Assembly: GCF_000597725.1 (NCBI RefSeq)
Contig: NZ_JFBL01000001.1
Span: 248,001 to 312,000 of the forward strand
DNA from: Sulfurospirillum arcachonense DSM 9755
GTDB lineage: Bacteria; Campylobacterota; Campylobacteria; Campylobacterales; Sulfurospirillaceae
Reading direction: 5' to 3'
Length of the DNA stretch: 64,000 nt
How positions within the stretch are numbered: position 1 is the stretch's first letter; the number at the start of each line of letters is the position of its first letter. Shown here piece after piece: positions 1-64,000 of the stretch. The notes beneath the pieces are model-generated. The model was not told where the DNA came from and did not search any database. It worked only from the letters and a program-made list of their open reading frames with translations. The translations under genes and the position numbers were made by a program.

Positions 1-92
1 AAAATCTAATAACAGAAAGTTTAATGAAAATTTCTCTTGTAATTATTATTATTTTTAGTTATACTAAAATTAAAAATAAGTAAGGATTATAC

Positions 93-995
93 GTGTTAAG
101 AGATTTTACAAAAATAGAAACATTTTTAACTGTAGTAAAAGAAAAAAGCTTCTCAAAAGCTTCTAAAAAACTTGGTATTAGCCAACCTGCAGTTACCCAA
201 CAAATAAAAATTTTAGAAGATTACTTAGATGCAAGAATAGTTGATAGAAAGAAAAATGGTATCAAACTTACCAAAATAGGTGAAGAATTTTTCAAAATAG
301 TTACTAAACTTGATAAAAGTATTGTGCAAGCTGAAAAAGATATTATTAAAATTATCAATAAAGAATTAGTCTTTATCATAGGTGCTTCTTATATCATAGG
401 AAACTATATTCTTCCTGATTTTTTAACAGAAATACAACATGCAATTGACAATGAAGTACTTATTAAAGTAGCAAATTCAGATTCAATCACAGAAGAGCTT
501 TTAGACAAAAAAGTTGATTTAGCACTTTTAGAATCTCCTATTTTTCAAGATGGTATTATCTATAGAGAATGGATGGAAGATGAGCTCGTCTTAGTAAGTA
601 AAACTCCCCTACCAAAAATAGTTAAACCAGAAGATTTAAATTCTTTTAGATGGATTTGTAGAGAAGAAGAGTCTCACACAAGACAAATTATTAAAGCAGA
701 ACTTGAGAAAGTTGGTGTTGAATGTAATTCATTTGATTTAAGAAGTGTAGTTACAAGCTCAACTGCAGTAAAGCAAACTATTTTAAAATCACCTGAAATA
801 GATGGTTTTAACACTGTTTCTATTATTTCTAAACATATGATAAATGACGAAATAGCAAGAGAAGAACTATTTTATGCAAGAATTAAAGGGGTAAAACTCT
901 CACGTAAACTCTATCTTGCATATAGCAAAGAGAGAAAACAAGATGCATTTATGGATAGAGTCATAAACTACATTATAAGTAAACGTAGAGTATAA
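93..995 (+). CDS. LysR-family transcriptional regulator
   Basis: This is a LysR-type regulator of usual length (300 aa). The N-terminal winged helix-turn-helix spans about residues 5-65, with the recognition stretch around GISQPAVTQQIKILE. A periplasmic-binding-protein-like effector domain follows from about residue 90. The start is GTG at 93, with a TAAGGA ribosome site at 81-86, which supports this start over internal ATGs. The likely target gene lies upstream, outside the window, because the downstream gene converges on it with a single base between the two stop codons. The effector cannot be told from the sequence. Confidence 0.93.
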   Translation: MLRDFTKIETFLTVVKEKSFSKASKKLGISQPAVTQQIKILEDYLDARIVDRKKNGIKLTKIGEEFFKIVTKLDKSIVQAEKDIIKIINKELVFIIGASYIIGNYILPDFLTEIQHAIDNEVLIKVANSDSITEELLDKKVDLALLESPIFQDGIIYREWMEDELVLVSKTPLPKIVKPEDLNSFRWICREEESHTRQIIKAELEKVGVECNSFDLRSVVTSSTAVKQTILKSPEIDGFNTVSIISKHMINDEIAREELFYARIKGVKLSRKLYLAYSKERKQDAFMDRVINYIISKRRV

Positions 996-996
996 A

Positions 997-1443
997 TTAC
1001 TTTAATAATTTCTCGTTTTCAGGGTTTGAAAGAAGTGCTTCCATACTTCTTTTAACCCCTTTGGTTTTTTCTTGAGGTGCTTCTTCTGTATCTACACTTA
1101 AGTTTATAAGTATAGGTGTTTCATCAACAATAATTTGTAAAACTGATAAAAGAGGAACTGAAACCAAAGAGCCAAAGTTATTATGACCAAAACCAGCCTC
1201 AAAACTTATACCCCAATCATCAACAACGCAACTCTCAAAAGTATACCCAGCCAATACAAACATAGTAATTGGTTTAAAAGTAGAACTAATATCTTCTGGT
1301 AAAGCAGGTTCAAAACCTATTTCATTTACGTTTGTAAGTATTGAAAAATTTGTTCCCTTTTTTAAAAGGTACTCCAGCACATATTTTACATGGCGTTTCA
1401 TTTCCTTACTAAAAGAAGGATCATTTAGTACGTCTTGAAGCAT
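997..1443 (-). CDS. Conserved hypothetical protein, downstream of pepF
   Basis: I do not recognise this 148-aa protein. It has no signal peptide, no clear membrane segment and no cysteine motif; the middle is mixed alpha/beta in character and the C-terminus is lysine/glutamate-rich. Its ATG overlaps the pepF stop by one base (TAATG), so it is translationally coupled to the peptidase and last in that operon. It is probably a soluble cytoplasmic protein expressed with PepF, but no function can be assigned. Confidence 0.75.
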   Translation of the reverse strand: MLQDVLNDPSFSKEMKRHVKYVLEYLLKKGTNFSILTNVNEIGFEPALPEDISSTFKPITMFVLAGYTFESCVVDDWGISFEAGFGHNNFGSLVSVPLLSVLQIIVDETPILINLSVDTEEAPQEKTKGVKRSMEALLSNPENEKLLK

Positions 1444-3158
1444 TATTCTTCCCCTTTGAATTCTTTTAAAAGCTTTCTTATCTCTTCAATTCCTATTTTC
1501 CAAAATTCTGTATCATCTATATCAAATCCAAATTTATCAATAAGGATTTTTGGGCTTTTACTTCCACCTGCACTTAAAAAATCTATATATAGTTCTACAA
1601 ACTTCTCATTTTGGCCACTTTTATACAATCCATATAAAGCTAATACTAAAAGTTGCCCATATGAGTAAGAGTAGCAATAAAATGGAGAATGAATAAAATG
1701 CGGTATATAACTCCACCACATTTCATAATTTTTTCCTAGCTTAACACTTGAGCCAAACATCTTCTTACTCTCTTCTAACCAATACTTATTAAAAGTAGAA
1801 AGGTCTAATTCGCCTTCATGAGCATGAACACGTCTTTCAAAAGTTGTAAAATTTATCTGTCTGTAAAGTGTTGCAAAAATATCTTCAATTTTTCCAGAAT
1901 ACAGAGCGATTTTTTCATCTTCATTTAATGTATCTTTTATATAATCAAAAACTAGCATTTCTGCAAAAACTGATGCTGTCTCAGAAGTTGTAAGAGGTGT
2001 ATCTGAAGCAATATAGCCAACATCACGAGAAAGATATTGATGGATTGCATGCCCTAATTCGTGAGCTAGTGTAAATAGGTCTCTTCTTCTATCTGTGTGA
2101 TTTAAAAGTACATATGGATGCGTATCAGGAGTAGCTGGATGTGAAAATGCCCCGCCTCTTTTGTTATCTTTTGGATACACATCTATCCAACCCTCTTCAA
2201 ATGCTTTTTTTGCAATCATCGCAAATTTTGGACTAAACTTTTCAAATGCTTTTAAAACAATCTCTTTAGATTTCTCAAAACTATACTCTTCTTCTGTAGT
2301 TTCAAGTGGAGCATATCTGTCATAATCACAAAGTTCATCTAGTCCTAAAAGTTGTGCTTTTTTCACATAATAATCTTGAACCAAATCAAAACTTTCTTCA
2401 GCAGCTTCAACAAGAGCATTCACACTTTTTTGGCTGATTTTATTGTCCATATGACGAAATTGTTCAGGTGTTTTATAGTTTCTAAGTTCACAATCACTTT
2501 TATGATCTGCTTTTATCATATTATAAATATAACCAAGAAGTGGTTGATATGGTTTTAAACCTCTAGAAAAAGAGTCTGTTGCTTTTTTTCTGATTTCACG
2601 ACTAGGATTGTGAAGAAGTGACAAAATCTCTTCTTCTGAAACTTTTTTCCCATCGTAATTAAACTTCAATCTTGAAAAATGTTCATCAAAGAGTCTAGAA
2701 AAAGCATTGCCACCTGTTGTACTTTTCTTTAAAAGGATTCTCTCTTCTTTTGCAGTTAATTGATATGGTTTTTCTTCTTGAAGAGATTGAAGATAAAAAT
2801 TATATCCATTAGAGTCCTCTATAAACTCTATCTGTTTTGTTTTACTTAAACGATTAAACTCTAATTCAAAAAAGAGTAAAAACTCGCTTACTTTAGTATA
2901 TTCATCTTGATATTTTGCGTAAAAAGGTCCATTGGTGCTATCTGTTGCAAATTTTAAAAAAGCATAAGTCATAATCTTTCCTAGAGTTTGAGAAATCCCC
3001 TCATACTCTCTAAGAGCCTCCATAAAATCTACAGAAGTCAAATCTTTTAATCTATTCTTGAACATTTTTTCAAATGCCGTTGCCTTTACTTTTGCTTTTT
3101 CTAAATCAATGTTCAATTCTTTTTCATTTGTATATAACGCGTTCAAATCCCAATTCAA
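1443..3158 (-). CDS. pepF: Oligoendopeptidase F (M3 family zinc peptidase)
   Basis: This cytoplasmic metallopeptidase cleaves oligopeptides. At 571 aa it has normal length for the PepF/M3B group. The zinc motif HELGH lies at residues 366-370, and the third ligand is probably Glu393 in SETASVFAE. The N-terminal helical half carries the usual M3 cap. The start is TTG at 3158, which overlaps the stop of the upstream pabC-like gene in a TTGA arrangement. The N-terminus MNWDLNALY matches the W-D-L opening typical of PepF, so the TTG is credible. It is the middle gene of a three-gene coupled operon. Confidence 0.93.
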   Translation of the reverse strand: MNWDLNALYTNEKELNIDLEKAKVKATAFEKMFKNRLKDLTSVDFMEALREYEGISQTLGKIMTYAFLKFATDSTNGPFYAKYQDEYTKVSEFLLFFELEFNRLSKTKQIEFIEDSNGYNFYLQSLQEEKPYQLTAKEERILLKKSTTGGNAFSRLFDEHFSRLKFNYDGKKVSEEEILSLLHNPSREIRKKATDSFSRGLKPYQPLLGYIYNMIKADHKSDCELRNYKTPEQFRHMDNKISQKSVNALVEAAEESFDLVQDYYVKKAQLLGLDELCDYDRYAPLETTEEEYSFEKSKEIVLKAFEKFSPKFAMIAKKAFEEGWIDVYPKDNKRGGAFSHPATPDTHPYVLLNHTDRRRDLFTLAHELGHAIHQYLSRDVGYIASDTPLTTSETASVFAEMLVFDYIKDTLNEDEKIALYSGKIEDIFATLYRQINFTTFERRVHAHEGELDLSTFNKYWLEESKKMFGSSVKLGKNYEMWWSYIPHFIHSPFYCYSYSYGQLLVLALYGLYKSGQNEKFVELYIDFLSAGGSKSPKILIDKFGFDIDDTEFWKIGIEEIRKLLKEFKGEE

Positions 3159-3736
3159 ATATCAATCCTCAAATTTTTTATTATTTTAAAACCTACTAAT
3201 GCATTCATTATAGCAAATTTTTCTGACTTTTCTAAATCTTTTATGCTTAAATTATCACACTTTAAAAAACCCTCTGCTAGTAGCCTTTCTCTTGTAGTGC
3301 CATGCAAAAGAGGAGTTTTAGGAGTAAGCCAAATTCCGTCTATTTTTAATGCAATATTTGCAATACTCGTATCGCTTAAAAATCCATTTTTTAGGATCAC
3401 TATATCGTCATAATTTTCATCTAAAAGCTTATTTAATTCTTCTCTATTTGAGTATTTGTACTCATAATCTATATTGGCCTCTACAACTTTAAAAGAGCAA
3501 AGACTCCTTGGTCTATACTCTTTACATGTAAGGCTTTTTATCTCTTTATCATAATCAACTCTTAAGCGATAAACTCCCTCTTTTGGGTACTTTTTTATCT
3601 CTTTTTTTAAATCAAGTATCTCTTTACATGTAAAGAGTTTTTCTCTAGTATAATCGACTCTTTTTTGATGGTATTCTAAGTTTAAAAGTTTTCCATTTTC
3701 TACTTTTATAGTTTCAAAACAGGTTTTAGTTTTCAT
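3155..3736 (-). CDS. Class IV aminotransferase, probable 4-amino-4-deoxychorismate lyase (PabC-like)
   Basis: This is a fold-type IV PLP enzyme of 193 aa, shorter than E. coli PabC (about 270 aa), as in other Campylobacterota. Lys94 in YKYSNREE aligns by pattern with the PLP lysine before the N-R-E motif of PabC. VILKNGFLSDTSIANI and TPKTPLLHGTTRERLL match the later PLP-phosphate and substrate blocks. A role in p-aminobenzoate/folate synthesis is inferred; a pabB lies 6 kb away at 9335-10276 on the same strand. A branched-chain or D-amino-acid aminotransferase is the alternative. The gene contains two TACATGTA palindromes, at 3523 and 3625, encoding LTCK and FTCK. Confidence 0.82.
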   Translation of the reverse strand: MKTKTCFETIKVENGKLLNLEYHQKRVDYTREKLFTCKEILDLKKEIKKYPKEGVYRLRVDYDKEIKSLTCKEYRPRSLCSFKVVEANIDYEYKYSNREELNKLLDENYDDIVILKNGFLSDTSIANIALKIDGIWLTPKTPLLHGTTRERLLAEGFLKCDNLSIKDLEKSEKFAIMNALVGFKIIKNLRIDI

Positions 3737-3757
3737 GATTTAATCTTATTTATTATT

Positions 3758-5668
3758 TTAAGACTCAGGCAAAAGTAAGGGAAGTCTAAAAGTTGCAGCA
3801 ATTGCATGGAGTATTTGCATATCATTTACACAAATTTCACCATCTACACTTAAACAAGCAATAGCTAATTCTAAGATTCTTTTTCTCAGCATTGGTTTAG
3901 CCTGTTGGATTTGCCCCACCATCTTATCTAATAATTCATAATCTATAGGTCTACATTGAACAAACTGCAATGCAGTAGCACCTATACTTTTTTTTGCTTT
4001 ATCAAATAAAATAACAGCTTCTTTTTCATCAGTTGTTTGTGTCGATACTAAAACAGAAACAAAAAATTCTAATTCAGTTTTAATAGCTCCTAAGTGAGTA
4101 TGTACATCTTTACTTTGCTTACTAATCCCAAAATAAATATCTAATGGATACAAAACTAAATGCTTAAGATTCCATTCAAAAAATGAAAGATAAAAATTGG
4201 CATACATCCAATTTAAAACTATTTTTCTAAATGTCTTATATTGGTTTAAAGACATCATTTTTAAAGAAGTTAAGCTTAACTGGATAAGAGGTAAATACCC
4301 CTCTTTAGGTAAAGATGGTGTATACTGTAATGCTTTTTGTACCATAGAAAAAAGTGCTCTATTTTCTTGAGAAAGTATAGTATGTTGTTCTTTAAAAACC
4401 TCACCTTCTTTTGAGGCAAGTAAAGCTAAAATAAGCCCTTGTGCACTAAAAGGCTCCTTACTCATTTCAAGAAGTACAGGAGGTAACGAATCAATAAGCT
4501 GGGCTGATTTTTTAAGATGCTTTTCTTTTGGTTGTCCTATATCATCTATACTGGATAAAACAGAAATTGTAGACATCGTTTTAAAAATATCTTCTCTTTT
4601 TTTGTTTTTTTCGGTTACAAAATCATTTTTAACTTCTTTTACATCTGGTACTATATAGTGCCCATTCCATCCTGAATCAAGCCTATATATGCGCTTTTTT
4701 AAAGGAGGATGACTTGAAAATAGAAAACTTGAAGAGAGTGCATTTGAAAAATAAAAATGGCTATATGTAGTAGCATTTTTATTCTTAATAAAAGAGCTTT
4801 GAGTGTTTCCGCCTATTTTTTTTAAAGCATTAGCAATGCCTTGGTTGTTTCTTGTAAACTGTACAGCAGATGCATCAGCTAAGTATTCTCGCTGTTTAGA
4901 TATAAGTGCTTTAATAATACTTCCAATAAAACTTCCTAAATACCCAATGATAAGAAAACCTAAACCAACTGCAAGAGCTATCGAAGTACCTGATGCTTTA
5001 TCATCACGACTTTTAGAACTAGATGAATTCCCTAGAGCATCAAGCATTGTATAACCAATCTCTCCAATAAATAAAATACCGTGTAATACTCCGCTCGCTT
5101 GAATATTCAGGCGCATATCACCATTAAAAATATGACTAAACTCATGAGCTATTACCCCTTGTAGCTCATCCCTTGAAAGTTTTTGTACACATCCTCTTGT
5201 CACACCAATGATAGCATCATCATAACTTAAACCAGCAGCAAAAGCATTAATGCCCTCTTGCTCTAGTATATAAACTGGAGGCACCCCAATACCTGAAGCT
5301 ATAGCCATCTCTTCTACAACATTTAAAATCACTCTTTCAGATGGATCATTTGAATTTCGAGAGATAAGGCGTCCACCTAAAGACTCAGCTACAATATGCC
5401 CTCCTTGTGAGAGCTCATTGAGTTTATATGCACTTGCAAGTACCACCAATGCAAGTACTACCAAAGAAACTTGTAAAAACCTACCCCACTCAAAAGATTT
5501 TATAAAATCATCTATACTTAAAATAAGCATATTAAATTCCATATAGTTCCAAACTATCATCAAAAAAAAGTTGAGTAAAACAATACTACTTAAAATAGCA
5601 AATGCAAATAGAAATATAAGGACAAAAGTATTCTTTTTTGCTCTTTCTTGAGCTTCAAAAAAATTCAT
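3758..5668 (-). CDS. M48-family membrane zinc peptidase (HtpX/Ste24-like) with long C-terminal tail
   Basis: This is an integral membrane metallopeptidase of 636 aa. Two hydrophobic segments lie at about residues 14-40 and 65-83, followed by the peptidase domain with HEFSH at 175-179 and the downstream EYLADASAVQFTR glutamate motif; another hydrophobic stretch around residues 230-255 separates them. Unlike HtpX (about 290 aa) it carries some 300 extra C-terminal residues of mainly helical, cytoplasmic character. It lies 9 bases downstream of lemA, the common LemA-M48 pairing. It probably takes part in membrane-protein quality control; the substrate is unknown. Confidence 0.9.
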   Translation of the reverse strand: MNFFEAQERAKKNTFVLIFLFAFAILSSIVLLNFFLMIVWNYMEFNMLILSIDDFIKSFEWGRFLQVSLVVLALVVLASAYKLNELSQGGHIVAESLGGRLISRNSNDPSERVILNVVEEMAIASGIGVPPVYILEQEGINAFAAGLSYDDAIIGVTRGCVQKLSRDELQGVIAHEFSHIFNGDMRLNIQASGVLHGILFIGEIGYTMLDALGNSSSSKSRDDKASGTSIALAVGLGFLIIGYLGSFIGSIIKALISKQREYLADASAVQFTRNNQGIANALKKIGGNTQSSFIKNKNATTYSHFYFSNALSSSFLFSSHPPLKKRIYRLDSGWNGHYIVPDVKEVKNDFVTEKNKKREDIFKTMSTISVLSSIDDIGQPKEKHLKKSAQLIDSLPPVLLEMSKEPFSAQGLILALLASKEGEVFKEQHTILSQENRALFSMVQKALQYTPSLPKEGYLPLIQLSLTSLKMMSLNQYKTFRKIVLNWMYANFYLSFFEWNLKHLVLYPLDIYFGISKQSKDVHTHLGAIKTELEFFVSVLVSTQTTDEKEAVILFDKAKKSIGATALQFVQCRPIDYELLDKMVGQIQQAKPMLRKRILELAIACLSVDGEICVNDMQILHAIAATFRLPLLLPES

Positions 5669-5677
5669 ATCTATAGA

Positions 5678-6271
5678 TTAAAAACTAACTTTTGGTGCTT
5701 GTTGTATCTCTTTTGTATCTTCAAACTCCAATAAAGTTGCATCATTTGGGTGTCCAAATGTAGTTGATAGAATATTTTGGGGAAAAGATTGTCTATAAGT
5801 GTTATATGTCATAACAGAATCATTGTATGCTTGTCTGGCAAAAGCAACCTTATTTTCTGTTGTAGTAATCTCTTCATGAAGTTGTTGCATAGTTTCATTT
5901 GCTTTTAAATCAGGATAATCTTCCATGACAAAATTTAACTTTGACATTGCAGAAGATAACTCTTGGTTTGCTTGAGACAAAGCTCCCATGAGAGTTGGGT
6001 CTGCTGGATTTTGTTGTGTATTTTTTAAACTTTTTGAAGCAGTATTACGTGCAGAAATAACTTTTTCTAAAGTTTCACTTTCATGTTTGAGGTAACCTTT
6101 AGCAGTCTCTACTAATGATGGGATAAGATCATAACGACGTTTTAGTTGTACTTCTATTTGTGAGAAAGCATTTAAGAAACGATTTTTAAGTAATACAAGA
6201 CGATTAAAAATCTGCATAAAAAATAAGCCTACAACACAAACAACAGCAAGAAAAACAAGTATACTAACCAT
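5678..6271 (-). CDS. lemA: LemA family protein
   Basis: This 197-aa protein has one N-terminal membrane helix (residues 3-22) followed by the long helical LemA domain. Recognisable blocks are NRLVLLKNRFLNAFSQIEVQLKRR, read as two adjacent pieces, then DLIPSLVETAKGYLKHE and the FARQAYNDSVMTYNTYRQSFP signature. It precedes the M48 peptidase by 9 bases and is surely co-transcribed with it. LemA proteins often sit beside M48 peptidases, and a partner or scaffold role is inferred. The ATG at 6271 is followed directly by the membrane helix, which supports the start. Confidence 0.93.
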   Translation of the reverse strand: MVSILVFLAVVCVVGLFFMQIFNRLVLLKNRFLNAFSQIEVQLKRRYDLIPSLVETAKGYLKHESETLEKVISARNTASKSLKNTQQNPADPTLMGALSQANQELSSAMSKLNFVMEDYPDLKANETMQQLHEEITTTENKVAFARQAYNDSVMTYNTYRQSFPQNILSTTFGHPNDATLLEFEDTKEIQQAPKVSF

Positions 6272-6360
6272 GTGATAATCCTCAAATTAAATTATATTAA
6301 AAGTATTGTATAGATTTATTACTAAAAACAACTTAAGATTAAAATTAGATGGGTTATTTA

Positions 6361-6400
6361 CTTTCTACATGTAAAGAACGCAAGCTTTACATGTAGAAAG
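6361..6400 (-). terminator. Perfect 16-bp hairpin built from two TACATGTA motifs
   Basis: The arms CTTTCTACATGTAAAG (6361-6376) and CTTTACATGTAGAAAG (6385-6400) are perfect reverse complements with an 8-base loop. The hairpin lies 16 bases past the stop of the DsbA-like gene, where a Rho-independent terminator is expected, though no strong T-run follows on that strand. Each arm holds one copy of the window-wide TACATGTA palindrome. Confidence 0.72.
6388..6395. repeat. Example of the dispersed TACATGTA palindrome (32 copies in the window)
   Basis: Copies by my reading start at 3523, 3625, 6366, 6388, 9932, 10091, 11972, 12153, 13748, 15006, 20206, 20633, 22498, 23248, 23713, 24135, 32442, 32700, 33276, 36116, 37951, 42074, 43644, 44457, 45877, 50548, 56999, 57487, 58824, 58917, 60586 and 62299. 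About eighteen extend to TTACATGTAA. Base composition predicts roughly two to three 8-mers and fewer than one 10-mer in 64 kb. Five copies are non-coding or span a start; the rest are inside genes. Confidence 0.85.
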
Positions 6401-6416
6401 AATTTTTATATCTCTA

Positions 6417-7028
6417 TTAACTTAGTTTATTTACTATATCTTGATATTCAAAATATCCTCTACTTAAAACTTTTGTATTGGAATCATCTTTTATAAGTAA
6501 AGTAGGATAACTATTTGCTAAACTTTTTGCTTGATTAAATTCTGCTTGTAGCTCTTGTGTGTTTACCTCACTCAACCAAAGCTTTTTAAACTCTTCCACA
6601 TTTATAGATAAGTCTTTTAGTATATCTTCATATGCTTCTATGGCATCTAGTTTAACACCATCTATAAAGAGTCTTTTTTGTACCATTTGCATAAACTTTA
6701 TATACTTTGTTTTATCTAGTTTCTTTACTGCAATAATCGCAGATGCAGGGAAAAAAGAGTCAAATCTATACGAAGAATCCCCAGCTAAGTTAAAAAACTC
6801 TTGACTTGGAGATTGTTTTGTTATCTCTTTTAGTCTCACAGCATCATTGACAACAAAATCTTTTAAGCCTTGACTTCCAGATGGGGCATCATCATTGAGC
6901 CACATCGCACCTATATAAACTTCTATTTCAAATTTGTTTTTATAGTTTTCATATAACTCTTCAAAACTTTTACTATTTCCAAAACACCAACCGCACATAG
7001 GATTCATAATGTATATTAATTTTTTCAT
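6417..7028 (-). CDS. DsbA-family thioredoxin-fold protein, cytoplasmic (FrnE-like)
   Basis: This 203-aa DsbA/FrnE-like protein has a CGWC redox motif at residues 12-15 directly after the first beta strand (KKLIYIMNP). There is no signal peptide, so it should act in the cytoplasm as a disulfide or thiol oxidoreductase. The C-terminal PTLLI segment supplies the cis-proline loop expected of the fold. It is transcribed alone or as the last gene before the 6361-6400 hairpin. The substrate is unknown; a 2-hydroxychromene-2-carboxylate isomerase-like role is less likely because both cysteines are kept. Confidence 0.85.
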   Translation of the reverse strand: MKKLIYIMNPMCGWCFGNSKSFEELYENYKNKFEIEVYIGAMWLNDDAPSGSQGLKDFVVNDAVRLKEITKQSPSQEFFNLAGDSSYRFDSFFPASAIIAVKKLDKTKYIKFMQMVQKRLFIDGVKLDAIEAYEDILKDLSINVEEFKKLWLSEVNTQELQAEFNQAKSLANSYPTLLIKDDSNTKVLSRGYFEYQDIVNKLS

Positions 7029-7161
7029 TTTATTTCCTTATATTTCATAACTCTTGAAATTGTATCAAAGTACAAAGCATTTATAGAAAAAATTTTCTAG
7101 TGATATGGATTTAAGTAAGGTTATTTCAATAGGTAATAAATGTTAATACTCATTCCTGCTA

Positions 7162-8280
7162 TTATTTAAAACTACTAATAAATTCATCATAACTACCCAA
7201 AGAAGAAAAATTTATTTCAAAATTTTCATCATCAATTTTATCAATTCTAACAGAATCTATATCTATGACTTGAAGTTTGTCATATGTTAAAAGTTCACCC
7301 TCTTTTAATTTTAAAACATCTCTTAATATCCACTTACCAAGTTCTTTATTGGAATATGACATTAAAGCTTTCCCACCATCTTGACAAATTTTTGATTTCA
7401 TAATTTTACTATTTGGTAATTTTAAATTAAAAGATGTATTTCTATCTGGAAAAAAATTTGAATTTATTGTATAGATTATTGAGGGTACAGGAATATAGAC
7501 TTCATTATAATCTCTTTTTCTACCTTTTGCATTCCATTGATTTAAACCACTTCTTTCAAAAACAGTTTTATCTTTTCCATGTAAGGGTAAATAAATAGTC
7601 TCTTTTACTCTTGTTTCTGATGAAAATAGTAATTGCTTACTTTCAAAACATTGCTTTAAATTTTCAAGTGGATTTTCTAAAATTTTAATAGGAAACTCAA
7701 ATAAAAAATCACTAGTACAAAATCTTTTTGTAAGTGTACTTTTAGATAAGAGAAAAGAATAATCATATTTCCCATCATTAAAAGTTATTGAGCTTTTATT
7801 TTGTTTGATATTCTTAATATTTTCAATATCAACTAGTGACATATTCTCTTCATAAACTTTAAATAATCCATTATCTCTAACAATACAGTGATAAATTGAA
7901 TTATCTAAAGAAAATAAATTTTGAGAAAATTCAATTCTTGCATTTCTTAGTTCAGCTATTTTATAAATTAATTTTTTATATTCTAAATTTTCGTAGATAT
8001 TTTTGTCACTATTAAACTCTGCAACTTTTTGAAATGACTTTTTATTTCCTATCAAAAAAGTTTTTAGACCAATTCCTAATTTTTTCTTTTTTGCATCGAT
8101 AGCAACATCACTTCTTGATAAGTCATCAGCATTGAATGATTTACAAAAGATTTTTTCAGCAATCCTATAATATAAATATGGTGTTAATGAATCTGAAAAA
8201 AGATTTGATAAACTTCCAATCAATTGTAAATTATTTTTATACTCTTCTTGATCTTTTAACAACTGTGACTTAAAAAACAT
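7162..8280 (-). CDS. Probable type II restriction endonuclease (NgoFVII-like C-terminus)
   Basis: This 372-aa protein is encoded one base after the stop of the cytosine methyltransferase, the usual place for its endonuclease partner. Residues 57-75 (SDVAIDAKKKKLGIGLKTF) look like the core of a nuclease, with acidic residues followed by a G-L-K strand, in PD-(D/E)XK style. The C-terminal third (FFPDRNTSFNLKLPNSKI to DSVRIDKI, with KELGKWILRDVLKLKEGE between) recalls the B3-like DNA-binding domain of NgoFVII-type enzymes; this is from memory and not a search. The gene lacks TACATGTA palindromes. Catalytic activity and specificity are unproven. Confidence 0.72.
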   Translation of the reverse strand: MFFKSQLLKDQEEYKNNLQLIGSLSNLFSDSLTPYLYYRIAEKIFCKSFNADDLSRSDVAIDAKKKKLGIGLKTFLIGNKKSFQKVAEFNSDKNIYENLEYKKLIYKIAELRNARIEFSQNLFSLDNSIYHCIVRDNGLFKVYEENMSLVDIENIKNIKQNKSSITFNDGKYDYSFLLSKSTLTKRFCTSDFLFEFPIKILENPLENLKQCFESKQLLFSSETRVKETIYLPLHGKDKTVFERSGLNQWNAKGRKRDYNEVYIPVPSIIYTINSNFFPDRNTSFNLKLPNSKIMKSKICQDGGKALMSYSNKELGKWILRDVLKLKEGELLTYDKLQVIDIDSVRIDKIDDENFEINFSSLGSYDEFISSFK

Positions 8281-8281
8281 A

Positions 8282-9253
8282 TCAATATCCTAATGATTTT
8301 TTTATTTCTACAGCAAGTGATTTTATAACATTTATAGAAACAGAATTTCCAAATTGTTTATATAAATGTGAGTCAGCCAAAGAAGTAGGAATTTTATAAG
8401 AAGCAGGAAATCCTTGAAAATTACCACACTCTCTTGGAGTTAATTTTCGTATTCCTACTTTATCTTTAATTATAGGAACATTATGTCCTCCTGTTCCCAT
8501 ATTTGCTGTTAATGTAGGACAGACTAAACTTTTATTTTCTCTAATATATCGTCTTCTCCATTGATATACGCTATCCTCACTAACGACATCATCTTTGATT
8601 TTTTCAAATAAAGGTTTTCCATTATAATAATATTTCTTTTCCACGTTAGTCTCTAAACAATTTTTAATACTTTTTTCTAATTTGGTTTCTAGAGGAAATT
8701 TAAAATCAAGTGAATTATCTAAAAAAGCAATTATATAAATACGTTCTCTATTTTGTGGTATACCAAAATCTTTTGAATTTAATACTTTTGAAAAAACTTT
8801 ATATCCAATATCTTTTAGAGTTTGTTTTACAACCTTGAAAGTATTTCCATTGTCATGTCCTACAAAACCTTTTACATTTTCTAAAAAAATCACCTTTGGC
8901 TTATGATGTTTTGCTATTCTTGCAACATCAAAAAACAATGTTCCTCTAGTATCATCAAAACCTTTTCTATGTCCAGCAACACTAAATGCTTGACAAGGAA
9001 AACCTGCTAAAATAATATCATGCTCAGGTATTTCTTTTTCATCTATTTTAGTAATATCACCAAATGGCTTCTCGTAAAAATTTATATTATAAGTTTTTTG
9101 AGCATTGCTATCAATTTCTGAAGAAAAAACAAATTTTAATTTATTTTTAAATACTTCTTCAAAACCTAATCTTATTCCACCAATACCTGCGAATAAATCT
9201 ATAACTTTTAATTCATTATGTTCAATCACATTATTAGCAATTCTTTTAGTCAT
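8282..9253 (-). CDS. DNA (cytosine-5) methyltransferase, type II
   Basis: This C5-cytosine methyltransferase of about 323 aa has HhaI-like length and all core motifs in order: DLFAGIGG (SAM binding), GFPCQAFS with the catalytic Cys (residue 87 from this start), FLENVKGF, QNRERIYIIAF and the C-terminal FGNSVS. The target-recognition region contains LTANMGTGGHNVP. A longer frame would begin at GTG 9259, but AAGGG lies five bases before the ATG at 9253, which I prefer. With the following endonuclease gene it forms a compact restriction-modification unit inserted between pabB and the DsbA-like gene. Methylation specificity cannot be read from the sequence. Confidence 0.93.
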   Translation of the reverse strand: MTKRIANNVIEHNELKVIDLFAGIGGIRLGFEEVFKNKLKFVFSSEIDSNAQKTYNINFYEKPFGDITKIDEKEIPEHDIILAGFPCQAFSVAGHRKGFDDTRGTLFFDVARIAKHHKPKVIFLENVKGFVGHDNGNTFKVVKQTLKDIGYKVFSKVLNSKDFGIPQNRERIYIIAFLDNSLDFKFPLETKLEKSIKNCLETNVEKKYYYNGKPLFEKIKDDVVSEDSVYQWRRRYIRENKSLVCPTLTANMGTGGHNVPIIKDKVGIRKLTPRECGNFQGFPASYKIPTSLADSHLYKQFGNSVSINVIKSLAVEIKKSLGY

Positions 9254-9334
9254 TCTCACCCTTATAATATTTATGTGTTATTTTATCTAAAAAAATAGAT
9301 TTTAAATAAAATATTTCATTTTGTAATATTTTAT

Positions 9335-10276
9335 TTAACTTGGTATATAAACCTTATCTTTCATCTCTTCAAATTCACTTAGAGCGTCACTATCAAGTGT
9401 AATGCCTCCGCCACTTTTGTATATGTACCCATCTTCTGTTTTTTCTATAAAACGTATCATCACTGCAGAATCTAAACTTTTTCCATCGTAGTAACCAAAA
9501 ACTCCTGTGAAAAAACCTCTCTCATAATCTTCTATTTTATTTATAATTTGTACTGTTTTTTTCTTTGGAGTTCCTGTTATTGAACCAGCAGGAAGCATCT
9601 TAGCTAGTATATATCCTAAACTCTCATGCCAAGTTTCATCTAAATCTCCAGTGATTTTTGAGCTTACTTGCAAGAGCTCTTTTTTCCCTGCATTTATCTT
9701 CTCTATATACCGAAACTTTTCTACTTGTATGTTTTTTGCCACTATGCCTAAATCGTTTCTGAGTAAATCTACTACCATGGTGTGTTCGCTCATCTCTTTT
9801 TGATTGGCTAGTATCTTCTCTTTAGCATTTTCTTCACTTGCATCAATCGTCCCTTTCATGGGATAAGTACTTATTTGGTTATCTTCTATTTTTACAAACC
9901 TCTCAGGAGAAAAACAGACAAATTTATCTTTTACATGTAACTTAAAAGGTGCATTTGCACTATGAAAGATAGACTCTAAGTCAATCTCACCTTCAAGCTT
10001 TGTTTTAAAAGTAAGATTTAAAAGATAGGTATTTCCTTTTTTTATCTCTTCTTTTACTTTATTTAGGGCTTTTTCGTACTCTTGGAAGCTTACATGTAAC
10101 TTGTTGGAAATCTTACTTTTTTTAGGAAGGTTTATGTGTTCGTAGTTTCTAAATTTTTCTAGTTTAAACTGGACATTTTCATCTTCTAAAATCCAGTTTT
10201 TCATCTCAAAATCTATGGCAAAAAAGAGAGGTTTTCTCTTTTTGCCATATTCATTTAACTTTTCAATTATGTCCAA
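9335..10276 (-). CDS. pabB: Aminodeoxychorismate synthase component I
   Basis: This enzyme converts chorismate, with ammonia from PabA, to 4-amino-4-deoxychorismate for folate synthesis. At 313 aa it keeps the chorismate-binding core and lacks most of the N-terminal domain of E. coli PabB (about 450 aa). Visible motifs are YLLNLTF (84-90), YPMKGTIDA with the PabB-type Lys141 that separates it from anthranilate synthase, DLLRNDLG (170-177), [10 protein letters not shown] (230-239) and GGGITLDSD. The start is TTG at 10276 with GGAG seven bases upstream, inside the end of pyrB (14-bp overlap). Two TACATGTA copies lie at 9932 and 10091. Confidence 0.92.
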
Positions 10277-11138
10277 TCAATTTCTCCAGCGCTGCCATAC
10301 GAATAGCAACACCATTTTTAACTTGTTCTAGAACTTTACACCTAGGGTCTCTTAACATAGCATCATCTATATCTACATTTCTATGAACTGGTCCAGGATG
10401 TAATAAAAGTATATTTCTATCGCCTACCAACTCTTTAGTAATACAAAAGTCTTTTGCATAATCTTTGAGTGAAGCATAGATTTGATTTTTATGACGTTCT
10501 GTTTGTGTTCTAAGACTCATAATAATATCTACATGATCAATAACTTCTTTTATGTCATGACTTACTTTGAGTGATGTTTCAGGTAAAAAATGAGGAGGTG
10601 CGACAAGAGTTACATCTAAACCGTATCTTGTAAGAAGTTCAATATTGCTATTGGCAACACGAGAGTTTTTAATATCTCCTACGATTGCTATTCTTTTGCC
10701 TTTTAAATCTTTAAAGTATCTACTCATTGTAAACAAATCTAACAAGGCCTGAGTAGGATGTGCATGAGAACCATCTCCACCATTTAAGATAGGACAGCTA
10801 ACGTAATTTGCCAAGATATGAGGAACACCTGCATTTTTATGTCTAACTACAATCGCATCAGGACCCATTGCATCAAGGTTTGCTGCTGTATCGAACAGTG
10901 TTTCACCTTTACTTGATGAACTTTTAGAGACATCAAGACTCACAACATTTGCACCAAGTCTTTTAGCCGCTACTTCAAAACTACTTCTTGTTCTCGTTGA
11001 ATTTTCAAAAAAGATAGTAATAATCATACGATCTTTTAGTATATCTCTTTGTTTTTCATCTAAAAACTCTTCTGCTCTTTTTAAAAGCGCATCTATTTCT
11101 TCAAGAGAAAAATCTCTTGTATTTATTAAATGTTGCAC
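10263..11138 (-). CDS. pyrB: Aspartate carbamoyltransferase catalytic subunit
   Basis: This enzyme catalyses carbamoyl phosphate plus aspartate to N-carbamoyl-aspartate in pyrimidine synthesis. The 291-aa protein carries [13 protein letters not shown] (carbamoyl-phosphate site, around residues 43-55), [16 protein letters not shown] and HPGPVHRN (aspartate domain). The start is GTG at 11138 with GAGGA at a normal distance. No pyrI regulatory subunit gene is next to it. It is coupled to pabB by a 14-bp overlap, an operon of two chorismate/pyrimidine genes with no direct metabolic link. Confidence 0.96.
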
Positions 11139-11211
11139 AGTATTTCCTCAAATAAATTGATGAATTTTATCAATTTTTCACTTAATTAACACTCTGTTTA
11201 AATTAGAAGTG

Positions 11212-11217
11212 TAAAAT
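11212..11217 (+). promoter_or_regulatory. Candidate -10 box for the first glycine-zipper gene
   Basis: TAAAAT lies 25 bases before the ATG at 11242, with AAGGA at 11231-11235 as ribosome site. The divergent pyrB start is 74 bases away. No convincing -35 box is seen, which is normal for Campylobacterota housekeeping promoters. Confidence 0.45.
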
Positions 11218-11241
11218 ATTGGAAAACAAAAAGGATATCAC

Positions 11242-11733
11242 ATGAAAAAACTTATTTTAATTCCATGTTTATTTTTAGGTTTGACTTTAAGTGCAGAATC
11301 TATTAGTTATAGCGACTCTGTAAATGTAATTTCGAGTGAACCTATCTTTAAAACAGTCACAACAAGAACTCCTTATCAAGAGTGTTGGGATGAAGAAGTG
11401 ACGACAAGTAGCTCTGATAATAGTCCGATAGGTGCTCTTATTGGTGGTGTTGCAGGAGGAATTTTAGGAAATCAAGTTGGTGGAGGAAGTGGAAAAACTG
11501 CAGCGACTGTTGGTGGTGCTATTGTTGGTACTCTTGTTGGAGACAATCTTTCAAAAAGAGGAAATACACCATCCTCTTCAATGCAAAGAAGATGTGTAAC
11601 AAAGTATCAAGAAAAAAGCGCTGAAAAATTAGTTGGCTATAAGAACATTGCAACTTACAAAGGTAAAACTATAACTAAATACAGTAACAGACAACTAGAT
11701 ACTATACATCTTTCAATCTCTGTTCATTACTAA
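11242..11733 (+). CDS. Glycine-zipper 2TM envelope protein, paralog 1
   Basis: This secreted or outer-membrane-associated protein (163 aa) has a signal peptide of about 18 residues ending LSA-ES. No lipobox cysteine sits at the cleavage site. It has a PYQECWDEEV motif, a glycine-zipper segment with GALIGGVAGGILGNQVGGG and GGAIVGTLVGDNLSKRG (SlyB/Rick17kDa-like), then RCVTKYQE and a VGYKNI...YKGK repeat unit at the C-terminus. It shares this whole architecture with the gene at 16371-16886. The two single cysteines in QECW and RRC could form a disulfide. Its end overlaps the end of bioD by 21 bp. The role is unknown. Confidence 0.85.
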   Translation: MKKLILIPCLFLGLTLSAESISYSDSVNVISSEPIFKTVTTRTPYQECWDEEVTTSSSDNSPIGALIGGVAGGILGNQVGGGSGKTAATVGGAIVGTLVGDNLSKRGNTPSSSMQRRCVTKYQEKSAEKLVGYKNIATYKGKTITKYSNRQLDTIHLSISVHY

Positions 11734-12366
11734 AGAATCTAAGATTTCACAAATATTTTTTTGAACACTTAGTACCTTGCCAAATTTATATTCATAAAAT
11801 GGCAAGGTAGTTTTTATAAAATCTTCTTCATTTTCTCTAAAATTTATACACCAAGTATATTTTACATCTAAGGACTCTAATAAGTTTATGTTTAACAAAG
11901 TATCATTAATACAACCAAGATTTGCATGAGTTACTAAAAGTGTAATGGCATTGAACTCTTTAATCAAATCATACATGTAAAGCTTTTCATCAACAGGAAC
12001 CATTAACCCTCCAGCTCCTTCAATAACAACTATATCACTTACTTGTGCTATGTTTTCAAATGCAGCGTGTATAGATGCATAGTCTATTTTTTCACCAGCT
12101 TTTGAGACATAAGGCGAAGCTGGAAGTTTGTATTGGATGGGCACAATATCTTTACATGTAAACTCTTTTAATGCAGGATTTGTTTTTTGTACGGCTTGAA
12201 GTAAAAGTCTTCCATCGAGAGGATACTCTTCTACCCCTGTTTCTATGGGTTTTAAAACACCTACTTTTAAGCCTCTTTTTCCTAACTCTTCTATAAGTTT
12301 AATTGTTGTGTATGTTTTTCCTATATCTGTATTTGTTGCTGATATAAATATTGGTCTATATTTCAC
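11713..12366 (-). CDS. bioD: Dethiobiotin synthetase
   Basis: This is an ATP-dependent carboxylase that closes the ureido ring of dethiobiotin in biotin synthesis. The 217-aa protein has the P-loop NTDIGKTYT (residues 12-20), the lysine-rich LKPIETGV block and EGAGGLMVPV. The start is GTG at 12366; the upstream AGAGAG is a modest ribosome site. No other biotin gene is adjacent, and a bioF-like gene is 45 kb away in this window. Copies of TACATGTA lie at 11972 (the only Tyr-Met-Tyr reading in the window) and 12153. Confidence 0.94.
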   Translation of the reverse strand: MKYRPIFISATNTDIGKTYTTIKLIEELGKRGLKVGVLKPIETGVEEYPLDGRLLLQAVQKTNPALKEFTCKDIVPIQYKLPASPYVSKAGEKIDYASIHAAFENIAQVSDIVVIEGAGGLMVPVDEKLYMYDLIKEFNAITLLVTHANLGCINDTLLNINLLESLDVKYTWCINFRENEEDFIKTTLPFYEYKFGKVLSVQKNICEILDSLVMNRD

Positions 12367-12464
12367 TTTTCTCTCTTTTTATCCAAATTTTTCTTTTATG
12401 AAGAATACTACTTTCATACTAAGTTTAGTATAAATCAATAAGGATATAATACTCGTTTAATATT

Positions 12465-12480
12465 AAATCACACGTGATTT
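12465..12480. promoter_or_regulatory. Inverted repeat upstream of the YitT gene
   Basis: AAATCAC and GTGATTT form 7-bp arms separated by two bases, 52 bases before the ATG at 12532. The spacing fits a dimeric repressor site or a short leader hairpin. No regulator is adjacent. Confidence 0.35.
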
Positions 12481-12531
12481 CTACTACTTCAACTGTATAA
12501 TTTCAAATCAATATTAAGACAGGACCCCACA

Positions 12532-13374
12532 ATGAAAAAATTTTCACAAATTTATAATTATATTTACCTCGTTTTTGGCACATTTAGTTTAGCTTTTGGA
12601 ACCGTACTATTTTTATCTCCAAACCATATAATAACTGGTGGAGGGATAGGTATGGCTCTTATGATAAATTATCTATCATCTACTCTTACATTAGGTATGC
12701 TTATCGCTCTTGTTAGTCTTCCTTTTGTTATATTAGGTTATGTATACTTTGGAAAATACTACACTTTTAAAACATTTATATCTATTTTTTTAGTTTCAAG
12801 TTTTACAGATTTACTCAAAGAAATTTTACAGATAAAACCACTTACCGATGACATACTGCTAGCTGCTATTTTTGGTGGTATATGCGTTGGACTAGGTGTT
12901 GGTTTAATCATCAAGGGCCGTTCATCCACAGGGAGTACTAGTGTTGTTGGAGAAATTGTTGCAGCAAGGACCAATTTAAAAGCAGCAGAAGTACTCTTAA
13001 TCATTGATGCAACTCTTATGGTTACGTCTATTTTTGTATATGGTGATTTGGAAAAATCTCTTTATAGTATGCTTAGTGTTTATATTACTGCAAAAGTTAT
13101 TGATATGATTTTAACAGGACGACCTTCTAAAAAAATAGTTAATATTATTTCAAACAATGTAGAAGAACTTACAAATCAAATAAGAGAAAACATTGAAGAA
13201 CATGGTACTGTTTTTAAAGGACAAGGTCTACATCAAGGACAAAATAAAACAGTTATTTATGTAACCGTTGATGTAAGTAAAATCCAATTACTAAAAGATT
13301 TAGTTGTAGAATATGACCCTGATGCTTTTTTAATTATAACAGAAGCTGCCGAATTTATAGGTAGAGGACATTAA
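12532..13374 (+). CDS. YitT family membrane protein (DUF161/DUF2179)
   Basis: This 280-aa inner-membrane protein has about five hydrophobic segments in residues 10-180, then a cytoplasmic DUF2179-type domain from about residue 195 containing the G-T-x-F-x-G-x-G block (EEHGTVFKGQGLHQG). The conserved loops GTVLFLSPNHIITGGGIG and GRSSTGSTSVVGE are typical of YitT. The ribosome site AGGA lies eight bases before the ATG. It is a single-gene unit between two other isolated genes. Transport function is only inferred for this family. Confidence 0.88.
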   Translation: MKKFSQIYNYIYLVFGTFSLAFGTVLFLSPNHIITGGGIGMALMINYLSSTLTLGMLIALVSLPFVILGYVYFGKYYTFKTFISIFLVSSFTDLLKEILQIKPLTDDILLAAIFGGICVGLGVGLIIKGRSSTGSTSVVGEIVAARTNLKAAEVLLIIDATLMVTSIFVYGDLEKSLYSMLSVYITAKVIDMILTGRPSKKIVNIISNNVEELTNQIRENIEEHGTVFKGQGLHQGQNKTVIYVTVDVSKIQLLKDLVVEYDPDAFLIITEAAEFIGRGH

Positions 13375-13405
13375 AAAGAAGTTAGAGCTAACTCTAAACT
13401 TCTTT
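13375..13405. terminator. Bidirectional terminator between yitT-like and adenine deaminase genes
   Basis: AAAGAAGTT/AACTTCTTT and inner AGAG/CTCT pair around a CTAA loop with one bulged A. It starts right after the YitT stop and reaches into the last codons of the convergent deaminase gene, so it can serve both. Confidence 0.7.
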
Positions 13406-14386
13406 AATCATTTCAATATATTTTTCAATTTGCACACTATTCAAAAAAGAAGCTTTAAAAGAGTTAATCACCAACTTTTTTACCTCTTCTTTACTTATAT
13501 CTAAACTTTTTACTAAAGATTCAAAATTATCATTTAAATAACCACCAAAATATGAAGGATCATCTGAGTTGACAGTCACCATAAGTCCTGCTCGTAGAAG
13601 TTTAACTATATTATGGTTACTCATAGTATCTACTGCTTTTAATTTTACATTTGAAAGTGGACACACAGTCAAAGGTATCTGCTTTTGTTTTAAATATTCT
13701 AAAAGTTTTTCATCTTCATCACATCTAATCCCATGATCAATTCTATCTACATGTAAAAGATTAATCGCTCCCCAAATATAAGAAGTATCTCCCTCTTCTC
13801 CTGCATGTGCTACGAGTTTATAACCTAACTCTTTTGCTTTTTTAAAAACATCTTGAAATTTTTGTGGAGGATTTCCTATTTCACTCGAATCCAAACCTAC
13901 TGCTAAAATTTTTTCTTTAAAAGGGATTGACTCTTCAAGTATAACAAATGCTTCTTCTTGGCTTAAGTGTCTTAAAAAACTCATAATTAAAAATGAAGTT
14001 ATACCAAACTCTTTTTTTGCTTTTTCTAATGCTTTTGTGATTCCGTTGATAACTATTTCAAACTTTATACCCCTACTTGTATGAGTTTGAGGGTCAAACA
14101 TTATCTCTGTATGAACTATATTTTGTTCTTTACACCTTAGAAGGTACTCCCAGGTCAAATCAAAAAAATCTTCTTCTTCAACGAGTACATTTGCTCCCGC
14201 GTAATATATATCTAAAAAAGATTGTAATGAAGTAAAGTTATAGGCTTTTCTTACTTCTTCGACATTTTTATAAGGAATTGATATATTGTTTTTTTTTGCC
14301 AATTTAAACATAAGTTCAGGTTCAAATGTACCTTCTATATGTAAATGTAATTCTGCTTTTGGTAATTTTTGTATATATTTTTTCAT
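13394..14386 (-). CDS. Adenosine/adenine deaminase, adenine-deaminase type 2 signature
   Basis: This zinc amidohydrolase of 330 aa belongs to the Add family. Metal ligands are visible in ELHLHIEG (His14, His16), VAHAGEEG, RIDHGIRC and VNSDDPSYFGGY. The HLHIEGT start motif and the DPxYFGGY ending are what I associate with the adenine deaminase (Aah1-like) branch, whereas true adenosine deaminases have HLDG. I therefore favour adenine to hypoxanthine salvage; adenosine deamination is the alternative. It is monocistronic, convergent with the YitT gene and divergent from the antiporter. A TACATGTA copy is at 13748. Confidence 0.87.
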   Translation of the reverse strand: MKKYIQKLPKAELHLHIEGTFEPELMFKLAKKNNISIPYKNVEEVRKAYNFTSLQSFLDIYYAGANVLVEEEDFFDLTWEYLLRCKEQNIVHTEIMFDPQTHTSRGIKFEIVINGITKALEKAKKEFGITSFLIMSFLRHLSQEEAFVILEESIPFKEKILAVGLDSSEIGNPPQKFQDVFKKAKELGYKLVAHAGEEGDTSYIWGAINLLHVDRIDHGIRCDEDEKLLEYLKQKQIPLTVCPLSNVKLKAVDTMSNHNIVKLLRAGLMVTVNSDDPSYFGGYLNDNFESLVKSLDISKEEVKKLVINSFKASFLNSVQIEKYIEMIKEV

Positions 14387-14489
14387 AAAGAAATTATAAC
14401 ATTTTTATAAAAATATTTTAGTACTACTTTTAACAATACATTTTTAATATTATAAATAAACTTATGCTAGAATGATTAGTTTAATTTTT

Positions 14490-14495
14490 AGGAGG
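14490..14495 (+). promoter_or_regulatory. Strong Shine-Dalgarno deciding a TTG start
   Basis: AGGAGG ends five bases before TTG at 14501. No ATG lies nearby in frame, so this site fixes the N-terminus of the NhaC-family antiporter and includes its cleavable-looking leader. Confidence 0.8.
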
Positions 14496-14500
14496 ACTTT

Positions 14501-16201
14501 TTGAATAGTAAATTAAAATTCATTTTAGCATTAACACTTCTTCCATTAGCACTTTTTGCTGATGCAAAAGAAAATGCACAAATATATGGGGTACTAACCC
14601 TTATTCCACCTTTAGTGGCAATAGCTTTAGCGTTCATAACAAAAAACGTTATTTTTTCACTTTTTATAGGTATTTTTAGTGGAACTTTTCTTATAAACAT
14701 CACGGGTAACAATATATTTATTGCATTTTACAATGCATTTATAGATCTTGTAAGTAAAATGGTTGGTTCTATGGCAGATTCTTGGAATGCCGGAATCATT
14801 CTTCAAGTTTTAACAATCGGTGGGATGATTGCTGTCATTACAAAAATGGGCGGGCCTAGAGCTATCGCTGAGAGTTTATCTAAAAAAGCAAAGTCTCAAC
14901 GTTCTGCTCAAATCTATACTTGGATTATGGGGTTTTTTATCTTCTTTGATGATTATGCAAACTCACTTATCATTGGACCTATTATGAGACCTGTTACAGA
15001 TAAGTTACATGTAAGCCGTGAAAAACTTGCTTTTATCATAGATGCAACAGCAGCACCAATAGCAGGTATTGCTCTAATTTCAACTTGGATTGGATATGAA
15101 ATATCTCTTATTAAAGATGCATATGCCATGATTGGACAAGTTGATGTAAATGCTTATGCAATTTTTGTAGAAACTATTCCTTATCGTTTTTATAACATCT
15201 TGATGTTAGCTTTTGTTTTCTTTACAGCATATTTTTTACGTGAATTTGGATCTATGCATAAGGCTGCAACTAGAGCTATTTCAACAGGCCAAGTGTATCA
15301 CCCAAATGCAAATATTATGATGAACCAAGAAAGCTCAACACTTGAACCTAAAGATGGAGTAGAACACTCAATTTGGAATGCGATTATTCCAATACTAAGT
15401 CTTATAGTAGTAGCATTTTTTGGATTTTATTTCAATGGTTACCATTCACTTGACGAAGCAGCATTAAAAATAGTGAGTGCAGATCCTTACTCTTTTGCTT
15501 CAATACGAGATTGTTTTGGAGCGGCTGATGCTAGTATCGTTCTTTTTGAAGCTGCACTCTTTGCTTCTATTGTAGCAATTGGAATGGGTATACAACAAAA
15601 AATGTTCAACCTAAGTGAAGGACTAGAAACATGGGTATTAGGTGTAAAAGCTTTAGTTATTACAGCTGTTATTCTTATCCTTGCTTGGTCCATAAGTTCA
15701 GTTATCAAAGAGCTTGGAACTTCAGCATATCTTGTTTCTATGCTAACAGATTCTACACCACAAATACTTTTACCTTCTATTATCTTTATACTAGGTTCTA
15801 TCGTTTCTTTTGCAACAGGAACATCTTATGGAACTATGGGAATTTTAATGCCTTTAGCAATTCCTATTGCAAATGCTGTGGGTATTCATACGGGATTAGA
15901 AAATGCAGAACTTCAAAACTATATTGTTTTAAATATTAGTGCAGTTCTAACTGGTGCTATCTTTGGTGATCACTGTTCACCAATCTCAGATACATCTATC
16001 CTTTCATCTATGGGATCATCTTGTGATCATATGGACCATATCCGTACCCAGCTATTTTATGCTATTTTTGTTGGTATTGTAGCTATTGTATTTGGATATA
16101 TTCCAGCAGCTATGGGTGTTTCTATGTATATATTACTTCCTTTAGCACTCGTCGTAGTTGCTTTAACCGTAAGGTTTTATGGAAAAGAAGTAAAAGCTTA
16201 A
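14501..16201 (+). CDS. NhaC-family Na+/H+ antiporter
   Basis: This polytopic inner-membrane antiporter has 566 aa and about 12-13 hydrophobic segments. Family blocks include FFDDYANSLIIGP, an internal FATGTSYGTMGILMPLA and FGDHCSPISDTS, the acidic and polar residues typical of COG1757. Upstream of the first conserved helix the protein begins with a signal-peptide-like stretch (SKLKFILALTLLPLALFADA), set by a strong AGGAGG before the TTG. Whether it exchanges Na+ or carries an organic substrate cannot be told. It is monocistronic, ending at the hairpin at 16210. A TACATGTA copy is at 15006. Confidence 0.9.
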   Translation: MNSKLKFILALTLLPLALFADAKENAQIYGVLTLIPPLVAIALAFITKNVIFSLFIGIFSGTFLINITGNNIFIAFYNAFIDLVSKMVGSMADSWNAGIILQVLTIGGMIAVITKMGGPRAIAESLSKKAKSQRSAQIYTWIMGFFIFFDDYANSLIIGPIMRPVTDKLHVSREKLAFIIDATAAPIAGIALISTWIGYEISLIKDAYAMIGQVDVNAYAIFVETIPYRFYNILMLAFVFFTAYFLREFGSMHKAATRAISTGQVYHPNANIMMNQESSTLEPKDGVEHSIWNAIIPILSLIVVAFFGFYFNGYHSLDEAALKIVSADPYSFASIRDCFGAADASIVLFEAALFASIVAIGMGIQQKMFNLSEGLETWVLGVKALVITAVILILAWSISSVIKELGTSAYLVSMLTDSTPQILLPSIIFILGSIVSFATGTSYGTMGILMPLAIPIANAVGIHTGLENAELQNYIVLNISAVLTGAIFGDHCSPISDTSILSSMGSSCDHMDHIRTQLFYAIFVGIVAIVFGYIPAAMGVSMYILLPLALVVVALTVRFYGKEVKA

Positions 16202-16209
16202 TCATTTTA

Positions 16210-16233
16210 AAGAGGTGACTCAGCTCACCTCTT
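16210..16233 (+). terminator. Terminator of the NhaC-family gene
   Basis: AAGAGGTGA and TCACCTCTT form a perfect 9-bp stem with a 6-base loop, eight bases after the stop codon. The trailing T-run is weak (CTTTC). Confidence 0.75.
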
Positions 16234-16315
16234 CTTTCACAATCATTTCACTTTTTTATTTTACAATTACTTTAACAACTGATTCAAACCACAGGTTTAG
16301 CTTCAGTGAGAGAAA

Positions 16316-16343
16316 TTTAACTTGGAACAAGTTCTAAGTTAAA
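16316..16343. promoter_or_regulatory. 28-bp dyad before the second glycine-zipper gene
   Basis: TTTAACTTGGAAC and GTTCTAAGTTAAA are reverse complements around AA with one mismatch. The dyad ends 27 bases before the ATG at 16371. It could be an operator for a dimeric regulator or a 5' UTR hairpin. The paralog at 11242 has no equivalent dyad, so the two genes are probably regulated differently. Confidence 0.5.
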
Positions 16344-16370
16344 GAAAACATAAAATAAAAAGGATTTAAA

Positions 16371-16886
16371 ATGAAAAAGATAGCAATAATTTTAACAGTA
16401 GCTGCAATCTCACTTAGTGCAGGCTCATTCACTTCATCAGAGAAAGTAAAAGTAACACACTCTAAACCAATATATAAAACAGTGACTACAAGTGTTCCTT
16501 ACCAAGAGTGTTGGGATGAACAAGTTCCAGTGCAACGCTATAGAAGTAGTCATAGAAACTCTTCAAATCCATTTGGTACTTTAATAGGAGGAGTTGCAGG
16601 AGGAATACTAGGAAATCAAGTAGGCAAAGGTAGAGGTAAAACAGTTGCAACTATAGGTGGTGCACTTATAGGAACTATGGTAGGCCATAATCTTTCAAAT
16701 AACCAAAGAAGAGACTCTTATAGAAGTTATGAGACACAACAAAGATGTTCTACAAGATATACACAAACTAGTGAAGAGAGATTTGTAGGGTATAAAAATA
16801 TAGGATACTATAACGGTCACAAAATAGTAAAAGTTGCACCAAGAAAATTAAGATATATTTCTATAAATAAAACAATTCATTATTAG
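16371..16886 (+). CDS. Glycine-zipper 2TM envelope protein, paralog 2
   Basis: This 171-aa paralog of the protein at 11242 has a signal peptide of about 19 residues (ending SLSAG), then the PYQECWDEQV motif and an Arg/Ser-rich stretch. The glycine zipper follows (GTLIGGVAGGILGNQVGKG, GGALIGTMVGHNLS), then RCSTRYTQ and the C-terminal VGYKNIGYYNGHKI unit. It is more basic than paralog 1. The gene ends 29 bases before the hairpin at 16916 and is probably monocistronic. Location in the envelope is well supported; function is not. Confidence 0.85.
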   Translation: MKKIAIILTVAAISLSAGSFTSSEKVKVTHSKPIYKTVTTSVPYQECWDEQVPVQRYRSSHRNSSNPFGTLIGGVAGGILGNQVGKGRGKTVATIGGALIGTMVGHNLSNNQRRDSYRSYETQQRCSTRYTQTSEERFVGYKNIGYYNGHKIVKVAPRKLRYISINKTIHY

Positions 16887-16915
16887 TATTATAAGTTTGT
16901 TAACACTCATACGAT

Positions 16916-16948
16916 AAAATACCCTAATTTAATAATTTAGGGTATTTT
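16916..16948 (+). terminator. 12-bp hairpin with T-run touching the next start codon
   Basis: AAAATACCCTAA (16916-16927) and TTAGGGTATTTT (16937-16948) pair perfectly around a 9-base loop, giving a Rho-independent terminator for the glycine-zipper gene. The 3' arm contains the only plausible ribosome site (AGGG) of the RND gene, whose ATG is at 16950. Folding would therefore hide that site. Confidence 0.7.
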
Positions 16949-16949
16949 T

Positions 16950-19900
16950 ATGGATAAAATCATACAGTTTTTTATAAATAATTCAAAAATGAATTATGTC
17001 TTATTTTTCTTAATATGTTTGATTGGAGTTATCTCTTATACAAAAACTCCAAAAGAAATATTTCCAACATTTGAATTAGATAAGATTGGTATCTCAGGGA
17101 GCTATAGTGGTGCTTCAATAGATATTTTAGATAAAATTGCCGTTCGTGAAATAGAAGATGAATTAAAAAGTATAGAAGGTATCAATGAGATGACTTCTAC
17201 TATCATCCCTGGTAGCTTTAAGATAAATGTAGAACTCATTGAAGGTCTAAACAAATACGATGTAGCAGCTAAGATAAAAGACTCTATAGATATAGTAAAA
17301 CAAAACTTTCCTGAAGATATGAACGATCCAAGGGTATCTGTTGTGGTTACTGGGAAAAGTTTAATGACTATTTCTATTACATCAAAAGAAAAAAACCTAT
17401 CTGAACTCATTGATTTTGCAAAAGATTTAAAAACAAAAGTGTTATCAGTTAACGACATTTCAGAAGTTACAATATATGGTGATTCTGACATGTATTATAA
17501 TATTCAAATAGATGAAAAAAAAATAGAGAGTTTTGGACTTAACAAAGACTCTGTTTTTAATGCCATTGCTGGCATCTCCTATATCTTTCCCGTAGGTAAG
17601 ATTGAAGGCCATGGAAAACACTACTATTTATCAACCTATAATGGCAAAAAAAATTCTCAGGCCATGCAAGATACTCTTTTAAAGGTTGATGGTAAAAAAA
17701 TCTATTTAAGTGATATTGCTACAGTAGAAAAAAGATATGAAGATGCATCCACTCTCTCATCAATCAATACTGGAGCTTCTTTATCTTTAGCAATTTCTCA
17801 AACAGAAACAGGAAATGCACTCAATGCTAAAAAGAATATTAGCACTTTAGTCAAAAAACTTCAAAATCAGTATAAAAATGTCGACTTTATACTGCACAAT
17901 GATAATTCACAAAGAATTAAAGATAGACTCAATATAGTTGTATCAAACATCCTTTTTGGTCTTATATTAATCATTATTTTACTCATCATCCTTATTAATA
18001 CTCGTATGGCTATAATTGTAGGTATTGGTATACCAACTTCTTTTGTAATGGCTGTGATTTATTTTCATCTTTTTGGTTATACCATAAATATGATTTCCTT
18101 AGTTGGTGTCTTAGTTGCGCTTGGTATTGTAGTTGATGATGCTATCGTGGTTGCTGAAAATATTCAACAAAAAGTTGAAGAAGGTATGGAGCCTCATGAA
18201 GCTGCTATAAAAGGTGCAACGGAGATGGCAAAACCAGTGATTTTAGCTTCAATAACAACTCTTTTTGCCTTTATCCCTCTTTTAATGATAAGTGGAACCA
18301 TGGGAGAGTTTATAAAACTTATCCCTATAGCAGTTTCATCACTTATTATAGCTTCACTTATAGAGTCATTTATCTTTTTACCACTACACGCTGCTCATAC
18401 TCTTAAAAAAGAGTCCCGTGCTTTGTCCTGGGAAAGAGCAAACCGTATATACAGTACTATTATACATAAGCATATTCACTATAGAAAAACTTTTCTATTT
18501 TTGTTTTTAATTATGATTCCGGTTTTAACTTTTTTAGGTATAAAACACGCAAAATTTCAAATGTTTCCTCGATTTGATTCTACTACTATCAACATTTCTT
18601 TAAAAGCAAATATCAATACGCCTATAGAAGACTCTTATAAAATAGTCAATGAAATTTCAAAAGATTTTTATAAGAAAAAAGATGATTTTGAGATAAAAAC
18701 TATCTCTTCTTTAGCCGGATACAGAAGAAATGCTGAAAGCTCAAGTGAAAACTACCCTTATGTTATGTTTATTACATTAGAGCTTTACAAGATGACTCCA
18801 CAAAGTGCTTTTGATAAGTACATAACCCCTTATCTTAGTTTTTATTATGATGATAGTGAGAGGATTAGAGAAACAAGTTCTTTTGTACTTTCCAAAAAAC
18901 TAAAGAAATTTTTGAAAAAACAACATTATAAAGAAAAGTATAACTTAGATGAAATCTTTGTACTCCAAAGAAAAGCAGGACCTGTAAAATCAGATATCAA
19001 AATTGGTATTATTTCTAATAACAATCAAGAGATTATTGATTCAATTAAAAAAATTCAAGGGGCACTTAACAAGCTAGATGGTATTGTCTCTGTTACAAAT
19101 AGTGCAAAAATAGGTATAGATGAAATAAAACTCAAAATAAACTCTTATGGAGAATCATTAGGAATTGATGAAAAAAGTTTAGGGAATACACTCTCAAACA
19201 TATTCTTATCAAAAAAGAAAACATCTGCCTTTGATGATAAAGATCTTCTAGAGATAAAAGTAGAAAGTATCAACAAAGACGATATCAAAACTCTTAACAA
19301 TATGAAAATACGTTTAAGCGATGGAAGAAACGTTGTACTTAAAGAAGTTGTTGATTATGAGATAATAAAGTCCTTTGAAAAAGTTTCTAAAGACTATGGT
19401 GATAAGACATTTTATGTTTACTCAAACGTAGACACAAAAATAATCACAGCAGGTGAAGCACTTGATAAAATACAACCTGTTATAGATGAGCTCAAAAACA
19501 AAGGCGTAACAATAAAATTTTTAGGGGCGAAGAAAAAAAATGAGGAACTAAGAAACGATATGATTTCAGCAACTTCTATTGCTCTTCTTTTAATTTCTTT
19601 AAGTATGTTATATCTTTTTAACTCATTTAGAGATACTTTTATACTTATGTCTGTTATTCCTTTTTCTTTCTTAGGGGTTTTAATAGGACATTTTATAATG
19701 GATTTAAATCTTACAATGCCTTCCATTATTGGGGCTCTTGGACTTGCAGGGGTTGTTATAAACGATGGTATTATCATGATGACTTATCTTCAAAAAGTGA
19801 AGAATGTAGAAGATTTATATAAAGAAGCAACAAAACGTTTAAGACCAATTTTTCTAACAACCATAACAACTCTAATAGGTCTTTCAACTCTTATTTTCTT

Positions 19901-20042
19901 TCCTGCAGGAGAAGCAGCTATCTTCCAACCACTCGGAATTTCACTTGGTTTTGGACTTGCATGGGGAACGATTTTAAATCTTATTTATGTTCCTACATTT
20001 TTTGCAGTACTTCATAAAAGAAGATTTGCAAAAGACGACTAG
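16950..20042 (+). CDS. RND-family efflux transporter permease (AcrB/HAE1-like)
   Basis: This is a 1030-aa inner-membrane proton-driven pump subunit. It shows the RND pattern: one N-terminal helix, a large periplasmic porter loop (about residues 35-325), a block of membrane helices with the TM4 acidic pair in GIVVDDAIVVAENIQ, a second loop and a final helix block. The internal duplication is plain (GIVVDDAIVVAENI against GVVINDGIIMMTYL); the second copy lacks the acidic pair, as usual. No membrane-fusion or outer-membrane channel gene is adjacent. The ATG at 16950 abuts a terminator hairpin. The 3' end overlaps the convergent LysR gene by four bases. The substrate is unknown. Confidence 0.92.
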   Translation: MDKIIQFFINNSKMNYVLFFLICLIGVISYTKTPKEIFPTFELDKIGISGSYSGASIDILDKIAVREIEDELKSIEGINEMTSTIIPGSFKINVELIEGLNKYDVAAKIKDSIDIVKQNFPEDMNDPRVSVVVTGKSLMTISITSKEKNLSELIDFAKDLKTKVLSVNDISEVTIYGDSDMYYNIQIDEKKIESFGLNKDSVFNAIAGISYIFPVGKIEGHGKHYYLSTYNGKKNSQAMQDTLLKVDGKKIYLSDIATVEKRYEDASTLSSINTGASLSLAISQTETGNALNAKKNISTLVKKLQNQYKNVDFILHNDNSQRIKDRLNIVVSNILFGLILIIILLIILINTRMAIIVGIGIPTSFVMAVIYFHLFGYTINMISLVGVLVALGIVVDDAIVVAENIQQKVEEGMEPHEAAIKGATEMAKPVILASITTLFAFIPLLMISGTMGEFIKLIPIAVSSLIIASLIESFIFLPLHAAHTLKKESRALSWERANRIYSTIIHKHIHYRKTFLFLFLIMIPVLTFLGIKHAKFQMFPRFDSTTINISLKANINTPIEDSYKIVNEISKDFYKKKDDFEIKTISSLAGYRRNAESSSENYPYVMFITLELYKMTPQSAFDKYITPYLSFYYDDSERIRETSSFVLSKKLKKFLKKQHYKEKYNLDEIFVLQRKAGPVKSDIKIGIISNNNQEIIDSIKKIQGALNKLDGIVSVTNSAKIGIDEIKLKINSYGESLGIDEKSLGNTLSNIFLSKKKTSAFDDKDLLEIKVESINKDDIKTLNNMKIRLSDGRNVVLKEVVDYEIIKSFEKVSKDYGDKTFYVYSNVDTKIITAGEALDKIQPVIDELKNKGVTIKFLGAKKKNEELRNDMISATSIALLLISLSMLYLFNSFRDTFILMSVIPFSFLGVLIGHFIMDLNLTMPSIIGALGLAGVVINDGIIMMTYLQKVKNVEDLYKEATKRLRPIFLTTITTLIGLSTLIFFPAGEAAIFQPLGISLGFGLAWGTILNLIYVPTFFAVLHKRRFAKDD

Positions 20043-20911
20043 TTAAAACCCTTCTTTGCAAACTGTTTGAAAGTCTCAAACAGTTTGCTTTTATATTTAT
20101 TTTTATGATAGATACAGTAAAAGTTTCTCTTTACATCAATATTAATTAGCTTGATTTGTTTTAAATCTCTATCTTTTAACTCTTTTTTTATAGCTACTTT
20201 CGATATACATGTAACCACTTCTATATTTCTTTTTAGTAACTCTTTTATCTCTGCAAAATCCAGATACTCCATAAAGATTTTTAAATCTTTCGCTAACGCC
20301 CCAATTTCATTTAAAAATACTTCTCTTGTGCCTGAGCCCTTCTCTCTAAGTATCCATTTTTTATTATATAGCTCGTCTAAATACATTTTACTTGGTAATG
20401 CTTGGTCGCTCGTTACAACTACTAGTTCATCTTCACCCATGACCTCTTTTATAATATCTTCTTCATTACATTCTGATTCTATAAAACCTATGTCTAATTT
20501 ACCATTTTTTACCATTTCTATTATTTGAGATGAATTTTTAACTTCTTTATTTATATCTATATTTTCATATTTTAAAAGAAAATCATATAAAATTTGAGGC
20601 ATTATAAAATTTCCTATTGTTTTACTAGCAGCTACATGTAAAGCTCCAGAAATTTTTTCTTCTTTAAAAAAGTTTTGTGCATCTTTTAGGGATAAAAAAC
20701 TTTGATAGGTTTTTTCTTTAAAATCTCTTCCTCTCTCATTGAGTATAAGTTTTTTTCCTATCCTATCAAAGAGTGGTTCGCCTAACTTTGCTTCAAGTGA
20801 TTTAATGGCTAATGATATAGCAGATTGACTCAATAAAATCTTTTTAGATAACTGTGAAACATGAGGATTTTCACTCAACATATAAAATAGCTCTATCTCT
20901 TTTAAAGTCAT
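20039..20911 (-). CDS. LysR-family regulator, divergent from yeiH-like gene
   Basis: This LysR-type regulator of 290 aa has the helix-turn-helix at about residues 15-40 (LSKKILLSQSAISLAIKSLE) and a substrate-binding domain from about residue 90. It is divergently arranged with a YeiH-family transporter across 94 bp, the classic LysR layout, so it probably controls that gene and itself. The ribosome site AGGTG precedes the ATG. Copies of TACATGTA are at 20206 (VTCISK) and 20633 (LHVAAS). Confidence 0.93.
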   Translation of the reverse strand: MTLKEIELFYMLSENPHVSQLSKKILLSQSAISLAIKSLEAKLGEPLFDRIGKKLILNERGRDFKEKTYQSFLSLKDAQNFFKEEKISGALHVAASKTIGNFIMPQILYDFLLKYENIDINKEVKNSSQIIEMVKNGKLDIGFIESECNEEDIIKEVMGEDELVVVTSDQALPSKMYLDELYNKKWILREKGSGTREVFLNEIGALAKDLKIFMEYLDFAEIKELLKRNIEVVTCISKVAIKKELKDRDLKQIKLINIDVKRNFYCIYHKNKYKSKLFETFKQFAKKGFN

Positions 20912-21005
20912 TCAACACCTTTATTAAAAATATAAATGATTATATCAAGTTTAATATATTTTACAAATAAATACCCAAGTAATATAATCATGTTAAAGGA
21001 TTCAT
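20912..21005. promoter_or_regulatory. LysR/yeiH-like divergent promoter region
   Basis: This 94-bp AT-rich intergenic region contains TATAAT at 20983-20988 toward the transporter and AAAGGA just before its ATG. That box would leave a leader of only about ten bases. Dyad-like T-N11-A patterns are present but no single LysR site can be fixed by eye. Confidence 0.4.
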
Positions 21006-22034
21006 ATGGCATTTTCAAAACAAAATAGACAAAACACACTCAATGGTTTACTGTTTGTTGCACTCTTTGCAATGGCAGCTATGTATATATCAGATTTTGC
21101 TTTTTTTAAGCATTTAAGTATTAGCCCACTGATTATAGGTATAACTTTAGGAATCATCTATGCAAATACGCTAAGAAATAAATTACCTCAAGAGTGGATA
21201 GGTGGTATAAACTTTTCAACAAAAACACTTTTAAGAACAGCTATTGTTTTTTATGGATTTAGAGTTACTTTTCAAAATATAGCACAAGTTGGTATAGAAG
21301 GAATTCTTACAAGTGTACTAGTCGTGTCTTTAACCTTTTTTATTGGTTATATTGTAGGAACTAAAATCTTAAAACTTGATATTGACACAACCATACTTGT
21401 AACAGCTGGTAGTTCTATTTGTGGGGCAGCTGCAGTTCTTGCAACGGAGCCTGTATTAAAAAGTGAGCCTCACAAAAGTGCTATTGCTGTTTCAACTGTT
21501 GTAGTTTTTGGAACAATAGCTATGTTTTTATATCCTTTTTTATATCAAACTGGTTTTTTAGATTTAACCCCTACTGGCATGGGAATATATATAGGTGGAA
21601 CAATCCACGAAGTAGCACACGTTGCAGCTGCTGGAAATACTTTAGGGACAGAAGTTTCTAATAATGCTGTTATAGTAAAAATGCTTAGAGTTATGATGAT
21701 TGCTCCTTTTTTGATCTTCTTAGGATTATGGTTATCAAAGAAAAAAAGCACAAAACAAAACAAATCAAAAATTACTATTCCCTGGTTTGCTATTGGTTTT
21801 ATTGGTGTTGCAGGATTTAATTCTTTAGCACTATTGCCAAATACTTTAGTACAAGATATAAATGCTCTTGATACATTTGCTTTGACTATGGCTATGAGTG
21901 CTCTTGGAATGGAAACTAGTTTTAAAAAGTTTAAAGGCGTAGGATTTAAACCAATTTATCTTGCAACAATATTATTTGCTTGGTTAATTGTTGATGGATA
22001 CTATATAACAAAATTTTCTATGAGTATTGCCTAA
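21006..22034 (+). CDS. YeiH/UPF0324 family putative export transporter
   Basis: This 342-aa inner-membrane protein has about ten hydrophobic segments. Family hallmarks are visible: GFRVTFQNIAQVG, TAGSSICGAAAVLATEPVL, GGTIHEVAHVAAAGNTLG and MSALGMETSFKKFKGVGFKP. YeiH proteins are annotated as putative sulfate exporters, and some relatives sit with sulfonate or taurine genes; no such genes are adjacent here. The LysR neighbour probably senses the substrate. The gene is nearly convergent with the AraC-GyrI gene (4 bp between stops). Confidence 0.92.
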   Translation: MAFSKQNRQNTLNGLLFVALFAMAAMYISDFAFFKHLSISPLIIGITLGIIYANTLRNKLPQEWIGGINFSTKTLLRTAIVFYGFRVTFQNIAQVGIEGILTSVLVVSLTFFIGYIVGTKILKLDIDTTILVTAGSSICGAAAVLATEPVLKSEPHKSAIAVSTVVVFGTIAMFLYPFLYQTGFLDLTPTGMGIYIGGTIHEVAHVAAAGNTLGTEVSNNAVIVKMLRVMMIAPFLIFLGLWLSKKKSTKQNKSKITIPWFAIGFIGVAGFNSLALLPNTLVQDINALDTFALTMAMSALGMETSFKKFKGVGFKPIYLATILFAWLIVDGYYITKFSMSIA

Positions 22035-22038
22035 TATT

Positions 22039-22890
22039 TTATTTATGTCTTATTGGCACATAAAAGTCAAGTTCAAACTTTTCATCTTCTCTTATAAAAT
22101 GGTTTTTATGATAAATAGCCATTGAGGGAAGATGTACTTTTTCATAATGACTATTTGGTAACCACTGATAATAGATATAATCCATATACTTCATCAAATC
22201 ACCGTACTTACCAACTAAAGAAAATTTTGCACAAAACATGCGAGGAATATACATCACTCCTATATTACCACTTCTATATACCTCATCATTAACTTCTAAA
22301 CAGGCAACATAATGGCAATCTTCTTTTTTCACTATATTTGGATTGCTATGATGAAGTCCAATCATAGGGAACTCTGAAAAATCCATGCCATTGGAATTAC
22401 ACCACTCTTCAAGTCTTTGCCAAGCCTCTTTTATACTTTTGTTATAACCTCTATGACGCACATATGCAACCCTCTTTTTAGGCACATATCCAATCTCTAC
22501 ATGTAAGGGATTTATCTCTGCTATATTATCACTAATATCTTGTGGGATATCAATCTCTCTCCACTTAGAAGGAGTCACGCCAAAGCACTCTTTAAAGGCA
22601 TGGGTAAAAGAAGAGTTAGATACAAAACCTGCTTCTCTCAATATCTCAGAGATACTAGAGTCTGGATTAAAAATCAAAAAATTTGCTGCATGTTCAAGAC
22701 GTACTCTTCTTACATACGTATGTACACTCTCACCCATCATCTTTTTAAACACTCTATTAAAATGAAATTGTGACATGGATGCTTTTAATGCTAAGCTTTC
22801 TACACTATGAGCATCTGAAATATCAGCATGTATATGGTTTAGTACATCATTAATTCTTTGTTTATGGTCATTTCTTGTATCTTTTTTCAT
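22039..22890 (-). CDS. AraC-family regulator with GyrI-like effector domain
   Basis: This 283-aa protein has an N-terminal AraC/XylS DNA-binding domain with two helix-turn-helix units (residues about 10-110; SMSQFHFNRVFKKMMGESVH and FVSNSSFTHAFKECFGVTPS). The C-terminal GyrI/SOUL-like small-molecule domain (about 125-283) starts VEIGYVPKKRVAYVRHRG. The layout matches Rob/SbmC-type regulators of drug or stress responses. The ligand is unknown. It diverges from the small SHOCT protein at 22977. A TACATGTA copy is at 22498. Confidence 0.93.
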   Translation of the reverse strand: MKKDTRNDHKQRINDVLNHIHADISDAHSVESLALKASMSQFHFNRVFKKMMGESVHTYVRRVRLEHAANFLIFNPDSSISEILREAGFVSNSSFTHAFKECFGVTPSKWREIDIPQDISDNIAEINPLHVEIGYVPKKRVAYVRHRGYNKSIKEAWQRLEEWCNSNGMDFSEFPMIGLHHSNPNIVKKEDCHYVACLEVNDEVYRSGNIGVMYIPRMFCAKFSLVGKYGDLMKYMDYIYYQWLPNSHYEKVHLPSMAIYHKNHFIREDEKFELDFYVPIRHK

Positions 22891-22976
22891 GAGAAATTAT
22901 ACTCTATTTATTTTAAACTATTAACATACTATTAATATTATTGCTTTATACTGTATTATAAATAGAAGGAGATACT

Positions 22977-23198
22977 ATGTATGGACATGCATTTATGGGA
23001 CATGGTTTTTTTATGCCAGGATTTATTTTTTGGATTGTTATTTTAGGAATGCTTTTCGCTGTTTTTAGTTATATAGTGGATAAAAGAAAAAAAACTAAAA
23101 ATAGTGATGAGAAAGCTCTGTTTATTGCAAAAAAAAGATTTGCAAACGGTGATATAAGCGAAGAAGAATACAAAAATATAAAAAACATATTATTATAA
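22977..23198 (+). CDS. Small membrane protein with SHOCT domain
   Basis: This 73-aa protein has one membrane helix (about residues 12-34) after a His/Met-rich N-terminus (MYGHAFMGHGFFMPG), then a basic linker and a C-terminal SHOCT motif (AKKRFANGDISEEEYKNIKNIL). GGAG before the ATG supports the start. SHOCT is an oligomerisation module found on many small bacterial proteins. The His/Met-rich start might bind metal, which is speculative. It is divergent from the AraC-GyrI regulator, a possible controller. Confidence 0.85.
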   Translation: MYGHAFMGHGFFMPGFIFWIVILGMLFAVFSYIVDKRKKTKNSDEKALFIAKKRFANGDISEEEYKNIKNILL

Positions 23199-23293
23199 TA
23201 GCACATTTCGACAAACAAAAAGCTATTTTTTATGTAGTTAATTTCTTTACATGTAGCTAATATTCTATTATCAAAAAATAGATAGGATACATA

Positions 23294-24460
23294 ATGAATA
23301 CACTACTTGCAGACAGAGTTAAAAATGCACCACGTTCTTTTACGAGAAAAATTTTAGATGTCATAGGTCATGCAGATATAATCTCTTTTGCAGGCGGACT
23401 CCCTGATGAATCACTTTTTCCTCATGAGCTTATCAAACAAGAGATAAATCACTCTTTAGATACACAACCAAGAAGTATGTATCAGTATAGTCAAGCACAA
23501 GGGGCATGTTCACTAAGAGAAGAGTTGGCACAGACATATACAAACTCAAATGATAAAGAGATACTTATAACAACAGGTTCACAACAAGGACTTGATATCC
23601 TTTGTAAAGCTTTTATCAATGCCGGAGATACTATTGTTGTTGAAGCTCCTAGTTACTTAGCAGCTTTAAACCTTTTTGCTTTATATGATGCAAATATAGT
23701 TGAAGTAAATCTTACATGTAAAGGAGTAGATACAGCTGAGCTTGAAGAGATTTTCAAGACTCAAAAACCAAAGTTTTTTTATGCAATCCCTACTTTTCAA
23801 AATCCAACAGGATGGAGTTGGGAAGAAGAGTGTAAAGTTGAAGTGGCTCGTCTTGCTAAAAAATATAATGTACTCGTTATAGAAGATAGCCCTTACAATG
23901 ATTTACGTTATGATGGTAGCAAAGGCATAAGCTTTGAAGAACTTTTACCAGAATTGAGTGTTAGTTTGGGAACTTTTTCAAAGACTTTAGTTCCAGATTT
24001 TCGTATAGGTTGGATGAGAGCAAATGAGGCATTTTTAAAAGTGTTTCAAAGTATGAAAGAAAATACTGATTTACAAAGTCCAAAGTTTTTTCAATACATA
24101 GTAGCCAACATCATAAAAGAAGGTAATTTAGCTTTACATGTAAACACTCTAATCAAAAGCTATAAAGTTAAAAGAGATACTATGGCACAAGCTTTAAGCA
24201 AAGAATTTGGAAATGCAATCGAGTTTGAACTTCCAAAAGGGGGCATGTTCTTTTGGATAAAATTTAATGACTCAGTTGATACGATGAAACTTTTTGATGT
24301 TGCTATACAAAAAAATATTGCCTATGTTCCTGGATGTGTTTTTTATAAAACAGATACCCCAACACCATATGCAAGACTAAACTTTACGAATGCAACTTTA
24401 GAAGATATTGAGATAGGTGTTAAACGACTTAAAGAAGCTTATCAAGAGTATATTAAGTAA
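23294..24460 (+). CDS. PLP-dependent aminotransferase, class I/II (LysN/MocR-catalytic-like)
   Basis: This fold-type I aminotransferase of 388 aa has no N-terminal HTH, so it is not a MocR regulator. Motifs include ISFAGGLPDESLFP, TTGSQQGLDILCKA, PTFQNPTGWSW, VIEDSPYNDLRYDG and the PLP-lysine segment LGTFSKTLVPDFRIGW. This set is typical of 2-aminoadipate or aromatic/branched aminotransferases; the exact substrate is uncertain. TACATGTA copies lie upstream at 23248, and inside at 23713 (LTCKGV) and 24135 (LHVNTL). Confidence 0.9.
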   Translation: MNTLLADRVKNAPRSFTRKILDVIGHADIISFAGGLPDESLFPHELIKQEINHSLDTQPRSMYQYSQAQGACSLREELAQTYTNSNDKEILITTGSQQGLDILCKAFINAGDTIVVEAPSYLAALNLFALYDANIVEVNLTCKGVDTAELEEIFKTQKPKFFYAIPTFQNPTGWSWEEECKVEVARLAKKYNVLVIEDSPYNDLRYDGSKGISFEELLPELSVSLGTFSKTLVPDFRIGWMRANEAFLKVFQSMKENTDLQSPKFFQYIVANIIKEGNLALHVNTLIKSYKVKRDTMAQALSKEFGNAIEFELPKGGMFFWIKFNDSVDTMKLFDVAIQKNIAYVPGCVFYKTDTPTPYARLNFTNATLEDIEIGVKRLKEAYQEYIK

Positions 24461-24499
24461 AAAAATATACAATACACTAAAAATTTGATAGGAATAGTT

Positions 24500-24886
24500 T
24501 TGATAAACACGAGAAACATGTTTGTATTTACATTTGTATGTATCATAGCAACCTATCTTTTTATGTTTGGTCAAGAAAAAACAGTTCAAATGCTCACAAA
24601 GGAATATTTGTTATATTTAGCACTTATTCCTCTTGTAAGCGCATTTGTTTTTTTTAAAGTCAAACTAAAAGGTTTTGAAATCATAGATTTTCTTCCAAAC
24701 AATCAATTTTCTTTAAAATCAAGTGTAGTTTTTTTCCTTGTTTTTCAAGTTGTCGATTATTATTATGAAGATGGTTTTATAGGTATGATTTCACAATGGT
24801 TTTTATATTGGATATATGGTATTATTGCTTTACTTCTTATGCAAGTGATTAATTACTATAAAAATTACAAAATGATACGTTTATAA
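24500..24886 (+). CDS. Hypothetical membrane protein
   Basis: I do not recognise this small inner-membrane protein of about 128 aa. It has four hydrophobic segments, around residues 5-22, 36-52, 70-88 and 96-118. The frame can be opened from TTG at 24485, but the AGGA at 24490-24493 sits six bases before the in-frame TTG at 24500, which I choose. It lies 39 bases after the aminotransferase and 12 before the VF530 gene, so the three are probably co-transcribed. Confidence 0.72.
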   Translation: MINTRNMFVFTFVCIIATYLFMFGQEKTVQMLTKEYLLYLALIPLVSAFVFFKVKLKGFEIIDFLPNNQFSLKSSVVFFLVFQVVDYYYEDGFIGMISQWFLYWIYGIIALLLMQVINYYKNYKMIRL

Positions 24887-24898
24887 AGGCAAACAAAT

Positions 24899-25120
24899 AT
24901 GACTGATGAGCATCCAAACAACCCACTTCATGGGATAAAACTACAACAAATAGTGGAAGATTTAGAAGAAAAATACGGTTGGGAAGAGTTAGATAAACGC
25001 ATGAAAATGAACTGTTTTCACTCTAACCCCTCTGTAAAATCTACTCTCAAGTTTCTTAGACGTACTGAGTGGGCAAGAGAAAAAATAGAAAACCTTTGGT
25101 TAAGAACTTTTAAAAACTAA
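24899..25120 (+). CDS. VF530-family DNA-binding protein (DUF2132)
   Basis: This 73-aa protein matches the VF530/DUF2132 family end to end: NNPLHGIKLQQIVEDLEEKY, then GWEELDKRMKMNCFHSNPS, then SVKSTLKFLRRTEWAREKIE and a W-L terminus. The family is a small helical fold suggested to bind DNA; the biological role is not known. It is last in a short operon before a bidirectional terminator. Confidence 0.9.
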   Translation: MTDEHPNNPLHGIKLQQIVEDLEEKYGWEELDKRMKMNCFHSNPSVKSTLKFLRRTEWAREKIENLWLRTFKN

Positions 25121-25124
25121 CTTA

Positions 25125-25142
25125 TAACAAGTTCTCTTGTTA
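25125..25142. terminator. Bidirectional terminator between VF530 and rnhA genes
   Basis: TAACAAG and CTTGTTA pair around TTCT, and GCCTTTTTTT follows on the plus strand. The 3' arm includes the stop codon of the convergent rnhA. Confidence 0.75.
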
Positions 25143-25661
25143 GCCTTTTTTTAAAGCCAAAACTTCATCTATAGTATCAAAAGAGTATTTTTGGTACTCC
25201 TTACTTTTAGAGATAATTGTATAAACAGCCATACGATCAGCCAACTCATTACCTTCAAGTCCAGCATGACCTTTTACATGTGTGATTTTTATCTTAGTTT
25301 TTAACTCTTCAAAAAGAGCATGTGCTTGTTGAATAACTTCAAGATTTTTAATCTCTCCACCTTTTTTCTTCCAGCCTTTTGCCTTCCAACCATAAGCCCA
25401 ATTTGTTATACACTCTATACTATACTTTGAGTCCGAACAAATCTCTATTGTATTAGGACAATTTACACTTGAAGCGATACTCATTGCTTTATAAAGTGCA
25501 TTTAATTCTGCTGTATTATTTGTTCCCTCTTCTTCATAATCACCATATATTAAAGTTGGCTTTTCTTTTCCTTCATATATAGCAAGTCCACTTCCTGCAT
25601 TTCCAGGATTTCCCGAACATGCTCCATCACAATAAATCTTCAAATTTTCTCTATTTACCAC
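25140..25661 (-). CDS. rnhA: Ribonuclease HI
   Basis: This enzyme degrades the RNA strand of RNA-DNA hybrids. The 173-aa protein has the catalytic carboxylates in YCDGACSGNPG (Asp12), NNTAELNALYKAM, EICSDSKYSIE and GNELADRMA, plus the basic handle around GWKAKGWKKKGG and the HVKGHAG loop. The start is GTG at 25661 with GAGG upstream, and it overlaps the preceding small gene by 11 bp. It has normal length with a short C-terminal extension. Confidence 0.96.
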   Translation of the reverse strand: MVNRENLKIYCDGACSGNPGNAGSGLAIYEGKEKPTLIYGDYEEEGTNNTAELNALYKAMSIASSVNCPNTIEICSDSKYSIECITNWAYGWKAKGWKKKGGEIKNLEVIQQAHALFEELKTKIKITHVKGHAGLEGNELADRMAVYTIISKSKEYQKYSFDTIDEVLALKKG

Positions 25662-25950
25662 TATTTACCTCATATTTTGCGAGCTTTTGGATAAGCTCTC
25701 TTGTTTCTTGTTCATCAAAAAACATATTTCTATGTAATTCTCCTGCAAATACTTTTAAAAGTGCTGTTTTCTTTTGAACTAACGTATCTTTATCGTTAAG
25801 ATAATTCGATAACTCAGAATCCATTGTTCTTTTATACTCTTCATATATCTCACCTTGTTTTTGCTCTTTTGACTTTGGTTGCGATTTTAAATTTGACTTA
25901 AAAATAAGATATAAAAAACCTAACATGATAAGAATGATAATATATTCCAC
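25651..25950 (-). CDS. Hypothetical single-pass membrane protein upstream of rnhA
   Basis: This protein of about 99 aa is not recognised. It has one N-terminal membrane helix (EYIIILIMLGFLYLIF) followed by a charged, helical cytoplasmic region with LLKVFAGELHRNMFFDEQET. The open frame extends to 25986, but AAGGA lies just upstream of GTG at 25950, and a start there puts the membrane helix at the very N-terminus, so I prefer it. It overlaps rnhA by 11 bp and is coupled to it. No function can be given. Confidence 0.75.
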   Translation of the reverse strand: MEYIIILIMLGFLYLIFKSNLKSQPKSKEQKQGEIYEEYKRTMDSELSNYLNDKDTLVQKKTALLKVFAGELHRNMFFDEQETRELIQKLAKYEVNSGK

Positions 25951-26160
25951 AATTTTCCTTTTATTAGCATAGCCGTATTGTATCAAATTGTTACAAAATA
26001 TAAATAATAATTATTCATGTTTTTATGCATAAATTCTCCAATAAAGCGTCTATATAGTCATTTTTACTATTTTTGATAAAACTCCTACGTATATTTGTCA
26101 GTTTCGTGCTAGGCTTGATTGATAATATAACTTAACAAATATATTACTTAAGGAGTAACA

Positions 26161-27165
26161 ATGAAAAAAACTGATTTACTGAGAAAATCAGCAAAAATCT
26201 TAGGAGGAGCTGCATTAGCTTGTGGAATGCTTGTAAGTTCAAGTTTAGCAGCAGACAAGTTCCCTACTAAACCAATTAACTTAGTTGTTGGATTTGGTAT
26301 TGGTGGTAGTGCTGATAGAATGTCACGTTCTATGTCTTCATTCCTTTCTGATACACTTGATGAGCGTGTAAAAGTAATCAACAAAAAAGGTGCTGGTACT
26401 CAAATAGCAGCAAATTATGTTCTTAGAAAACCAGCAGATGGTTATACTGTATTTGCTTCAACATTTACACCATACTTAGCAAACACTATTCTAACTGGTG
26501 GTGCTAAATATAAAATTGAAGATTTTGATTATATGAATATCCAGTGGTATGATTATGACCTAATCGCAGTAAATAGTAAAACTCCATATAAATCTTTAAA
26601 AGAAATTTTAGAGACAATCAAAAATGAACCTAAAAAAATCAAAGCAGCAGTTCTTCAAGGCTCAGGTGGTCACCTTCTTTTAAAAATGTTATTAGAAAAA
26701 CATGGTATTCCTAGTGAAAACTTAAATCTTGTAACATACCAAAGTGGTGGAAAAGCTCGTGCAGCAGTTGCTGGTGGTCAAGTTGATTTGATTGCTATTA
26801 GTGCTGAAGGTAGTGAAAGTATTCGTGAGTTCTTAACTCCTCTTGCTATTTTTAAAGAAGAGCGTCATCCAAAATGGGACGTACCAACAGTAAATGAAGC
26901 AGTAAAAGAGTTAGGTTACCAACTTCCTTTCTTTAATGGTTCTATGAGAGGTTTTGCTGTAAGTGCAAAAATGAAAAAAGAGCACCCTGCAAGATATGCA
27001 ACTTTAGTAGATGCGATTAAAAAAACATTAGCTAAAAAAGATGTTCAAAAGTTTTTGAAAAAAAGTAAAATTGGTGGAACATGGACTGGTCCAGAAAAAT
27101 CAAATGCAATCTTAAAAGAGTCATTTGCAGTTTATAAAAAATATGGTTATTTACTGAAAAAATAA
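26161..27165 (+). CDS. tctC: Tripartite tricarboxylate transporter substrate-binding protein
   Basis: This is the periplasmic binding protein of a TTT transporter. The 334-aa protein has a signal peptide of about 30 residues (cleavage after SSSLAA), then the Bug/TctC fold with KPINLVVGFGIGGSADRMSR, NKKGAGTQIAANYVLRKPADGYT and the SGGKARAAVAGGQVDL block. It is first in tctCBA. Citrate is the likely ligand because citrate lyase and a TctDE-type system are adjacent; other tri- or dicarboxylates remain possible. The ribosome site AAGGAG is strong. Confidence 0.93.
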   Translation: MKKTDLLRKSAKILGGAALACGMLVSSSLAADKFPTKPINLVVGFGIGGSADRMSRSMSSFLSDTLDERVKVINKKGAGTQIAANYVLRKPADGYTVFASTFTPYLANTILTGGAKYKIEDFDYMNIQWYDYDLIAVNSKTPYKSLKEILETIKNEPKKIKAAVLQGSGGHLLLKMLLEKHGIPSENLNLVTYQSGGKARAAVAGGQVDLIAISAEGSESIREFLTPLAIFKEERHPKWDVPTVNEAVKELGYQLPFFNGSMRGFAVSAKMKKEHPARYATLVDAIKKTLAKKDVQKFLKKSKIGGTWTGPEKSNAILKESFAVYKKYGYLLKK

Positions 27166-27186
27166 CAATCAAGGTTTGGAGATTTT

Positions 27187-27642
27187 ATGGGAAACTTAAG
27201 TCTAGATAAACGCGTCAATTTTGGCGTTCTTTTAGCTGTTACTTTTTTTATACTATGGTATTTATATGATGCATACAAAGCATTAGCAAGTATAGAAAAT
27301 TTGATATTAATAGGACCTATTGCTATTGTGACATTAGGTTTATGTGCTGCAGAATTCATTAGATATTTGCGTGAAGATGAAAAAACAGATAGCAAAAAGG
27401 AGAGCATCAGAGATGTTCTCCCTGCTATGGTCATTTTTTCAGGTTATATTCTTTCATTAGAATATTTAGGTTTTGATATAGGAACAACTCTTTTTACTGC
27501 AATCTTTTTAAAAGTGCATGGTGAAAAAAATTGGAAATTGATTGTAATTTATAGTTTACTATTTGGTTTTTTAGTTCCTTATTTCTTTTCACAGATGTTG
27601 CCTTATCCAATGCCAATGTCTATCTTACCAACTGATTATTAA
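27187..27642 (+). CDS. tctB: Tripartite tricarboxylate transporter small membrane subunit
   Basis: This 151-aa protein has four hydrophobic segments, at about residues 12-28, 36-55, 76-97 and 115-140, as expected for TctB. It lies 21 bases after tctC and 9 before tctA. It has little sequence conservation of its own, so the call rests on size, topology and position. It forms the membrane complex with TctA. Confidence 0.9.
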   Translation: MGNLSLDKRVNFGVLLAVTFFILWYLYDAYKALASIENLILIGPIAIVTLGLCAAEFIRYLREDEKTDSKKESIRDVLPAMVIFSGYILSLEYLGFDIGTTLFTAIFLKVHGEKNWKLIVIYSLLFGFLVPYFFSQMLPYPMPMSILPTDY

Positions 27643-27651
27643 GGAGCACAT

Positions 27652-29163
27652 ATGAATCCATTAGATTTAATAGATTTTGGAGCTGCTAGTGATGCTCTTA
27701 CTCTACTCTTTTCAGAACCTTCTTACTGGTTGGTTGTATTTCCTGGTATCTTGATTGGTCTTGTTTTTGGAGCAACTCCTGGACTACAAATATCAATGGC
27801 AATGGCTATTTTTATGCCTATGACTCTATATATGGACTTTTTACAAGCTATGCTATTTTTAACGGCTATATTTACGGGTGGTTCATTTGGTGGTGGTGTT
27901 CCTGCAATTTTGATGAATATTCCGGGAACTTCTTCGTGTATAGCTACAGCCTTTGATGGTTACCCTATGGCAAAACAAGGTAAACATAATGAAGCTTTAG
28001 GTATCGCTCTTGGTGCTTCTACTTTTGGTGTTTTTCTTGGTTATATTATGCTTTTCATGCTTATCAAACCTCTTTCAGTCATGGTACTGAAAATTGGTCC
28101 TGCTGAAATGTTTATCGTAATCCTTTGGGGTATTACTCTTATAGCAAGTCTTAGAGGAACTCATATCCTAAAAGGTTTAATTGCTGGTTTTGTAGGACTT
28201 CTTATAGGTACTATTGGATTTAACGAAGAAGGAACACTAAGAGGAACTTTAGGCAACGAATATCTTCTAGATGGTGTACCTGTTGTTCCAGCTATGATGG
28301 GTATGTTTGCTGCAAGTGAACTTTTTAGACTTGTTAAAACAAACTACTTAGTTGAAGATGAAGGTCAGAGAAAAGTAAGGTTAACTTCTATCATGAAAGG
28401 TTTTCGTAGTGCCTTTAAACATCCTGTTATTTTGATAAGAGGAAGTATTATAGGTATTTTTATTGGAGCAGTTCCAGGTGTTGGCTCATCTGTTTCAAAC
28501 CTCATTTCATATATGGAAACAAAAAGAAGAGATAAAGATCCAGAAAGTTTTGGAAAAGGTAATCCAAAAGGAATCGTAGCTTCAGAGTCCGCAAACTCAA
28601 CAAGTGAAGCGGGTTCAATGGCAACACTTTTAGCACTTGGAATTCCTGGTGGTGGAGCAACTGCTGTTATGCTTGCTGCATTTGCTATGCATAATATCAC
28701 AGGTGGTCCTCAATTTATCCGTGAACAGATGGATGTTGTTTATGCTATTATTTTTGCTAACTTTGGACAGGTATTTTTACTTATTATATTAGGTATTTTA
28801 TGTATTCCTCTTTTAGCTTCTGTTGTAAAAATCAAAATGACTTATTTGATTCCTTCAGTTCTAGCTTTAGCAACTTTAGGTTCATTTGGACTTACAGGGA
28901 ACCTATCAGGTCCAGTTACAGTTTTAGTTTTTGCACTAGTAGGATGGTTCTTCAGACGTTATGATTATTCTGTTCCAGGAGCAGTTATAGGAATGCTTCT
29001 TGGTCGTATGGCTGAGAGTTCATTACTTCATTCATACCAAATAAGTGGTGGTGAATTTTCATACATATTAGAAAGACCAATTGCCCTTGTAATTTTATGT
29101 CTTATGATAGCTTCTTTATTTGGACAAACTATCATCAAAAAAATAATTCAAAAACGTAAATAA
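27652..29163 (+). CDS. tctA: Tripartite tricarboxylate transporter large permease
   Basis: This is the 503-aa permease of the TTT system with about 11-12 membrane segments. The duplicated TctA motif is clear: LVFGATPGLQISMAMAIFMP near residue 40 and IFIGAVPGVGSSVSNLISY near 270, plus GGVPAILMNIPGTSSCIATAFDG and SEAGSMATLLALGIPGGGAT. It imports the substrate with Na+ or H+ by family knowledge. The terminator hairpin at 29178 follows the stop by 14 bases. Confidence 0.95.
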   Translation: MNPLDLIDFGAASDALTLLFSEPSYWLVVFPGILIGLVFGATPGLQISMAMAIFMPMTLYMDFLQAMLFLTAIFTGGSFGGGVPAILMNIPGTSSCIATAFDGYPMAKQGKHNEALGIALGASTFGVFLGYIMLFMLIKPLSVMVLKIGPAEMFIVILWGITLIASLRGTHILKGLIAGFVGLLIGTIGFNEEGTLRGTLGNEYLLDGVPVVPAMMGMFAASELFRLVKTNYLVEDEGQRKVRLTSIMKGFRSAFKHPVILIRGSIIGIFIGAVPGVGSSVSNLISYMETKRRDKDPESFGKGNPKGIVASESANSTSEAGSMATLLALGIPGGGATAVMLAAFAMHNITGGPQFIREQMDVVYAIIFANFGQVFLLIILGILCIPLLASVVKIKMTYLIPSVLALATLGSFGLTGNLSGPVTVLVFALVGWFFRRYDYSVPGAVIGMLLGRMAESSLLHSYQISGGEFSYILERPIALVILCLMIASLFGQTIIKKIIQKRK

Positions 29164-29177
29164 AGTATATCAATGAT

Positions 29178-29208
29178 AAAATAGAGAAGTCTAACTTCTC
29201 TATTTTTT
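29178..29208 (+). terminator. Strong terminator after tctA, before abrB-like start
   Basis: AAAATAGAGAAG and CTTCTCTATTTT form a perfect 12-bp stem around TCTAA, ending in six Ts. Only 11 bases separate its end from the TTG at 29220, so the downstream gene would need read-through or processing. Confidence 0.8.
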
Positions 29209-29219
29209 AAGGAAAATAA

Positions 29220-30269
29220 TTGCTCAAAAAATCTACCCCCTTTTTCCAAGTACTGCTTTCTCTTCTATTAGGACTAGTTGGTGCAATTATTTTTATATAT
29301 TTAAAACTTCCGCTACCATGGTTATTAGGTTCTATTACAGCTATGGCAATTGTTTCAAGAATACCTTTTATTCCAGTTAAAAATCCAAAGGTATTATCTC
29401 CTCCAGCGAGAACTATTTTAGGGCTGATGATAGGAAGTGCTTTCACTCCCTCTATATTTCAAAGTATAGGTCATTATGCAGTGAGTTTGATTATGATTTT
29501 ACCTTTTGTATTTATCATTGCAGTGTGTGGAATTTTTTACTATTGGAAAATCTTAGGTCATGATAAAATGACAGCTTTTTTTAGCTCAATGCCCGGTGGT
29601 CTTTTAGAAATGGTTGCTATTGGTGAATCTATGGGAGCAAATGTTTATAAAATAACTCTTTTTCAATCTACAAGGTTGCTTCTTATTGTATTTTCTTTAC
29701 CCTTTATTATAGAAATTGTCGGAGGCATTAGTTTAGATGGTAACAGAGTCATCTCTACCCCTATAAAAGATGTTCTTTTTACGGATATGTTTATTTTAGT
29801 TTTTATGGCAATTATTGGTGTTTTTTTAGCTAAAAAATTAAATATTTTTGCTCCATATATGATTGGTCCTATGATTGTGAGTATGATTGCACATCTTAGT
29901 GGCTGGGTCACTTCTCACCCACCTGATGAAATAATCAAATTTGTTCAAATCATCCTTGGTACTTCTGTTGGTTTTGTCTTTAGAGGGGTGCCTTTTAAAG
30001 AAATTATTACAACTATACTCAGTACTTTTGGCTACTTTTTTATTCTTATGTGTGTTTGTTCATTGTTTATATTTATAGTTTCTATTAGTACTGATTTTGA
30101 TTTACTTTCTATCATCTTGGCTTTTTCTCCAGGAGGACAAGCAGAAATCAATCTTATTGCTATAGTTGTTGCTGTAAATCTACCTTATGTTGCGTTACAT
30201 CATGTCTTTAGATTATTTTTAGTTATGGGCATTGCTCCACTTTTTGCAAAAAAGTTTATTAACTCTTAA
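29220..30269 (+). CDS. AbrB-family membrane protein (PF05145 type)
   Basis: This integral membrane protein of 349 aa has about ten hydrophobic segments in two similar halves; LPLPWLLGSITAMAIVSR and APYMIGPMIVSMIAHLSGW mark corresponding positions. It belongs to the family named after E. coli AbrB (ammonia monooxygenase-like) and is not the DNA-binding AbrB. The start is TTG at 29220 with AAGGAAAA upstream. Its place after tctCBA suggests a transport role in the same island. It overlaps the convergent sensor kinase gene by 11 bp. Confidence 0.85.
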   Translation: MLKKSTPFFQVLLSLLLGLVGAIIFIYLKLPLPWLLGSITAMAIVSRIPFIPVKNPKVLSPPARTILGLMIGSAFTPSIFQSIGHYAVSLIMILPFVFIIAVCGIFYYWKILGHDKMTAFFSSMPGGLLEMVAIGESMGANVYKITLFQSTRLLLIVFSLPFIIEIVGGISLDGNRVISTPIKDVLFTDMFILVFMAIIGVFLAKKLNIFAPYMIGPMIVSMIAHLSGWVTSHPPDEIIKFVQIILGTSVGFVFRGVPFKEIITTILSTFGYFFILMCVCSLFIFIVSISTDFDLLSIILAFSPGGQAEINLIAIVVAVNLPYVALHHVFRLFLVMGIAPLFAKKFINS

Positions 30270-31617
30270 AGATTATACTCACTTTTAACCCTTGTGGTTT
30301 TTTATTTTCTATCTTAACCAAAGCACGATGAAGCTCAGCTATTTGCTTTACTATACCAAGTCCTAAACCACTTCCCTCTTTTCTAGTATCTAATCTAAAA
30401 AATCTATCATATATATTTAAAAGATATTCATTTGGTATCCCATATCCTTCATCTTCAACACTCAGTATTATGGCGTCATCTTTTTGCAATAAAGACAAAG
30501 TTATTGTGCCTATTGGTTTCTTATCTTCATCTATAGCATATTTTATGGCATTATCTATTAGATTACTTAAAAGTTCCTGTAAGACGATAGGTCCCCCATT
30601 TATCCATATATTTTCACTCACTTCATAAGCAAATTCAAAACCATTTTCATGGATAAAAGGAACTTTTTCCTTTGCAACTTTTTGACACAATTCGCTTAAA
30701 TTTAGAGGTTTAAACCAATCCCTATCAAAAGCATCTGGATTTGTTTTAGCCGCGAGTAATAACTGTTGTGTAGTATGAGCCATACCATCTATGATATTTA
30801 AATATTGGTTTTTGTTGGGACTACTTTTTAAAAGCTTGTCAGTTTCAATAAGTACTTTAAGTTCGCAAAGTGGTGTTCTTAACTGATGAGAAACATCTGC
30901 ATTAAAGTTTTCTACATGCAAAAAACTGTTTTTTAGTTTTATAAAAAGATTATTTATACTTTTAATCAAAGAGTCCACTTCTTGAGGGACCTCTTCTTCT
31001 ATAGGTGTTAAATCATGTATATCTCTTTGTTTTATAAAATATTGTAAATTCACTAAAGGTTCAATACCTTTTTTTACTGCAAAAATAGATGCTATGATGG
31101 CTATAAAAACTATCAAAAAAGTTATACCAATAGTGATTAAAAGAATTTCATTAATAAGTGCTCTTCTCTCTTCTAATGTTTCAGCGACTATAATTGTTGC
31201 ATTATATACTTTTGTATTTCTATACATCTCATATTTGACATACAAAGCACGTACTTCTTGATCTGCATACATTGTATTATAAAACATTCTTTCTTTCGTT
31301 GTATGAGGTTTTGGTATATCTTCATGTCCTACTAAACGTCTTTTATTTCCATCTTCTACACTAAAAAAAACACTTCCTTCTCCTCCACTCGTTTGAATAT
31401 CTATACCAAAATGAGGCAAAGCAAATCTTAAAACACCATCTTTTACATAAAGTCTCTCTTCCATCCCTTTTTCCGCAACTAAAAGTGCATTATCAAAATG
31501 TTGATTGACATTTCTACTTAATAAGAAAAAGATAATCAAAAAAGCTAAAAAACTTACTAAACCAAGAGGGATTGTAAGCCATGTTAAAAGTCGTGAATGT
31601 ATTGATTTAATTTTCAT
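30259..31617 (-). CDS. tctE: Sensor histidine kinase, TctE-like
   Basis: This 452-aa membrane kinase has a first helix at about residues 9-32, a periplasmic sensor region, a second helix at about 163-187 and a HAMP-like linker. The H-box is VSHQLRTPLCELK, followed by N-box ELLSNLIDNAIKYAI and G-boxes VEDEGYGIP and GSGLGLGIVKQIAE. It overlaps the response regulator by four bases (ATGA) and sits at the end of the citrate lyase operon. Tricarboxylate sensing is inferred from context. Gene naming is by role and not by proven orthology. Confidence 0.88.
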   Translation of the reverse strand: MKIKSIHSRLLTWLTIPLGLVSFLAFLIIFFLLSRNVNQHFDNALLVAEKGMEERLYVKDGVLRFALPHFGIDIQTSGGEGSVFFSVEDGNKRRLVGHEDIPKPHTTKERMFYNTMYADQEVRALYVKYEMYRNTKVYNATIIVAETLEERRALINEILLITIGITFLIVFIAIIASIFAVKKGIEPLVNLQYFIKQRDIHDLTPIEEEVPQEVDSLIKSINNLFIKLKNSFLHVENFNADVSHQLRTPLCELKVLIETDKLLKSSPNKNQYLNIIDGMAHTTQQLLLAAKTNPDAFDRDWFKPLNLSELCQKVAKEKVPFIHENGFEFAYEVSENIWINGGPIVLQELLSNLIDNAIKYAIDEDKKPIGTITLSLLQKDDAIILSVEDEGYGIPNEYLLNIYDRFFRLDTRKEGSGLGLGIVKQIAELHRALVKIENKKPQGLKVSIIFKS

Positions 31618-32282
31618 AAATGAATTTGATTGAGTATATAACCTAGCCCACGAACTGTTTTTAAGGAGACCTCATCTCCCAATTTTTTACGAAGCCTTGA
31701 TATATATGTTTCTATTGTAGTTGGGCTAATATCATCATCAAATGAAGCAATATGTTCTACTATATTTTCTTTACTTACAACTTTATTGATATTGACTAAA
31801 AGATATTCAAAAACACTTAGCTCTCGACTACTTAACTCTACTCTTTTTCCATTTTTTGTAAGAGTCCTTGAACTACTATCAAACTCTAAAGAATTGAGTT
31901 TTATAAGCTCTTGTCCATTTTGAAGCAGTCGCCTAAAAAGTGCATTCACTCTTGCAACAACTTCATCAAGTGCAAATGGTTTACAAATATAGTCATCAGC
32001 TCCACTTTCAAGCCCAAGTATTTTTTGATCTAGCTGATCTCTAGCAGAAATTATAAGAACAAGTATTTTTTTCTGATTAGCACGAAGTTTTTTTAGTATA
32101 TCAATTCCATCTATTCCAGGAAGTCCTAAATCTAAGATAAGTAAATCATATTGTTGATACTCTAAAACACTATCTCCATCAGCCCCATCACAAAAAACAT
32201 CAACAGCATACCCTGCCGCAGTTAATTTACCGCTAAGTCCTGATGATAATATCTGATTGTCTTCAAGTATCAAAACCCTCAA
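31614..32282 (-). CDS. tctD: OmpR-family response regulator, TctD-like
   Basis: This 222-aa response regulator has receiver-domain acidic residues at EDN (7-9), phospho-acceptor Asp51 in LLILDLGLPG and Lys in the ICKPFALDEVVAR block, then a C-terminal winged helix (about residues 125-220; ELSSRELSVFEYLL and VETYISRLRKKLG-like). The start is TTG at 32282 with AAGGA six bases upstream. It follows citG by 27 bases, so it is probably transcribed with citCDEFXG. It probably regulates tctCBA and the cit genes; the repeat at 37267-37287 is a candidate site. Confidence 0.9.
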   Translation of the reverse strand: MRVLILEDNQILSSGLSGKLTAAGYAVDVFCDGADGDSVLEYQQYDLLILDLGLPGIDGIDILKKLRANQKKILVLIISARDQLDQKILGLESGADDYICKPFALDEVVARVNALFRRLLQNGQELIKLNSLEFDSSSRTLTKNGKRVELSSRELSVFEYLLVNINKVVSKENIVEHIASFDDDISPTTIETYISRLRKKLGDEVSLKTVRGLGYILNQIHL

Positions 32283-32309
32283 TAATAATCCTTTAATTTG
32301 AAAAGATTA

Positions 32310-33092
32310 TTATAGCATATCTAATTGTGCTAAAAACCAAGTAAGTCCTAACAAGTCTGCACTTCCACCAGCCGATAAATTTTTTTCTATCATGACTTCA
32401 TCAAACTCATTTAGGCAATCTTCAAGTAAAGATATATCTTTTACATGTAAAAGTTTTTTAGCTTCTTTTTGAACAAATCGAAGCCCTTCTAATCCACCTC
32501 TTGCAAAAAGAGTACTATCTTCTGTTATACTCATTAATAAAAGAAGTGTTAATTTAAGAGCTATATCTTCACCATATTTATTTTGCTGTTCTAGAAAAAA
32601 AGGCAAAGATTTTTCAAAAATAGTTGGATAACCTCTACTAGCTTCTCCTCTTATTCCTTCACTTTTTGTTTGAGCATAAAACCTTTCTCCATGAGTCTTT
32701 ACATGTAAAGCTTTTTCTAAATCATTTTGAACTAAATCTTTACATATATATTTTATCTCACCTCTTAAAGTTTTTAAACATGTATATCCTACACTTCCTA
32801 ATGCACCACAAATAACAGCTAAAGAAAAAATCATCCCTTTATGCGTATTGATTCCATTGGTTGTCAAAAACATCGCTTTTTCACACTCTATTCCAATTTT
32901 ACGTAAACCATCAAAATCATTTCCACATTTATAAAACTCATCTATAAAAGGTTTAATAGCCTCAGCACTATTATAAAAGGTTTGTATATTCATGTCTTTA
33001 TGAGAACCATTATTTCCTTTATCAACGAGACCTGGTTTTGGAGTAAGTTCTACTTCTTTGATTAAAGCATTATAAGCTAATTTTGTAATCAT
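32310..33092 (-). CDS. citG: Triphosphoribosyl-dephospho-CoA synthase
   Basis: This enzyme makes the precursor of the citrate lyase prosthetic group, 2'-(5''-triphosphoribosyl)-3'-dephospho-CoA, from ATP and dephospho-CoA. The 260-aa protein has the CitG motifs ELTPKPGLVDKGNNGSHKDM, GINTHKGMIFSLA and EDSTLFARGGLEGLRF. It overlaps citX by 23 bp. TACATGTA copies at 32442 (LHVKDI) and 32700 (LHVKTH). It is shorter than E. coli CitG (about 290 aa) but keeps all the core blocks. Confidence 0.93.
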   Translation of the reverse strand: MITKLAYNALIKEVELTPKPGLVDKGNNGSHKDMNIQTFYNSAEAIKPFIDEFYKCGNDFDGLRKIGIECEKAMFLTTNGINTHKGMIFSLAVICGALGSVGYTCLKTLRGEIKYICKDLVQNDLEKALHVKTHGERFYAQTKSEGIRGEASRGYPTIFEKSLPFFLEQQNKYGEDIALKLTLLLLMSITEDSTLFARGGLEGLRFVQKEAKKLLHVKDISLLEDCLNEFDEVMIEKNLSAGGSADLLGLTWFLAQLDML

Positions 33093-33567
33093 CTACTGTT
33101 TTACTTATAAAATCTAATAATTGGGTGATTGAATGTTTTTGACTTCTTGCACACTCTTTTGCATTAGTATCACAAATATAACATTTTCTTGGAACTTTTC
33201 TTGAAAGTATTTTTTTGTGTTCATCTATAACATCTATGTCCATAAAACGGCCTAAGGGATGTGTTTCTTCAATTTTACATGTAAGAAGTTTTAGTTTTTG
33301 TGCATCTGTTTTAAAACTAAATAAAGCCTCACATCCAGTCTGTTTACATATAAGATTTTTATCTATCTCTTGAAGTCCCAATAAGTCTATCTCTTTTAAA
33401 GCAACTCCATAAATAAACTGTGCATCAGGGCTTAGCTTATCCGCCCCTGGAATATTTATAGTGAGACTTAGAACAGGGGAATTATAACGTTCTATGAATT
33501 CCCACTGTTTTTTTTGTCTTAGTTCTCTATTTTCAAGAACTCTATTTAGCCAGTTGTTTAACTTCAT
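33070..33567 (-). CDS. citX: Apo-citrate lyase phosphoribosyl-dephospho-CoA transferase
   Basis: This enzyme transfers the prosthetic group to the serine of CitD. The 165-aa protein has the CitX pattern: an N-terminal LENRELRQKKQWEF helix, TINIPGADKLS, then THPLGRFMDIDVID and a Cys-bearing PRKCYICDTNAKECARS near the end. It overlaps citF by 26 bp and citG by 23 bp, so translation is tightly coupled. A TACATGTA copy at 33276 encodes LTCKIE. Confidence 0.92.
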   Translation of the reverse strand: MKLNNWLNRVLENRELRQKKQWEFIERYNSPVLSLTINIPGADKLSPDAQFIYGVALKEIDLLGLQEIDKNLICKQTGCEALFSFKTDAQKLKLLTCKIEETHPLGRFMDIDVIDEHKKILSRKVPRKCYICDTNAKECARSQKHSITQLLDFISKTVDDYKISL

Positions 33568-35008
33568 CTAAAACAGAGCCATCTCTATATCTAATTTGTG
33601 CTACAACCTTATCTGTATACTCTATATCTTTTGGTTTACCACAAAGTTGGATTGCTCTTTCATATAACTCATTTATATCTACTATAGTAAGACCTGCTTT
33701 TATAAGTTTTTCTTTTAGTTCAGTGTTTCTTGGGTGAACGGCAATTCCTTGATCTGTCACGACAACATCAACACTTCCACCAGGAGTTACAATTGTATTT
33801 ACTTTTTTTGTAATTGTTGGAATTCTACCACGAGTCAGTGGTGCTACAATGATAGAAAGTTTTGCTTCAGCTGCTGTGTCACTATGACCTCCACTAGCCC
33901 CTCTTAAAATACCTTTTGAACCAGTTATTACATTTACATTAAAATCGGTATCAATTTCAAGTGCACTTAAAACAACCACATCAAGTTGCTTGATTGCTGC
34001 ACCTTTTGAGCCAAAATTTGCATACTCATTTGCACTTATTTCTATGTGATTTGGGTTTTCTCCTAAAGATTTTGCTGCAAATTCATCAAAACTTTGCACA
34101 TCTAAAAGAGTTTTAATGAGACCACGTTTAAGCATATATACCATTGTTCCAGTAATTCCACCTAAACCAAAACTAGCAGTTATCCCTTTTTCTTCCATTT
34201 TTTCACTAAGAAAAAGTGTAGTTGCTAAAGATGCTCCACCGGTACCTGTTTGAATACTAAAACCTTCTTTAAATAATCCAGAATTTTCTATAACACGAGC
34301 TGTTCTTCTAGCAAGTAGTAACTCTTTTGGATTAGTTGTCATTCTTGTAGCTCCCTCACCTATTTGGCTAGGATCTCCTACTTCATCAACCATAACAATA
34401 GAATCTACTTGATCTTGAGAAATAGATGCTGGCAAATTTGGATATGGTTCCATTGTTTCACTTAAAGCTATAACATATTTTGCATACTGTGCATCACTCA
34501 TAGCATACCCTAAAGAACCGCATTTTGAACGTCCTTTATATCCACTTGCATTTCCATATTTGTCAATACAAGGAACACCGATAAAAGCCACATCTACACT
34601 TAGTTCACCACTTTGTAAAAGCTGAACTCTTCCACCATGAGAATGTATTTGAACAGGATTTTTCATAATACCACTGGAAATAGCTTCTCCAAGTTTACTT
34701 CTAAGACCTGAAGTATATAACTGTGTAACTACTCCTGATTCAATATGCTCAATAATTTCATCATGTACAGAGGCAAGTGAACTTGAAGCTACTGTCAAAT
34801 CTTTAAATCCCATTTTAGCTATAACACTTAAAACAGCATTTAAAACCCTATCTCCGCCACGAAATGCATGATGAAAAGATATAGTCATACCATCTTTTAA
34901 TCCAGATTTTTTAACTGCCTCTTCAATACTAGAAAGTATTTTTGAATTTCTATCTTCTAAATTTATATTTTTACTAATTCCCGCAAAAGCTTTTTTTGTA
35001 TTTTCCAT
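33542..35008 (-). CDS. citF: Citrate lyase alpha subunit (citrate:acetyl-ACP transferase)
   Basis: This subunit exchanges the acetyl group on the CitD acyl carrier for citrate. It is a 488-aa class I CoA-transferase-like protein with ISFHHAFRGGDRVLN, SHGGRVQLLQSGE, FIGVPCIDKYGNASGYKG, TGTGGASLATTLFLSE and RGRIPTITKKVNTIVTPG. Length is close to the usual 500-510. It begins one base after citE. It is part of the CitDEF complex in the cytoplasm. Confidence 0.96.
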   Translation of the reverse strand: MENTKKAFAGISKNINLEDRNSKILSSIEEAVKKSGLKDGMTISFHHAFRGGDRVLNAVLSVIAKMGFKDLTVASSSLASVHDEIIEHIESGVVTQLYTSGLRSKLGEAISSGIMKNPVQIHSHGGRVQLLQSGELSVDVAFIGVPCIDKYGNASGYKGRSKCGSLGYAMSDAQYAKYVIALSETMEPYPNLPASISQDQVDSIVMVDEVGDPSQIGEGATRMTTNPKELLLARRTARVIENSGLFKEGFSIQTGTGGASLATTLFLSEKMEEKGITASFGLGGITGTMVYMLKRGLIKTLLDVQSFDEFAAKSLGENPNHIEISANEYANFGSKGAAIKQLDVVVLSALEIDTDFNVNVITGSKGILRGASGGHSDTAAEAKLSIIVAPLTRGRIPTITKKVNTIVTPGGSVDVVVTDQGIAVHPRNTELKEKLIKAGLTIVDINELYERAIQLCGKPKDIEYTDKVVAQIRYRDGSVLDEVKQLAK

Positions 35009-35009
35009 T

Positions 35010-35885
35010 TTATTCCCTTATCATTCCAGAAGCAACTGCTAACTCTAATGTCCATTTCGCTCGTGCAATAATTGGAGCATCTACCATACGACCATCAAGA
35101 GAAACAACACCTAACCCTTTTTCTTCTGCTTCTTTTGCAGCTTCAATAACTTCAAGTGACCAATCAACATCTGTTTGAGAAGGAGCATATGCATCATGCA
35201 AAACTGAAATTTGATTTGGGTTGACTAAAGATTTACCGTCAAATCCTAATCCTTTCACATATTTTACTTCTGCTAAAAATCCTTCTTTATCCTTGACATC
35301 AGAAAAAACAGAATCAAAAGCATGAATTTTAGCTGCACGAGCCGCAAGTAAAATTTGAGAACGAGCTGCCATAAGCTCAGATCCCTGTTTTGTTCTTTGA
35401 GTATGTAAATCTCTTACAAAATCTTCAGCACCTAATGCTATTCCCATGAGCCTATCACTACATCTTGCAATATTAACTGCATTAACGACACCTTCAGCGC
35501 TTTCTATTGCTGCTAGAAGTTGTGTCTTTTTTGTTCTGCCAATTTTTTCTTCTATTTTTTCTATTGCATCTTGCATATTTAAAACATCTTCAACTGTATC
35601 AGTTTTTGGAAGTCTTACTATATCTGTTCCTGCTCTTACAACAGCTTCTAAATCAAGTAACCCATAAGGACTATCAAGTGGATTAACACGAACAGCTGTT
35701 TCTACGTTTTTATATACAAAATGTTGCAATGCATGAAAAACCATAAGTCTTGCAGAATCTTTTTCGCTTAGAGCGACTGAATCTTCTAAATCAAACATAA
35801 CAGTATCAGGCTTATAAATAAAAGCATTACAAACCATAGACGTATTAGAACCTGGAACAAAAAGCATACTTCTTCTTAATTTCAT
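35010..35885 (-). CDS. citE: Citrate lyase beta subunit (citryl-ACP lyase)
   Basis: This subunit cleaves citryl-CitD to acetyl-CitD and oxaloacetate. It is an HpcH/HpaI TIM-barrel protein with LRRSMLFVPGSN, MFDLEDSVAL, AVRVNPLDSPYG, AAIESAEGVVNA and GAEDFVRDL, which includes the Mg2+-binding acidic residues. The frame opens at 35900, but GGGAGGAA sits seven bases before the ATG at 35885. That start gives a 4-bp ATGA overlap with citD and the canonical MKLRRSMLF N-terminus (291 aa), so I use it. Confidence 0.96.
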   Translation of the reverse strand: MKLRRSMLFVPGSNTSMVCNAFIYKPDTVMFDLEDSVALSEKDSARLMVFHALQHFVYKNVETAVRVNPLDSPYGLLDLEAVVRAGTDIVRLPKTDTVEDVLNMQDAIEKIEEKIGRTKKTQLLAAIESAEGVVNAVNIARCSDRLMGIALGAEDFVRDLHTQRTKQGSELMAARSQILLAARAAKIHAFDSVFSDVKDKEGFLAEVKYVKGLGFDGKSLVNPNQISVLHDAYAPSQTDVDWSLEVIEAAKEAEEKGLGVVSLDGRMVDAPIIARAKWTLELAVASGMIRE

Positions 35886-36181
35886 GATAGTTCCTCCCAT
35901 ACAGGTTCATTTGATTCACATGCTCTTAGAATTGCTGCTTGTAATCTTGCTTTTATAACAAAATCCAGAGCGCCTTTATCTTGTACTTTTACTAAAATAT
36001 TATTTATTTTCATCTCTTTTAAAGTTTGTACAACTAACTCTTCTATAGCTTCGCCATAGATTTCTTCAACACTACTTTCAAGAATTAACTTGATTTCATT
36101 TTCTTGTATTGGACTTACATGTATATAAGCATCACTAGATTCTAGAGTACCTGCATAAGCACTTTTTTTCAATATATTCAT
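35882..36181 (-). CDS. citD: Citrate lyase acyl carrier protein (gamma subunit)
   Basis: This 99-aa carrier holds the phosphoribosyl-dephospho-CoA group. The attachment serine is Ser15 in AGTLESSDAYI, matching the AGTLESSD motif of Klebsiella CitD. It starts 8 bases after citC and overlaps citE by four bases. A TACATGTA copy at 36116 lies just after the attachment motif (YIHVSP). Confidence 0.95.
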   Translation of the reverse strand: MNILKKSAYAGTLESSDAYIHVSPIQENEIKLILESSVEEIYGEAIEELVVQTLKEMKINNILVKVQDKGALDFVIKARLQAAILRACESNEPVWEELS

Positions 36182-36189
36182 AAAATTCC

Positions 36190-37200
36190 CTATATCCTTT
36201 TCACTAAAAAATCAAATGTAGTTGGAGGTACTATATTTGACAACTCATCATACTTCTTATCTTTTAATAAAGCTCTAACACTTGAGGCTGATATTGCTTT
36301 ATCTTTATACTCTTTTCTTTCAATTTCTATAACTTCTATATTGTTTGATTTTGGATTACTCTCTCCTAAAACTTTTTTCATATTCTGATTATAATTATTA
36401 GTTACCGTACAATAAGGCTCAGTTCCCACAAATCTATGGGTGATATTTAGCGAAGGTGCTATTTGGTTTCTAAAGATACTTAAATCAAGTTTGGCATGAA
36501 GCTCATTTATAGAACACTTATCTTTGATAAAATAAGTCGGAAATGTAGCCTTTGAAATAATATAATCAGAACCCTCGTGAATAGTTATATTTTCTATATC
36601 AGCCAAACCTTTTTGAATAAGATTTATTCTATCTTTAAATGAAAAGTCACTTGCATCTTCTCTTACTACAAATATATGAAGATGATCAGACTTTTTAGCT
36701 GCCTCTTCTACGAGGTAACGATGCCCTAAAGTAAAAGGATTTGCATTCATTACTATACTTCCTATTACATTTCCATCTTTTTTTAGCCGAGATAAATTAT
36801 TTTTGTATTTTTTTAAGTTTTTACTATTTTCCATCAAAATTATTTTTGAATCGCACTCTTCAATGAGTTGAAAACCACACTCTTCAAAAAATGCTATGTT
36901 TTTTGGGGTACTATAAATAAAAAGTTCTTTTCTTCCTCTATCATTTGCAGCATTTAAAAGTTCAGTCATAACTGAAAGTACAAAACCCTCACCTCTTTTT
37001 TCAGGAGAAACAGCAATACACTTTAAAACATTACCAGAGAGTCCACCACACGCTATCATTTTACTTTTTTCTTTAGCAGATACAAACACTTCAATATCAG
37101 GAGACAATTCTAATTCAACAGAGTTCAAAAAAGCTTCAACTTTTTTTACTCTAATTTTACTAGTGTTATCAAACTGGGAAAAACTTATTGATGAATTCAT
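36190..37200 (-). CDS. citC: [Citrate (pro-3S)-lyase] ligase
   Basis: This enzyme acetylates the CitD prosthetic group with acetate and ATP, which activates the lyase. The 336-aa protein has an N-terminal GNAT-like domain (about 20-125; CIAVSPEKRGEGFVLSVMTE) and a C-terminal nucleotidyltransferase domain with GSIVMNANPFTLGHRYLVEEA and the ISASSVRALLKD motif. It is first of the operon, with TATAAT upstream at 37226-37231 and GGAG before the ATG. Confidence 0.95.
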   Translation of the reverse strand: MNSSISFSQFDNTSKIRVKKVEAFLNSVELELSPDIEVFVSAKEKSKMIACGGLSGNVLKCIAVSPEKRGEGFVLSVMTELLNAANDRGRKELFIYSTPKNIAFFEECGFQLIEECDSKIILMENSKNLKKYKNNLSRLKKDGNVIGSIVMNANPFTLGHRYLVEEAAKKSDHLHIFVVREDASDFSFKDRINLIQKGLADIENITIHEGSDYIISKATFPTYFIKDKCSINELHAKLDLSIFRNQIAPSLNITHRFVGTEPYCTVTNNYNQNMKKVLGESNPKSNNIEVIEIERKEYKDKAISASSVRALLKDKKYDELSNIVPPTTFDFLVKRI

Positions 37201-37225
37201 ATATTAAAACTCCATGATTTCGCGA

Positions 37226-37231
37226 ATTATA
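37226..37231 (-). promoter_or_regulatory. -10 box of the cit operon
   Basis: TATAAT reads on the minus strand (GTGCTATAATTCGCG), 25 bases before the citC ATG. Transcription would start near 37219, leaving a short leader with GGAG. Confidence 0.6.
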
Positions 37232-37266
37232 GCACGTTATACTTGCATATAACTTACAAAATTCTT

Positions 37267-37287
37267 AAGGTGATTTAAAGGTGATTT
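37267..37287. promoter_or_regulatory. Tandem AAGGTGATTT repeat upstream of citC
   Basis: AAGGTGATTT occurs at 37267-37276 and again at 37278-37287, an 11-bp period, roughly 48-68 bases upstream of the predicted start point. Same-face direct repeats of this type are how OmpR-family regulators usually bind, and such a regulator is encoded at the end of this operon. I do not see the same repeat before tctC. Confidence 0.5.
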
Positions 37288-37357
37288 TTATTACTTTTAG
37301 CTTTTATATTATTTTAATGTTAGAAGTTTTATAAAATGAAAATATATAGAGAGAGTT

Positions 37358-38215
37358 TTAAAGTTTTTTACAAACAATATCACCAAGATTTGCTCCAATT
37401 TCACGAGCAACGACTTGGCACTTTACTTTTAATAAAAAATATAAAGGAAAGCCACTTTTGTCCCCAAGGCATTCATAGTTTCCCATACCTTTAGATATAA
37501 TACAATCTGCACTATTAAATAATTCTAATGAATCTTGTGAAGCTAAATCAAGTGCATATCCTGGAGTTGGGACACCACTATCTACAAGTATAGCTACATC
37601 ATCAAGACCAGATTTTTTAGCATGAGAAATTGTTAAATCATTTATAATAGGATTGCCTCTTACAAAATAATACACTTTTATATCAGGAAATAACTCTTTT
37701 ATAGTTTCAATACAAATTTTATCAAAAACTTCTTCTCCTGCATTATCTGCTAAATAAACTAAAGTTTTTGTAGTTTGAAGTTTTTCTTTTAAAAGTTCAA
37801 AATCATTTATATCAAAATCTCTTTGAAAAATCTTTGCTATTTCATCTTCAAGGTCAAACATAACTTCAGCAGCTAAATCAATTACATTTCCAGCGATTGC
37901 TGCTTTAATAGCACCTTCTAATTTATCAGGCATCATATTAATTGCATCTTTACATGTAGAAACAAATTTTAAAGCACTTAAACTTGCTTCATCTTTCATA
38001 TCAGCATACAAGTCTGATAATTCTAAAAATTTTGCTATTTCTTCATACATAGGTGTGGCATTATGTGGAGGAGTATTATTAAAATCAAAATTTTCTATAT
38101 GCTGATTTGCTATTTTTGATATATGTATTGCTTGAGTTTTGTTGACTTGTAAGTAATCAGATACTCGAGTTGACTGGTTGTAGATGCACTCCAAACACTC
38201 TTTTTCTATTTTCAT
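37358..38215 (-). CDS. DUF89/ARMT1-family damage-control phosphatase
   Basis: This 285-aa protein belongs to the DUF89 metal-dependent phosphatase family. It begins with a Cys pair (KECLECIY), has the metal-site block LVYLADNAGEEVFDKICIE (about residues 127-145), RGNPIINDLT and the IISKGMGNYECL segment. Such enzymes remove harmful phosphometabolites. No substrate can be read from the sequence. It is monocistronic, upstream of the cit operon but with a separate promoter region between. A TACATGTA copy is at 37951. Confidence 0.88.
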   Translation of the reverse strand: MKIEKECLECIYNQSTRVSDYLQVNKTQAIHISKIANQHIENFDFNNTPPHNATPMYEEIAKFLELSDLYADMKDEASLSALKFVSTCKDAINMMPDKLEGAIKAAIAGNVIDLAAEVMFDLEDEIAKIFQRDFDINDFELLKEKLQTTKTLVYLADNAGEEVFDKICIETIKELFPDIKVYYFVRGNPIINDLTISHAKKSGLDDVAILVDSGVPTPGYALDLASQDSLELFNSADCIISKGMGNYECLGDKSGFPLYFLLKVKCQVVAREIGANLGDIVCKKL

Positions 38216-38301
38216 TTATGAGTTTCCTTTTTACAAAGCAAAGCCTTGCAAAAATCCTTTCACTAAAGCTATATTATTCGTAATAAAATTTTAGAGAAGG
38301 G

Positions 38302-38324
38302 AAAGCGGCTCTTAGAACCGCTTA
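38302..38324 (-). terminator. Terminator of the rpsP-rplS operon
   Basis: AAGCGG and CCGCTT pair (38303-38308 with 38318-38323) with additional TCT/AGA pairing inside the loop, just after the rplS stop. No strong T-run follows on the minus strand. Confidence 0.55.
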
Positions 38325-38328
38325 AAAA

Positions 38329-38688
38329 TTATTTCTTTTTTAATTCTTTAATTCTTGCAGCTTTACCACGTAAACCACGTAGGTAAAATAATTTAGAACG
38401 TCTAACACGTCCTTTTCTTAATACAGTAATGTTTTCAATACTATCACTATAAATTGGAAAAATTCTTTCAACGCCAACAGAGTTAGCACCGATTTTTCTT
38501 ACCATAAATGTTTCACCAGTACCTTCACCACGTCTAGCTATACATATACCTTCAAAATTTTGAATACGTTGCTTATCGCCTTCTTTAATTAATACTGCTA
38601 CTCTTAAAGTATCACCAGCTCTAAAATCTGGAATATTTTTATCTGCTACTTGAGCTTTTTCAAAAGACTCAATATATTTATTTCTCAT
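38329..38688 (-). CDS. rplS: 50S ribosomal protein L19
   Basis: This large-subunit protein lies at the subunit interface. With the ATG at 38688 it is 119 aa, the normal L19 length, and AAGGA lies eight bases upstream; a frame from 38712 would add eight residues and overlap trmD. Recognisable blocks are [57 protein letters not shown] and [20 protein letters not shown]. It is last of the rpsP-khpA-rimM-trmD-rplS operon. Confidence 0.97.
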
Positions 38689-38708
38689 AGGGTTTATCCT
38701 TTTTGATT

Positions 38709-39401
38709 TCAACGTCTCGCATCACTGCGGGAAAAGAGGTCTGGTCTGAAGTATTTTGTCTTCAATTTTGCCATCTCGTTTTTTAAGTTGGATATTTTAC
38801 CGTGATTTCCCTTTAAAAACTCTGAGGGAATAGATTTATTTTCAAAAATCGTAGGTTTTGTAAATGAAGGTGCTTCTAAAAGCTTGTTTTCAAAACTTTC
38901 TTCTTCTAAAGAATCTTCATTTCCTAAAACGCCACTGATATTTCTACTAATGGCATCACTCATCACAGTACTTGCCAACTCACCACCAGTTAAAACATAA
39001 TCACCAATTGAAAAAATTTCATCAGCGTATGTTTCAACAACTCTTTCGTCTATTCCTTCATATCTTCCGTTTACAAATACAATATGTTCTTTTTTAGCAA
39101 GTCTTTTTGCATCAACTTGTACAAAAGGTTTCCCCGCAGGAGCAGGAAAAATAAAATAAGCATTAGGATTTTTACTCTTAATATCTTTAAGAGTATCAAA
39201 CAGTGGTTGGGCATTTAACAAAAGTCCTGCACCACCTCCAGCTTGATAATCATCCACTTTATTGTGTTTGTTCTTCGTATAATCTCTTGGATTATAAAAA
39301 TCTATGCTCAATAAGTTTTTTTCAATCGCTTTTTTAAGTATAGAATCTTCAAAATATGGGGAAATTAAATTCTCAAAAAGTGTAACATAAGTAAATTTCA
39401 T
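38709..39401 (-). CDS. trmD: tRNA (guanine-N1-)-methyltransferase
   Basis: This enzyme makes m1G37 in tRNAs, preventing +1 frameshifts. The 230-aa SPOUT protein has [33 protein letters not shown] and the knot segment [20 protein letters not shown]. It starts one base into the rimM stop (TAATG) and is coupled to it. Confidence 0.97.
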
Positions 39402-39937
39402 TAGGAGTTCTCTAACAGCTCTAATCCATCTTTTACTACTACTACTTTTTCATCTTTATTAGCTTCTAATACATATCTATCAATATATGGAATATAAAAA
39501 GTTTTTGAAAGATTCTTTTTTAAAAGATTTTCATCTGTTTTAATAATCATATAATCTGTACTTCCAATTCGCTCTATTTCAGTAACTACACCCAAAACAT
39601 TCTCATTTTCTTTTACACTACAACCAATGATATCAAACCAAAATAATTCATTATTATTAAGTTCACAATCTTCTAATGTAGCTTCTAAAGAAGTCAATAA
39701 AAACGAGTTTACTAAAACACTTGCAGAATCTCTACTTTCATATCCTTTAAAAAGAACTAATCCTCTTTTTTCATTGTATGAAAGTATTTCTAAAGTTATA
39801 TTTTTTTGCGTAATAAAAGTTTTTCCAGCTTTAAACTGCTCAGGAAAATCACTATGCAAATGTAGTTTTAACTCGCCACGCAAACCTACAAGTCGCCCAA
39901 TCTGAGCGACCTCTATAGGAGATGATTTTTTACTCAT
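39401..39937 (-). CDS. rimM: 16S rRNA processing protein RimM
   Basis: This 30S assembly factor works on the 16S 3' (head) domain. The 178-aa protein starts with the RimM signature [20 protein letters not shown]-like stretch, has [19 protein letters not shown], then the PRC-barrel half with [25 protein letters not shown] and [10 protein letters not shown]. It overlaps khpA by 8 bp. Confidence 0.95.
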
Positions 39938-40175
39938 CGTTTGCTTTTACAGTTACTCTATAAGACTTACCGTCTTTAGCTTTACAACCTGAGATAAGAG
40001 TCTTTAAAGAATTTATCATTTTTCCATCTTTACCAATAAGTTTACCTGTGTCAACTTTATCAGCATAAATAGTTACTTCGCAAAAAGTATCATCAACATC
40101 ATTTTTTTCTACTCTTACTAACTCAGGATTATCTACTACAAGTTTTGCAAACTCTTCGAGAAATTTTTCTATCAT
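39930..40175 (-). CDS. khpA: KH-domain RNA-binding protein KhpA
   Basis: This 81-aa single KH-domain protein has the GKLIGKDGKMINSLKTLI core with GKDG as the GxxG loop. It is a small RNA-binding protein found between rpsP and rimM in many bacteria. The 3' end overlaps rimM and it starts two bases after rpsP. Confidence 0.94.
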   Translation of the reverse strand: MIEKFLEEFAKLVVDNPELVRVEKNDVDDTFCEVTIYADKVDTGKLIGKDGKMINSLKTLISGCKAKDGKSYRVTVKANDE

Positions 40176-40177
40176 GA

Positions 40178-40405
40178 TTATTTAGCAGTTATCTTTGCTA
40201 CTCTATCACTAAGTTTTGCTCCAACACTTTTCCAGTAAGCAAGTCTCTCATCATCTACTTTAAGTTCTACTGGTTGTGTCATTGGGTTATAATAACCTAT
40301 TGATTCAATCCAACCACCATCTCTTCTTTTTCTACTATCTGTAACTACGATTCTGTAAAAAGGTTTTTTCTTTCTACCCATTCTTGTTAATCTAACAACT
40401 GTCAT
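40178..40405 (-). CDS. rpsP: 30S ribosomal protein S16
   Basis: This 75-aa ribosomal protein opens with [20 protein letters not shown] and has [15 protein letters not shown] and [20 protein letters not shown]. It is first of the operon, with AAGGA before the ATG and a long leader upstream (see the 40406-40713 region). Confidence 0.97.
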
Positions 40406-40618
40406 ATCATTCCTTTTGTTTTGTACATTGTTTTATTTAATTTGAGTAAAACCCAAATTAATTTAGTTCATAATTTCCATTTTGTTGTAAATAATTTTTT
40501 GAAAGGGATATAAGCAGAATAAATTTAATAAGTTTATTGTGCCTCTATAAACGCTTCAAAGCGCTATTTACAGCTTACAATCACAGAGGGATTATTTCGT
40601 AAGCCAAAACGATGTGGG

Positions 40619-40624
40619 ATTATA
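40619..40624 (-). promoter_or_regulatory. -10 box of the rpsP operon
   Basis: TATAAT on the minus strand within TTTTTTGATATAATCCC. The upstream T-run fits Campylobacterota housekeeping promoters. Confidence 0.6.
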
Positions 40625-40675
40625 TCAAAAAACCCCTTAAATGTAAAGCTATAATAGAGATCATTGCTAATACTT

Positions 40676-40696
40676 TAAACTTTTGCAAAAAGTTTA
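40676..40696 (-). terminator. AT-rich hairpin after ffh
   Basis: TAAACTTTT and AAAAGTTTA pair perfectly around a three-base loop, 18 bases past the ffh stop. It is short of G/C, so its strength as a terminator is uncertain. Confidence 0.5.
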
Positions 40697-40713
40697 GCCT
40701 TGACTCCCATCTG

Positions 40714-42078
40714 CTATCTAGGGATTCCACCTTGTTTTGCTTGGGCCATCATATTTTGTAAATCTTGCATTCCCTTTTTACCGGAAAATTTCTTTGCCAT
40801 CTTTGAGGCATTTTTAAACTGTTTTAAAAATTTATTTACATCCATATTTGACAAACCTGCACCTTCTGCTATTCTTCTTTTTCTTGTATTATTTAACAAT
40901 GAAGGCATTTCACGTTCTTTTTTAGTCATAGAGCCTATCATAGCCTTAATTCTTTTCATCTCAACAGAATTCTCTAAATCAACATCTTTTAGTTGTCCTG
41001 CCATACTTGAAAGTCCTGGAATCATTCCTATTAAGGATTTCATGCTTCCCAATTTTTTCATCTGCTCCATTTGTTCTAAAAAGTCATTAAAGTTAAATTC
41101 ACCCTTTTTAATCTTTTTATTGAGTGCTTTAGCTTGTTTTTCATTAATAATAGCGCTAGTTTTTTCAGCAAGAGTTTCTAAATCACCCTCACCCATAAGA
41201 CGATTTACAATACGATCTGGAACAAATAGCTCTAAATCTGCTACTTTTTCACCTGTTCCTATAAAACGAAGTGGTACATTTATCTGTTTCGCAATTCCTA
41301 AAGCAACACCACCTTTACTGTCACCATCATATTTACTAAGAACTACACCACTAATACCAATTTTATCATGAAAAGTACCCGCACTTCTTATAGCATCTTG
41401 CCCTGTCATAGAGTCAGCTACATAAAAAACTTCATCTGGTTCTATTACTGATCTTACTTCAGTCAATTCTTGCATAAGCTCTTCATCTATCGCTAAACGA
41501 CCTGCAGTATCTACTAAAAGCACATCATAAAGACCATCTTTTGCTTTTTTTACTGCTGCCTTTGCAATTTTTACAGGATTTTGTTCTTTATCATCAAAAT
41601 ATAAATCTAATTCATTTTGCTCGCAAAGTTGTTTTAGTTGTTCAACCGCAGCTAATCTTTGTAAATCACACGCTGCTATGAGAACTTTTTTTTGTCTTAA
41701 TTTTAAATAATTTGCAAGTTTTACTGTTGTAGTTGTTTTACCACTACCTTGAAGTCCAGCCATCAATACCCTAGTAGGTGCTTGAGAAGCATAAACAAAT
41801 CCTTGATTTCCTGGAGCTGTTAGTGTCTGTGTTAAGTTATCTTTCAAAGAACGAAGAAAATTTACTTGTCCAATTCCCGCTACTTTTGTTTCAGTCTCTA
41901 CTACTTTAAGTAAATCTTTTACTACTTTATGATGAACATCCGCTTTTAAAAGAGATTTTTTAAGTGTATCAAGAGCCTTTTTTAAAGACTTCTCATCGTC
42001 TGCAAATCTTATCTTGTTGACAGCTGTTTTGAATGAATCAGTTAAAACCTCGAACAAATCTTTTCCTTGTTTATACAT
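40714..42078 (-). CDS. ffh: Signal recognition particle protein Ffh
   Basis: This GTPase binds signal sequences and SRP RNA for co-translational targeting. The 454-aa protein has an N-domain, G-domain motifs GLQGSGKTTTT, DTAGRLAIDEELM and SKYDGDSKGG, and a Met-rich M-domain (QMEQMKKLGSMKSLIGMIPG; NNTRKRRIAEGAG). The ATG at 42078 lies inside a TACATGTA palindrome (42074-42081), the only copy in the window that spans a start codon. Confidence 0.97.
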   Translation of the reverse strand: MYKQGKDLFEVLTDSFKTAVNKIRFADDEKSLKKALDTLKKSLLKADVHHKVVKDLLKVVETETKVAGIGQVNFLRSLKDNLTQTLTAPGNQGFVYASQAPTRVLMAGLQGSGKTTTTVKLANYLKLRQKKVLIAACDLQRLAAVEQLKQLCEQNELDLYFDDKEQNPVKIAKAAVKKAKDGLYDVLLVDTAGRLAIDEELMQELTEVRSVIEPDEVFYVADSMTGQDAIRSAGTFHDKIGISGVVLSKYDGDSKGGVALGIAKQINVPLRFIGTGEKVADLELFVPDRIVNRLMGEGDLETLAEKTSAIINEKQAKALNKKIKKGEFNFNDFLEQMEQMKKLGSMKSLIGMIPGLSSMAGQLKDVDLENSVEMKRIKAMIGSMTKKEREMPSLLNNTRKRRIAEGAGLSNMDVNKFLKQFKNASKMAKKFSGKKGMQDLQNMMAQAKQGGIPR

Positions 42079-42241
42079 GTAAATTTTAGCAATATTGCCC
42101 CATTAAAGGAATGCAATAATACTAAAAAATTGCTTTAGCCTAGATAAACTTTATATATACATCTTTCTAACTTGATTAACATTTGGTTAAAATAAATATC
42201 TTATACTTTTAAAATCAAATTAAAAATTTATAGGATATATA

Positions 42242-42730
42242 ATGACTTCGTTTAAGAAAAAAGATTTAGCAACCTCCATAACTACATTTACTTTTTTAAT
42301 AATTTCTATAACAGGTGTAATGATGTTTTTTCATGTACTAGACCAATACACAAAAGAGATGCATGAAATATTGGGATTAGCTTTTGTTCTGTTTGCTTTA
42401 TTTCATATTTTCTTTAATTGGAAAAGTATGAAAAACTATTTTAAAAAGAAATCATTTCTACTCTCAGCAATCTTAACATTGGTTATAACAGTTGGGTTTA
42501 TTAGTAATGTAGGAAATAAAGGTGGTGAACATCCATCCAAAATGGTAATTAGTGCTGTATTTAATGCTCCTTTAAATGATGCAATAACAATTTTAGGTAA
42601 AGATGTTCAATTGGTAAATCAAAAATTAGAAAAATCAGGGATTTTATTAGAAGATGCAAACTCTATTTTAGAAATTTCAAAAAAGAACCATACATCTCCA
42701 TATAAAATTGTTCAAATAATTTCAAAATAA
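42242..42730 (+). CDS. DUF4405-type membrane protein
   Basis: This 162-aa protein has three hydrophobic segments, at about residues 12-32, 43-60 and 76-92, with His residues in and next to them (MFFHVLD, MHEILGLAF, LFHIFFNW). This matches DUF4405, which resembles cytochrome b-type heme-binding bundles. The C-terminal 60 residues are soluble and not recognised. The ribosome site AGGA supports the start. It is monocistronic, ended by the hairpin at 42740. Confidence 0.75.
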   Translation: MTSFKKKDLATSITTFTFLIISITGVMMFFHVLDQYTKEMHEILGLAFVLFALFHIFFNWKSMKNYFKKKSFLLSAILTLVITVGFISNVGNKGGEHPSKMVISAVFNAPLNDAITILGKDVQLVNQKLEKSGILLEDANSILEISKKNHTSPYKIVQIISK

Positions 42731-42739
42731 AAGCTATTC

Positions 42740-42763
42740 AAAGCGTTCTAAAAAGAACGCTTT
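42740..42763. terminator. Bidirectional terminator, DUF4405 gene and pseudouridine synthase gene
   Basis: AAAGCGTTCT and AGAACGCTTT form a perfect 10-bp stem with an AAAA loop. It starts ten bases after the DUF4405 stop, and its 3' arm touches the stop codon of the convergent gene. Confidence 0.78.
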
Positions 42764-43502
42764 ATCCCATATTCATGATTTTTGCAAATTCTCCTGGCTC
42801 TTTACTTTCAAAACTGTATCCAAGTAATGCTATTTTATGTGCATGTAACATAACCCTTTTGTAAGGTCTTGCACCATATTGGGTATCTCCTACAATAGGC
42901 ATTTTTATACTTTTCAAGTGTGCTCTTATTTGATGAGTCCTTCCTGTTTCAATAGTTACTTTTACTTTAGAAATTTTTCCTTCAAGCATAAGTGGTTCGA
43001 CATGAGTAATAGCATCTTTACCTTCACTAGCAATTTTACTAAATAAAGAACTTCCTTTTTTAATTGTAATAATAGGATCATCTATCGTCACTGCTTCTAC
43101 ACATTTACCTTGAACTACAGCTATGTACTCTTTTTCTACTTCTCTTTTTCTAAAAGCTTGTACCGCTTCTTCATGAAATGCATCATCTTTCGTAAAAAGT
43201 AATACACCACTTGTTTCTTTATCAAGTCTATGTAAAAGTGTAAATTCTGCATAGTTTCTGGCAACTTCTTCTGTTGTCATAAATGCTGGTTTATCCACTG
43301 CTATGATTTTTTTATCTTGAAATATAATCTTTGGTTTTGCTATTTTTTCTATTTTAAAATTTGCTTTTGAACTTATTTCTCCACGAGCCACTGTAACTTT
43401 TTTTCCACCACTATATACTACACCACGATCTATCAAATCTTTTGCAGCACGATTTGAAATTCCTTCTTGTACTGCCAATAATTTATATGCTTTTTCGTTC
43501 AC
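42762..43502 (-). CDS. RluA-family pseudouridine synthase
   Basis: This enzyme isomerises uridine in rRNA or tRNA. It has an N-terminal S4-like segment (AVQEGISNRAAKDLIDRGVV), the catalytic block LLHRLDKETSGVLLF with the conserved Asp, and the TGRTHQIRAHL motif. The frame opens at 43550, but GGAG lies seven bases before GTG at 43502, which gives 246 aa and places the S4 domain at the N-terminus. The target base cannot be told from the sequence. Confidence 0.9.
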   Translation of the reverse strand: MNEKAYKLLAVQEGISNRAAKDLIDRGVVYSGGKKVTVARGEISSKANFKIEKIAKPKIIFQDKKIIAVDKPAFMTTEEVARNYAEFTLLHRLDKETSGVLLFTKDDAFHEEAVQAFRKREVEKEYIAVVQGKCVEAVTIDDPIITIKKGSSLFSKIASEGKDAITHVEPLMLEGKISKVKVTIETGRTHQIRAHLKSIKMPIVGDTQYGARPYKRVMLHAHKIALLGYSFESKEPGEFAKIMNMG

Positions 43503-43601
43503 TTTATTTCTCCTTTTTTTGGAAGTGAATTCCAAAAAAATTCCTCTCACTCGGTGCTTGCTCTCTCTTTGAGAAAGCTATGCCTTATGCGAGAAATCTT
43601 T

Positions 43602-44756
43602 CTATTTATTTTTTATCTCTTTTATAAGAAAATTTATATTCCCTACATGTAAAACTTTTGAAGCTTGAAGCCCATCAAAGTTTATATCTTTAAGCTCATC
43701 TATTGAGCATACTTTTATATTTTCTACTAAAGAAAAAAGTGCCTTTTGATTAAATGTATATGGTCCACTTATTATCTTTTTTCCAAAAAAAGCAGGTTCG
43801 AGTGGATTATGTCCACCTATCCCGTCTATAAAAGAACCACATAAAATAACAATATCGCTTATAGCAAGTAAATTAACTAACTCACCCATCTTATCACAAA
43901 GCACTACATTTTTATTTAAATCATCACCTACACTCAATTTAGAGTAAGTTAATTTTTTTTCTTTCGTAAAATGTTGTAATAGCTTATCGACACTGGCAAA
44001 CCTCTCAGGATGTCTAGGAACTACTATTAACATTTCATCATCTTTGAGTTTCAAGTTTTCACATATCATCTGCTCTTCAGACTCATGAGAACTTGCAACC
44101 ACTATTACTTTTTTTCTTGGTTTAATATACTCTTTTGTAACCACTGGTTTTGAAAAGGTTTTTATATTTCCATTTACTTTTACTTTTTTTGCACCTAACT
44201 CTTCTAATCTTTCTTTATCAATACCACTTTGTGCAAAAACTTCATCAATACTTCCAAAAATCCACTTATAAAACCAAGAAAACTTTTTATACGAATTATA
44301 CGAATTATCTGAAACCCTTGCATTTATCAAAATAGTTTTTATGCCTTTGAGTTTTGAAACAATAAACAGCATAGGCCAAAGTTCAGCTTCACAAACAACT
44401 AAAGTCTTTTGTTTATTTATCCAAAAAGGTAAAAAAAGTTCAAATGGTAAAAACCTTACATGTAAACCTTCAATTTCTTTTGCAGCTTTATATCCAGTAC
44501 CAGTAATCACTGATAGATTAATATTTTCTTCTTTTAACTCTTTAAAAATTGGTTTGAGCGAATTTACTTCACCTAAAGAACAGGCATGAAACCAAATTCC
44601 TTCATTCTTAAATGCACTATTGTTTTTTAAAAAAAATCTTGAGGGAATAGATATCTTGTATTTTTGTTTAAAGCAGAGAATTATCAAAACTGGTAGTGCT
44701 ATAATATAAACTAGCACTACCAGCGAATAGTAAAAAAGAAGCAAATTATGCCTCAA
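43602..44756 (-). CDS. waaA: Lipid IVA 3-deoxy-D-manno-octulosonic acid transferase
   Basis: This inner-membrane-associated enzyme adds Kdo to lipid A precursors. The protein of about 384 aa has an N-terminal membrane anchor (residues 5-28), FHACSLGEVNSLKPIF, INARVSDNSYNSYKKF, VASSHESEEQM, VPRHPERF and GGHNPLEPAFFGK. The frame opens at TTG 44756, with GAGG only three bases before it. TTG at 44744 has better spacing and would begin at the anchor (380 aa), so the start is uncertain. Copies of TACATGTA at 43644 and 44457. Confidence 0.93.
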   Translation of the reverse strand: MRHNLLLFYYSLVVLVYIIALPVLIILCFKQKYKISIPSRFFLKNNSAFKNEGIWFHACSLGEVNSLKPIFKELKEENINLSVITGTGYKAAKEIEGLHVRFLPFELFLPFWINKQKTLVVCEAELWPMLFIVSKLKGIKTILINARVSDNSYNSYKKFSWFYKWIFGSIDEVFAQSGIDKERLEELGAKKVKVNGNIKTFSKPVVTKEYIKPRKKVIVVASSHESEEQMICENLKLKDDEMLIVVPRHPERFASVDKLLQHFTKEKKLTYSKLSVGDDLNKNVVLCDKMGELVNLLAISDIVILCGSFIDGIGGHNPLEPAFFGKKIISGPYTFNQKALFSLVENIKVCSIDELKDINFDGLQASKVLHVGNINFLIKEIKNK

Positions 44757-45465
44757 CTTCCTCTAATTCTTTATATAAAATTCTTCCACAATGAGGACAT
44801 GTAACAATATCATCATGAGCTATAACTGATGCATATGTTTTATCATTAATTCTCATAAAGCAACCATAACATGCTTGCTTTTTGACTGGAACAACTGTTG
44901 TATTCCCAGCCCATTTTCTAATTTTCTCATAAAATGTTAATATTTTTTGACTCATTTCAGAAATTAATTTTTCTTTAGAGCTATAAACTGTTGATCTTTC
45001 TTTTTCAATTTCTGACATTTGTGATTCAATAGAAGTACGAATTTCTTCAGTATTTTTTTGAATTTGAGCTAACTCTTCCTTTTTCTCTTCTATATCTATA
45101 TCTTTTGCTTCAATAATACTATCTAAACGTTCAATTTCTTCATTTGCAAATTCACATTGCTCTTTAGAAATCTCTTCTTCTAATTGTAAAGCTTTGATTT
45201 CTTTATCAGTCTTAACAATAGCACCTTTTTTAGAAATCTCAGTTAACTTATCTGAAAGCTCTGCTAAATGAAGCTCATTTTTACTTCTTTTCAACTTACA
45301 GTCTTTTACTTCTTCTTCATAAGCTAATATAGTTTTACTTATATCATTTTCTTTTGCTACTGCTGCTCTCAATTTTGATTCAATCTCTTTTACTCTTGGA
45401 CCAAACGCATCAATTTCTTTATCAATCTTTGAAAGATTTACTAATTGCTCTAAATACTTATTCAT
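44746..45465 (-). CDS. Coiled-coil C4 zinc-ribbon protein (HP0958/FlgZ-like)
   Basis: This 239-aa protein has a long N-terminal coiled coil (about residues 5-175) and a C-terminal zinc ribbon with KKQACYGCFMRI and TCPHCGRILYKE. This is the architecture of Helicobacter HP0958 (FlgZ), which acts in flagellar gene regulation through RpoN and flaA mRNA. A similar role here is inferred. It lies next to waaA with at most an 11-bp overlap. Confidence 0.88.
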   Translation of the reverse strand: MNKYLEQLVNLSKIDKEIDAFGPRVKEIESKLRAAVAKENDISKTILAYEEEVKDCKLKRSKNELHLAELSDKLTEISKKGAIVKTDKEIKALQLEEEISKEQCEFANEEIERLDSIIEAKDIDIEEKKEELAQIQKNTEEIRTSIESQMSEIEKERSTVYSSKEKLISEMSQKILTFYEKIRKWAGNTTVVPVKKQACYGCFMRINDKTYASVIAHDDIVTCPHCGRILYKELEEVEA

Positions 45466-45576
45466 AAGTTATTATTCCTCTTAATCATTTTATTTCACAC
45501 CTTTAAAAAATAGTTTTTTTTAAAAGTTTCTCTTTCATAAGTACAAAGCTAGGCTTATATACTTCTATTTAATACT

Positions 45577-46299
45577 TTATTTGTATGTAAATGGGTTTTT
45601 TGAATTTGACATTATAACTTTTAATGGGAAATTAATCAAATTTTCGCTTAAACATACTGGGAAATGGGACTCACTCTCGAAGTGTCCAATGTCCAATAAA
45701 CTCAAACCATTCTCTTTTGCTTCTAAAGCTTGATGATATTTGAAGTCCCCGCTTAAAAAACAATCTGCATTCACTCCACTTATCAAATCTCCTCCACTTC
45801 CCGTAGTTAAAGCACATTTTTTAATATACTCTTTGGCAACCACACTTTTAACTATCTCAAGTCCTAAAGATTCTTTTACATGTAAAGCTAATTCATCAAA
45901 AGAGCAGTCTACATTAAAATAACAAATATGACCATCACACTCTATATTTTTATAACCCAATATCTTTGTTGCTACATATTTGTTAAGATGCGTAGTATCA
46001 AAATTTGTATGCATTGCAATCAAAGATATATCTTTTTTTATCATCTTTTTTATCAAAGATGATGGGAAAATAGAAGAATCTATTTTTTTCAAACCTTTAA
46101 AAATTAAAGGATGATGAACTATAATAAGAGAGTTTTCCTCCACTTCATCAAGAAGTGAACTATCCACGTCAAGACTTAAGTAAACTCTTTGTACCTCATC
46201 ATCCATCTCTCCAACTTGCAAACCACTGTTATCCCATGATTCTTGGAGTTCAAATGGACTTAGTTCATCCAAAATTTTATAGATTTGCTTCAGTTGCAT
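45577..46299 (-). CDS. Nif3-like dinuclear metal centre protein
   Basis: This 240-aa member of the Nif3/DUF34 family has metal-ligand blocks [23 protein letters not shown] and the C-terminal DIGHFESE. It is shorter than versions with an inserted CutA-like domain. GTP cyclohydrolase-like activity has been proposed for some relatives; the role here is unknown. It overlaps glyQ by 23 bp. A TACATGTA copy is at 45877. Confidence 0.92.
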
Positions 46300-47152
46300 C
46301 CACTACTTCTTTATATTTTACAGCACAGCCTTTAGCAAGCTCACGAATTTTTAATATATAATTTTGTCTTTGTGTAACTGAAATTGCTTTTCTTGCATCA
46401 AGAACATTGAAAGTATGAGAAGCAAGCAAACAATAATCATAAGCAGGAAGAGGAAGATCTACTTCTAAACATCTTTTACACTCTATTCTACTGTTTTCAA
46501 ATTGCTCAAGCAACATTTTTGTATCTGCTATTTCAAAGTTATATTTACTAAATTCATATTCGCTTTGTTTATGCACATCACCGTATGTTGTGATACCATG
46601 CTTGTTTTCATTCCAAACTAAATCATAAACAGAATCTTTCTCTTGCAAATACATAGCAAGTCTTTCAACACCATAGGTAATTTCAACAGAAACAGGATCA
46701 CAAGGAATCCCTCCAACTTGTTGAAAATATGTAAATTGAGTCACTTCCATACCATCTAACCAGACTTCCCAACCAAGTCCCCATGCACCAAGTGTTGGTG
46801 ATTCCCAGTTATCTTCAACAAATCTAATATCATGTTTTTTTAAATCTAACCCCAATGCTTCTAAACTTTTAAGATATAACTCTTGGATATTATCTGGGCT
46901 TGGTTTAATTAATGCTTGAAATTGATAATAAGCACCTAAACGATTTGGATTTTCACCATATCTTCCATCCGTTGGACGGCGACTTGGAGCTACATACGCA
47001 GTTGCCCATGGTTTAGAACCTAGACTTCTTAAAAATGTAGCATTATGAAATGTACCAGCACCAGCAGGCATATCATATGGCTGAACTATTGTACAGCCTT
47101 CATCTTGCCAAAAAGTTTGTAACTTTAAAAGCATTTCACTAAATGTCAACAA
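46277..47152 (-). CDS. glyQ: Glycine-tRNA ligase alpha subunit
   Basis: This is the catalytic subunit of the alpha2beta2 glycyl-tRNA synthetase. The 291-aa protein matches the family almost throughout: [57 protein letters not shown] and [13 protein letters not shown]. The start is TTG at 47152 with AAGGA seven bases before it. glyS is not in the window, so the subunits are encoded apart. It is coupled to the nif3-like gene. Confidence 0.96.
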
Positions 47153-47217
47153 CTAATCATCCTTTTTTTCATTAATTTCTCATAAAATTTGAACAAGTCC
47201 AAACCTTACTCAATCAC

Positions 47218-47248
47218 TAAAGCTTAGCCCAAAGGCTAGAAACTTTAA
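47218..47248 (-). terminator. Possible terminator after the DUF3972 gene
   Basis: TAGCC and GGCTA pair around CAAA, with outer TAAAG/CTTTA. It lies just past the DUF3972 stop and before glyQ. The stem is interrupted, so confidence is modest. Confidence 0.45.
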
Positions 47249-47260
47249 TTTCATATTTTT

Positions 47261-47746
47261 CTAACCATCATCTTTTTTATAATTTTCTACAGCTTTATTC
47301 CACATAAGCTTATATTTTCTTCTTGTAAACTCTAACTCTTCTTGAGTCGTCTCAAGTTGTTTAGTTAAAGTTTCTACTATTTTTCTATCTTCATCATACA
47401 ATTCTTGCATAGAGAAAAGTGCCTCTTTTAAAAAATGATTTTCACTTTTTAAAGCATCAAGAGTTTCATCTTTGGCATCCATAACTTTTTCATGCAAACC
47501 TAAAATTGTGCCTATTGTTTTTTCAACAAAATCAGCTCCAGGTAAATTTACAGCTTCAACTTCAACAATAGAATCAGATGTTTTAGACAAAGGCATCAAT
47601 TCATTAGTCCCTTTTGAAGCTTCTATAAAACGTTTACCATCTTCTTCTTTTACACTCAGTTTCCCTCTTTCTATCATATCCTCAATAGTAGGAATATCCA
47701 AATGTATAAGTTTACTAAACTCTTCTATTTCTAACCAAGTTTGCAT
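47261..47746 (-). CDS. DUF3972 protein
   Basis: This 161-aa cytoplasmic protein is characteristic of Campylobacterota. The N-terminus looks like a MerR/excisionase-type helix-turn-helix (WLEIEEFSKLIHLDIPTIEDMIERGKLS, in two parts). The second half is a coiled coil (KSENHFLKEALFSMQELYDE to the end). A DNA-binding role is possible but unproven. It follows purE by 12 bases. Confidence 0.85.
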   Translation of the reverse strand: MQTWLEIEEFSKLIHLDIPTIEDMIERGKLSVKEEDGKRFIEASKGTNELMPLSKTSDSIVEVEAVNLPGADFVEKTIGTILGLHEKVMDAKDETLDALKSENHFLKEALFSMQELYDEDRKIVETLTKQLETTQEELEFTRRKYKLMWNKAVENYKKDDG

Positions 47747-47758
47747 GAGTGCACCTTT

Positions 47759-48253
47759 CTATATTCTTACTTCTACCTCGTTTGAATCAGATTCAACTTT
47801 TTTTGCTTTTAAAATTCTATCTTCTAAAAGCTTTGCACGTAACTCTTCGTCTTCAATTGCTAAAATTTGCATTGCTAAATAAGCACTATTCATAGCTCCT
47901 GCTTTTCCAAGAGCTACAGTAGCTACAGGCATACCTGCTGGCATTTGAACAGTACTAAGCATAGCATCCATACCATCCATTGCACCACCTTTCATAGGAA
48001 CACCAATAACTGGTTTTGTTGTAAGTGATGCTACAACACCTGCAAGGTGTGCTGCCATCCCAGCTGCTGCTATAAATACTTTAGCTCCTTTTTCTTCTGC
48101 CCCTTTGACATAAGTATGTGTTCTTTCAGGACTTCTGTGAGCTGAAGATATAATTAATTCATGGGCAACACCAAATTTTTCTAAAATTTTCGCTGCTTCT
48201 TGCATAATTTCATAATCACTTTTACTACCCATCAAAATTGACACAAATTTCAT
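47759..48253 (-). CDS. purE: N5-carboxyaminoimidazole ribonucleotide mutase
   Basis: This enzyme makes 4-carboxyaminoimidazole ribonucleotide in purine synthesis. The 164-aa class I PurE has ILMGSKSDYEIMQ, ISSAHRSPERT, AAAGMAAHLAGVVA and PVIGVPMKGGAMDGMDAMLS. purK is not adjacent. It sits between the U32 gene and DUF3972 in one run. Confidence 0.96.
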   Translation of the reverse strand: MKFVSILMGSKSDYEIMQEAAKILEKFGVAHELIISSAHRSPERTHTYVKGAEEKGAKVFIAAAGMAAHLAGVVASLTTKPVIGVPMKGGAMDGMDAMLSTVQMPAGMPVATVALGKAGAMNSAYLAMQILAIEDEELRAKLLEDRILKAKKVESDSNEVEVRI

Positions 48254-48270
48254 TCTTTACAACCTTTTTA

Positions 48271-49530
48271 TTAATTTGTTTTTTTTCTTAAAAATGTATA
48301 TGCTGGCAAATCACATGGTGTTACAATCGCATTTGTATTCCCACTATGAATTGACTCATATACCTTACCTTTTGAAGTTTTAAGTTCTTTAAACTTGATA
48401 CTCCATTTACCGTCATCTTTTTTTATAATTCCTATTTCATTATTTACTTCATCTATATCTTCATGAGGCAAAACTAACTCATATTCTACATTTGGTTCTA
48501 ATTTATCTTTTGATAAAACACTTTTGCCATCTGCACATACTTCTGCATAAACTTGATGCGTACCTTCACTAATAGAGTGTTCTAAATTTTGATCATTATT
48601 TTTTTCATAAGGACGACTTACAAGATATCCATCGCTAAAACCACGATTCTTAGTCGAATTAAGCTCTTCGACATACTTTTGTGTATTAAATTTATTATTG
48701 TAAAAATCATCTATAGCACTTCTATATGTTTTAGCAGTAATCCCTACATAATAACTACTTTTAGTACGACCCTCAATTTTCAGTGCATCAACTACACCAC
48801 TTTTAAGGATTTCATCAACATGAGCTGAAAGATTTAAATCTTTTGCATTCATAATATGTGTACCAGCAGCATCTTCTTCTACTTTAAATAATGTTCCTGT
48901 CTCTTCATTCTTCGCATACATTGTATAAGGAAATCTACAATCATTTGCACAACTTCCTCTATTAGATACTCGTCCACTTTGAACAGAACTTATAAGGCAA
49001 CGACCACTGTATGCAAAACACATAGAACCATGAACAAAAGCTTCTATCTCAAGTTTTGGTATCCTCTTTTTAATTTCAACTAAATCTTTAAGACTTACTT
49101 CACGAGCAGCTACTATTCTTTTTACACCCATATCATAAAAAACTTGGGCATCAAGATAATTCAATACATTAGCTTGAGTCGAGAGGTGTATTGGAATATG
49201 AGGTGCAATCTCATGAACCAATTTTATCACTCCAGGAGCTGCAACGATAAAAGCATCAGGATTCATATCAGCTACTTTTTTAATGTGTTTTTTTAAAAGT
49301 TCAATTTGAGCATTAAAAGGGAACCCATTAACTGTTACATAGATTTTCTTACCCATTTTATGCGTATATTTTATAGCTTCTTCAAAACTCTCATAAGTAA
49401 ATTCTTTCCCTGAACGAATTCTTAAAGAAAAATGACTCACTCCGCCATAAACAGCATCCGCACCATATGCCAACGCTATTTTTAACTTCTCAAAATTTCC
49501 TGCAGGAGAAAGTAATTCTGTTTTTATCAA
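48271..49530 (-). CDS. Peptidase U32 family protein (TrhP/YegQ-like)
   Basis: This U32-family protein of 419 aa has LLSPAGNFEKLKIALAYGAD, VHGSMCFAYSGRCLISS, GSCANDCRFPY and LKIEGRTKSSYYV, including the clustered cysteines that may bind an Fe-S cluster. E. coli YegQ/TrhP acts in tRNA uridine hydroxylation, and a similar role is likely. The start is TTG at 49530 placed directly after the cheZ stop (TAATTG), with AGGGA upstream. Confidence 0.9.
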   Translation of the reverse strand: MIKTELLSPAGNFEKLKIALAYGADAVYGGVSHFSLRIRSGKEFTYESFEEAIKYTHKMGKKIYVTVNGFPFNAQIELLKKHIKKVADMNPDAFIVAAPGVIKLVHEIAPHIPIHLSTQANVLNYLDAQVFYDMGVKRIVAAREVSLKDLVEIKKRIPKLEIEAFVHGSMCFAYSGRCLISSVQSGRVSNRGSCANDCRFPYTMYAKNEETGTLFKVEEDAAGTHIMNAKDLNLSAHVDEILKSGVVDALKIEGRTKSSYYVGITAKTYRSAIDDFYNNKFNTQKYVEELNSTKNRGFSDGYLVSRPYEKNNDQNLEHSISEGTHQVYAEVCADGKSVLSKDKLEPNVEYELVLPHEDIDEVNNEIGIIKKDDGKWSIKFKELKTSKGKVYESIHSGNTNAIVTPCDLPAYTFLRKKTN

Positions 49531-50250
49531 TTATTTTTTCCCTAAACTTTCAATTAATGCTTCAATATCATCATTACTTACTACGTCTTGTGTATCTTCA
49601 TCACCATCAATATGAACAGCACTACCAACACGTTTGTCATCATCAATCTTACCTTCAAAAAGATTACTCATATACTTAGACAATGCTCTCATAACATTAA
49701 TTACTCTTTCAATTTTTTGTCTATGTATATCTTGATATTGCATAATATCCATAGTCATCATTACTTCATCTTCTGCATTTTGTGCACTTTCTACCAAACC
49801 TTCAACTTTAGTTTTCATGTTTTGGTTATCTTCTAAAGCTTGGGTAAACTCTTGTACGTTAGGAAATTTTTCACATAAAGTAGTAAATAAGGTGATATTA
49901 GCTTCAATCAAAGCGATTACTTCATTAGCACTCTCTTCAGCTTCCATCATAAATGAGTTTATAGACTCTAATTTATCAAAAACTTCACCTGCTTTAACTT
50001 CAGAATCTTTTGTTACATCATCAAGTTGATACACCATTTTATGGTCATCAGTTGGTGGTGGTGGTGGCCAAGACATATCTGCTGAAGTTCTATAACCATG
50101 AGCTTCTTTCAAATTATCACTTTTAACAGATTCTTCTGGTACAACTTCTTCAGTATTTTCTTCTAATGTTTCTTCTAATACTTCTTCTGGCATACTTTCA
50201 TCTTCATCTACTCCGCCTGCCATCAATGCGTCAAGTTCTTCTTGTGTCAT
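49531..50250 (-). CDS. cheZ: CheZ-family chemotaxis phosphatase
   Basis: This protein dephosphorylates CheY-P. The 239-aa protein has the long helical hairpin and the active-site helix MTMDIMQYQDIHRQKIERVI with the D/Q pair. The first residues (MTQEELDALMAGG) resemble the N-terminal CheY-binding segment of FliM/FliN rather than E. coli CheZ. A proline run sits near residue 62 (PPPPPT), and the C-terminus ends IEALIESLGKK, a possible CheY-binding tail. The family is remote from E. coli CheZ but known in Helicobacter. Confidence 0.88.
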   Translation of the reverse strand: MTQEELDALMAGGVDEDESMPEEVLEETLEENTEEVVPEESVKSDNLKEAHGYRTSADMSWPPPPPTDDHKMVYQLDDVTKDSEVKAGEVFDKLESINSFMMEAEESANEVIALIEANITLFTTLCEKFPNVQEFTQALEDNQNMKTKVEGLVESAQNAEDEVMMTMDIMQYQDIHRQKIERVINVMRALSKYMSNLFEGKIDDDKRVGSAVHIDGDEDTQDVVSNDDIEALIESLGKK

Positions 50251-50360
50251 TAGTATCTCCTAAGAATATTCATCTAAAAAGTAGAATATATAGATTTATG
50301 CTACATTATATATAACTTTTCATATAATTTTACTTTAAAAGAAAAAAAAGAGGGGTATTT

Positions 50361-51140
50361 ATGAGTGTAGACCTACATAACCATACTATTTTATGTAAAC
50401 ATGCTACTGGTACAGCAGAAGAATATGTAAAAAAAGCAATTATAGAAAAAATAAAATACTTTGGGTTTAGTGACCATGCTCCTATGAACTTTGATCCAAA
50501 ATATCGTATGAAATTTGAACAAATGCAAGAGTATGAAAAAACTATTTTACATGTAAAAGAAAAATTCAAAAATGATATAAATGTACTTCTTGCTTATGAA
50601 GTTGATTTTCTTAATGGGTATATTGATGAAAGAGTTTTAAAAGCCGATGTAGATTACCTCATAGGTTCTGTTCATTTTATAGGAAAATGGGGATTTGATA
50701 ACCCTGAGTTTATTGGAGAATACAAAAATAAAGATATAAATAAAATTTGGGAAGATTACTTCGAAGCAATCGAATGTTTAGCAAAAAGTAAACTCTTTCA
50801 TATAATTGGTCATATAGATTTAATAAAAGTGTTTAATTTTCTTCCAACAAAAGATATAAAATCTATTGCAAATAAAGCTATACAAGAAATTAAAAAAGCA
50901 AATATCGTCGTTGAAATCAATGCTGCTGGTTTTAGAAAACCAGTAAAAGAAGCCTACCCTAGCAAAGATATTATGGAACTTCTAGCTCAAAATGATATAC
51001 CTATAACTTTTTCTTCAGATGCTCATGCACCAGAACAAGTAGGATATAAAAAAAATGAAATCTATAAATATGCAAAATCATTTGGTTACAATAAATGTGC
51101 AACTTTTCTAAAAAAAGAACGTAAAATGATTACTTTTTAA
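50361..51140 (+). CDS. PHP-domain phosphatase, histidinol-phosphatase (HisJ/HisK)-like
   Basis: This 259-aa PHP-family metal phosphoesterase has DLHNHTILCKHATGTAEEYV at the N-terminus, FGFSDHAPM, LLAYEVDFLNG, LIGSVHFIG, HIIGHIDLIKVF and TFSSDAHAPEQVG, which supply the tri-metal ligands. Histidinol-phosphatase activity is the usual call for this family; no other his gene is adjacent. The AGGGG ribosome site supports the start. A TACATGTA copy is at 50548. Confidence 0.88.
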   Translation: MSVDLHNHTILCKHATGTAEEYVKKAIIEKIKYFGFSDHAPMNFDPKYRMKFEQMQEYEKTILHVKEKFKNDINVLLAYEVDFLNGYIDERVLKADVDYLIGSVHFIGKWGFDNPEFIGEYKNKDINKIWEDYFEAIECLAKSKLFHIIGHIDLIKVFNFLPTKDIKSIANKAIQEIKKANIVVEINAAGFRKPVKEAYPSKDIMELLAQNDIPITFSSDAHAPEQVGYKKNEIYKYAKSFGYNKCATFLKKERKMITF

Positions 51141-51174
51141 GCATAAAAGTAATTTTTTATTTAGAATAATTGGA

Positions 51175-51180
51175 TAAAAT
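51175..51180 (+). promoter_or_regulatory. Candidate -10 box of glnA
   Basis: TAAAAT lies 26 bases before the ATG at 51207, with CGAGGAG as ribosome site. No NtrC or sigma-54 site is obvious. Confidence 0.45.
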
Positions 51181-51206
51181 GTATTAAAATTTAACGAGGA
51201 GTACTT

Positions 51207-52637
51207 ATGGGCAAATTTGTCAATAGTGTAGAAGAGTTTTTTAAATATTGTGAAGAAAACGAAGTTCAATTTGTAGACTTTCGTTTTACAGATATAAAAG
51301 GTGCATGGCATCATCTTACATATACAATGCATGCTATAAATGAAGAAATGTTAACAGGAGGTATTCCTTTTGATGGTTCTAGTGTTGATGCATGGCAACC
51401 AATTAACAAATCAGATATGCTTTTAAAGCCTGAAGCTGAAACTGCATTTTTAGACCCATTTACAGCTGATTCAACAATCGTAGTTTTTTGTGATGTATTT
51501 GATATTTATAAAGGACAAATGTATGAAAAATGTCCAAGAAGTATTGCTAAAAAAGCACTATCGCATTTAAGTGAAACTGGACTTGGTGATGTTGCTTACT
51601 TTGGTCCTGAAAATGAATTTTTTGTATTTGATGATGTAAAAATTAAAGACGAAATTAACTGTTCTTATTATGAAGTTGATTCTGAAGAGGGTGAATGGAG
51701 TGATAGTACTTCTTACCAAGATGGTTTTAACACAGGTCATAGACCAAGAACAAAAGGTGGATATTTTCCATGCCAACCAACTGACTCAATGGTAGATTTA
51801 CGTGCTGAAATGGTACAAGTACTAGAGCAAGTTGGACTTGAAACTTTTGTTGTTCACCACGAAGTTGCACAAGCTCAAGGTGAAATAGGTGTTAAATTTG
51901 GATCACTTATTGAAGCAGCAGATAACGTACAAAAATATAAATATGTAGTAAAAATGATTGCTCACCTAAATGGTAAAACTGCAACATTTATGCCAAAACC
52001 TCTTTATGGAGACAATGGTAACGGTATGCACACTCACATGTCAATTTGGAAAGATGGTAAAAACTTATTCTTCAAAGATGGAGAGTATGCAAACTTAAGT
52101 GATATGGCTAGACATTATATTGGTGGTATCTTAACTCATGCTCGTTCAGTTGCAGCGTTTACAAATGCTTCAACTAACTCATATAAGAGACTAATCCCAG
52201 GATTTGAAGCTCCTTCAATCCTTACTTACTCTTCACAAAACAGAAGTGCTAGTTGTCGTATTCCTTACGGTGCTGGTGAAAAATCTGTACGTGTTGAAAT
52301 GAGATTCCCAGATTCAACAGCTTGCCCATACTTAGCGTTTGCTGCAATGCTTCTTGCTGGTCTTGATGGTATTAAAAACAAAATGGAACCAGTCGGTCCA
52401 ATGGATGAAGATTTATTTGAATTAAGCCTATCTGAAATTAGAGAAAAAGGTATCAACCAAATGCCACACACTCTAAGAGGTTCATTAGAAGCATTAATCA
52501 GAGATAATGACTATCTAAAACCTGTAATGACAGATGATTTTATTGATACATATCAAAACTATAAATTTGAAACTCAAGTTTGGCCTGATGAAGCTAGACC
52601 AACAGCATTTGAATTTAAAACAACTTATTCTTGTTAA
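51207..52637 (+). CDS. glnA: Glutamine synthetase type I
   Basis: This enzyme makes glutamine from glutamate and ammonia. The 476-aa protein has [30 protein letters not shown]-like [29 protein letters not shown] and [19 protein letters not shown]. At the adenylylation site, where E. coli has Tyr397 in NLYDLP, this protein has Phe404 ([10 protein letters not shown]). It should therefore escape GlnE control, as reported for Helicobacter. It is monocistronic, with a terminator at 52642. Confidence 0.97.
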
Positions 52638-52641
52638 CCAA

Positions 52642-52662
52642 AAGAGGGCCACAGGCCCTCTT
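52642..52662 (+). terminator. Terminator of glnA
   Basis: AAGAGGGCC and GGCCCTCTT form a perfect 9-bp stem around ACA, followed by a pyrimidine-rich CTTCTC stretch, five bases after the stop. Confidence 0.85.
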
Positions 52663-52675
52663 CTTCTCTAAATAA

Positions 52676-53593
52676 TTAAAATATAGAAAATCCTGTTTTT
52701 GTTGTAAAAAGTTCTAATGCTTTAGTTCCAATCAAAGAATTCCCTTGTGAATTTAGTCTTGGAGAATAAACACAAAGTGACATTTTTCCAGGAATAACAG
52801 CAACAATTCCTCCTCCAACACCACTTTTAGCGGGTAATCCTACACGAAAAGCAAAATCTCCAGAAGCATCATAATGACCACATGTCAACATCACTGCATT
52901 TACTCTTTTAGCTTGTGATTGTGTTAAAAAAACCTCTTGTGTTATCGGATCTACTCCATGATTTGATAAAAAAAGCATTGCCCTACTTAGCTCATTTGTA
53001 CTCATTCTAAGTGAACATAATTTAAAATAAACTTCCATGACATTATTGATATCATTTTTGATATTCTTAAAACTTTTCATCATATATATCATAGAATAAT
53101 TTTTAAAACCACTTTTTCTTTCCGATAAATAAACTTCTTCATCGATACTAATTAAATTATTATCACATGTTTTTTGTATATATTTGAGCATCTCTTCATA
53201 TGTATTTTTTTTATACTTACTTACAAGCATATCAGACAAAACAATTGCCCCTGCATTGATAAAAGGATTTCTTGGTTTTCCATTTTCATATTCTAGTTGC
53301 ACTAAAGAATTAAAAGGATCTCCTGAAGGCTCTAATCCTAAACGATTTTCCAAGCTTTCATTATAAAGGTTCATAACATGTGTAAAAGTAAATACTTTTG
53401 AAATACTTTGGATAGAAAATTTTTGATCACTATTACCTACATGATACGATTGACCATCAAAAAGTTGCAAACTCATAGCAAATTGATTTGGTTCTACTTT
53501 TGCTAATGCAGGAATATAATTTGCTATCTTTCCTTTACCAAATAAAGGCGTAACTTCTTCTTGTATTTCTTTTAAAGTTTCTTCATAGTTCAT
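52676..53593 (-). CDS. glsA: Glutaminase
   Basis: This enzyme hydrolyses glutamine to glutamate and ammonia. The serine-dependent glutaminase family is clear: KVEPNQFAMSLQLFDGQ, FSIQSISKVFTF with the S-x-x-K catalytic pair (Ser63/Lys66 from this start), and KPRNPFINAGAI. A frame from TTG 53599 exists, but AAGGG is six bases before the ATG at 53593, so I start there (305 aa). It converges on glnA, which runs the opposite reaction. Confidence 0.95.
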   Translation of the reverse strand: MNYEETLKEIQEEVTPLFGKGKIANYIPALAKVEPNQFAMSLQLFDGQSYHVGNSDQKFSIQSISKVFTFTHVMNLYNESLENRLGLEPSGDPFNSLVQLEYENGKPRNPFINAGAIVLSDMLVSKYKKNTYEEMLKYIQKTCDNNLISIDEEVYLSERKSGFKNYSMIYMMKSFKNIKNDINNVMEVYFKLCSLRMSTNELSRAMLFLSNHGVDPITQEVFLTQSQAKRVNAVMLTCGHYDASGDFAFRVGLPAKSGVGGGIVAVIPGKMSLCVYSPRLNSQGNSLIGTKALELFTTKTGFSIF

Positions 53594-53662
53594 AAACAAC
53601 CCTTCTTCATTTACAATAAATAAAGAATAATATCTAAATTTTATAAAGATTTATATTGCATT

Positions 53663-54253
53663 TTAATCAATAAGTTCTATACCTAAACCATTAAGCAATC
53701 TAATGGCCTCATAACGGCTAAATTTTGTACCAGTAAGAGTATTTGTCTGTATGTCAATATTAAAATTTTGAGCATAAGAAAAATTTGCTTTTGAAAGGTT
53801 TGTATTAAAAAATACTGCATCAGTAAAGTCAGTATATGTGCAATCTGCTTCTTTTAAATTTGCTTCTCTAAAATCAACATCTTTTACTTCACACTCTCTT
53901 AAAGTAAACTCTTCTAGTGCTAATCCAAAAAAAGAAGAAGCATTAAGCACCGAGTTTCTAAACTTGTTTGGTTTTTGGATTAAAGAGTCCCCACAAGCTT
54001 TTGTCCAATCCACACCTATAATTTTGCAATCTACAAAATCTACTTCAGAAAACTTAGAATTTACTACTTTCATTAAACTTAAATCACAATTTTGAAATTT
54101 ACACCCGATAAAGAAACAACTTTTAAATACAGTATTTGAAAAATTACACTTTTCAAAACTGCACTCATCAAACTCTATATTTTCAAATACTTCTGAGTTT
54201 AAATCTAAATTTTTATAGTCTTCTGCAAAATTATCTTTTAAAAATGTATTCAT
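53663..54253 (-). CDS. Pentapeptide-repeat protein
   Basis: This 196-aa protein consists of A(D/N)LXX-type pentapeptide repeats from about residue 20 to 165 (FDECSFEKCNFSNTVFKSCF; REANLKEADCTYTDFTDAVF), which form a right-handed quadrilateral beta helix. It is not clearly a Qnr-type gyrase protector. It overlaps the next upstream gene by four bases. Function unknown. Confidence 0.88.
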   Translation of the reverse strand: MNTFLKDNFAEDYKNLDLNSEVFENIEFDECSFEKCNFSNTVFKSCFFIGCKFQNCDLSLMKVVNSKFSEVDFVDCKIIGVDWTKACGDSLIQKPNKFRNSVLNASSFFGLALEEFTLRECEVKDVDFREANLKEADCTYTDFTDAVFFNTNLSKANFSYAQNFNIDIQTNTLTGTKFSRYEAIRLLNGLGIELID

Positions 54254-54696
54254 TTTTTCTTTTGTAAGAATTTATTGAGTTGATTAGCAAAACCTTCTGC
54301 ATCTTTTTTACTAAAAGGTGCTGGTCCTCCAGTAACTTCTCCACTATCTCTAAGTTCACTCATAAGGTTTCGCATAGTAAGATACTGCTTTATATTATCT
54401 ACACTATAAAGCTCGCCTCTATGATCTATCGCATGGGCATTTTTACTAATAAGCCTATCTGCAAGTGGAATATCTGCAGTTATAACTAAATCACCCTCAA
54501 CAGCTAATTCTACGATACGATTATCAGCTTCATCTGCACCTTGTTCAACAATTATATATGACACATAATTTGATTTACCTATGCTTATCTTTTTGTTCGC
54601 TACTACATATGTCTCAAGTCCTAATCTTTCTATTGCTTTTAAAATAATAGGTTTTAAAAGATTAGGGAAAGCATCACCATCTATATACAATTTCAT
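54250..54696 (-). CDS. YaiI/YqxD family protein (UPF0178)
   Basis: This 148-aa PIN-like protein of the UPF0178/DUF188 family has the start LYIDGDAFPNLLKPI, VEQGADEADNRIVELA and DLVITADIPLADRLI, with acidic residues placed as in NYN/PIN nucleases. TGGPAPFSKKDAEGFANQL is the family C-terminal signature. The role is unknown. It sits between ywbE-like and the pentapeptide gene. Confidence 0.92.
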   Translation of the reverse strand: MKLYIDGDAFPNLLKPIILKAIERLGLETYVVANKKISIGKSNYVSYIIVEQGADEADNRIVELAVEGDLVITADIPLADRLISKNAHAIDHRGELYSVDNIKQYLTMRNLMSELRDSGEVTGGPAPFSKKDAEGFANQLNKFLQKKK

Positions 54697-54888
54697 TTAT
54701 ATTATTTCTTTAATACGACCTACTTGTCCATCACTTAATCGCACTTTTATACCGTGAGGATGGCTAGGAGAATTCGTTAATATATCTTTTACAATACCTT
54801 CAGTTAAGATACCGCTTCTTTGGTCTTTTTTTAATACAATTTTTACTTTTAATCCAGCTCTTATATCTGCTCTTTTTTGTCCACTCAA
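54697..54888 (-). CDS. YwbE family protein
   Basis: This 63-aa protein matches the YwbE family end to end: GQKRADIRAGLKVKIVLKKD, QRSGILTEGIVKDILT, SPSHPHGIKVRLSDGQVGRI. It is a small KOW/SH3-like fold, possibly RNA-associated. It overlaps the PBP1A gene by four bases (ATGA). Confidence 0.93.
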   Translation of the reverse strand: MSGQKRADIRAGLKVKIVLKKDQRSGILTEGIVKDILTNSPSHPHGIKVRLSDGQVGRIKEII

Positions 54889-56807
54889 AATATCATTCCC
54901 CCACTCTCATTTTCTTTATATTTATTCACTTTTGGTAAAGGTGAAGTTTTTGTAAAGTACTCCCTTTTCCCATCTATCTTTTTCATACTTACACCATCTG
55001 GTGGAGTAAATGTTCTTTTTGTTTGTGGATTTATTTTAATATACTCTTTAACAAAATTTGCAAAAGCAGGTCCAGCAACACGCCCACCTGTTTCATATCT
55101 TTTCATAGGAGAATTATCATCATTTCCATACCATGTAAGTACTTCTATCTCAGGAGTAAAACCACAAAACCATGCATCAACATTACTATTGGTCGTTCCT
55201 GTTTTTCCTGCAACTTCTATCCCTGCAACTTTAGCACTTCGTCCTGTTCCTCTCTCAACCGTTGTTCTTAAAATATCTACTATTAAAAAAGCCTGTTCTG
55301 ATTGAGTAATCCTCTTTTTTTCACTCTCATAAATTGTTTCATCACCATATCTATTTATAACTCTTTTAATCAAAATTGGTTCAACTTTATAGCCATAATT
55401 TGGAAACATAGCATAAAAACCGCTTAATTCAAGTGGAGAAATACCAAATGTACCAAGAGCCATAGATAAATCATAAGGGATGTCCTTAAAACCATCTTTT
55501 TTTAACTCTTTATACACACTATCCATACCCAAAGCATTCACAAGATTTATAGTAGCTAAATTTCTTGAATGGATTAAGGCTTCTTTTAAAGTCAGTAAAC
55601 CTTCAAAATTTTCTTCATAATTTTTTGGTTTCCAATCTTTATCATTTTTCTTATCTGTATAAACTCTAGAGATATCAGGAATTTCACTCATAGTAGAGTA
55701 TCCAACATCAAGTGCTTTTTGATATAAAAATGGCTTAAAAGCAGAACCAGGTTGGCGTTTACTCTGAACTGCTCTATTAAAATGAGATTTTTTATAATCA
55801 ATACCACCAACCATAGCTAGTATCTCACCAGTTTTGCTATCCAAAGAGATTAATGCACCATTTAAAATGGTAGCATTTGAATCTTTATGTCTCTCAAAAA
55901 TCTTGTTATATCCAACAAGTAATGATTCTCTTGCAATTTGTTGTAATCGTAAGTCTATACCTAAATGAATCTCATAACCACCTGTTTTAAAATCTTCATA
56001 CTCACGGCTAGCTTGTTTTATAACTTCGTCTACTACATAAGGCGCTCTATTTTTTGTTAAGGTTTCATCATAAACTATAGGTTGTTCTGTAATTGCATTT
56101 CTATACTCTTTTGAACTTATCCAACCTAATGAATGCATCCTGTAAAGAACTCTATTTGCTCTACTCAACGATAAGTCAATATTGCGAGTTGGATCATAAG
56201 AGCTAGGTGCTTTTGGAAGTCCAACTAAAATAGCAATTTCTTTTAAATTCAAAGCATCTAAATTTTTATGAAAATACCCAAGTGAAGCTGTTTTTATACC
56301 ATAATATCCATGTCCAAAATAGACTTCATTAAAATATCTCTCTAAAATTTCCTCTTTTGATAATTCTGTTTCTATTTTAAAAGCTAAAACTACCTCTTTA
56401 AGTTTACGAACAATCTTTTTTTCTCTTGTAAGTAAAGCATTTTTAACAAGCTGCTGGGTTAATGTACTTGCCCCTTCTACCATTTTCATAGCTTTTATAT
56501 CTTTAATAAGTGCTCTAAAAATAGCTTCAAAATTAACTCCTTTATGCTCAAAAAATGAAGTATCTTCAATAGCAACTAAAGCTTCTATTATACGAGCTGG
56601 AATCTCATCATACTTTGTATATAATCTATGTTCCTTATCAAATATATTGGCTATAAGCTCTCCATTTCTATCATATATTTGAGTACTTAGTTCTGGATGG
56701 TAATCTATTATTTTATAAGCATCAAAACGAACTTCAGAATAAATATACATAAGTCCAGCTATTACTAAAAAAACACCTGTTAAAAAAATTGTTACTAAAT
56801 ATTTCAT
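54885..56807 (-). CDS. Penicillin-binding protein 1A (bifunctional transglycosylase/transpeptidase)
   Basis: This 640-aa class A PBP polymerises and cross-links peptidoglycan. It has an N-terminal membrane anchor (residues 4-26) and a GT51 domain with EDTSFFEHKGVNFEAIFRA and EGASTLTQQLVKN. The transpeptidase domain carries the SxxK serine in QPGSAFKPFLY, SRN in HSRNLATINLVN and KTGTT. It overlaps both neighbours by four bases, so it is expressed with ywbE-like and the ABC ATPase. Confidence 0.95.
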   Translation of the reverse strand: MKYLVTIFLTGVFLVIAGLMYIYSEVRFDAYKIIDYHPELSTQIYDRNGELIANIFDKEHRLYTKYDEIPARIIEALVAIEDTSFFEHKGVNFEAIFRALIKDIKAMKMVEGASTLTQQLVKNALLTREKKIVRKLKEVVLAFKIETELSKEEILERYFNEVYFGHGYYGIKTASLGYFHKNLDALNLKEIAILVGLPKAPSSYDPTRNIDLSLSRANRVLYRMHSLGWISSKEYRNAITEQPIVYDETLTKNRAPYVVDEVIKQASREYEDFKTGGYEIHLGIDLRLQQIARESLLVGYNKIFERHKDSNATILNGALISLDSKTGEILAMVGGIDYKKSHFNRAVQSKRQPGSAFKPFLYQKALDVGYSTMSEIPDISRVYTDKKNDKDWKPKNYEENFEGLLTLKEALIHSRNLATINLVNALGMDSVYKELKKDGFKDIPYDLSMALGTFGISPLELSGFYAMFPNYGYKVEPILIKRVINRYGDETIYESEKKRITQSEQAFLIVDILRTTVERGTGRSAKVAGIEVAGKTGTTNSNVDAWFCGFTPEIEVLTWYGNDDNSPMKRYETGGRVAGPAFANFVKEYIKINPQTKRTFTPPDGVSMKKIDGKREYFTKTSPLPKVNKYKENESGGMIF

Positions 56808-57502
56808 ATTCTAAATCCTCGATTTTTGAAGCCTGCATTTATGAGTTGTTTCGTATACTCATTTTGGGGATTTTCTATTATTGTTTTTAAATTCCCAGCT
56901 TCAACAATTTTACCTTCTTTTATTATCGCTATATCTTCGCACAACTCTCTTACTGCTTCTATATCATGAGTTACGAACATTAACTTAAAATCACTCTTTA
57001 CATGTAACTCTTGTAAAAGTTTTAAAATAGATTCTTTACTTTTTACATCTAAAGCCGTAGTTGGCTCATCTAAAAGCAAAAGTTTTGGATTTGCATGTAA
57101 AGCAAATGCTATAACCACACGCTGAAGCTGCCCACCGCTTAATTCACTTGGAAAACGATCTAAAAAACTTGTTTCTAAACCAACCATTTCAAAATACTTA
57201 CAAGCTTCATCTTTTGGCACTAAAAACTGGTCTATTATCTTTGTAAGTGGGGATAAGGCTGTAAAGGGATTTTGAGGGACAAGTGCAACATTTTTTCCCC
57301 TTTCTAATACAAAATCTATATTGTCTAAATCAATTGTAACATCTAAGTTCTTAGGTAACATTCCTAAAAGTGCTTTTAAAGTCAAACTTTTACCACTTCC
57401 ACTCTCACCTATTAAAGCAAAAGATTTTTCAAAAGTAAAATCTATATCTACAAGTTTTTTTTCTTTTGAGTGTATTAAAAGCTGTTTACATGTAAAGCTC
57501 AA
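56804..57502 (-). CDS. ABC transporter ATP-binding protein (Opp/Dpp/Nik-like), orphan
   Basis: This 232-aa ATPase has Walker A GESGSGKSLTLK, Q-loop VPQNPFTALSPLTK, signature LSGGQLQRVVI, Walker B LLLLDEPTTALD and the H-loop VTHDIEAV. The sequence resembles DppD/NikD-type ATPases. No permease or binding protein is adjacent; it is overlapped by bioF (TTGA) and PBP1A (4 bp). The start is TTG at 57502 with AGGAG eight bases upstream. Copies of TACATGTA at 56999 and 57487. Confidence 0.9.
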   Translation of the reverse strand: MSFTCKQLLIHSKEKKLVDIDFTFEKSFALIGESGSGKSLTLKALLGMLPKNLDVTIDLDNIDFVLERGKNVALVPQNPFTALSPLTKIIDQFLVPKDEACKYFEMVGLETSFLDRFPSELSGGQLQRVVIAFALHANPKLLLLDEPTTALDVKSKESILKLLQELHVKSDFKLMFVTHDIEAVRELCEDIAIIKEGKIVEAGNLKTIIENPQNEYTKQLINAGFKNRGFRI

Positions 57503-58584
57503 GATAGTATCTCCTCAAAAAGTTTTCTCAAATCTTTTATTTTAACATCAACTCTAGGGATTATTCTCAAAATTGGTTTTTCTACTGTTGGAGGTCTTAT
57601 TGCCCCAACTAAAAAACCTTTTTTTATTAAGTTTTTTTGCATCGTTAAAACAGCATCAGAGCTTTGCATCTCATAGGCAAAAATCAAACCTTTCATATCC
57701 ACGCCAAAAAACTCTTTTACTAACTCTTGTCTTTTTTGAATTTTCTTTTTTAATTTATCTCTGTTTTTTAAGATATATAACATACCTTGATGTGCTAACT
57801 CTATGTCGATTAAAGAGGGTGCTGTAGCATATATGAGAGCTTTTGCTCTATTTTGTAAAAACTCTATTATATGACTAGAAGCCAGTATGTATGCTCCATA
57901 ACTTCCATATGCTTTACCAAGTGTTCCCATCTTTATATGATTTGCTTTTACCTCTATATTGTATAAGTCATATACACCCATAAAATTTTCACCTAAAACT
58001 CCACTACTATGTGCTTCGTCTACTATTAAAATAGTATTTTCATATTTGTCTACAACTTCAAATATCTCTTTATTTAAAATCTCTCCACTCATCGAGTAAA
58101 TTCCCTCGACTGCGATTATCGCTCTTTTATATTGAGTGTTCTTCAAAATATCTTCCAAAGAAGAGATCTCATTGTGTTTAAAAACAATAACTTGTGCATC
58201 AACAAGTTTTGCTGCGAGTATTCCACTCGCGTGGTATTCTTCATCTAAAACAAGTATATCACCTTTCCTTGGAAGTGCTTCGATTAAAGCGAGGTTTGCT
58301 AAAAAACCACTTCCTGCGACTATTGCATCTTCAAATCCATTTTGTCTGCATAAAAAATCTTCAAAATCTTTATGGATTTGATGGTAACCATTGACTACTT
58401 GTGAAGCTTTTGGAGCATGATTTTTAAACATTTGTACTTTTGTAACGGCTCTTTTTAAAAGCTGTTTTTTTGTACTCAATCCTAAATAATCATTTGAAGC
58501 TAAGTCTATTAAACTCTCATCGTAAACAACTCTTTGTCTATATCTATTTGATTTGTTTATAGCTTTTAACTCATTTGTATACAT
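57499..58584 (-). CDS. bioF: 8-amino-7-oxononanoate synthase (BioF-like)
   Basis: This alpha-oxoamine synthase of 361 aa joins pimeloyl thioester and alanine in biotin synthesis. Motifs are DLASNDYLGLSTKKQ, VAGSGFLANLALIEALPRKG, LDEEYHASG, IVDEAHSSGVLGENF and the PLP lysine in MGTLGKAYGSYGAYI. KBL-type or other alpha-oxoamine synthases are alternatives, but a bioD is also in the window. It is coupled to the downstream ABC ATPase. Confidence 0.88.
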   Translation of the reverse strand: MYTNELKAINKSNRYRQRVVYDESLIDLASNDYLGLSTKKQLLKRAVTKVQMFKNHAPKASQVVNGYHQIHKDFEDFLCRQNGFEDAIVAGSGFLANLALIEALPRKGDILVLDEEYHASGILAAKLVDAQVIVFKHNEISSLEDILKNTQYKRAIIAVEGIYSMSGEILNKEIFEVVDKYENTILIVDEAHSSGVLGENFMGVYDLYNIEVKANHIKMGTLGKAYGSYGAYILASSHIIEFLQNRAKALIYATAPSLIDIELAHQGMLYILKNRDKLKKKIQKRQELVKEFFGVDMKGLIFAYEMQSSDAVLTMQKNLIKKGFLVGAIRPPTVEKPILRIIPRVDVKIKDLRKLFEEILS

Positions 58585-59142
58585 CTAATCCTCTTGTAAA
58601 AACGGTAAAAGTTTTTCTACACAAAGTCCCATAGCAGTACTTTCGTAACCTCTTACTTCTTTGATATATGCTTTACAAAAACCCTCGACCATACAAGCAC
58701 CAGCTTTTCCTTCCCATTCATCAGTAAGAAGATACTCCTCTAAAGCTTGTTTATCAAACTCTTCAAAGATATAATCCGTAGAAGAGAGGTCAATAAACTC
58801 AAGCTTTTGTGCTTTATAAATCATACATGTAAGAATAGAAACTTTCCCTCCACTTTGAGTTAATAAAATCTCTCTAGCATCATTTTTATTTTTTGCTTTT
58901 CGTAAAAGTTTATCTTTACATGTAACAACAGTATCAGCACAAACTACAGGCAAATCAAGTCCATACTCTTCAACATAACTATTCATTTTTCCAAGCGTTG
59001 CTCTATATACAAAATGACTAGGGTTATTTATATTTAAACTCTCTTCATCAAAACTTGCTCCTCTTTGAATAAAAGGCACGCCAAAAGAGTCTAAAAGCTC
59101 TGCTCTGGTTATTGAATTTGAACCTAAAACTATTTTTTTCAA
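58585..59142 (-). CDS. maf: Maf-family nucleotide pyrophosphatase
   Basis: This 185-aa Maf protein hydrolyses non-canonical or excess nucleoside triphosphates by family knowledge. It has LGSNSITRAELLDSFGV at the N-terminus, CADTVVTCKDKLLRKAKN and the DEWEGKAGACMVEG block. The start is TTG at 59142, directly after the stop of the upstream gene, with GAGGG six bases before it. Copies of TACATGTA at 58824 and 58917. Confidence 0.93.
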   Translation of the reverse strand: MKKIVLGSNSITRAELLDSFGVPFIQRGASFDEESLNINNPSHFVYRATLGKMNSYVEEYGLDLPVVCADTVVTCKDKLLRKAKNKNDAREILLTQSGGKVSILTCMIYKAQKLEFIDLSSTDYIFEEFDKQALEEYLLTDEWEGKAGACMVEGFCKAYIKEVRGYESTAMGLCVEKLLPFLQED

Positions 59143-59625
59143 TTAAAACCCTCTTACAATTAGACCAATATAAACAGAAATCAAAGATAAAAGAAGGTTT
59201 AACGGTAACAAATAAAGCGTAATAATATTTAAGTTTTTTTCTACTTCAAAAAAACTTCTTGTTTTAAAAAATTTTTTTGCACTTATGAGTTTTATGTACA
59301 TATAAGCAAAATTAAAAGCTATAAAAACAGATAAAGCTTCTTTCACATGTATCAAAGAATAAATAGTTGGACTTGCATACTGAAATCCAAATCCAATATT
59401 CATTATAATAGAAGAAGCAACGATAAAAACAAAATATGTATATTTATCAAGTATTTTAATTTTTCTACTATATTTTATAGTTTCATCTTCTATATCTTCT
59501 ACTGTTGGTTCTATAATAAATTTAATTGTAAACATACTTCCTATTAACAAAGCCGCACCTATTATATGTACAAAAACAATAACACGTCCAAAGCCTCCAA
59601 ATAAATCTATTACAAACTCTTCCAT
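59143..59625 (-). CDS. Conserved hypothetical inner-membrane protein
   Basis: This 160-aa protein has four hydrophobic segments, at about residues 12-30, 58-80, 90-110 and 132-155, with a His in the first (VHIIGAALLIG), like CopD/DUF2269-type four-helix membrane proteins. I cannot place it in a family with confidence. It follows alaS by three bases and precedes maf with no gap, so it is in the alaS-maf-bioF run. Confidence 0.75.
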   Translation of the reverse strand: MEEFVIDLFGGFGRVIVFVHIIGAALLIGSMFTIKFIIEPTVEDIEDETIKYSRKIKILDKYTYFVFIVASSIIMNIGFGFQYASPTIYSLIHVKEALSVFIAFNFAYMYIKLISAKKFFKTRSFFEVEKNLNIITLYLLPLNLLLSLISVYIGLIVRGF

Positions 59626-59628
59626 TAA

Positions 59629-62175
59629 TTATCCTTCAAGAGCTTTTTTTGCAAATGCAAGAGCAGCTTTTTTTGCTTCTTCTATTTTTGAAGCATCACG
59701 TCCACCAGCTTGGGCAAAATCAGGTCTTCCACCACCTCCACCACCAACGATAGGAGCGATTTCTTTTATCCAATCACCTGCTTTAAGTGAAGCATTTTTA
59801 ACACCAGCTGCTATAAGCACCTTATCACCTTTAACTTGAAAAAGTAAAATTGCCACGCTATCTTTTTGATTTTTAAAATCATCAATGCTTTTTTTAATAT
59901 CACCAGCTCCAAGCTCATCAACAATAAGATCAACTCCATTGATACTTTCAGTTTGAACTTCTTTACCTACATTTGCTTCAAGAGCTTCTATTTCACTTTT
60001 TAAAGTTTTAATCTCTTTTTTAAGACGATCCACTCCAATAAGTGCATCTTTATGTTTTACTGCTTCACTTACTTCTTGTAAAGTATTTCTTAATTCTTTT
60101 GAATAGTTTAATGCACTTGTTCCACAAATAGCTTCAATACGTCTAACACCAGCACTTACACCACTCTCTTTTGTAATTATAAAACTTCCTATTTGTGCAA
60201 CATTTTTAACATGAGTTCCACCACAAAGCTCAACACTCGCATCTCCAAAAGAGACTACACGAACCTCAGCGCCATACTTTTCACCAAAAAGAGCCATTGC
60301 TCCACTATTTTTAGCTTCATCTACACTCATAATTTTTGTCTGCGAATCTTCACCTTTTGCAATAATATTATTTACAAAATCTTCTACTTGTGTAACCTCT
60401 TCACTACCCATTGCTTTAGGATGAGAAAAATCAAATCTCAATCTATCACTATCCACAGAACTACCAGCTTGTGCAATATGATCACCCAAAACTTCTCTTA
60501 ACGCACTATGAAGTAAATGTGTTGCAGAATGGTGTTTTTCTATCTCTTTTCGTGAAATATCAACAATAGCTTCAACACTATCGCCTACATGTAAAGGTTT
60601 TTCAAGTTCTACTTGAGAAAGATTTAATTCAAAAAATTTATTAGTTTCTACTACTCTACCATAGCCTTTTAAAACTCCACTATCACCACACTGTCCACCA
60701 CTTGTTGCATAAAATGGTGTTTTGTTAAACATCACCCAACCAGTTGAACTAAGCGTTTGAACCTCTTTAAAATTATCATCTAGTAAAGCGACTACCGTAC
60801 AGTTTGCTATTGTATCACTATAACCTATAAACTCATTATGGCCGAGTCTTTCAAGTAAAGCTTTAAAATCTCCACTTGAAGCCTTATCTCCACTTCCTTT
60901 CCAAGAAGCTTTAGAACGCTCACGTTGCTCTTTCATAAGTGCATCAAACTCTTCGATGTTTACACTCAAACCTTTATCTCTGAGCATATCTTGTGTTAAA
61001 TCAAGAGGAAAACCACACGTATCGTAGAGTTTAAATGCAACCGAACCACTAAATACATCTTTTGTATTTTTTAACTCTTCTTCAAAAAGTTCAAGTCCTG
61101 AAGCGATAGTAGATAAAAATCTCTCTTCTTCAAGTCTAATTTGCTCACTAATTGCCTCTTTTTTCTCTATTAAATATGGGTATGCTTCTCCCATTAAATC
61201 ATTCACAACATCTAAAAGCTTATACATAAAAGGTTCTCTAATACCAAGAAGATAACCATGTCTTACAGCACGTCTCATAATACGTCTAAGAACATATCCT
61301 CTACCTTCTCTATCAAAATTAGTTCCTTGAGCAAGTAAAAATGCGGTTGAGCGAATATGATCAGCAATAACTCTGTAACTTGCACCACTCTCATATGAGT
61401 AAGGTTTTCCACAAAGCTGTGCAACCTTATCGATAAGAGGCATAAATAAAGAAGAGTCATAATTACTCTGTTTTCCTTCACATACAGCAATAACTCTCTC
61501 AAGTCCCATACCCGTATCTATCGAAGGTTTTGGAAGTGGCGTGAGTTTTCCATCTGCACTTCTTTCGTATTGCATGAAAACAAGATTCCAGATTTCTAAA
61601 AACCTATCTCCATCTCCACCAAGGTAATCTTCCTCAGTATTGAAATGCTCACTTCCTTGGTCAATAAAAATTTCACTACATGGTCCACAAGGTCCTGTAT
61701 CTCCCATTTGCCAAAAGTTATCACTATCACCAAAACGTTTGATTCTCTCAAGTGGAACATGTTTTTGCCAAAGTTTTTCTGCTTCATCATCACTATCGTG
61801 AACTGTAACCCACAACTTGTCTTTTGGAAGTTTTAAAACTTCTGTAACAAATTCCCAAGCATTTGCAATTGCTTCTTCTTTAAAATAATCTCCAAAAGAA
61901 AAGTTACCAAGCATTTCAAAAAAAGTATGATGACGGGCTGTGTATCCTACATTATCTAAGTCATTATGTTTTCCACCAGCTCTTATACATGTTTGACAAC
62001 TTGTTGCACGTGGTGGATTTGGTCTTGGGATTTCCCCTGTAAAGATACTTTTAAATGGTACCATTCCTGCATTTACAAAAAGTAAAGTCGCATCATCTGG
62101 TACAAGTGGTGCACTTGGCGTTAGTTTATGCCCTTTTTTTTCGAAAAAATTTAAAAATTCAGCTCTTACGTCCAT
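59629..62175 (-). CDS. alaS: Alanine-tRNA ligase
   Basis: This enzyme charges and edits tRNA-Ala. The 848-aa protein contains the class II catalytic core ([39 protein letters not shown]), editing-domain zinc ligands [13 protein letters not shown] and CGGTHVKN, and a C-terminal [15 protein letters not shown] glycine-rich motif. It is slightly shorter than E. coli AlaS (876). One TACATGTA at 60586 encodes LHVGDS. It heads the minus-strand run that ends at 53663. Confidence 0.97.
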
Positions 62176-62310
62176 CGATTTAATCCTATTTATATTTAAA
62201 AATTCTTTTATTTTATCTAAAATAGACGAAAAAATAGCTTATAGGTCTTCTCGTATGAATTTACAATACAATGATAAAGAAAATAATTTAAATAGGATTA
62301 CATGTAAAGT

Positions 62311-63462
62311 CTATTTTACAAAGTACTCTCTAGCTAATTCTACCCAATATTGAATGCCAAATACTAAAGCTTCATCGTTAAAATCATATTGAGCATTATG
62401 TAAAGATTTACTATCTATACCATTTCCTAACCAAACTAAACATCCTGGCTTTTCTTCTAACATATAACCAAAATCTTCAGCAGCCATAGATGGTGAGACT
62501 TCTAATGGATCTTTTTGAGTAACTTTTTGTATAATTTTTCTTGAAAATTCTGTCTGTTTCTCATGATTTATTGTTGGTACATAACATCGATTATAATCAA
62601 AGCTATATTCCAAATCATATTCTAAACAAACGCTTTGTATTGTTTTTTCAATATTTTTTTCCATTAAATCTTGAGAATTTTTATCAAAAGCACGTACTGT
62701 TCCCCAAATAACAAGCTCTTCTGGTAAGATATTATAAGCTGATCCTGCTTCAATTTTTGTTACAGAAAGTACTGTTGGCAGTTGTGCATTTTGTAAGCGA
62801 CTTACTATTTGATTTAAGCTTGTCACTAAACTACAACCTGCAGAAATAGTATCATTTGATAAATGAGGCAAAGCAGCATGACCACTAGCTCCATTTAACT
62901 TAATTTCAAAGTTATCATTTGAAGCCATAATCGGTCCTGATTTAATGCCTATTTTACCAACATCAATTCCAGGCCAATTATGCATTCCGTAAATTTCTTC
63001 ACAATCCACCAAATCAAAAAGACCTTCATCAATCATAACTTTTCCTCCTGCTACATTTTCTTCAGCAGGTTGAAAAATAAAATGAACTTTACCACTGATT
63101 GTAGAATCTTCAGACAAAAGTTTTGCAGCTCCTAAAAGCATAGCCATATGACCATCATGACCACAAGCATGCATTTTATTTGCATTTTTTGATGAATATG
63201 CAAGGCAAGTCTCTTCTTTAATATCAAGAGCATCCATATCTGCTCTTAATGCAATTGCTTTTCCTTGACTATCTGGATTTAATGTAGCAACTACACCTGT
63301 TTTAGCTAATCCCCTATGAACTTTTAAACCAAAACTTTCTAATTTTGATACTAAAAAATCAGCGGTACTTACTTCTTCAAAAGCAGTTTCTGGATTGTTA
63401 TGTATGTAATGACGCCATGAAATTACTTCATCTATAAAACTTTGTGTAGTTGCTTCTATCAT
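62311..63462 (-). CDS. M20-family amidohydrolase (hippurate/IAA-amino acid hydrolase-like)
   Basis: This 383-aa dinuclear zinc hydrolase has metal ligands in MHACGHDGHMAMLLGAAKLL, FQPAEENVAGGKVM, MHNWPG and MAAEDFGYM, and RADMDALDI at the entrance. It has the same length as Campylobacter jejuni hippuricase HipO and the same family. N-acyl-amino acid, hippurate or peptide substrates are all possible. It overlaps the upstream membrane protein gene by one base. TACATGTA at 62299 lies just downstream of its stop. Confidence 0.9.
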   Translation of the reverse strand: MIEATTQSFIDEVISWRHYIHNNPETAFEEVSTADFLVSKLESFGLKVHRGLAKTGVVATLNPDSQGKAIALRADMDALDIKEETCLAYSSKNANKMHACGHDGHMAMLLGAAKLLSEDSTISGKVHFIFQPAEENVAGGKVMIDEGLFDLVDCEEIYGMHNWPGIDVGKIGIKSGPIMASNDNFEIKLNGASGHAALPHLSNDTISAGCSLVTSLNQIVSRLQNAQLPTVLSVTKIEAGSAYNILPEELVIWGTVRAFDKNSQDLMEKNIEKTIQSVCLEYDLEYSFDYNRCYVPTINHEKQTEFSRKIIQKVTQKDPLEVSPSMAAEDFGYMLEEKPGCLVWLGNGIDSKSLHNAQYDFNDEALVFGIQYWVELAREYFVK

Positions 63463-63998
63463 TAAATTTGTCCTGTACTTTTTAATATTATTTCTGCAAT
63501 TATAACAGACCCTATGTAAGTTCCAATAAAAACAAACAGACCAATAACAATAATTTTTATACCTGATTTCTTAAACGTTTCAATTTCTAATTGACCAATA
63601 GCAAAACCTGCATATGCTAATACAGAAGTTGTTAATGCTAAAAAATGTACTTTTGCAGTTGTTGCAATCACTATATCAGCAACAGGAGATATTGGAGAAG
63701 CCACCAAAATTGCAAGTAAAGAAATCCAAGCTATAGAAGGTAAATAAAATGGCATATATTTTGCAATTGCTAAACCTACTATTGATATTAAATAAATAAC
63801 AACCATACCATAAAATGCTTCTGCCATTCCACCTATTAAACTGCTTGGTCCTTCAATAAGACGCATAAAAAAAGACATACTTTCCTTATTTGCTCCAGTA
63901 AAACCATAGATATGATTTGCAATCAAACCAATAAAACAAACTAAAAGTAATAAAACGGCACTTTGCCCCAAATTAATAGATTTATTTTGATTATTCAT
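63462..63998 (-). CDS. Integral membrane protein upstream of M20 hydrolase
   Basis: I do not recognise this 178-aa protein. It has five hydrophobic segments, about residues 13-30, 58-80, 85-108, 115-135 and 145-170. The ATG at 63998 is two bases from the window edge, so the ribosome site and any upstream gene are not visible and the start is provisional. Coupling to the M20 hydrolase (1-bp overlap) suggests a transporter or transporter half supplying its substrate. Confidence 0.7.
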   Translation of the reverse strand: MNNQNKSINLGQSAVLLLLVCFIGLIANHIYGFTGANKESMSFFMRLIEGPSSLIGGMAEAFYGMVVIYLISIVGLAIAKYMPFYLPSIAWISLLAILVASPISPVADIVIATTAKVHFLALTTSVLAYAGFAIGQLEIETFKKSGIKIIVIGLFVFIGTYIGSVIIAEIILKSTGQI

Positions 63999-64000
63999 TA

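What the first reader, a model, noticed from the sequence alone, without database searches (positions are those of the whole stretch)
6361..6400. Two TACATGTA copies form a perfect 16-bp hairpin after the dsbA-like gene
The two arms are exact reverse complements and each carries one copy. Inverted pairs acting as terminators are a known habit of uptake sequences in Haemophilus and Neisseria, so this pair supports thinking of the motif as a functional genomic word.
Basis: partly seen in the sequence, partly recalled or inferred. Interest (0 to 1): 0.5.

Follow-up and report, generated by a model that had tools for sequence, protein, structure and literature searches.

The report
Hairpin built from a genome-wide word
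A Sulfurospirillum-like bacterium repeats the palindrome TACATGTA about a thousand times, and many close pairs of copies can form RNA hairpins just after genes, as the DNA-uptake words of Neisseria and Haemophilus do; what the word itself is for has not been tested.

Summary
The hairpin is real: 6361-6376 and 6385-6400 are perfect 16-bp inverted arms around an 8-nt loop (z = -6.9). TACATGTA occurs 1124 times in the 2.66-Mb genome against 54 for the reversed control. It exceeds five times that control in 40 of 44 genomes of the family; of 375 phylum genomes sampled outside it, 9 have at least 100 copies and five times the control. The word is its own reverse complement, so any two copies are 'inverted' and the core pairing is trivial. 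What is not trivial: close pairs are in excess (52 against about 9 expected here; 1142 against 315 over 44 genomes), they pair further inward than chance, and intergenic ones start a median 6-7 nt after stop codons, none between divergent genes in those examined. A few recur after the same gene in another genus. So gene-end hairpins are recruited from the word. This hairpin lacks a U-tract on the gene's strand; the T-run is on the other strand. An uptake role is plausible but untested; the word is palindromic, unlike known uptake words, and the two methyltransferase families searched are absent here.

The parts
6361..6376 (-). 3' arm (minus-strand reading) of the 16-bp hairpin
6385..6400 (-). 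5' arm (minus-strand reading) of the 16-bp hairpin
6377..6384 (-). 8-nt loop
6366..6373 (.). TACATGTA copy in the left arm
6388..6395 (.). TACATGTA copy in the right arm
6401..6410 (+). T-rich tail AATTTTTATA on the plus strand, the only side scored as terminator-like
6417..7028 (-). dsbA-like (Thioredoxin_5) gene whose 3' end carries the hairpin; matched at E <= 0.001 in 1 of 44 family genomes (this one)
5678..6271 (-). lemA gene, next gene downstream in the same direction
3523..3530. single TACATGTA inside a gene (one example of 30 other copies in the window; the full list is)
23248..23255 (.). single TACATGTA outside the called genes
36116..36123 (.). single TACATGTA outside the called genes
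62299..62306 (.). single TACATGTA outside the called genes

Best explanation
The element is an RNA hairpin at the 3' end of the dsbA-like transcript, made from two copies of a short palindromic word (core TACATGTA, consensus CTTTACATGTAAAG) that some genome-wide process keeps at about one copy per 2.4 kb. Because copies are abundant and self-complementary, two that fall close together after a stop codon make a ready-made stem. Selection then lengthens the stem inward and keeps it as a transcript-end structure: a terminator, or a barrier that protects the 3' end, used weakly in one or both directions. Shown by computation: the hairpin, the word's excess, the excess of close pairs, their position after stop codons, extra inward pairing, and recurrence at a few orthologous genes in another genus. 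Inferred: that they stop or protect transcripts. Inferred with less confidence (about 0.4): that the genome-wide word is a self-DNA recognition (uptake) sequence for natural transformation.
For: Pairs with a gap of 0-30 nt: 63 against 0 in the reversed control. Gap 3-20 nt: 52 against 8.6 expected here, and 1142 against 315.5 over 44 genomes, above expectation in 41 of 44 (rounded genome sizes and even placement assumed). Allowing for the higher intergenic density raises the expectation here to about 12 (my arithmetic). Of 50 of the 63 own pairs (those listed), 24 lie inside genes, 14 codirectional, 11 convergent, 1 unresolved at a contig end, 0 divergent. Of 39 of 41 pairs in G017 (another genus), 18 convergent, 13 codirectional, 8 inside, 0 divergent. 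Distance from stop codon to hairpin edge, gap 3-20: median 6 nt (27 of 35 gene ends within 0-30) in G000, 7 nt (42 of 49) in G017. Inward pairing of 4 or more in 15 of 35 pairs with gap 11-20 (43%), against 4.1% of random pairs of isolated copies. Three orthologous gene pairs (75-82% identical proteins) end in a TACATGTA hairpin in both G000 and G017; in one the fourth inner pair is G-C in G000 and C-G in G017; in another it is A-U in G000, G-U in G017 and G-C in CTSoil_042. Intergenic copies: 2.5 per kb between convergent and 0.54 per kb between divergent genes. Window hairpin z = -6.91.
Against: No U-tract follows this hairpin on the dsbA strand (TAAATAACCCAT), and only the plus strand is scored as terminator-like. 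In G000, runs of four T follow 9 of 35 hairpin ends, no more than 23 of 105 control 3' windows, and codirectional hairpins (13) are as T-rich on the wrong side. In the sample, two-word hairpins have less T in the tail (0.25, 6 gene ends) than other gene-end hairpins (0.39, 42 ends). Only G017 shows T-rich tails (43-59% T at positions 3-9, background 30%; TTTT in 21 of 49; no control windows of its own). The stem is AT-rich (5 GC pairs of 16). Outward pairing is hardly above chance (3 or more in 17% against 13%). 24 of 50 own pairs lie inside genes, where they are unlikely to be terminators. The dsbA-like protein has no match in the other 43 family genomes, so this site cannot be tested for conservation.
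Confidence: 0.68

Rival explanations
1. The word is a DNA uptake sequence: a competence pilin or other receptor binds TACATGTA on incoming DNA, so transformation by kin enriches the genome in it, and the hairpins are a by-product recruited as 3' ends, as in Neisseriaceae and Pasteurellaceae. (Compatible with the best explanation; it concerns why the word is there.)
For: Density (1124 in 2.66 Mb) is of the order of DUS/USS; flanks vary between genomes (+1 is A in 94% of copies in G018 and 82% in G168, but G in 46% in G354 of the same genus as G168; AG follows the core in most G156 copies); a ComEC domain is found in 41 of 44 family genomes, with two pseudopilin-like genes about 4 kb from it in G000; inverted pairs at gene ends as Kingsford 2007 and Frye 2013 describe for known uptake words; decayed copies with consensus flanks exist (15 of 287 one-mismatch words with 5-6 flank matches, 5.2%, against 0-1.8% for 11 control words).
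Against: The word is a symmetric palindrome (left and right flanks independent, r = -0.04), unlike the known words. ComEC is also present in G015, which lacks the excess. One-mismatch words are not in overall excess (287 against 305). No transformation data. The 10 library searches showed no report of an uptake word here in the rows listed, and a C. jejuni paper says none had been identified in that species (passage).
Confidence: 0.4
2. The word is a highly iterated palindrome of the HIP1 kind, kept because a DNA methyltransferase marks it (CATG core), for replication, repair or recombination.
For: Palindromic, very frequent, patchy outside the family (7 genomes of family f8 and 2 of f3 among 375), and G015 has another CATG palindrome instead (TATCATGATA, 166 against 2 reversed).
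Against: The genome is 99.99% complete and has no match to MethyltransfD12 or N6_N4_Mtase; G168 (611 copies) has neither. Other methyltransferase classes were not searched genome-wide; the window carries a C5 methyltransferase beside an NgoFVII-like endonuclease.
Confidence: 0.2
3. The word is the site of a dimeric chromosomal protein (nucleoid, segregation or recombination factor), which would explain its symmetry.
For: Two-fold symmetry with independent half-sites and weak T tracts at +6 to +9 on both sides; low density between divergent genes.
Against: No candidate protein identified; hairpins at gene ends are not predicted by it; three word-free stretches over 15 kb in the sample.
Confidence: 0.2
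4. The hairpin is a chance meeting of two copies of a common palindrome, with no function of its own.
For: Half of the stem is given by the palindrome; 24 of 50 own pairs lie inside genes; no U-tract on the gene strand here.
Against: Pair excess, stop-codon placement, inward pairing and recurrence at orthologous genes; 5 extra outward pairs here (1.7% by chance).
Confidence: 0.1

Closest known systems
Inverted DUS/USS pairs used as terminators (Neisseriaceae, Pasteurellaceae; Kingsford 2007 PMC1852404, Frye 2013 PMC3630211)
   Same: Very many copies of one short word; close inverted pairs in excess just after genes and enriched between convergent genes; sequence variants between lineages
   Different: The word is palindromic so it has no orientation; tails are weak in the window's genome; uptake not shown; different phylum; a smaller share of gene-end hairpins carries it (6 of 48 gene-end hairpins of 8 bp or more in the sample, against about 55% of high-confidence Neisseria terminators and 17-29% in Pasteurellaceae; the methods differ)
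HIP1 and related highly iterated palindromes of cyanobacteria (PMC4390886, abstract and passages)
   Same: Short palindrome, high copy number, lineage-specific
   Different: The two methyltransferase families searched are absent from this genome; strong gene-end hairpin use, which I do not recall for HIP1 (recalled, not searched)
Ordinary intrinsic (Rho-independent) terminators
   Same: Stem-loop shortly after a stop codon
   Different: AT-rich stem, no U-tract on the gene strand at this site, stem sequence fixed by a genomic word

Membership tests
DNA uptake sequence (DUS/USS) | Hundreds to thousands of copies, far above expectation | tested here: met
   1124 against 54 reversed; at least 5-fold in 40 of 44 family genomes
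DNA uptake sequence (DUS/USS) | Promotes uptake or transformation of DNA that carries it | not testable with these tools
   needs a transformation assay
DNA uptake sequence (DUS/USS) | Host has a competence machinery | tested here: inconclusive
   ComEC domain in 41 of 44 genomes, two pseudopilin-like genes nearby in G000; other parts not searched, competence not known
DNA uptake sequence (DUS/USS) | Specific receptor (such as ComP) | not tested
   no candidate singled out
DNA uptake sequence (DUS/USS) | Asymmetric, oriented word, as in the known words quoted | tested here: not met
   symmetric palindrome, flanks independent
DNA uptake sequence (DUS/USS) | Inverted pairs in excess at gene 3' ends | tested here: met
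HIP1-type iterated palindrome | Palindromic, highly iterated | tested here: met
HIP1-type iterated palindrome | Cognate methyltransferase, here tested only for the D12 and N6_N4 families | tested here: not met
   no match in G000 or G168; other classes not tested
Intrinsic terminator | Stable stem-loop just after the stop codon | tested here: met
   16 nt after the dsbA-like stop, z = -6.91
Intrinsic terminator | U-tract directly after the stem on the gene's strand | tested here: not met
   minus-strand tail TAAATAACCCAT; only the plus strand is called

The most novel reading that the evidence does not exclude
TACATGTA is a third, independently evolved self-DNA word for natural transformation, in Campylobacterota, and the first palindromic one. 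It is read by a symmetric receptor, varies in its flanks between lineages, has been replaced by another CATG palindrome (TATCATGATA) in at least one relative, and its hairpins at gene ends evolved convergently with those of Neisseria and Haemophilus.
Probability: 0.35. Interest if true: 0.8.

Novelty: new variant of a known kind. Interest (0 to 1): 0.57.

Why it matters
Uptake words with terminator hairpins are described for Neisseriaceae and Pasteurellaceae. The same architecture in a Campylobacterota family, with a palindromic word and relatives that lack it, would show that abundant genomic words are repeatedly recruited as transcript ends. It also gives a tractable system, with patchy distribution among near relatives, for finding what keeps such words in genomes.

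Tried and rejected
Conservation of this exact hairpin: the dsbA-like protein matches in 1 of 44 family genomes (own only, plus a second own match at 20% identity), so the site cannot be compared; the genome-contig scan with it confirmed nothing.

CATG methyltransferase idea: D12 matched in 31 of 39 genomes and N6_N4 in 9 of 17, with no visible agreement with word content; I did not sort the matches into orthologous groups.

Replacement word in G015: TATCATGATA is enriched (166 against 2 reversed) but its 8-bp core shows no excess of close pairs (6 found; about 5 expected, my estimate), so the gene-end habit is not shown there.

Conservation of single intragenic copies at orthologous positions: only 15 aligned positions, 0 conserved, 5 of them with 6-7 mismatches that look like alignment offsets; inconclusive.

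Persistence of pairs in word-poor genomes: the ratio of pairs to expectation is higher there (G026 4 against 0.08, G034 12 against 0.75, G039 12 against 0.47; but G006 and G011 have 0 pairs, and the reversed control is not zero in G003 and G038). This fits decay of single copies with retained hairpins, but I have no tree to show direction, so I do not lean on it.

Viruses: the hairpin pattern has 0 matches in viral contigs. Rfam: one match far below its gathering score, a miRNA family, discarded. Literature: one search lists 20 of 290 papers that hold the letters, none on bacterial genome words by title. All 10 paper searches were seen as listings; papers were opened as passages, or as an outline and two sections.

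Full report
What is there. The window belongs to a 2.66-Mb genome in 42 contigs. A hairpin pattern in named genomes gave 5 stretches: 3 from Sulfurospirillum MAGs and 2 from a MAG labelled only 'Proteobacteria' (CTSoil_042). Seven CTSoil_042 proteins are 92-97% identical to G017 of the window's family, and proteins of the three Sulfurospirillum stretches match the window's genome at up to 67-86%. I therefore call the organism Sulfurospirillum-like, which is inference. At 6361-6400 two perfect 16-bp arms enclose an 8-nt loop. The minus-strand RNA folds at -22.6 kcal/mol, z = -6.91. It lies 16 nt after the stop of a minus-strand Thioredoxin_5/DsbA-like gene and about 90 nt before a minus-strand lemA gene.

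The word. TACATGTA occurs 32 times in the window (1.36 expected) and 1124 times in the genome, against 54 for the same letters read backwards. In a 464-kb sample it is found 158 times in genes, 45 times between genes and once at an edge: 0.36 per kb in coding and 1.48 per kb in non-coding DNA, with a home-made gene caller. The consensus is CTTTACATGTAAAG with weak T enrichment at +6 to +9; the two sides are independent (r = -0.04), so it is a palindrome without orientation. One-mismatch words are not in excess overall (287 against 305), but those with consensus flanks are (15 of 287, 5.2%, against 0-1.8% for 11 control words), so some decayed copies exist.

Who has it. In the family, all 44 held genomes were counted: 40 exceed five times the reversed control; G015 (28 against 25), G026 (109 against 50), G006 (104 against 25) and G011 (92 against 22) do not. 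In a sample of 397 genomes of the phylum, 22 are of this family; of the other 375, 9 have at least 100 copies and five times the control: 7 in family f8 and 2 in f3. G015 instead has an excess of TATCATGATA (166 against 2 reversed), which the other 43 do not reach (next highest 39). Flanks differ between genomes: +1 is A in 94% of copies in G018, A 84% followed by G 63% in G156, and G 46% in G354.

Pairs. Because the word is self-complementary, any two copies can pair over 8 bp, so 'inverted' alone means little. The tests that matter are number, place and extra pairing. Number: 63 pairs with a gap up to 30 nt, 0 in the control; with gap 3-20, 52 against 8.6 expected here and 1142 against 315.5 in 44 genomes, above expectation in 41 (expectation is copies squared over genome length times 18; allowing for uneven density raises 8.6 to about 12). 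Extra pairing: among 35 own pairs with gap 11-20, inward pairing averages 2.6 (random 1.1) and reaches 4 or more in 15 (43%; random 4.1%); outward pairing is barely raised. Place: of 50 of 63 own pairs, 24 inside genes, 14 codirectional, 11 convergent, 0 divergent, 1 unresolved; of 39 of 41 pairs in G017, 8, 13, 18 and 0. For gap 3-20, intergenic hairpins start a median of 6 nt (35 gene ends, G000) and 7 nt (49, G017) from the stop codon. Three genes carry such a hairpin in both G000 and G017; one has a two-sided inner change between them, and in another the two-sided change is seen between G000 and CTSoil_042, with G-U in G017 between; a fourth G000 gene shares it with Sulfurospirillum sp. 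UBA12182. In the sample, 48 of 180 gene ends have a perfect stem of 8 bp or more (8 after shuffling); 6 of the 48 ends (5 distinct hairpins) contain two words, as do 5 of the 10 ends with stems of 14 bp or more (4 distinct hairpins).

Is it a terminator? Placement says 3'-end element. The tails say 'not a strong classical terminator' in this genome: T-runs of four follow 9 of 35 hairpin ends against 23 of 105 control windows, codirectional hairpins are equally T-rich on the wrong side, and two-word hairpins have less T in the tail than other gene-end hairpins (0.25 against 0.39). In G017 tails are T-rich (21 of 49 with TTTT). At the window hairpin the tail on the gene strand is TAAATAACCCAT, and only the plus strand is scored as terminator-like. 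A weak, two-way or RNA-protecting 3' end is therefore the better description.

What keeps the word? Uptake word: the copy number, flank variation, gene-end hairpins and ComEC in 41 of 44 genomes fit; the symmetry does not match known words, and ComEC does not distinguish G015. Methylated palindrome: D12 and N6_N4 methyltransferases are not found in G000 or G168, while other classes were not searched. Dimeric chromosomal protein: fits the symmetry, nothing else tested. I put uptake at about 0.4.

Comparison. Kingsford 2007 (two sections read) and Frye 2013 (passages) describe the same habit for known uptake words. I do not file TACATGTA as a DUS: the uptake test was not possible and its symmetry differs from known members. 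Searches of the held library showed no earlier report in the rows listed; several listings were capped (one search shows 20 of 290), so absence from print is not established.

Noticed in passing
G015 (locus ids L045-L054): A relative without TACATGTA excess has a different enriched palindrome, TATCATGATA (166 genome-wide against 2 reversed), without an excess of close pairs.
   Followed up: partly
L147-L156 (G345, G358): Two family f8 genomes without TACATGTA excess show frequent words with the core GCATCT/AGATGC, such as TAGCATCT 61 against 17 in G345; possibly another genomic word or a Chi-like site.
   Followed up: no
L157-L161 (G226): Excess of the palindrome TCGATATCGA (6 sites against 0.5 expected in 100 kb).
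   Followed up: no
window 7162-9259: NgoFVII-like restriction endonuclease and C5 methyltransferase genes directly beside the dsbA-like gene, which had no match in the other 43 family genomes: possibly an acquired block.
   Followed up: partly
L035:2919-3963: Two tandem pseudopilin-like genes about 4 kb from the ComEC gene, with priA- and dnaB-like genes (named by eye) between.
   Followed up: partly
L040-L041 (G000 C2:65885-81522): A 15.6-kb stretch without the word that covers parA/parB-, ATP synthase- and tol-like genes (named by eye); core genes, not an island.
   Followed up: no
464-kb sample of G000: 85 of 158 coding copies of the word read as Leu-His-Val, so the word may shape local protein sequence.
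   Followed up: no

Follow-up and report, generated by a model that had tools for sequence, protein, structure and literature searches.

Architecture of the locus

The window, by which we mean the whole 64-kb stretch of DNA analyzed here, has a GC content of 31% and belongs to a genome (G000) of 2.66 Mb in 42 contigs. Between positions 26161 and 37200 it carries 12 contiguous genes, all with intact reading frames. On the plus strand lie the genes for the three parts of a tripartite tricarboxylate transporter (TTT), namely tctC (26161–27165) for the periplasmic solute-binding protein, tctB (27187–27642) for the small membrane subunit and tctA (27652–29163) for the large one, followed by abrB (29220–30269), which encodes a duplicated integral-membrane protein. 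Convergent to these, on the minus strand, runs the series citC-citD-citE-citF-citX-citG-tctD-tctE. Its first gene, citC (36190–37200), encodes the citrate lyase ligase that acetylates the acyl carrier protein (ACP); citD (35882–36181), citE (35010–35900) and citF (33542–35008) encode the ACP, the beta subunit (citryl-ACP lyase) and the alpha subunit (acetyl-ACP:citrate ACP transferase), respectively. The prosthetic group is the business of citX (33070–33567), a holo-ACP synthase that transfers it, and citG (32310–33092), a triphosphoribosyl-dephospho-CoA synthase that makes its precursor. The series closes with genes for a TctD-like OmpR-family response regulator (31614–32282) and a TctE-like sensor histidine kinase (30259–31617), the stop of the latter overlapping that of abrB.

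Four minus-strand junctions overlap (citD-citE, citF-citX, citX-citG and tctD-tctE) and only 27 bases separate citG from tctD, so citCDEFXG-tctDE probably forms one transcript. A candidate extended -10 promoter element, GTGCTATAAT, lies upstream of citC (37226–37235, minus strand) and is kept in G347, G377, G061 and G330, while G399 has the variant CTGCTATAAT. Upstream of tctC, the block TTCGTGCTAG (26103–26112, plus strand) may be a regulatory site, as it is identical in G347 although the rest of the tctC leader has diverged. A search for a shared operator found nothing longer than 10 bases in common between the tctC and citC leaders.

Gene identities

Identities were assigned by profile searches using Pfam cut-offs and NCBIfam equivalog cut-offs. 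The domains of TctC, TctB, TctA, AbrB, CitG, CitX, CitF and CitE all pass the Pfam cut-offs. The equivalog cut-offs are passed by CitG (TIGR03125, 290 bits, cut-off 272), CitX (TIGR03124, 146, cut-off 105), CitF (TIGR01584, 739, cut-off 501), CitD (TIGR01608, 106, cut-off 64) and CitC (TIGR00124, 424, cut-off 262). CitE falls slightly below its cut-off (TIGR01588, 428 bits against 443), despite being 58% identical to E. coli CitE. Aligned with its E. coli counterpart, CitD retains the AGTLES motif, including the serine that carries the prosthetic group. The citrate lyase set is thus complete: all three subunits (alpha, beta and ACP), the ligase and the two enzymes of the prosthetic group are encoded. 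The transporter is likewise encoded as a whole: TctA (PF01970, 5e-123), TctB (PF07331, 2e-13) and TctC (PF03401, 5e-16), the last matching solved TctC/Bug proteins (best 7e-20), all of them distantly related.

The sequence-only reading of this DNA had described a contiguous and complete run of tctCBA, an AbrB-type gene, cit genes and a TctDE-type pair, and the intact frames and profile matches bear this out. Its names for cit and tctCBA also stand, while two others need qualification. The abrB product matches the duplicated membrane family PF05145 (2e-80; TIGR03082), which rules out the DNA-binding AbrB regulator. The response regulator (PF00072 plus PF00486) fails the TctD equivalog model (184 bits, cut-off 337), and its best models, PmrA (197), QseB (185) and TctD itself, all score below their cut-offs. 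We therefore call the pair TctDE-like, a label suggested by its neighborhood and by the domain type of the sensor (2CSK_N, PF08521, 6e-23, with a HATPase domain). Citrate is the predicted substrate of TctC and the presumed signal of the TctDE-like pair.

That the lyase is cofactor-dependent rather than ATP-dependent, as first read, is supported by the equivalog matches and by a genome-wide profile search of G000, in which the AclA citrate-binding domain (PF16114) was not found.

Origin and inheritance of the cit operon

Of 397 Campylobacterota genomes, 22 have CitF; Sulfurospirillaceae account for 20 of these and another family for the remaining two. Among named loci, CitF comes closest to those of Sulfurospirillum sp. 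UBA1314 and of two uncultured relatives (80–81%), and these matches sharpen the initial impression of a Campylobacterota-like genome to a probable placement in Sulfurospirillaceae. The two genomes outside the family, G344 and G351 (L131, L132, L133), belong to one genus and carry two citrate lyase copies each; these are unrelated to the Sulfurospirillaceae clade, and one is very divergent (CitF 43% identical).

In the CitE+CitF tree, the 19 Sulfurospirillaceae rows form one clade (100/100) that is joined to Pseudomonadota lyases (100/100). Monophyly of the Pseudomonadota is weak (93/62), so we leave donor and direction at a source from, or alongside, the Pseudomonadota type. In genera g1 and g3 and in one g4 genome, cit adjoins rplS-trmD-rimM-ffh, and for the seven loci at this rplS site the tree of these core genes agrees with the cit tree except for one weak fork (65/42). 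This congruence, together with the CitE+CitF clade, argues for one entry into the ancestor of Sulfurospirillaceae followed by mainly vertical descent. On this phylogenetic evidence, citCDEFXG is a single ancestral acquisition by the family that has been inherited largely vertically. The proposed check of CitF/CitE phylogeny for vertical Campylobacterota inheritance thus gives a divided answer: inside Sulfurospirillaceae the genes descend vertically, yet the family did not obtain them by vertical descent from the phylum, as the AU test rejects a single clade of all Campylobacterota copies (p = 6.4e-5).

A second line of evidence comes from the palindrome TACATGTA, present in 32 copies in the window (3523–62306) against 1.4 expected, and in 1124 copies genome-wide against 54 for a reversed control. 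Most Sulfurospirillaceae genomes hold from hundreds to 1727 copies, and other families 1–23. Four copies lie in the cit genes of G000, and three of these (operon offsets 3917, 4493 and 4751) have the same spacing in G347 (3888, 4464 and 4722). The suggestion that the four copies reflect long residence accordingly holds up for the cit genes, and for them only. Iterated at high copy number across the family, TACATGTA has an extended consensus of about CTTTACATGTAAAG, and is far rarer in a few members (G061, G146, G398). TTACATGTAA was seen 107 times against 0.7 expected, and single-mismatch variants showed no enrichment.

A separate transport and sensing layer

The sequence-only reading had treated all these genes as one coherent island. 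If this were a single, recently acquired catabolic island, the contiguity of all genes and the rarity of CitF in Campylobacterota outside Sulfurospirillaceae would be natural. However, the locus has the same GC content as the genome (32% versus 31%), cit occurs in 20 sampled Sulfurospirillaceae genomes largely in congruence with linked core genes, TACATGTA palindromes sit at shared operon positions, and one congener has the cit operon without the tct cassette. We consider such an origin extremely unlikely. What the comparison points to instead is a family trait kept by vertical descent, to which tctCBA-abrB-tctED was added: the cassette is probably a separate, younger layer that joined cit afterwards, in some members of the window's genus.

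Among the genomes compared, G000 and G347 alone have the cassette at this site, flanked by citG and by a small gene that adjoins rnhA; G347 has the full locus in the same layout. In the congener G399, rnhA and the small gene are followed directly by citG, an order that by itself fits a cassette either never gained or lost. In Sulfurospirillum (g2) genomes, cit is found at another site. There abrB mostly precedes it, a DcuS/DpiB-type sensor and a DcuR/DpiA-type regulator accompany it, and its neighbors are a distant TTT, a DASS carrier or an MFS gene only. The AbrB proteins of G000 and G347 group with the AbrB of a homologous cassette in G350 and not with the cit-linked AbrB of g2, in a grouping that includes one long-branch row from another family. 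Palindrome placement modestly supports the same order of events, with cit older than tct: copies of TACATGTA number zero in the G000 cassette and one in the G347 cassette, where about 5.5 are expected (P ~0.03), and nine in cit.

The G350 cassette (L159 6900–17047), in a relative of Sulfurospirillum, is of tricarballylate type, reading tctCBA-abrB-tcuA-tcuB-tctC2 with a convergent tctDE pair. It lies at another locus, and its identity to the window is 84% for TctA, 67% for TctC and 58% for AbrB; its TcuA scores 666 bits, with TcuB alongside. As this homologous cassette is followed by tcuAB, the window's transporter may take other tricarboxylates. One could go further and suppose that tct-abrB-tctED takes up and senses tricarboxylates in general, or tricarballylate, that its adjacency to cit is accidental and that another carrier feeds cleavage. 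The G350 arrangement would suit this, as would the several DASS carriers of G000 and the presence of TACATGTA in cit and its absence from the cassette. G000, however, lacks a close TcuA (best E 7e-9), tctD follows closely behind citG on the same strand, and the layout of the cassette beside cit is identical in G347. We therefore regard accidental adjacency as unlikely, though deserving of more weight than a single recent island, and prefer a cassette that serves the cit genes it adjoins. G000 also encodes another TTT, on contig C19 (L164 601–12331), in a set that includes CoA-transferase, HMG-CoA-lyase-like and IclR-type genes.

The membrane AbrB family

A PF05145 match above the cut-off was found in 17 of 60 relatives searched. 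Within Sulfurospirillaceae, most g2 genomes have abrB adjacent to citC; in G000, G347 and the G350 cassette it follows tctA. The carriers beside abrB-cit vary: TTTs of two divergent types occur, as does a DASS carrier, and there is also a context with an MFS gene only. Because AbrB stays by cit while the type of neighboring transporter changes, it is a candidate component of citrate uptake and perhaps the carrier itself, a role we put forward tentatively. Six genomes with abrB-cit have no TctA match (G056, G146, G205, G228, G271 and G379). All six have DASS carriers somewhere, close to cit in G228 and G271, which weakens the case for AbrB as the sole possible carrier. CitS-type (2HCT) carriers were absent from the 21 family genomes searched.

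Outside Sulfurospirillaceae, AbrB is rare near citrate lyase loci (two of about 78, one of them adjoining TctA); in one clostridial citrate lyase locus, abrB comes immediately after tctA. A sequence search found no AbrB relatives among solved structures, and a structure prediction with three sequences (pLDDT 42, pTM 0.30) was set aside.

Fate of oxaloacetate

As first noted, there are no oxaloacetate decarboxylase genes within the 64-kb window. The fate of oxaloacetate need not be left open on that account, since a candidate set is found elsewhere in the genome: contig C2 carries the gamma, alpha and beta genes of a Na+-pumping decarboxylase in series (TIGR01195, OadA-like, TIGR01109), followed by the gene for PEP carboxykinase (PckA). 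Citrate synthase is encoded in G000 as well. Since the OadA-like alpha subunit scores far below the cut-off of the OadA equivalog model (311 bits against 757), it is the gene set and the PckA neighbor that suggest oxaloacetate as the substrate. The beta subunit is widespread in the phylum (51 of 200 Campylobacterota genomes), implying that the decarboxylase is independent of cit, and its absence from some cit-bearing relatives (G146, G056) indicates that the two are not obligately linked.

Proposed function and relation to known systems

The system is real and complete, and its mechanism is ordinary. We think it likely that the locus is a classical one for citrate catabolism, its cit genes acquired once by the ancestor of Sulfurospirillaceae and joined later by tctCBA-abrB-tctED. 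Gene content, order, homology, genome-wide partners, phylogeny and synteny are observed here; substrate, co-transcription, regulation and flux are predictions. Periplasmic TctC would capture citrate or related tricarboxylates, and TctAB, possibly with AbrB, would carry citrate into the cell. CitG and CitX would make the phosphoribosyl-dephospho-CoA group and attach it to CitD, where CitC would acetylate it. The CitDEF complex would then exchange acetate for citrate and cleave citryl-ACP to oxaloacetate, regenerating acetyl-ACP. Oxaloacetate could pass to pyruvate through the decarboxylase encoded on contig C2 or to PEP through the adjoining PEP carboxykinase, or alternatively to malate, fumarate and succinate. 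Control of the locus would fall to the TctDE-like pair, whose genes follow citG on its strand.

Among the closest known counterparts is citCDEFXGT of E. coli K-12, which has the same citC-D-E-F-X-G order and the same cofactor-dependent chemistry (identities: CitC 44%, CitD 37%, CitE 58%, CitF 63%, CitX 33%, CitG 46%). The window differs in having TctCBA and AbrB in place of CitT and a TctDE-like pair in place of DpiBA (CitAB), and in G000 the decarboxylase is at a distant locus. The Salmonella tctCBA-tctDE system is a three-part tricarboxylate transporter with a neighboring 2CSK_N sensor kinase and OmpR regulator. The window shares the transporter and the neighboring sensor and regulator, but its tctDE is convergent to tctCBA, and AbrB is added. 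The cit loci of Sulfurospirillum (g2), for example in G234 and G264, belong to the orthologous citCDEFXG clade and also have AbrB adjacent; they differ from the window in chromosomal place, in having a distant TTT (~30% TctA identity) or DASS carrier, and in their DcuS/DpiB-type sensor.

The ATP-citrate lyase (AclAB) known from the reductive TCA cycle also cleaves citrate, but it belongs to another enzyme family and uses ATP-dependent chemistry. Its genes are known in S. multivorans (SMUL_0066-0067; PMC4794192), and G234, a member of the family, has aclA at the position expected from that species, which likewise speaks for the placement in Sulfurospirillaceae. In the openly accessible papers on Sulfurospirillum and Campylobacterota that were read and that name citrate lyase, the enzyme meant is ATP-citrate lyase; the exception is Arcobacter butzleri, which has CitE-like proteins but fails to grow on citrate (PMC2147049). 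Citrate cleavage goes unmentioned in several recent genome papers on Sulfurospirillum. The citCDEFXG system is of a known kind, and in Sulfurospirillaceae it seems unreported as far as we searched, although earlier reports may exist.

A different role for the lyase would be carbon fixation or anaplerosis: where ATP-citrate lyase is lacking, it would split citrate made in the cell as part of a variant reductive TCA cycle. In our tally, 16 family genomes have CitF without AclA, and a Sulfurospirillum lacking ATP-citrate lyase sustained H2-driven nitrate reduction for more than 70 h past acetate depletion (PMC12286921). The authors of that study do not claim autotrophy, however, and the tally also contains 11 family genomes with both CitF and AclA and five with AclA only, which is no pattern of replacement. 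Dedicated transporters and a sensor, moreover, point to external citrate. We judge a fixation role very unlikely and favor catabolism of imported citrate.

Such citrate breakdown would lie outside the usual picture of Campylobacterota, and a family-wide, vertically inherited citrate lyase predicts citrate use by relatives of Sulfurospirillum, possibly in mixed anaerobic communities or in citrate-amended remediation. Through this locus, genetics also gains a direct clue to what the AbrB membrane family does.

In the tally of family genomes, CitF and AclA do not exclude one another. At the site that the tct cassette occupies in the window, the congener G397 (L130 1438–3743) has aclA immediately adjacent to citG, so that both citrate-cleaving enzymes are encoded there as neighbors.
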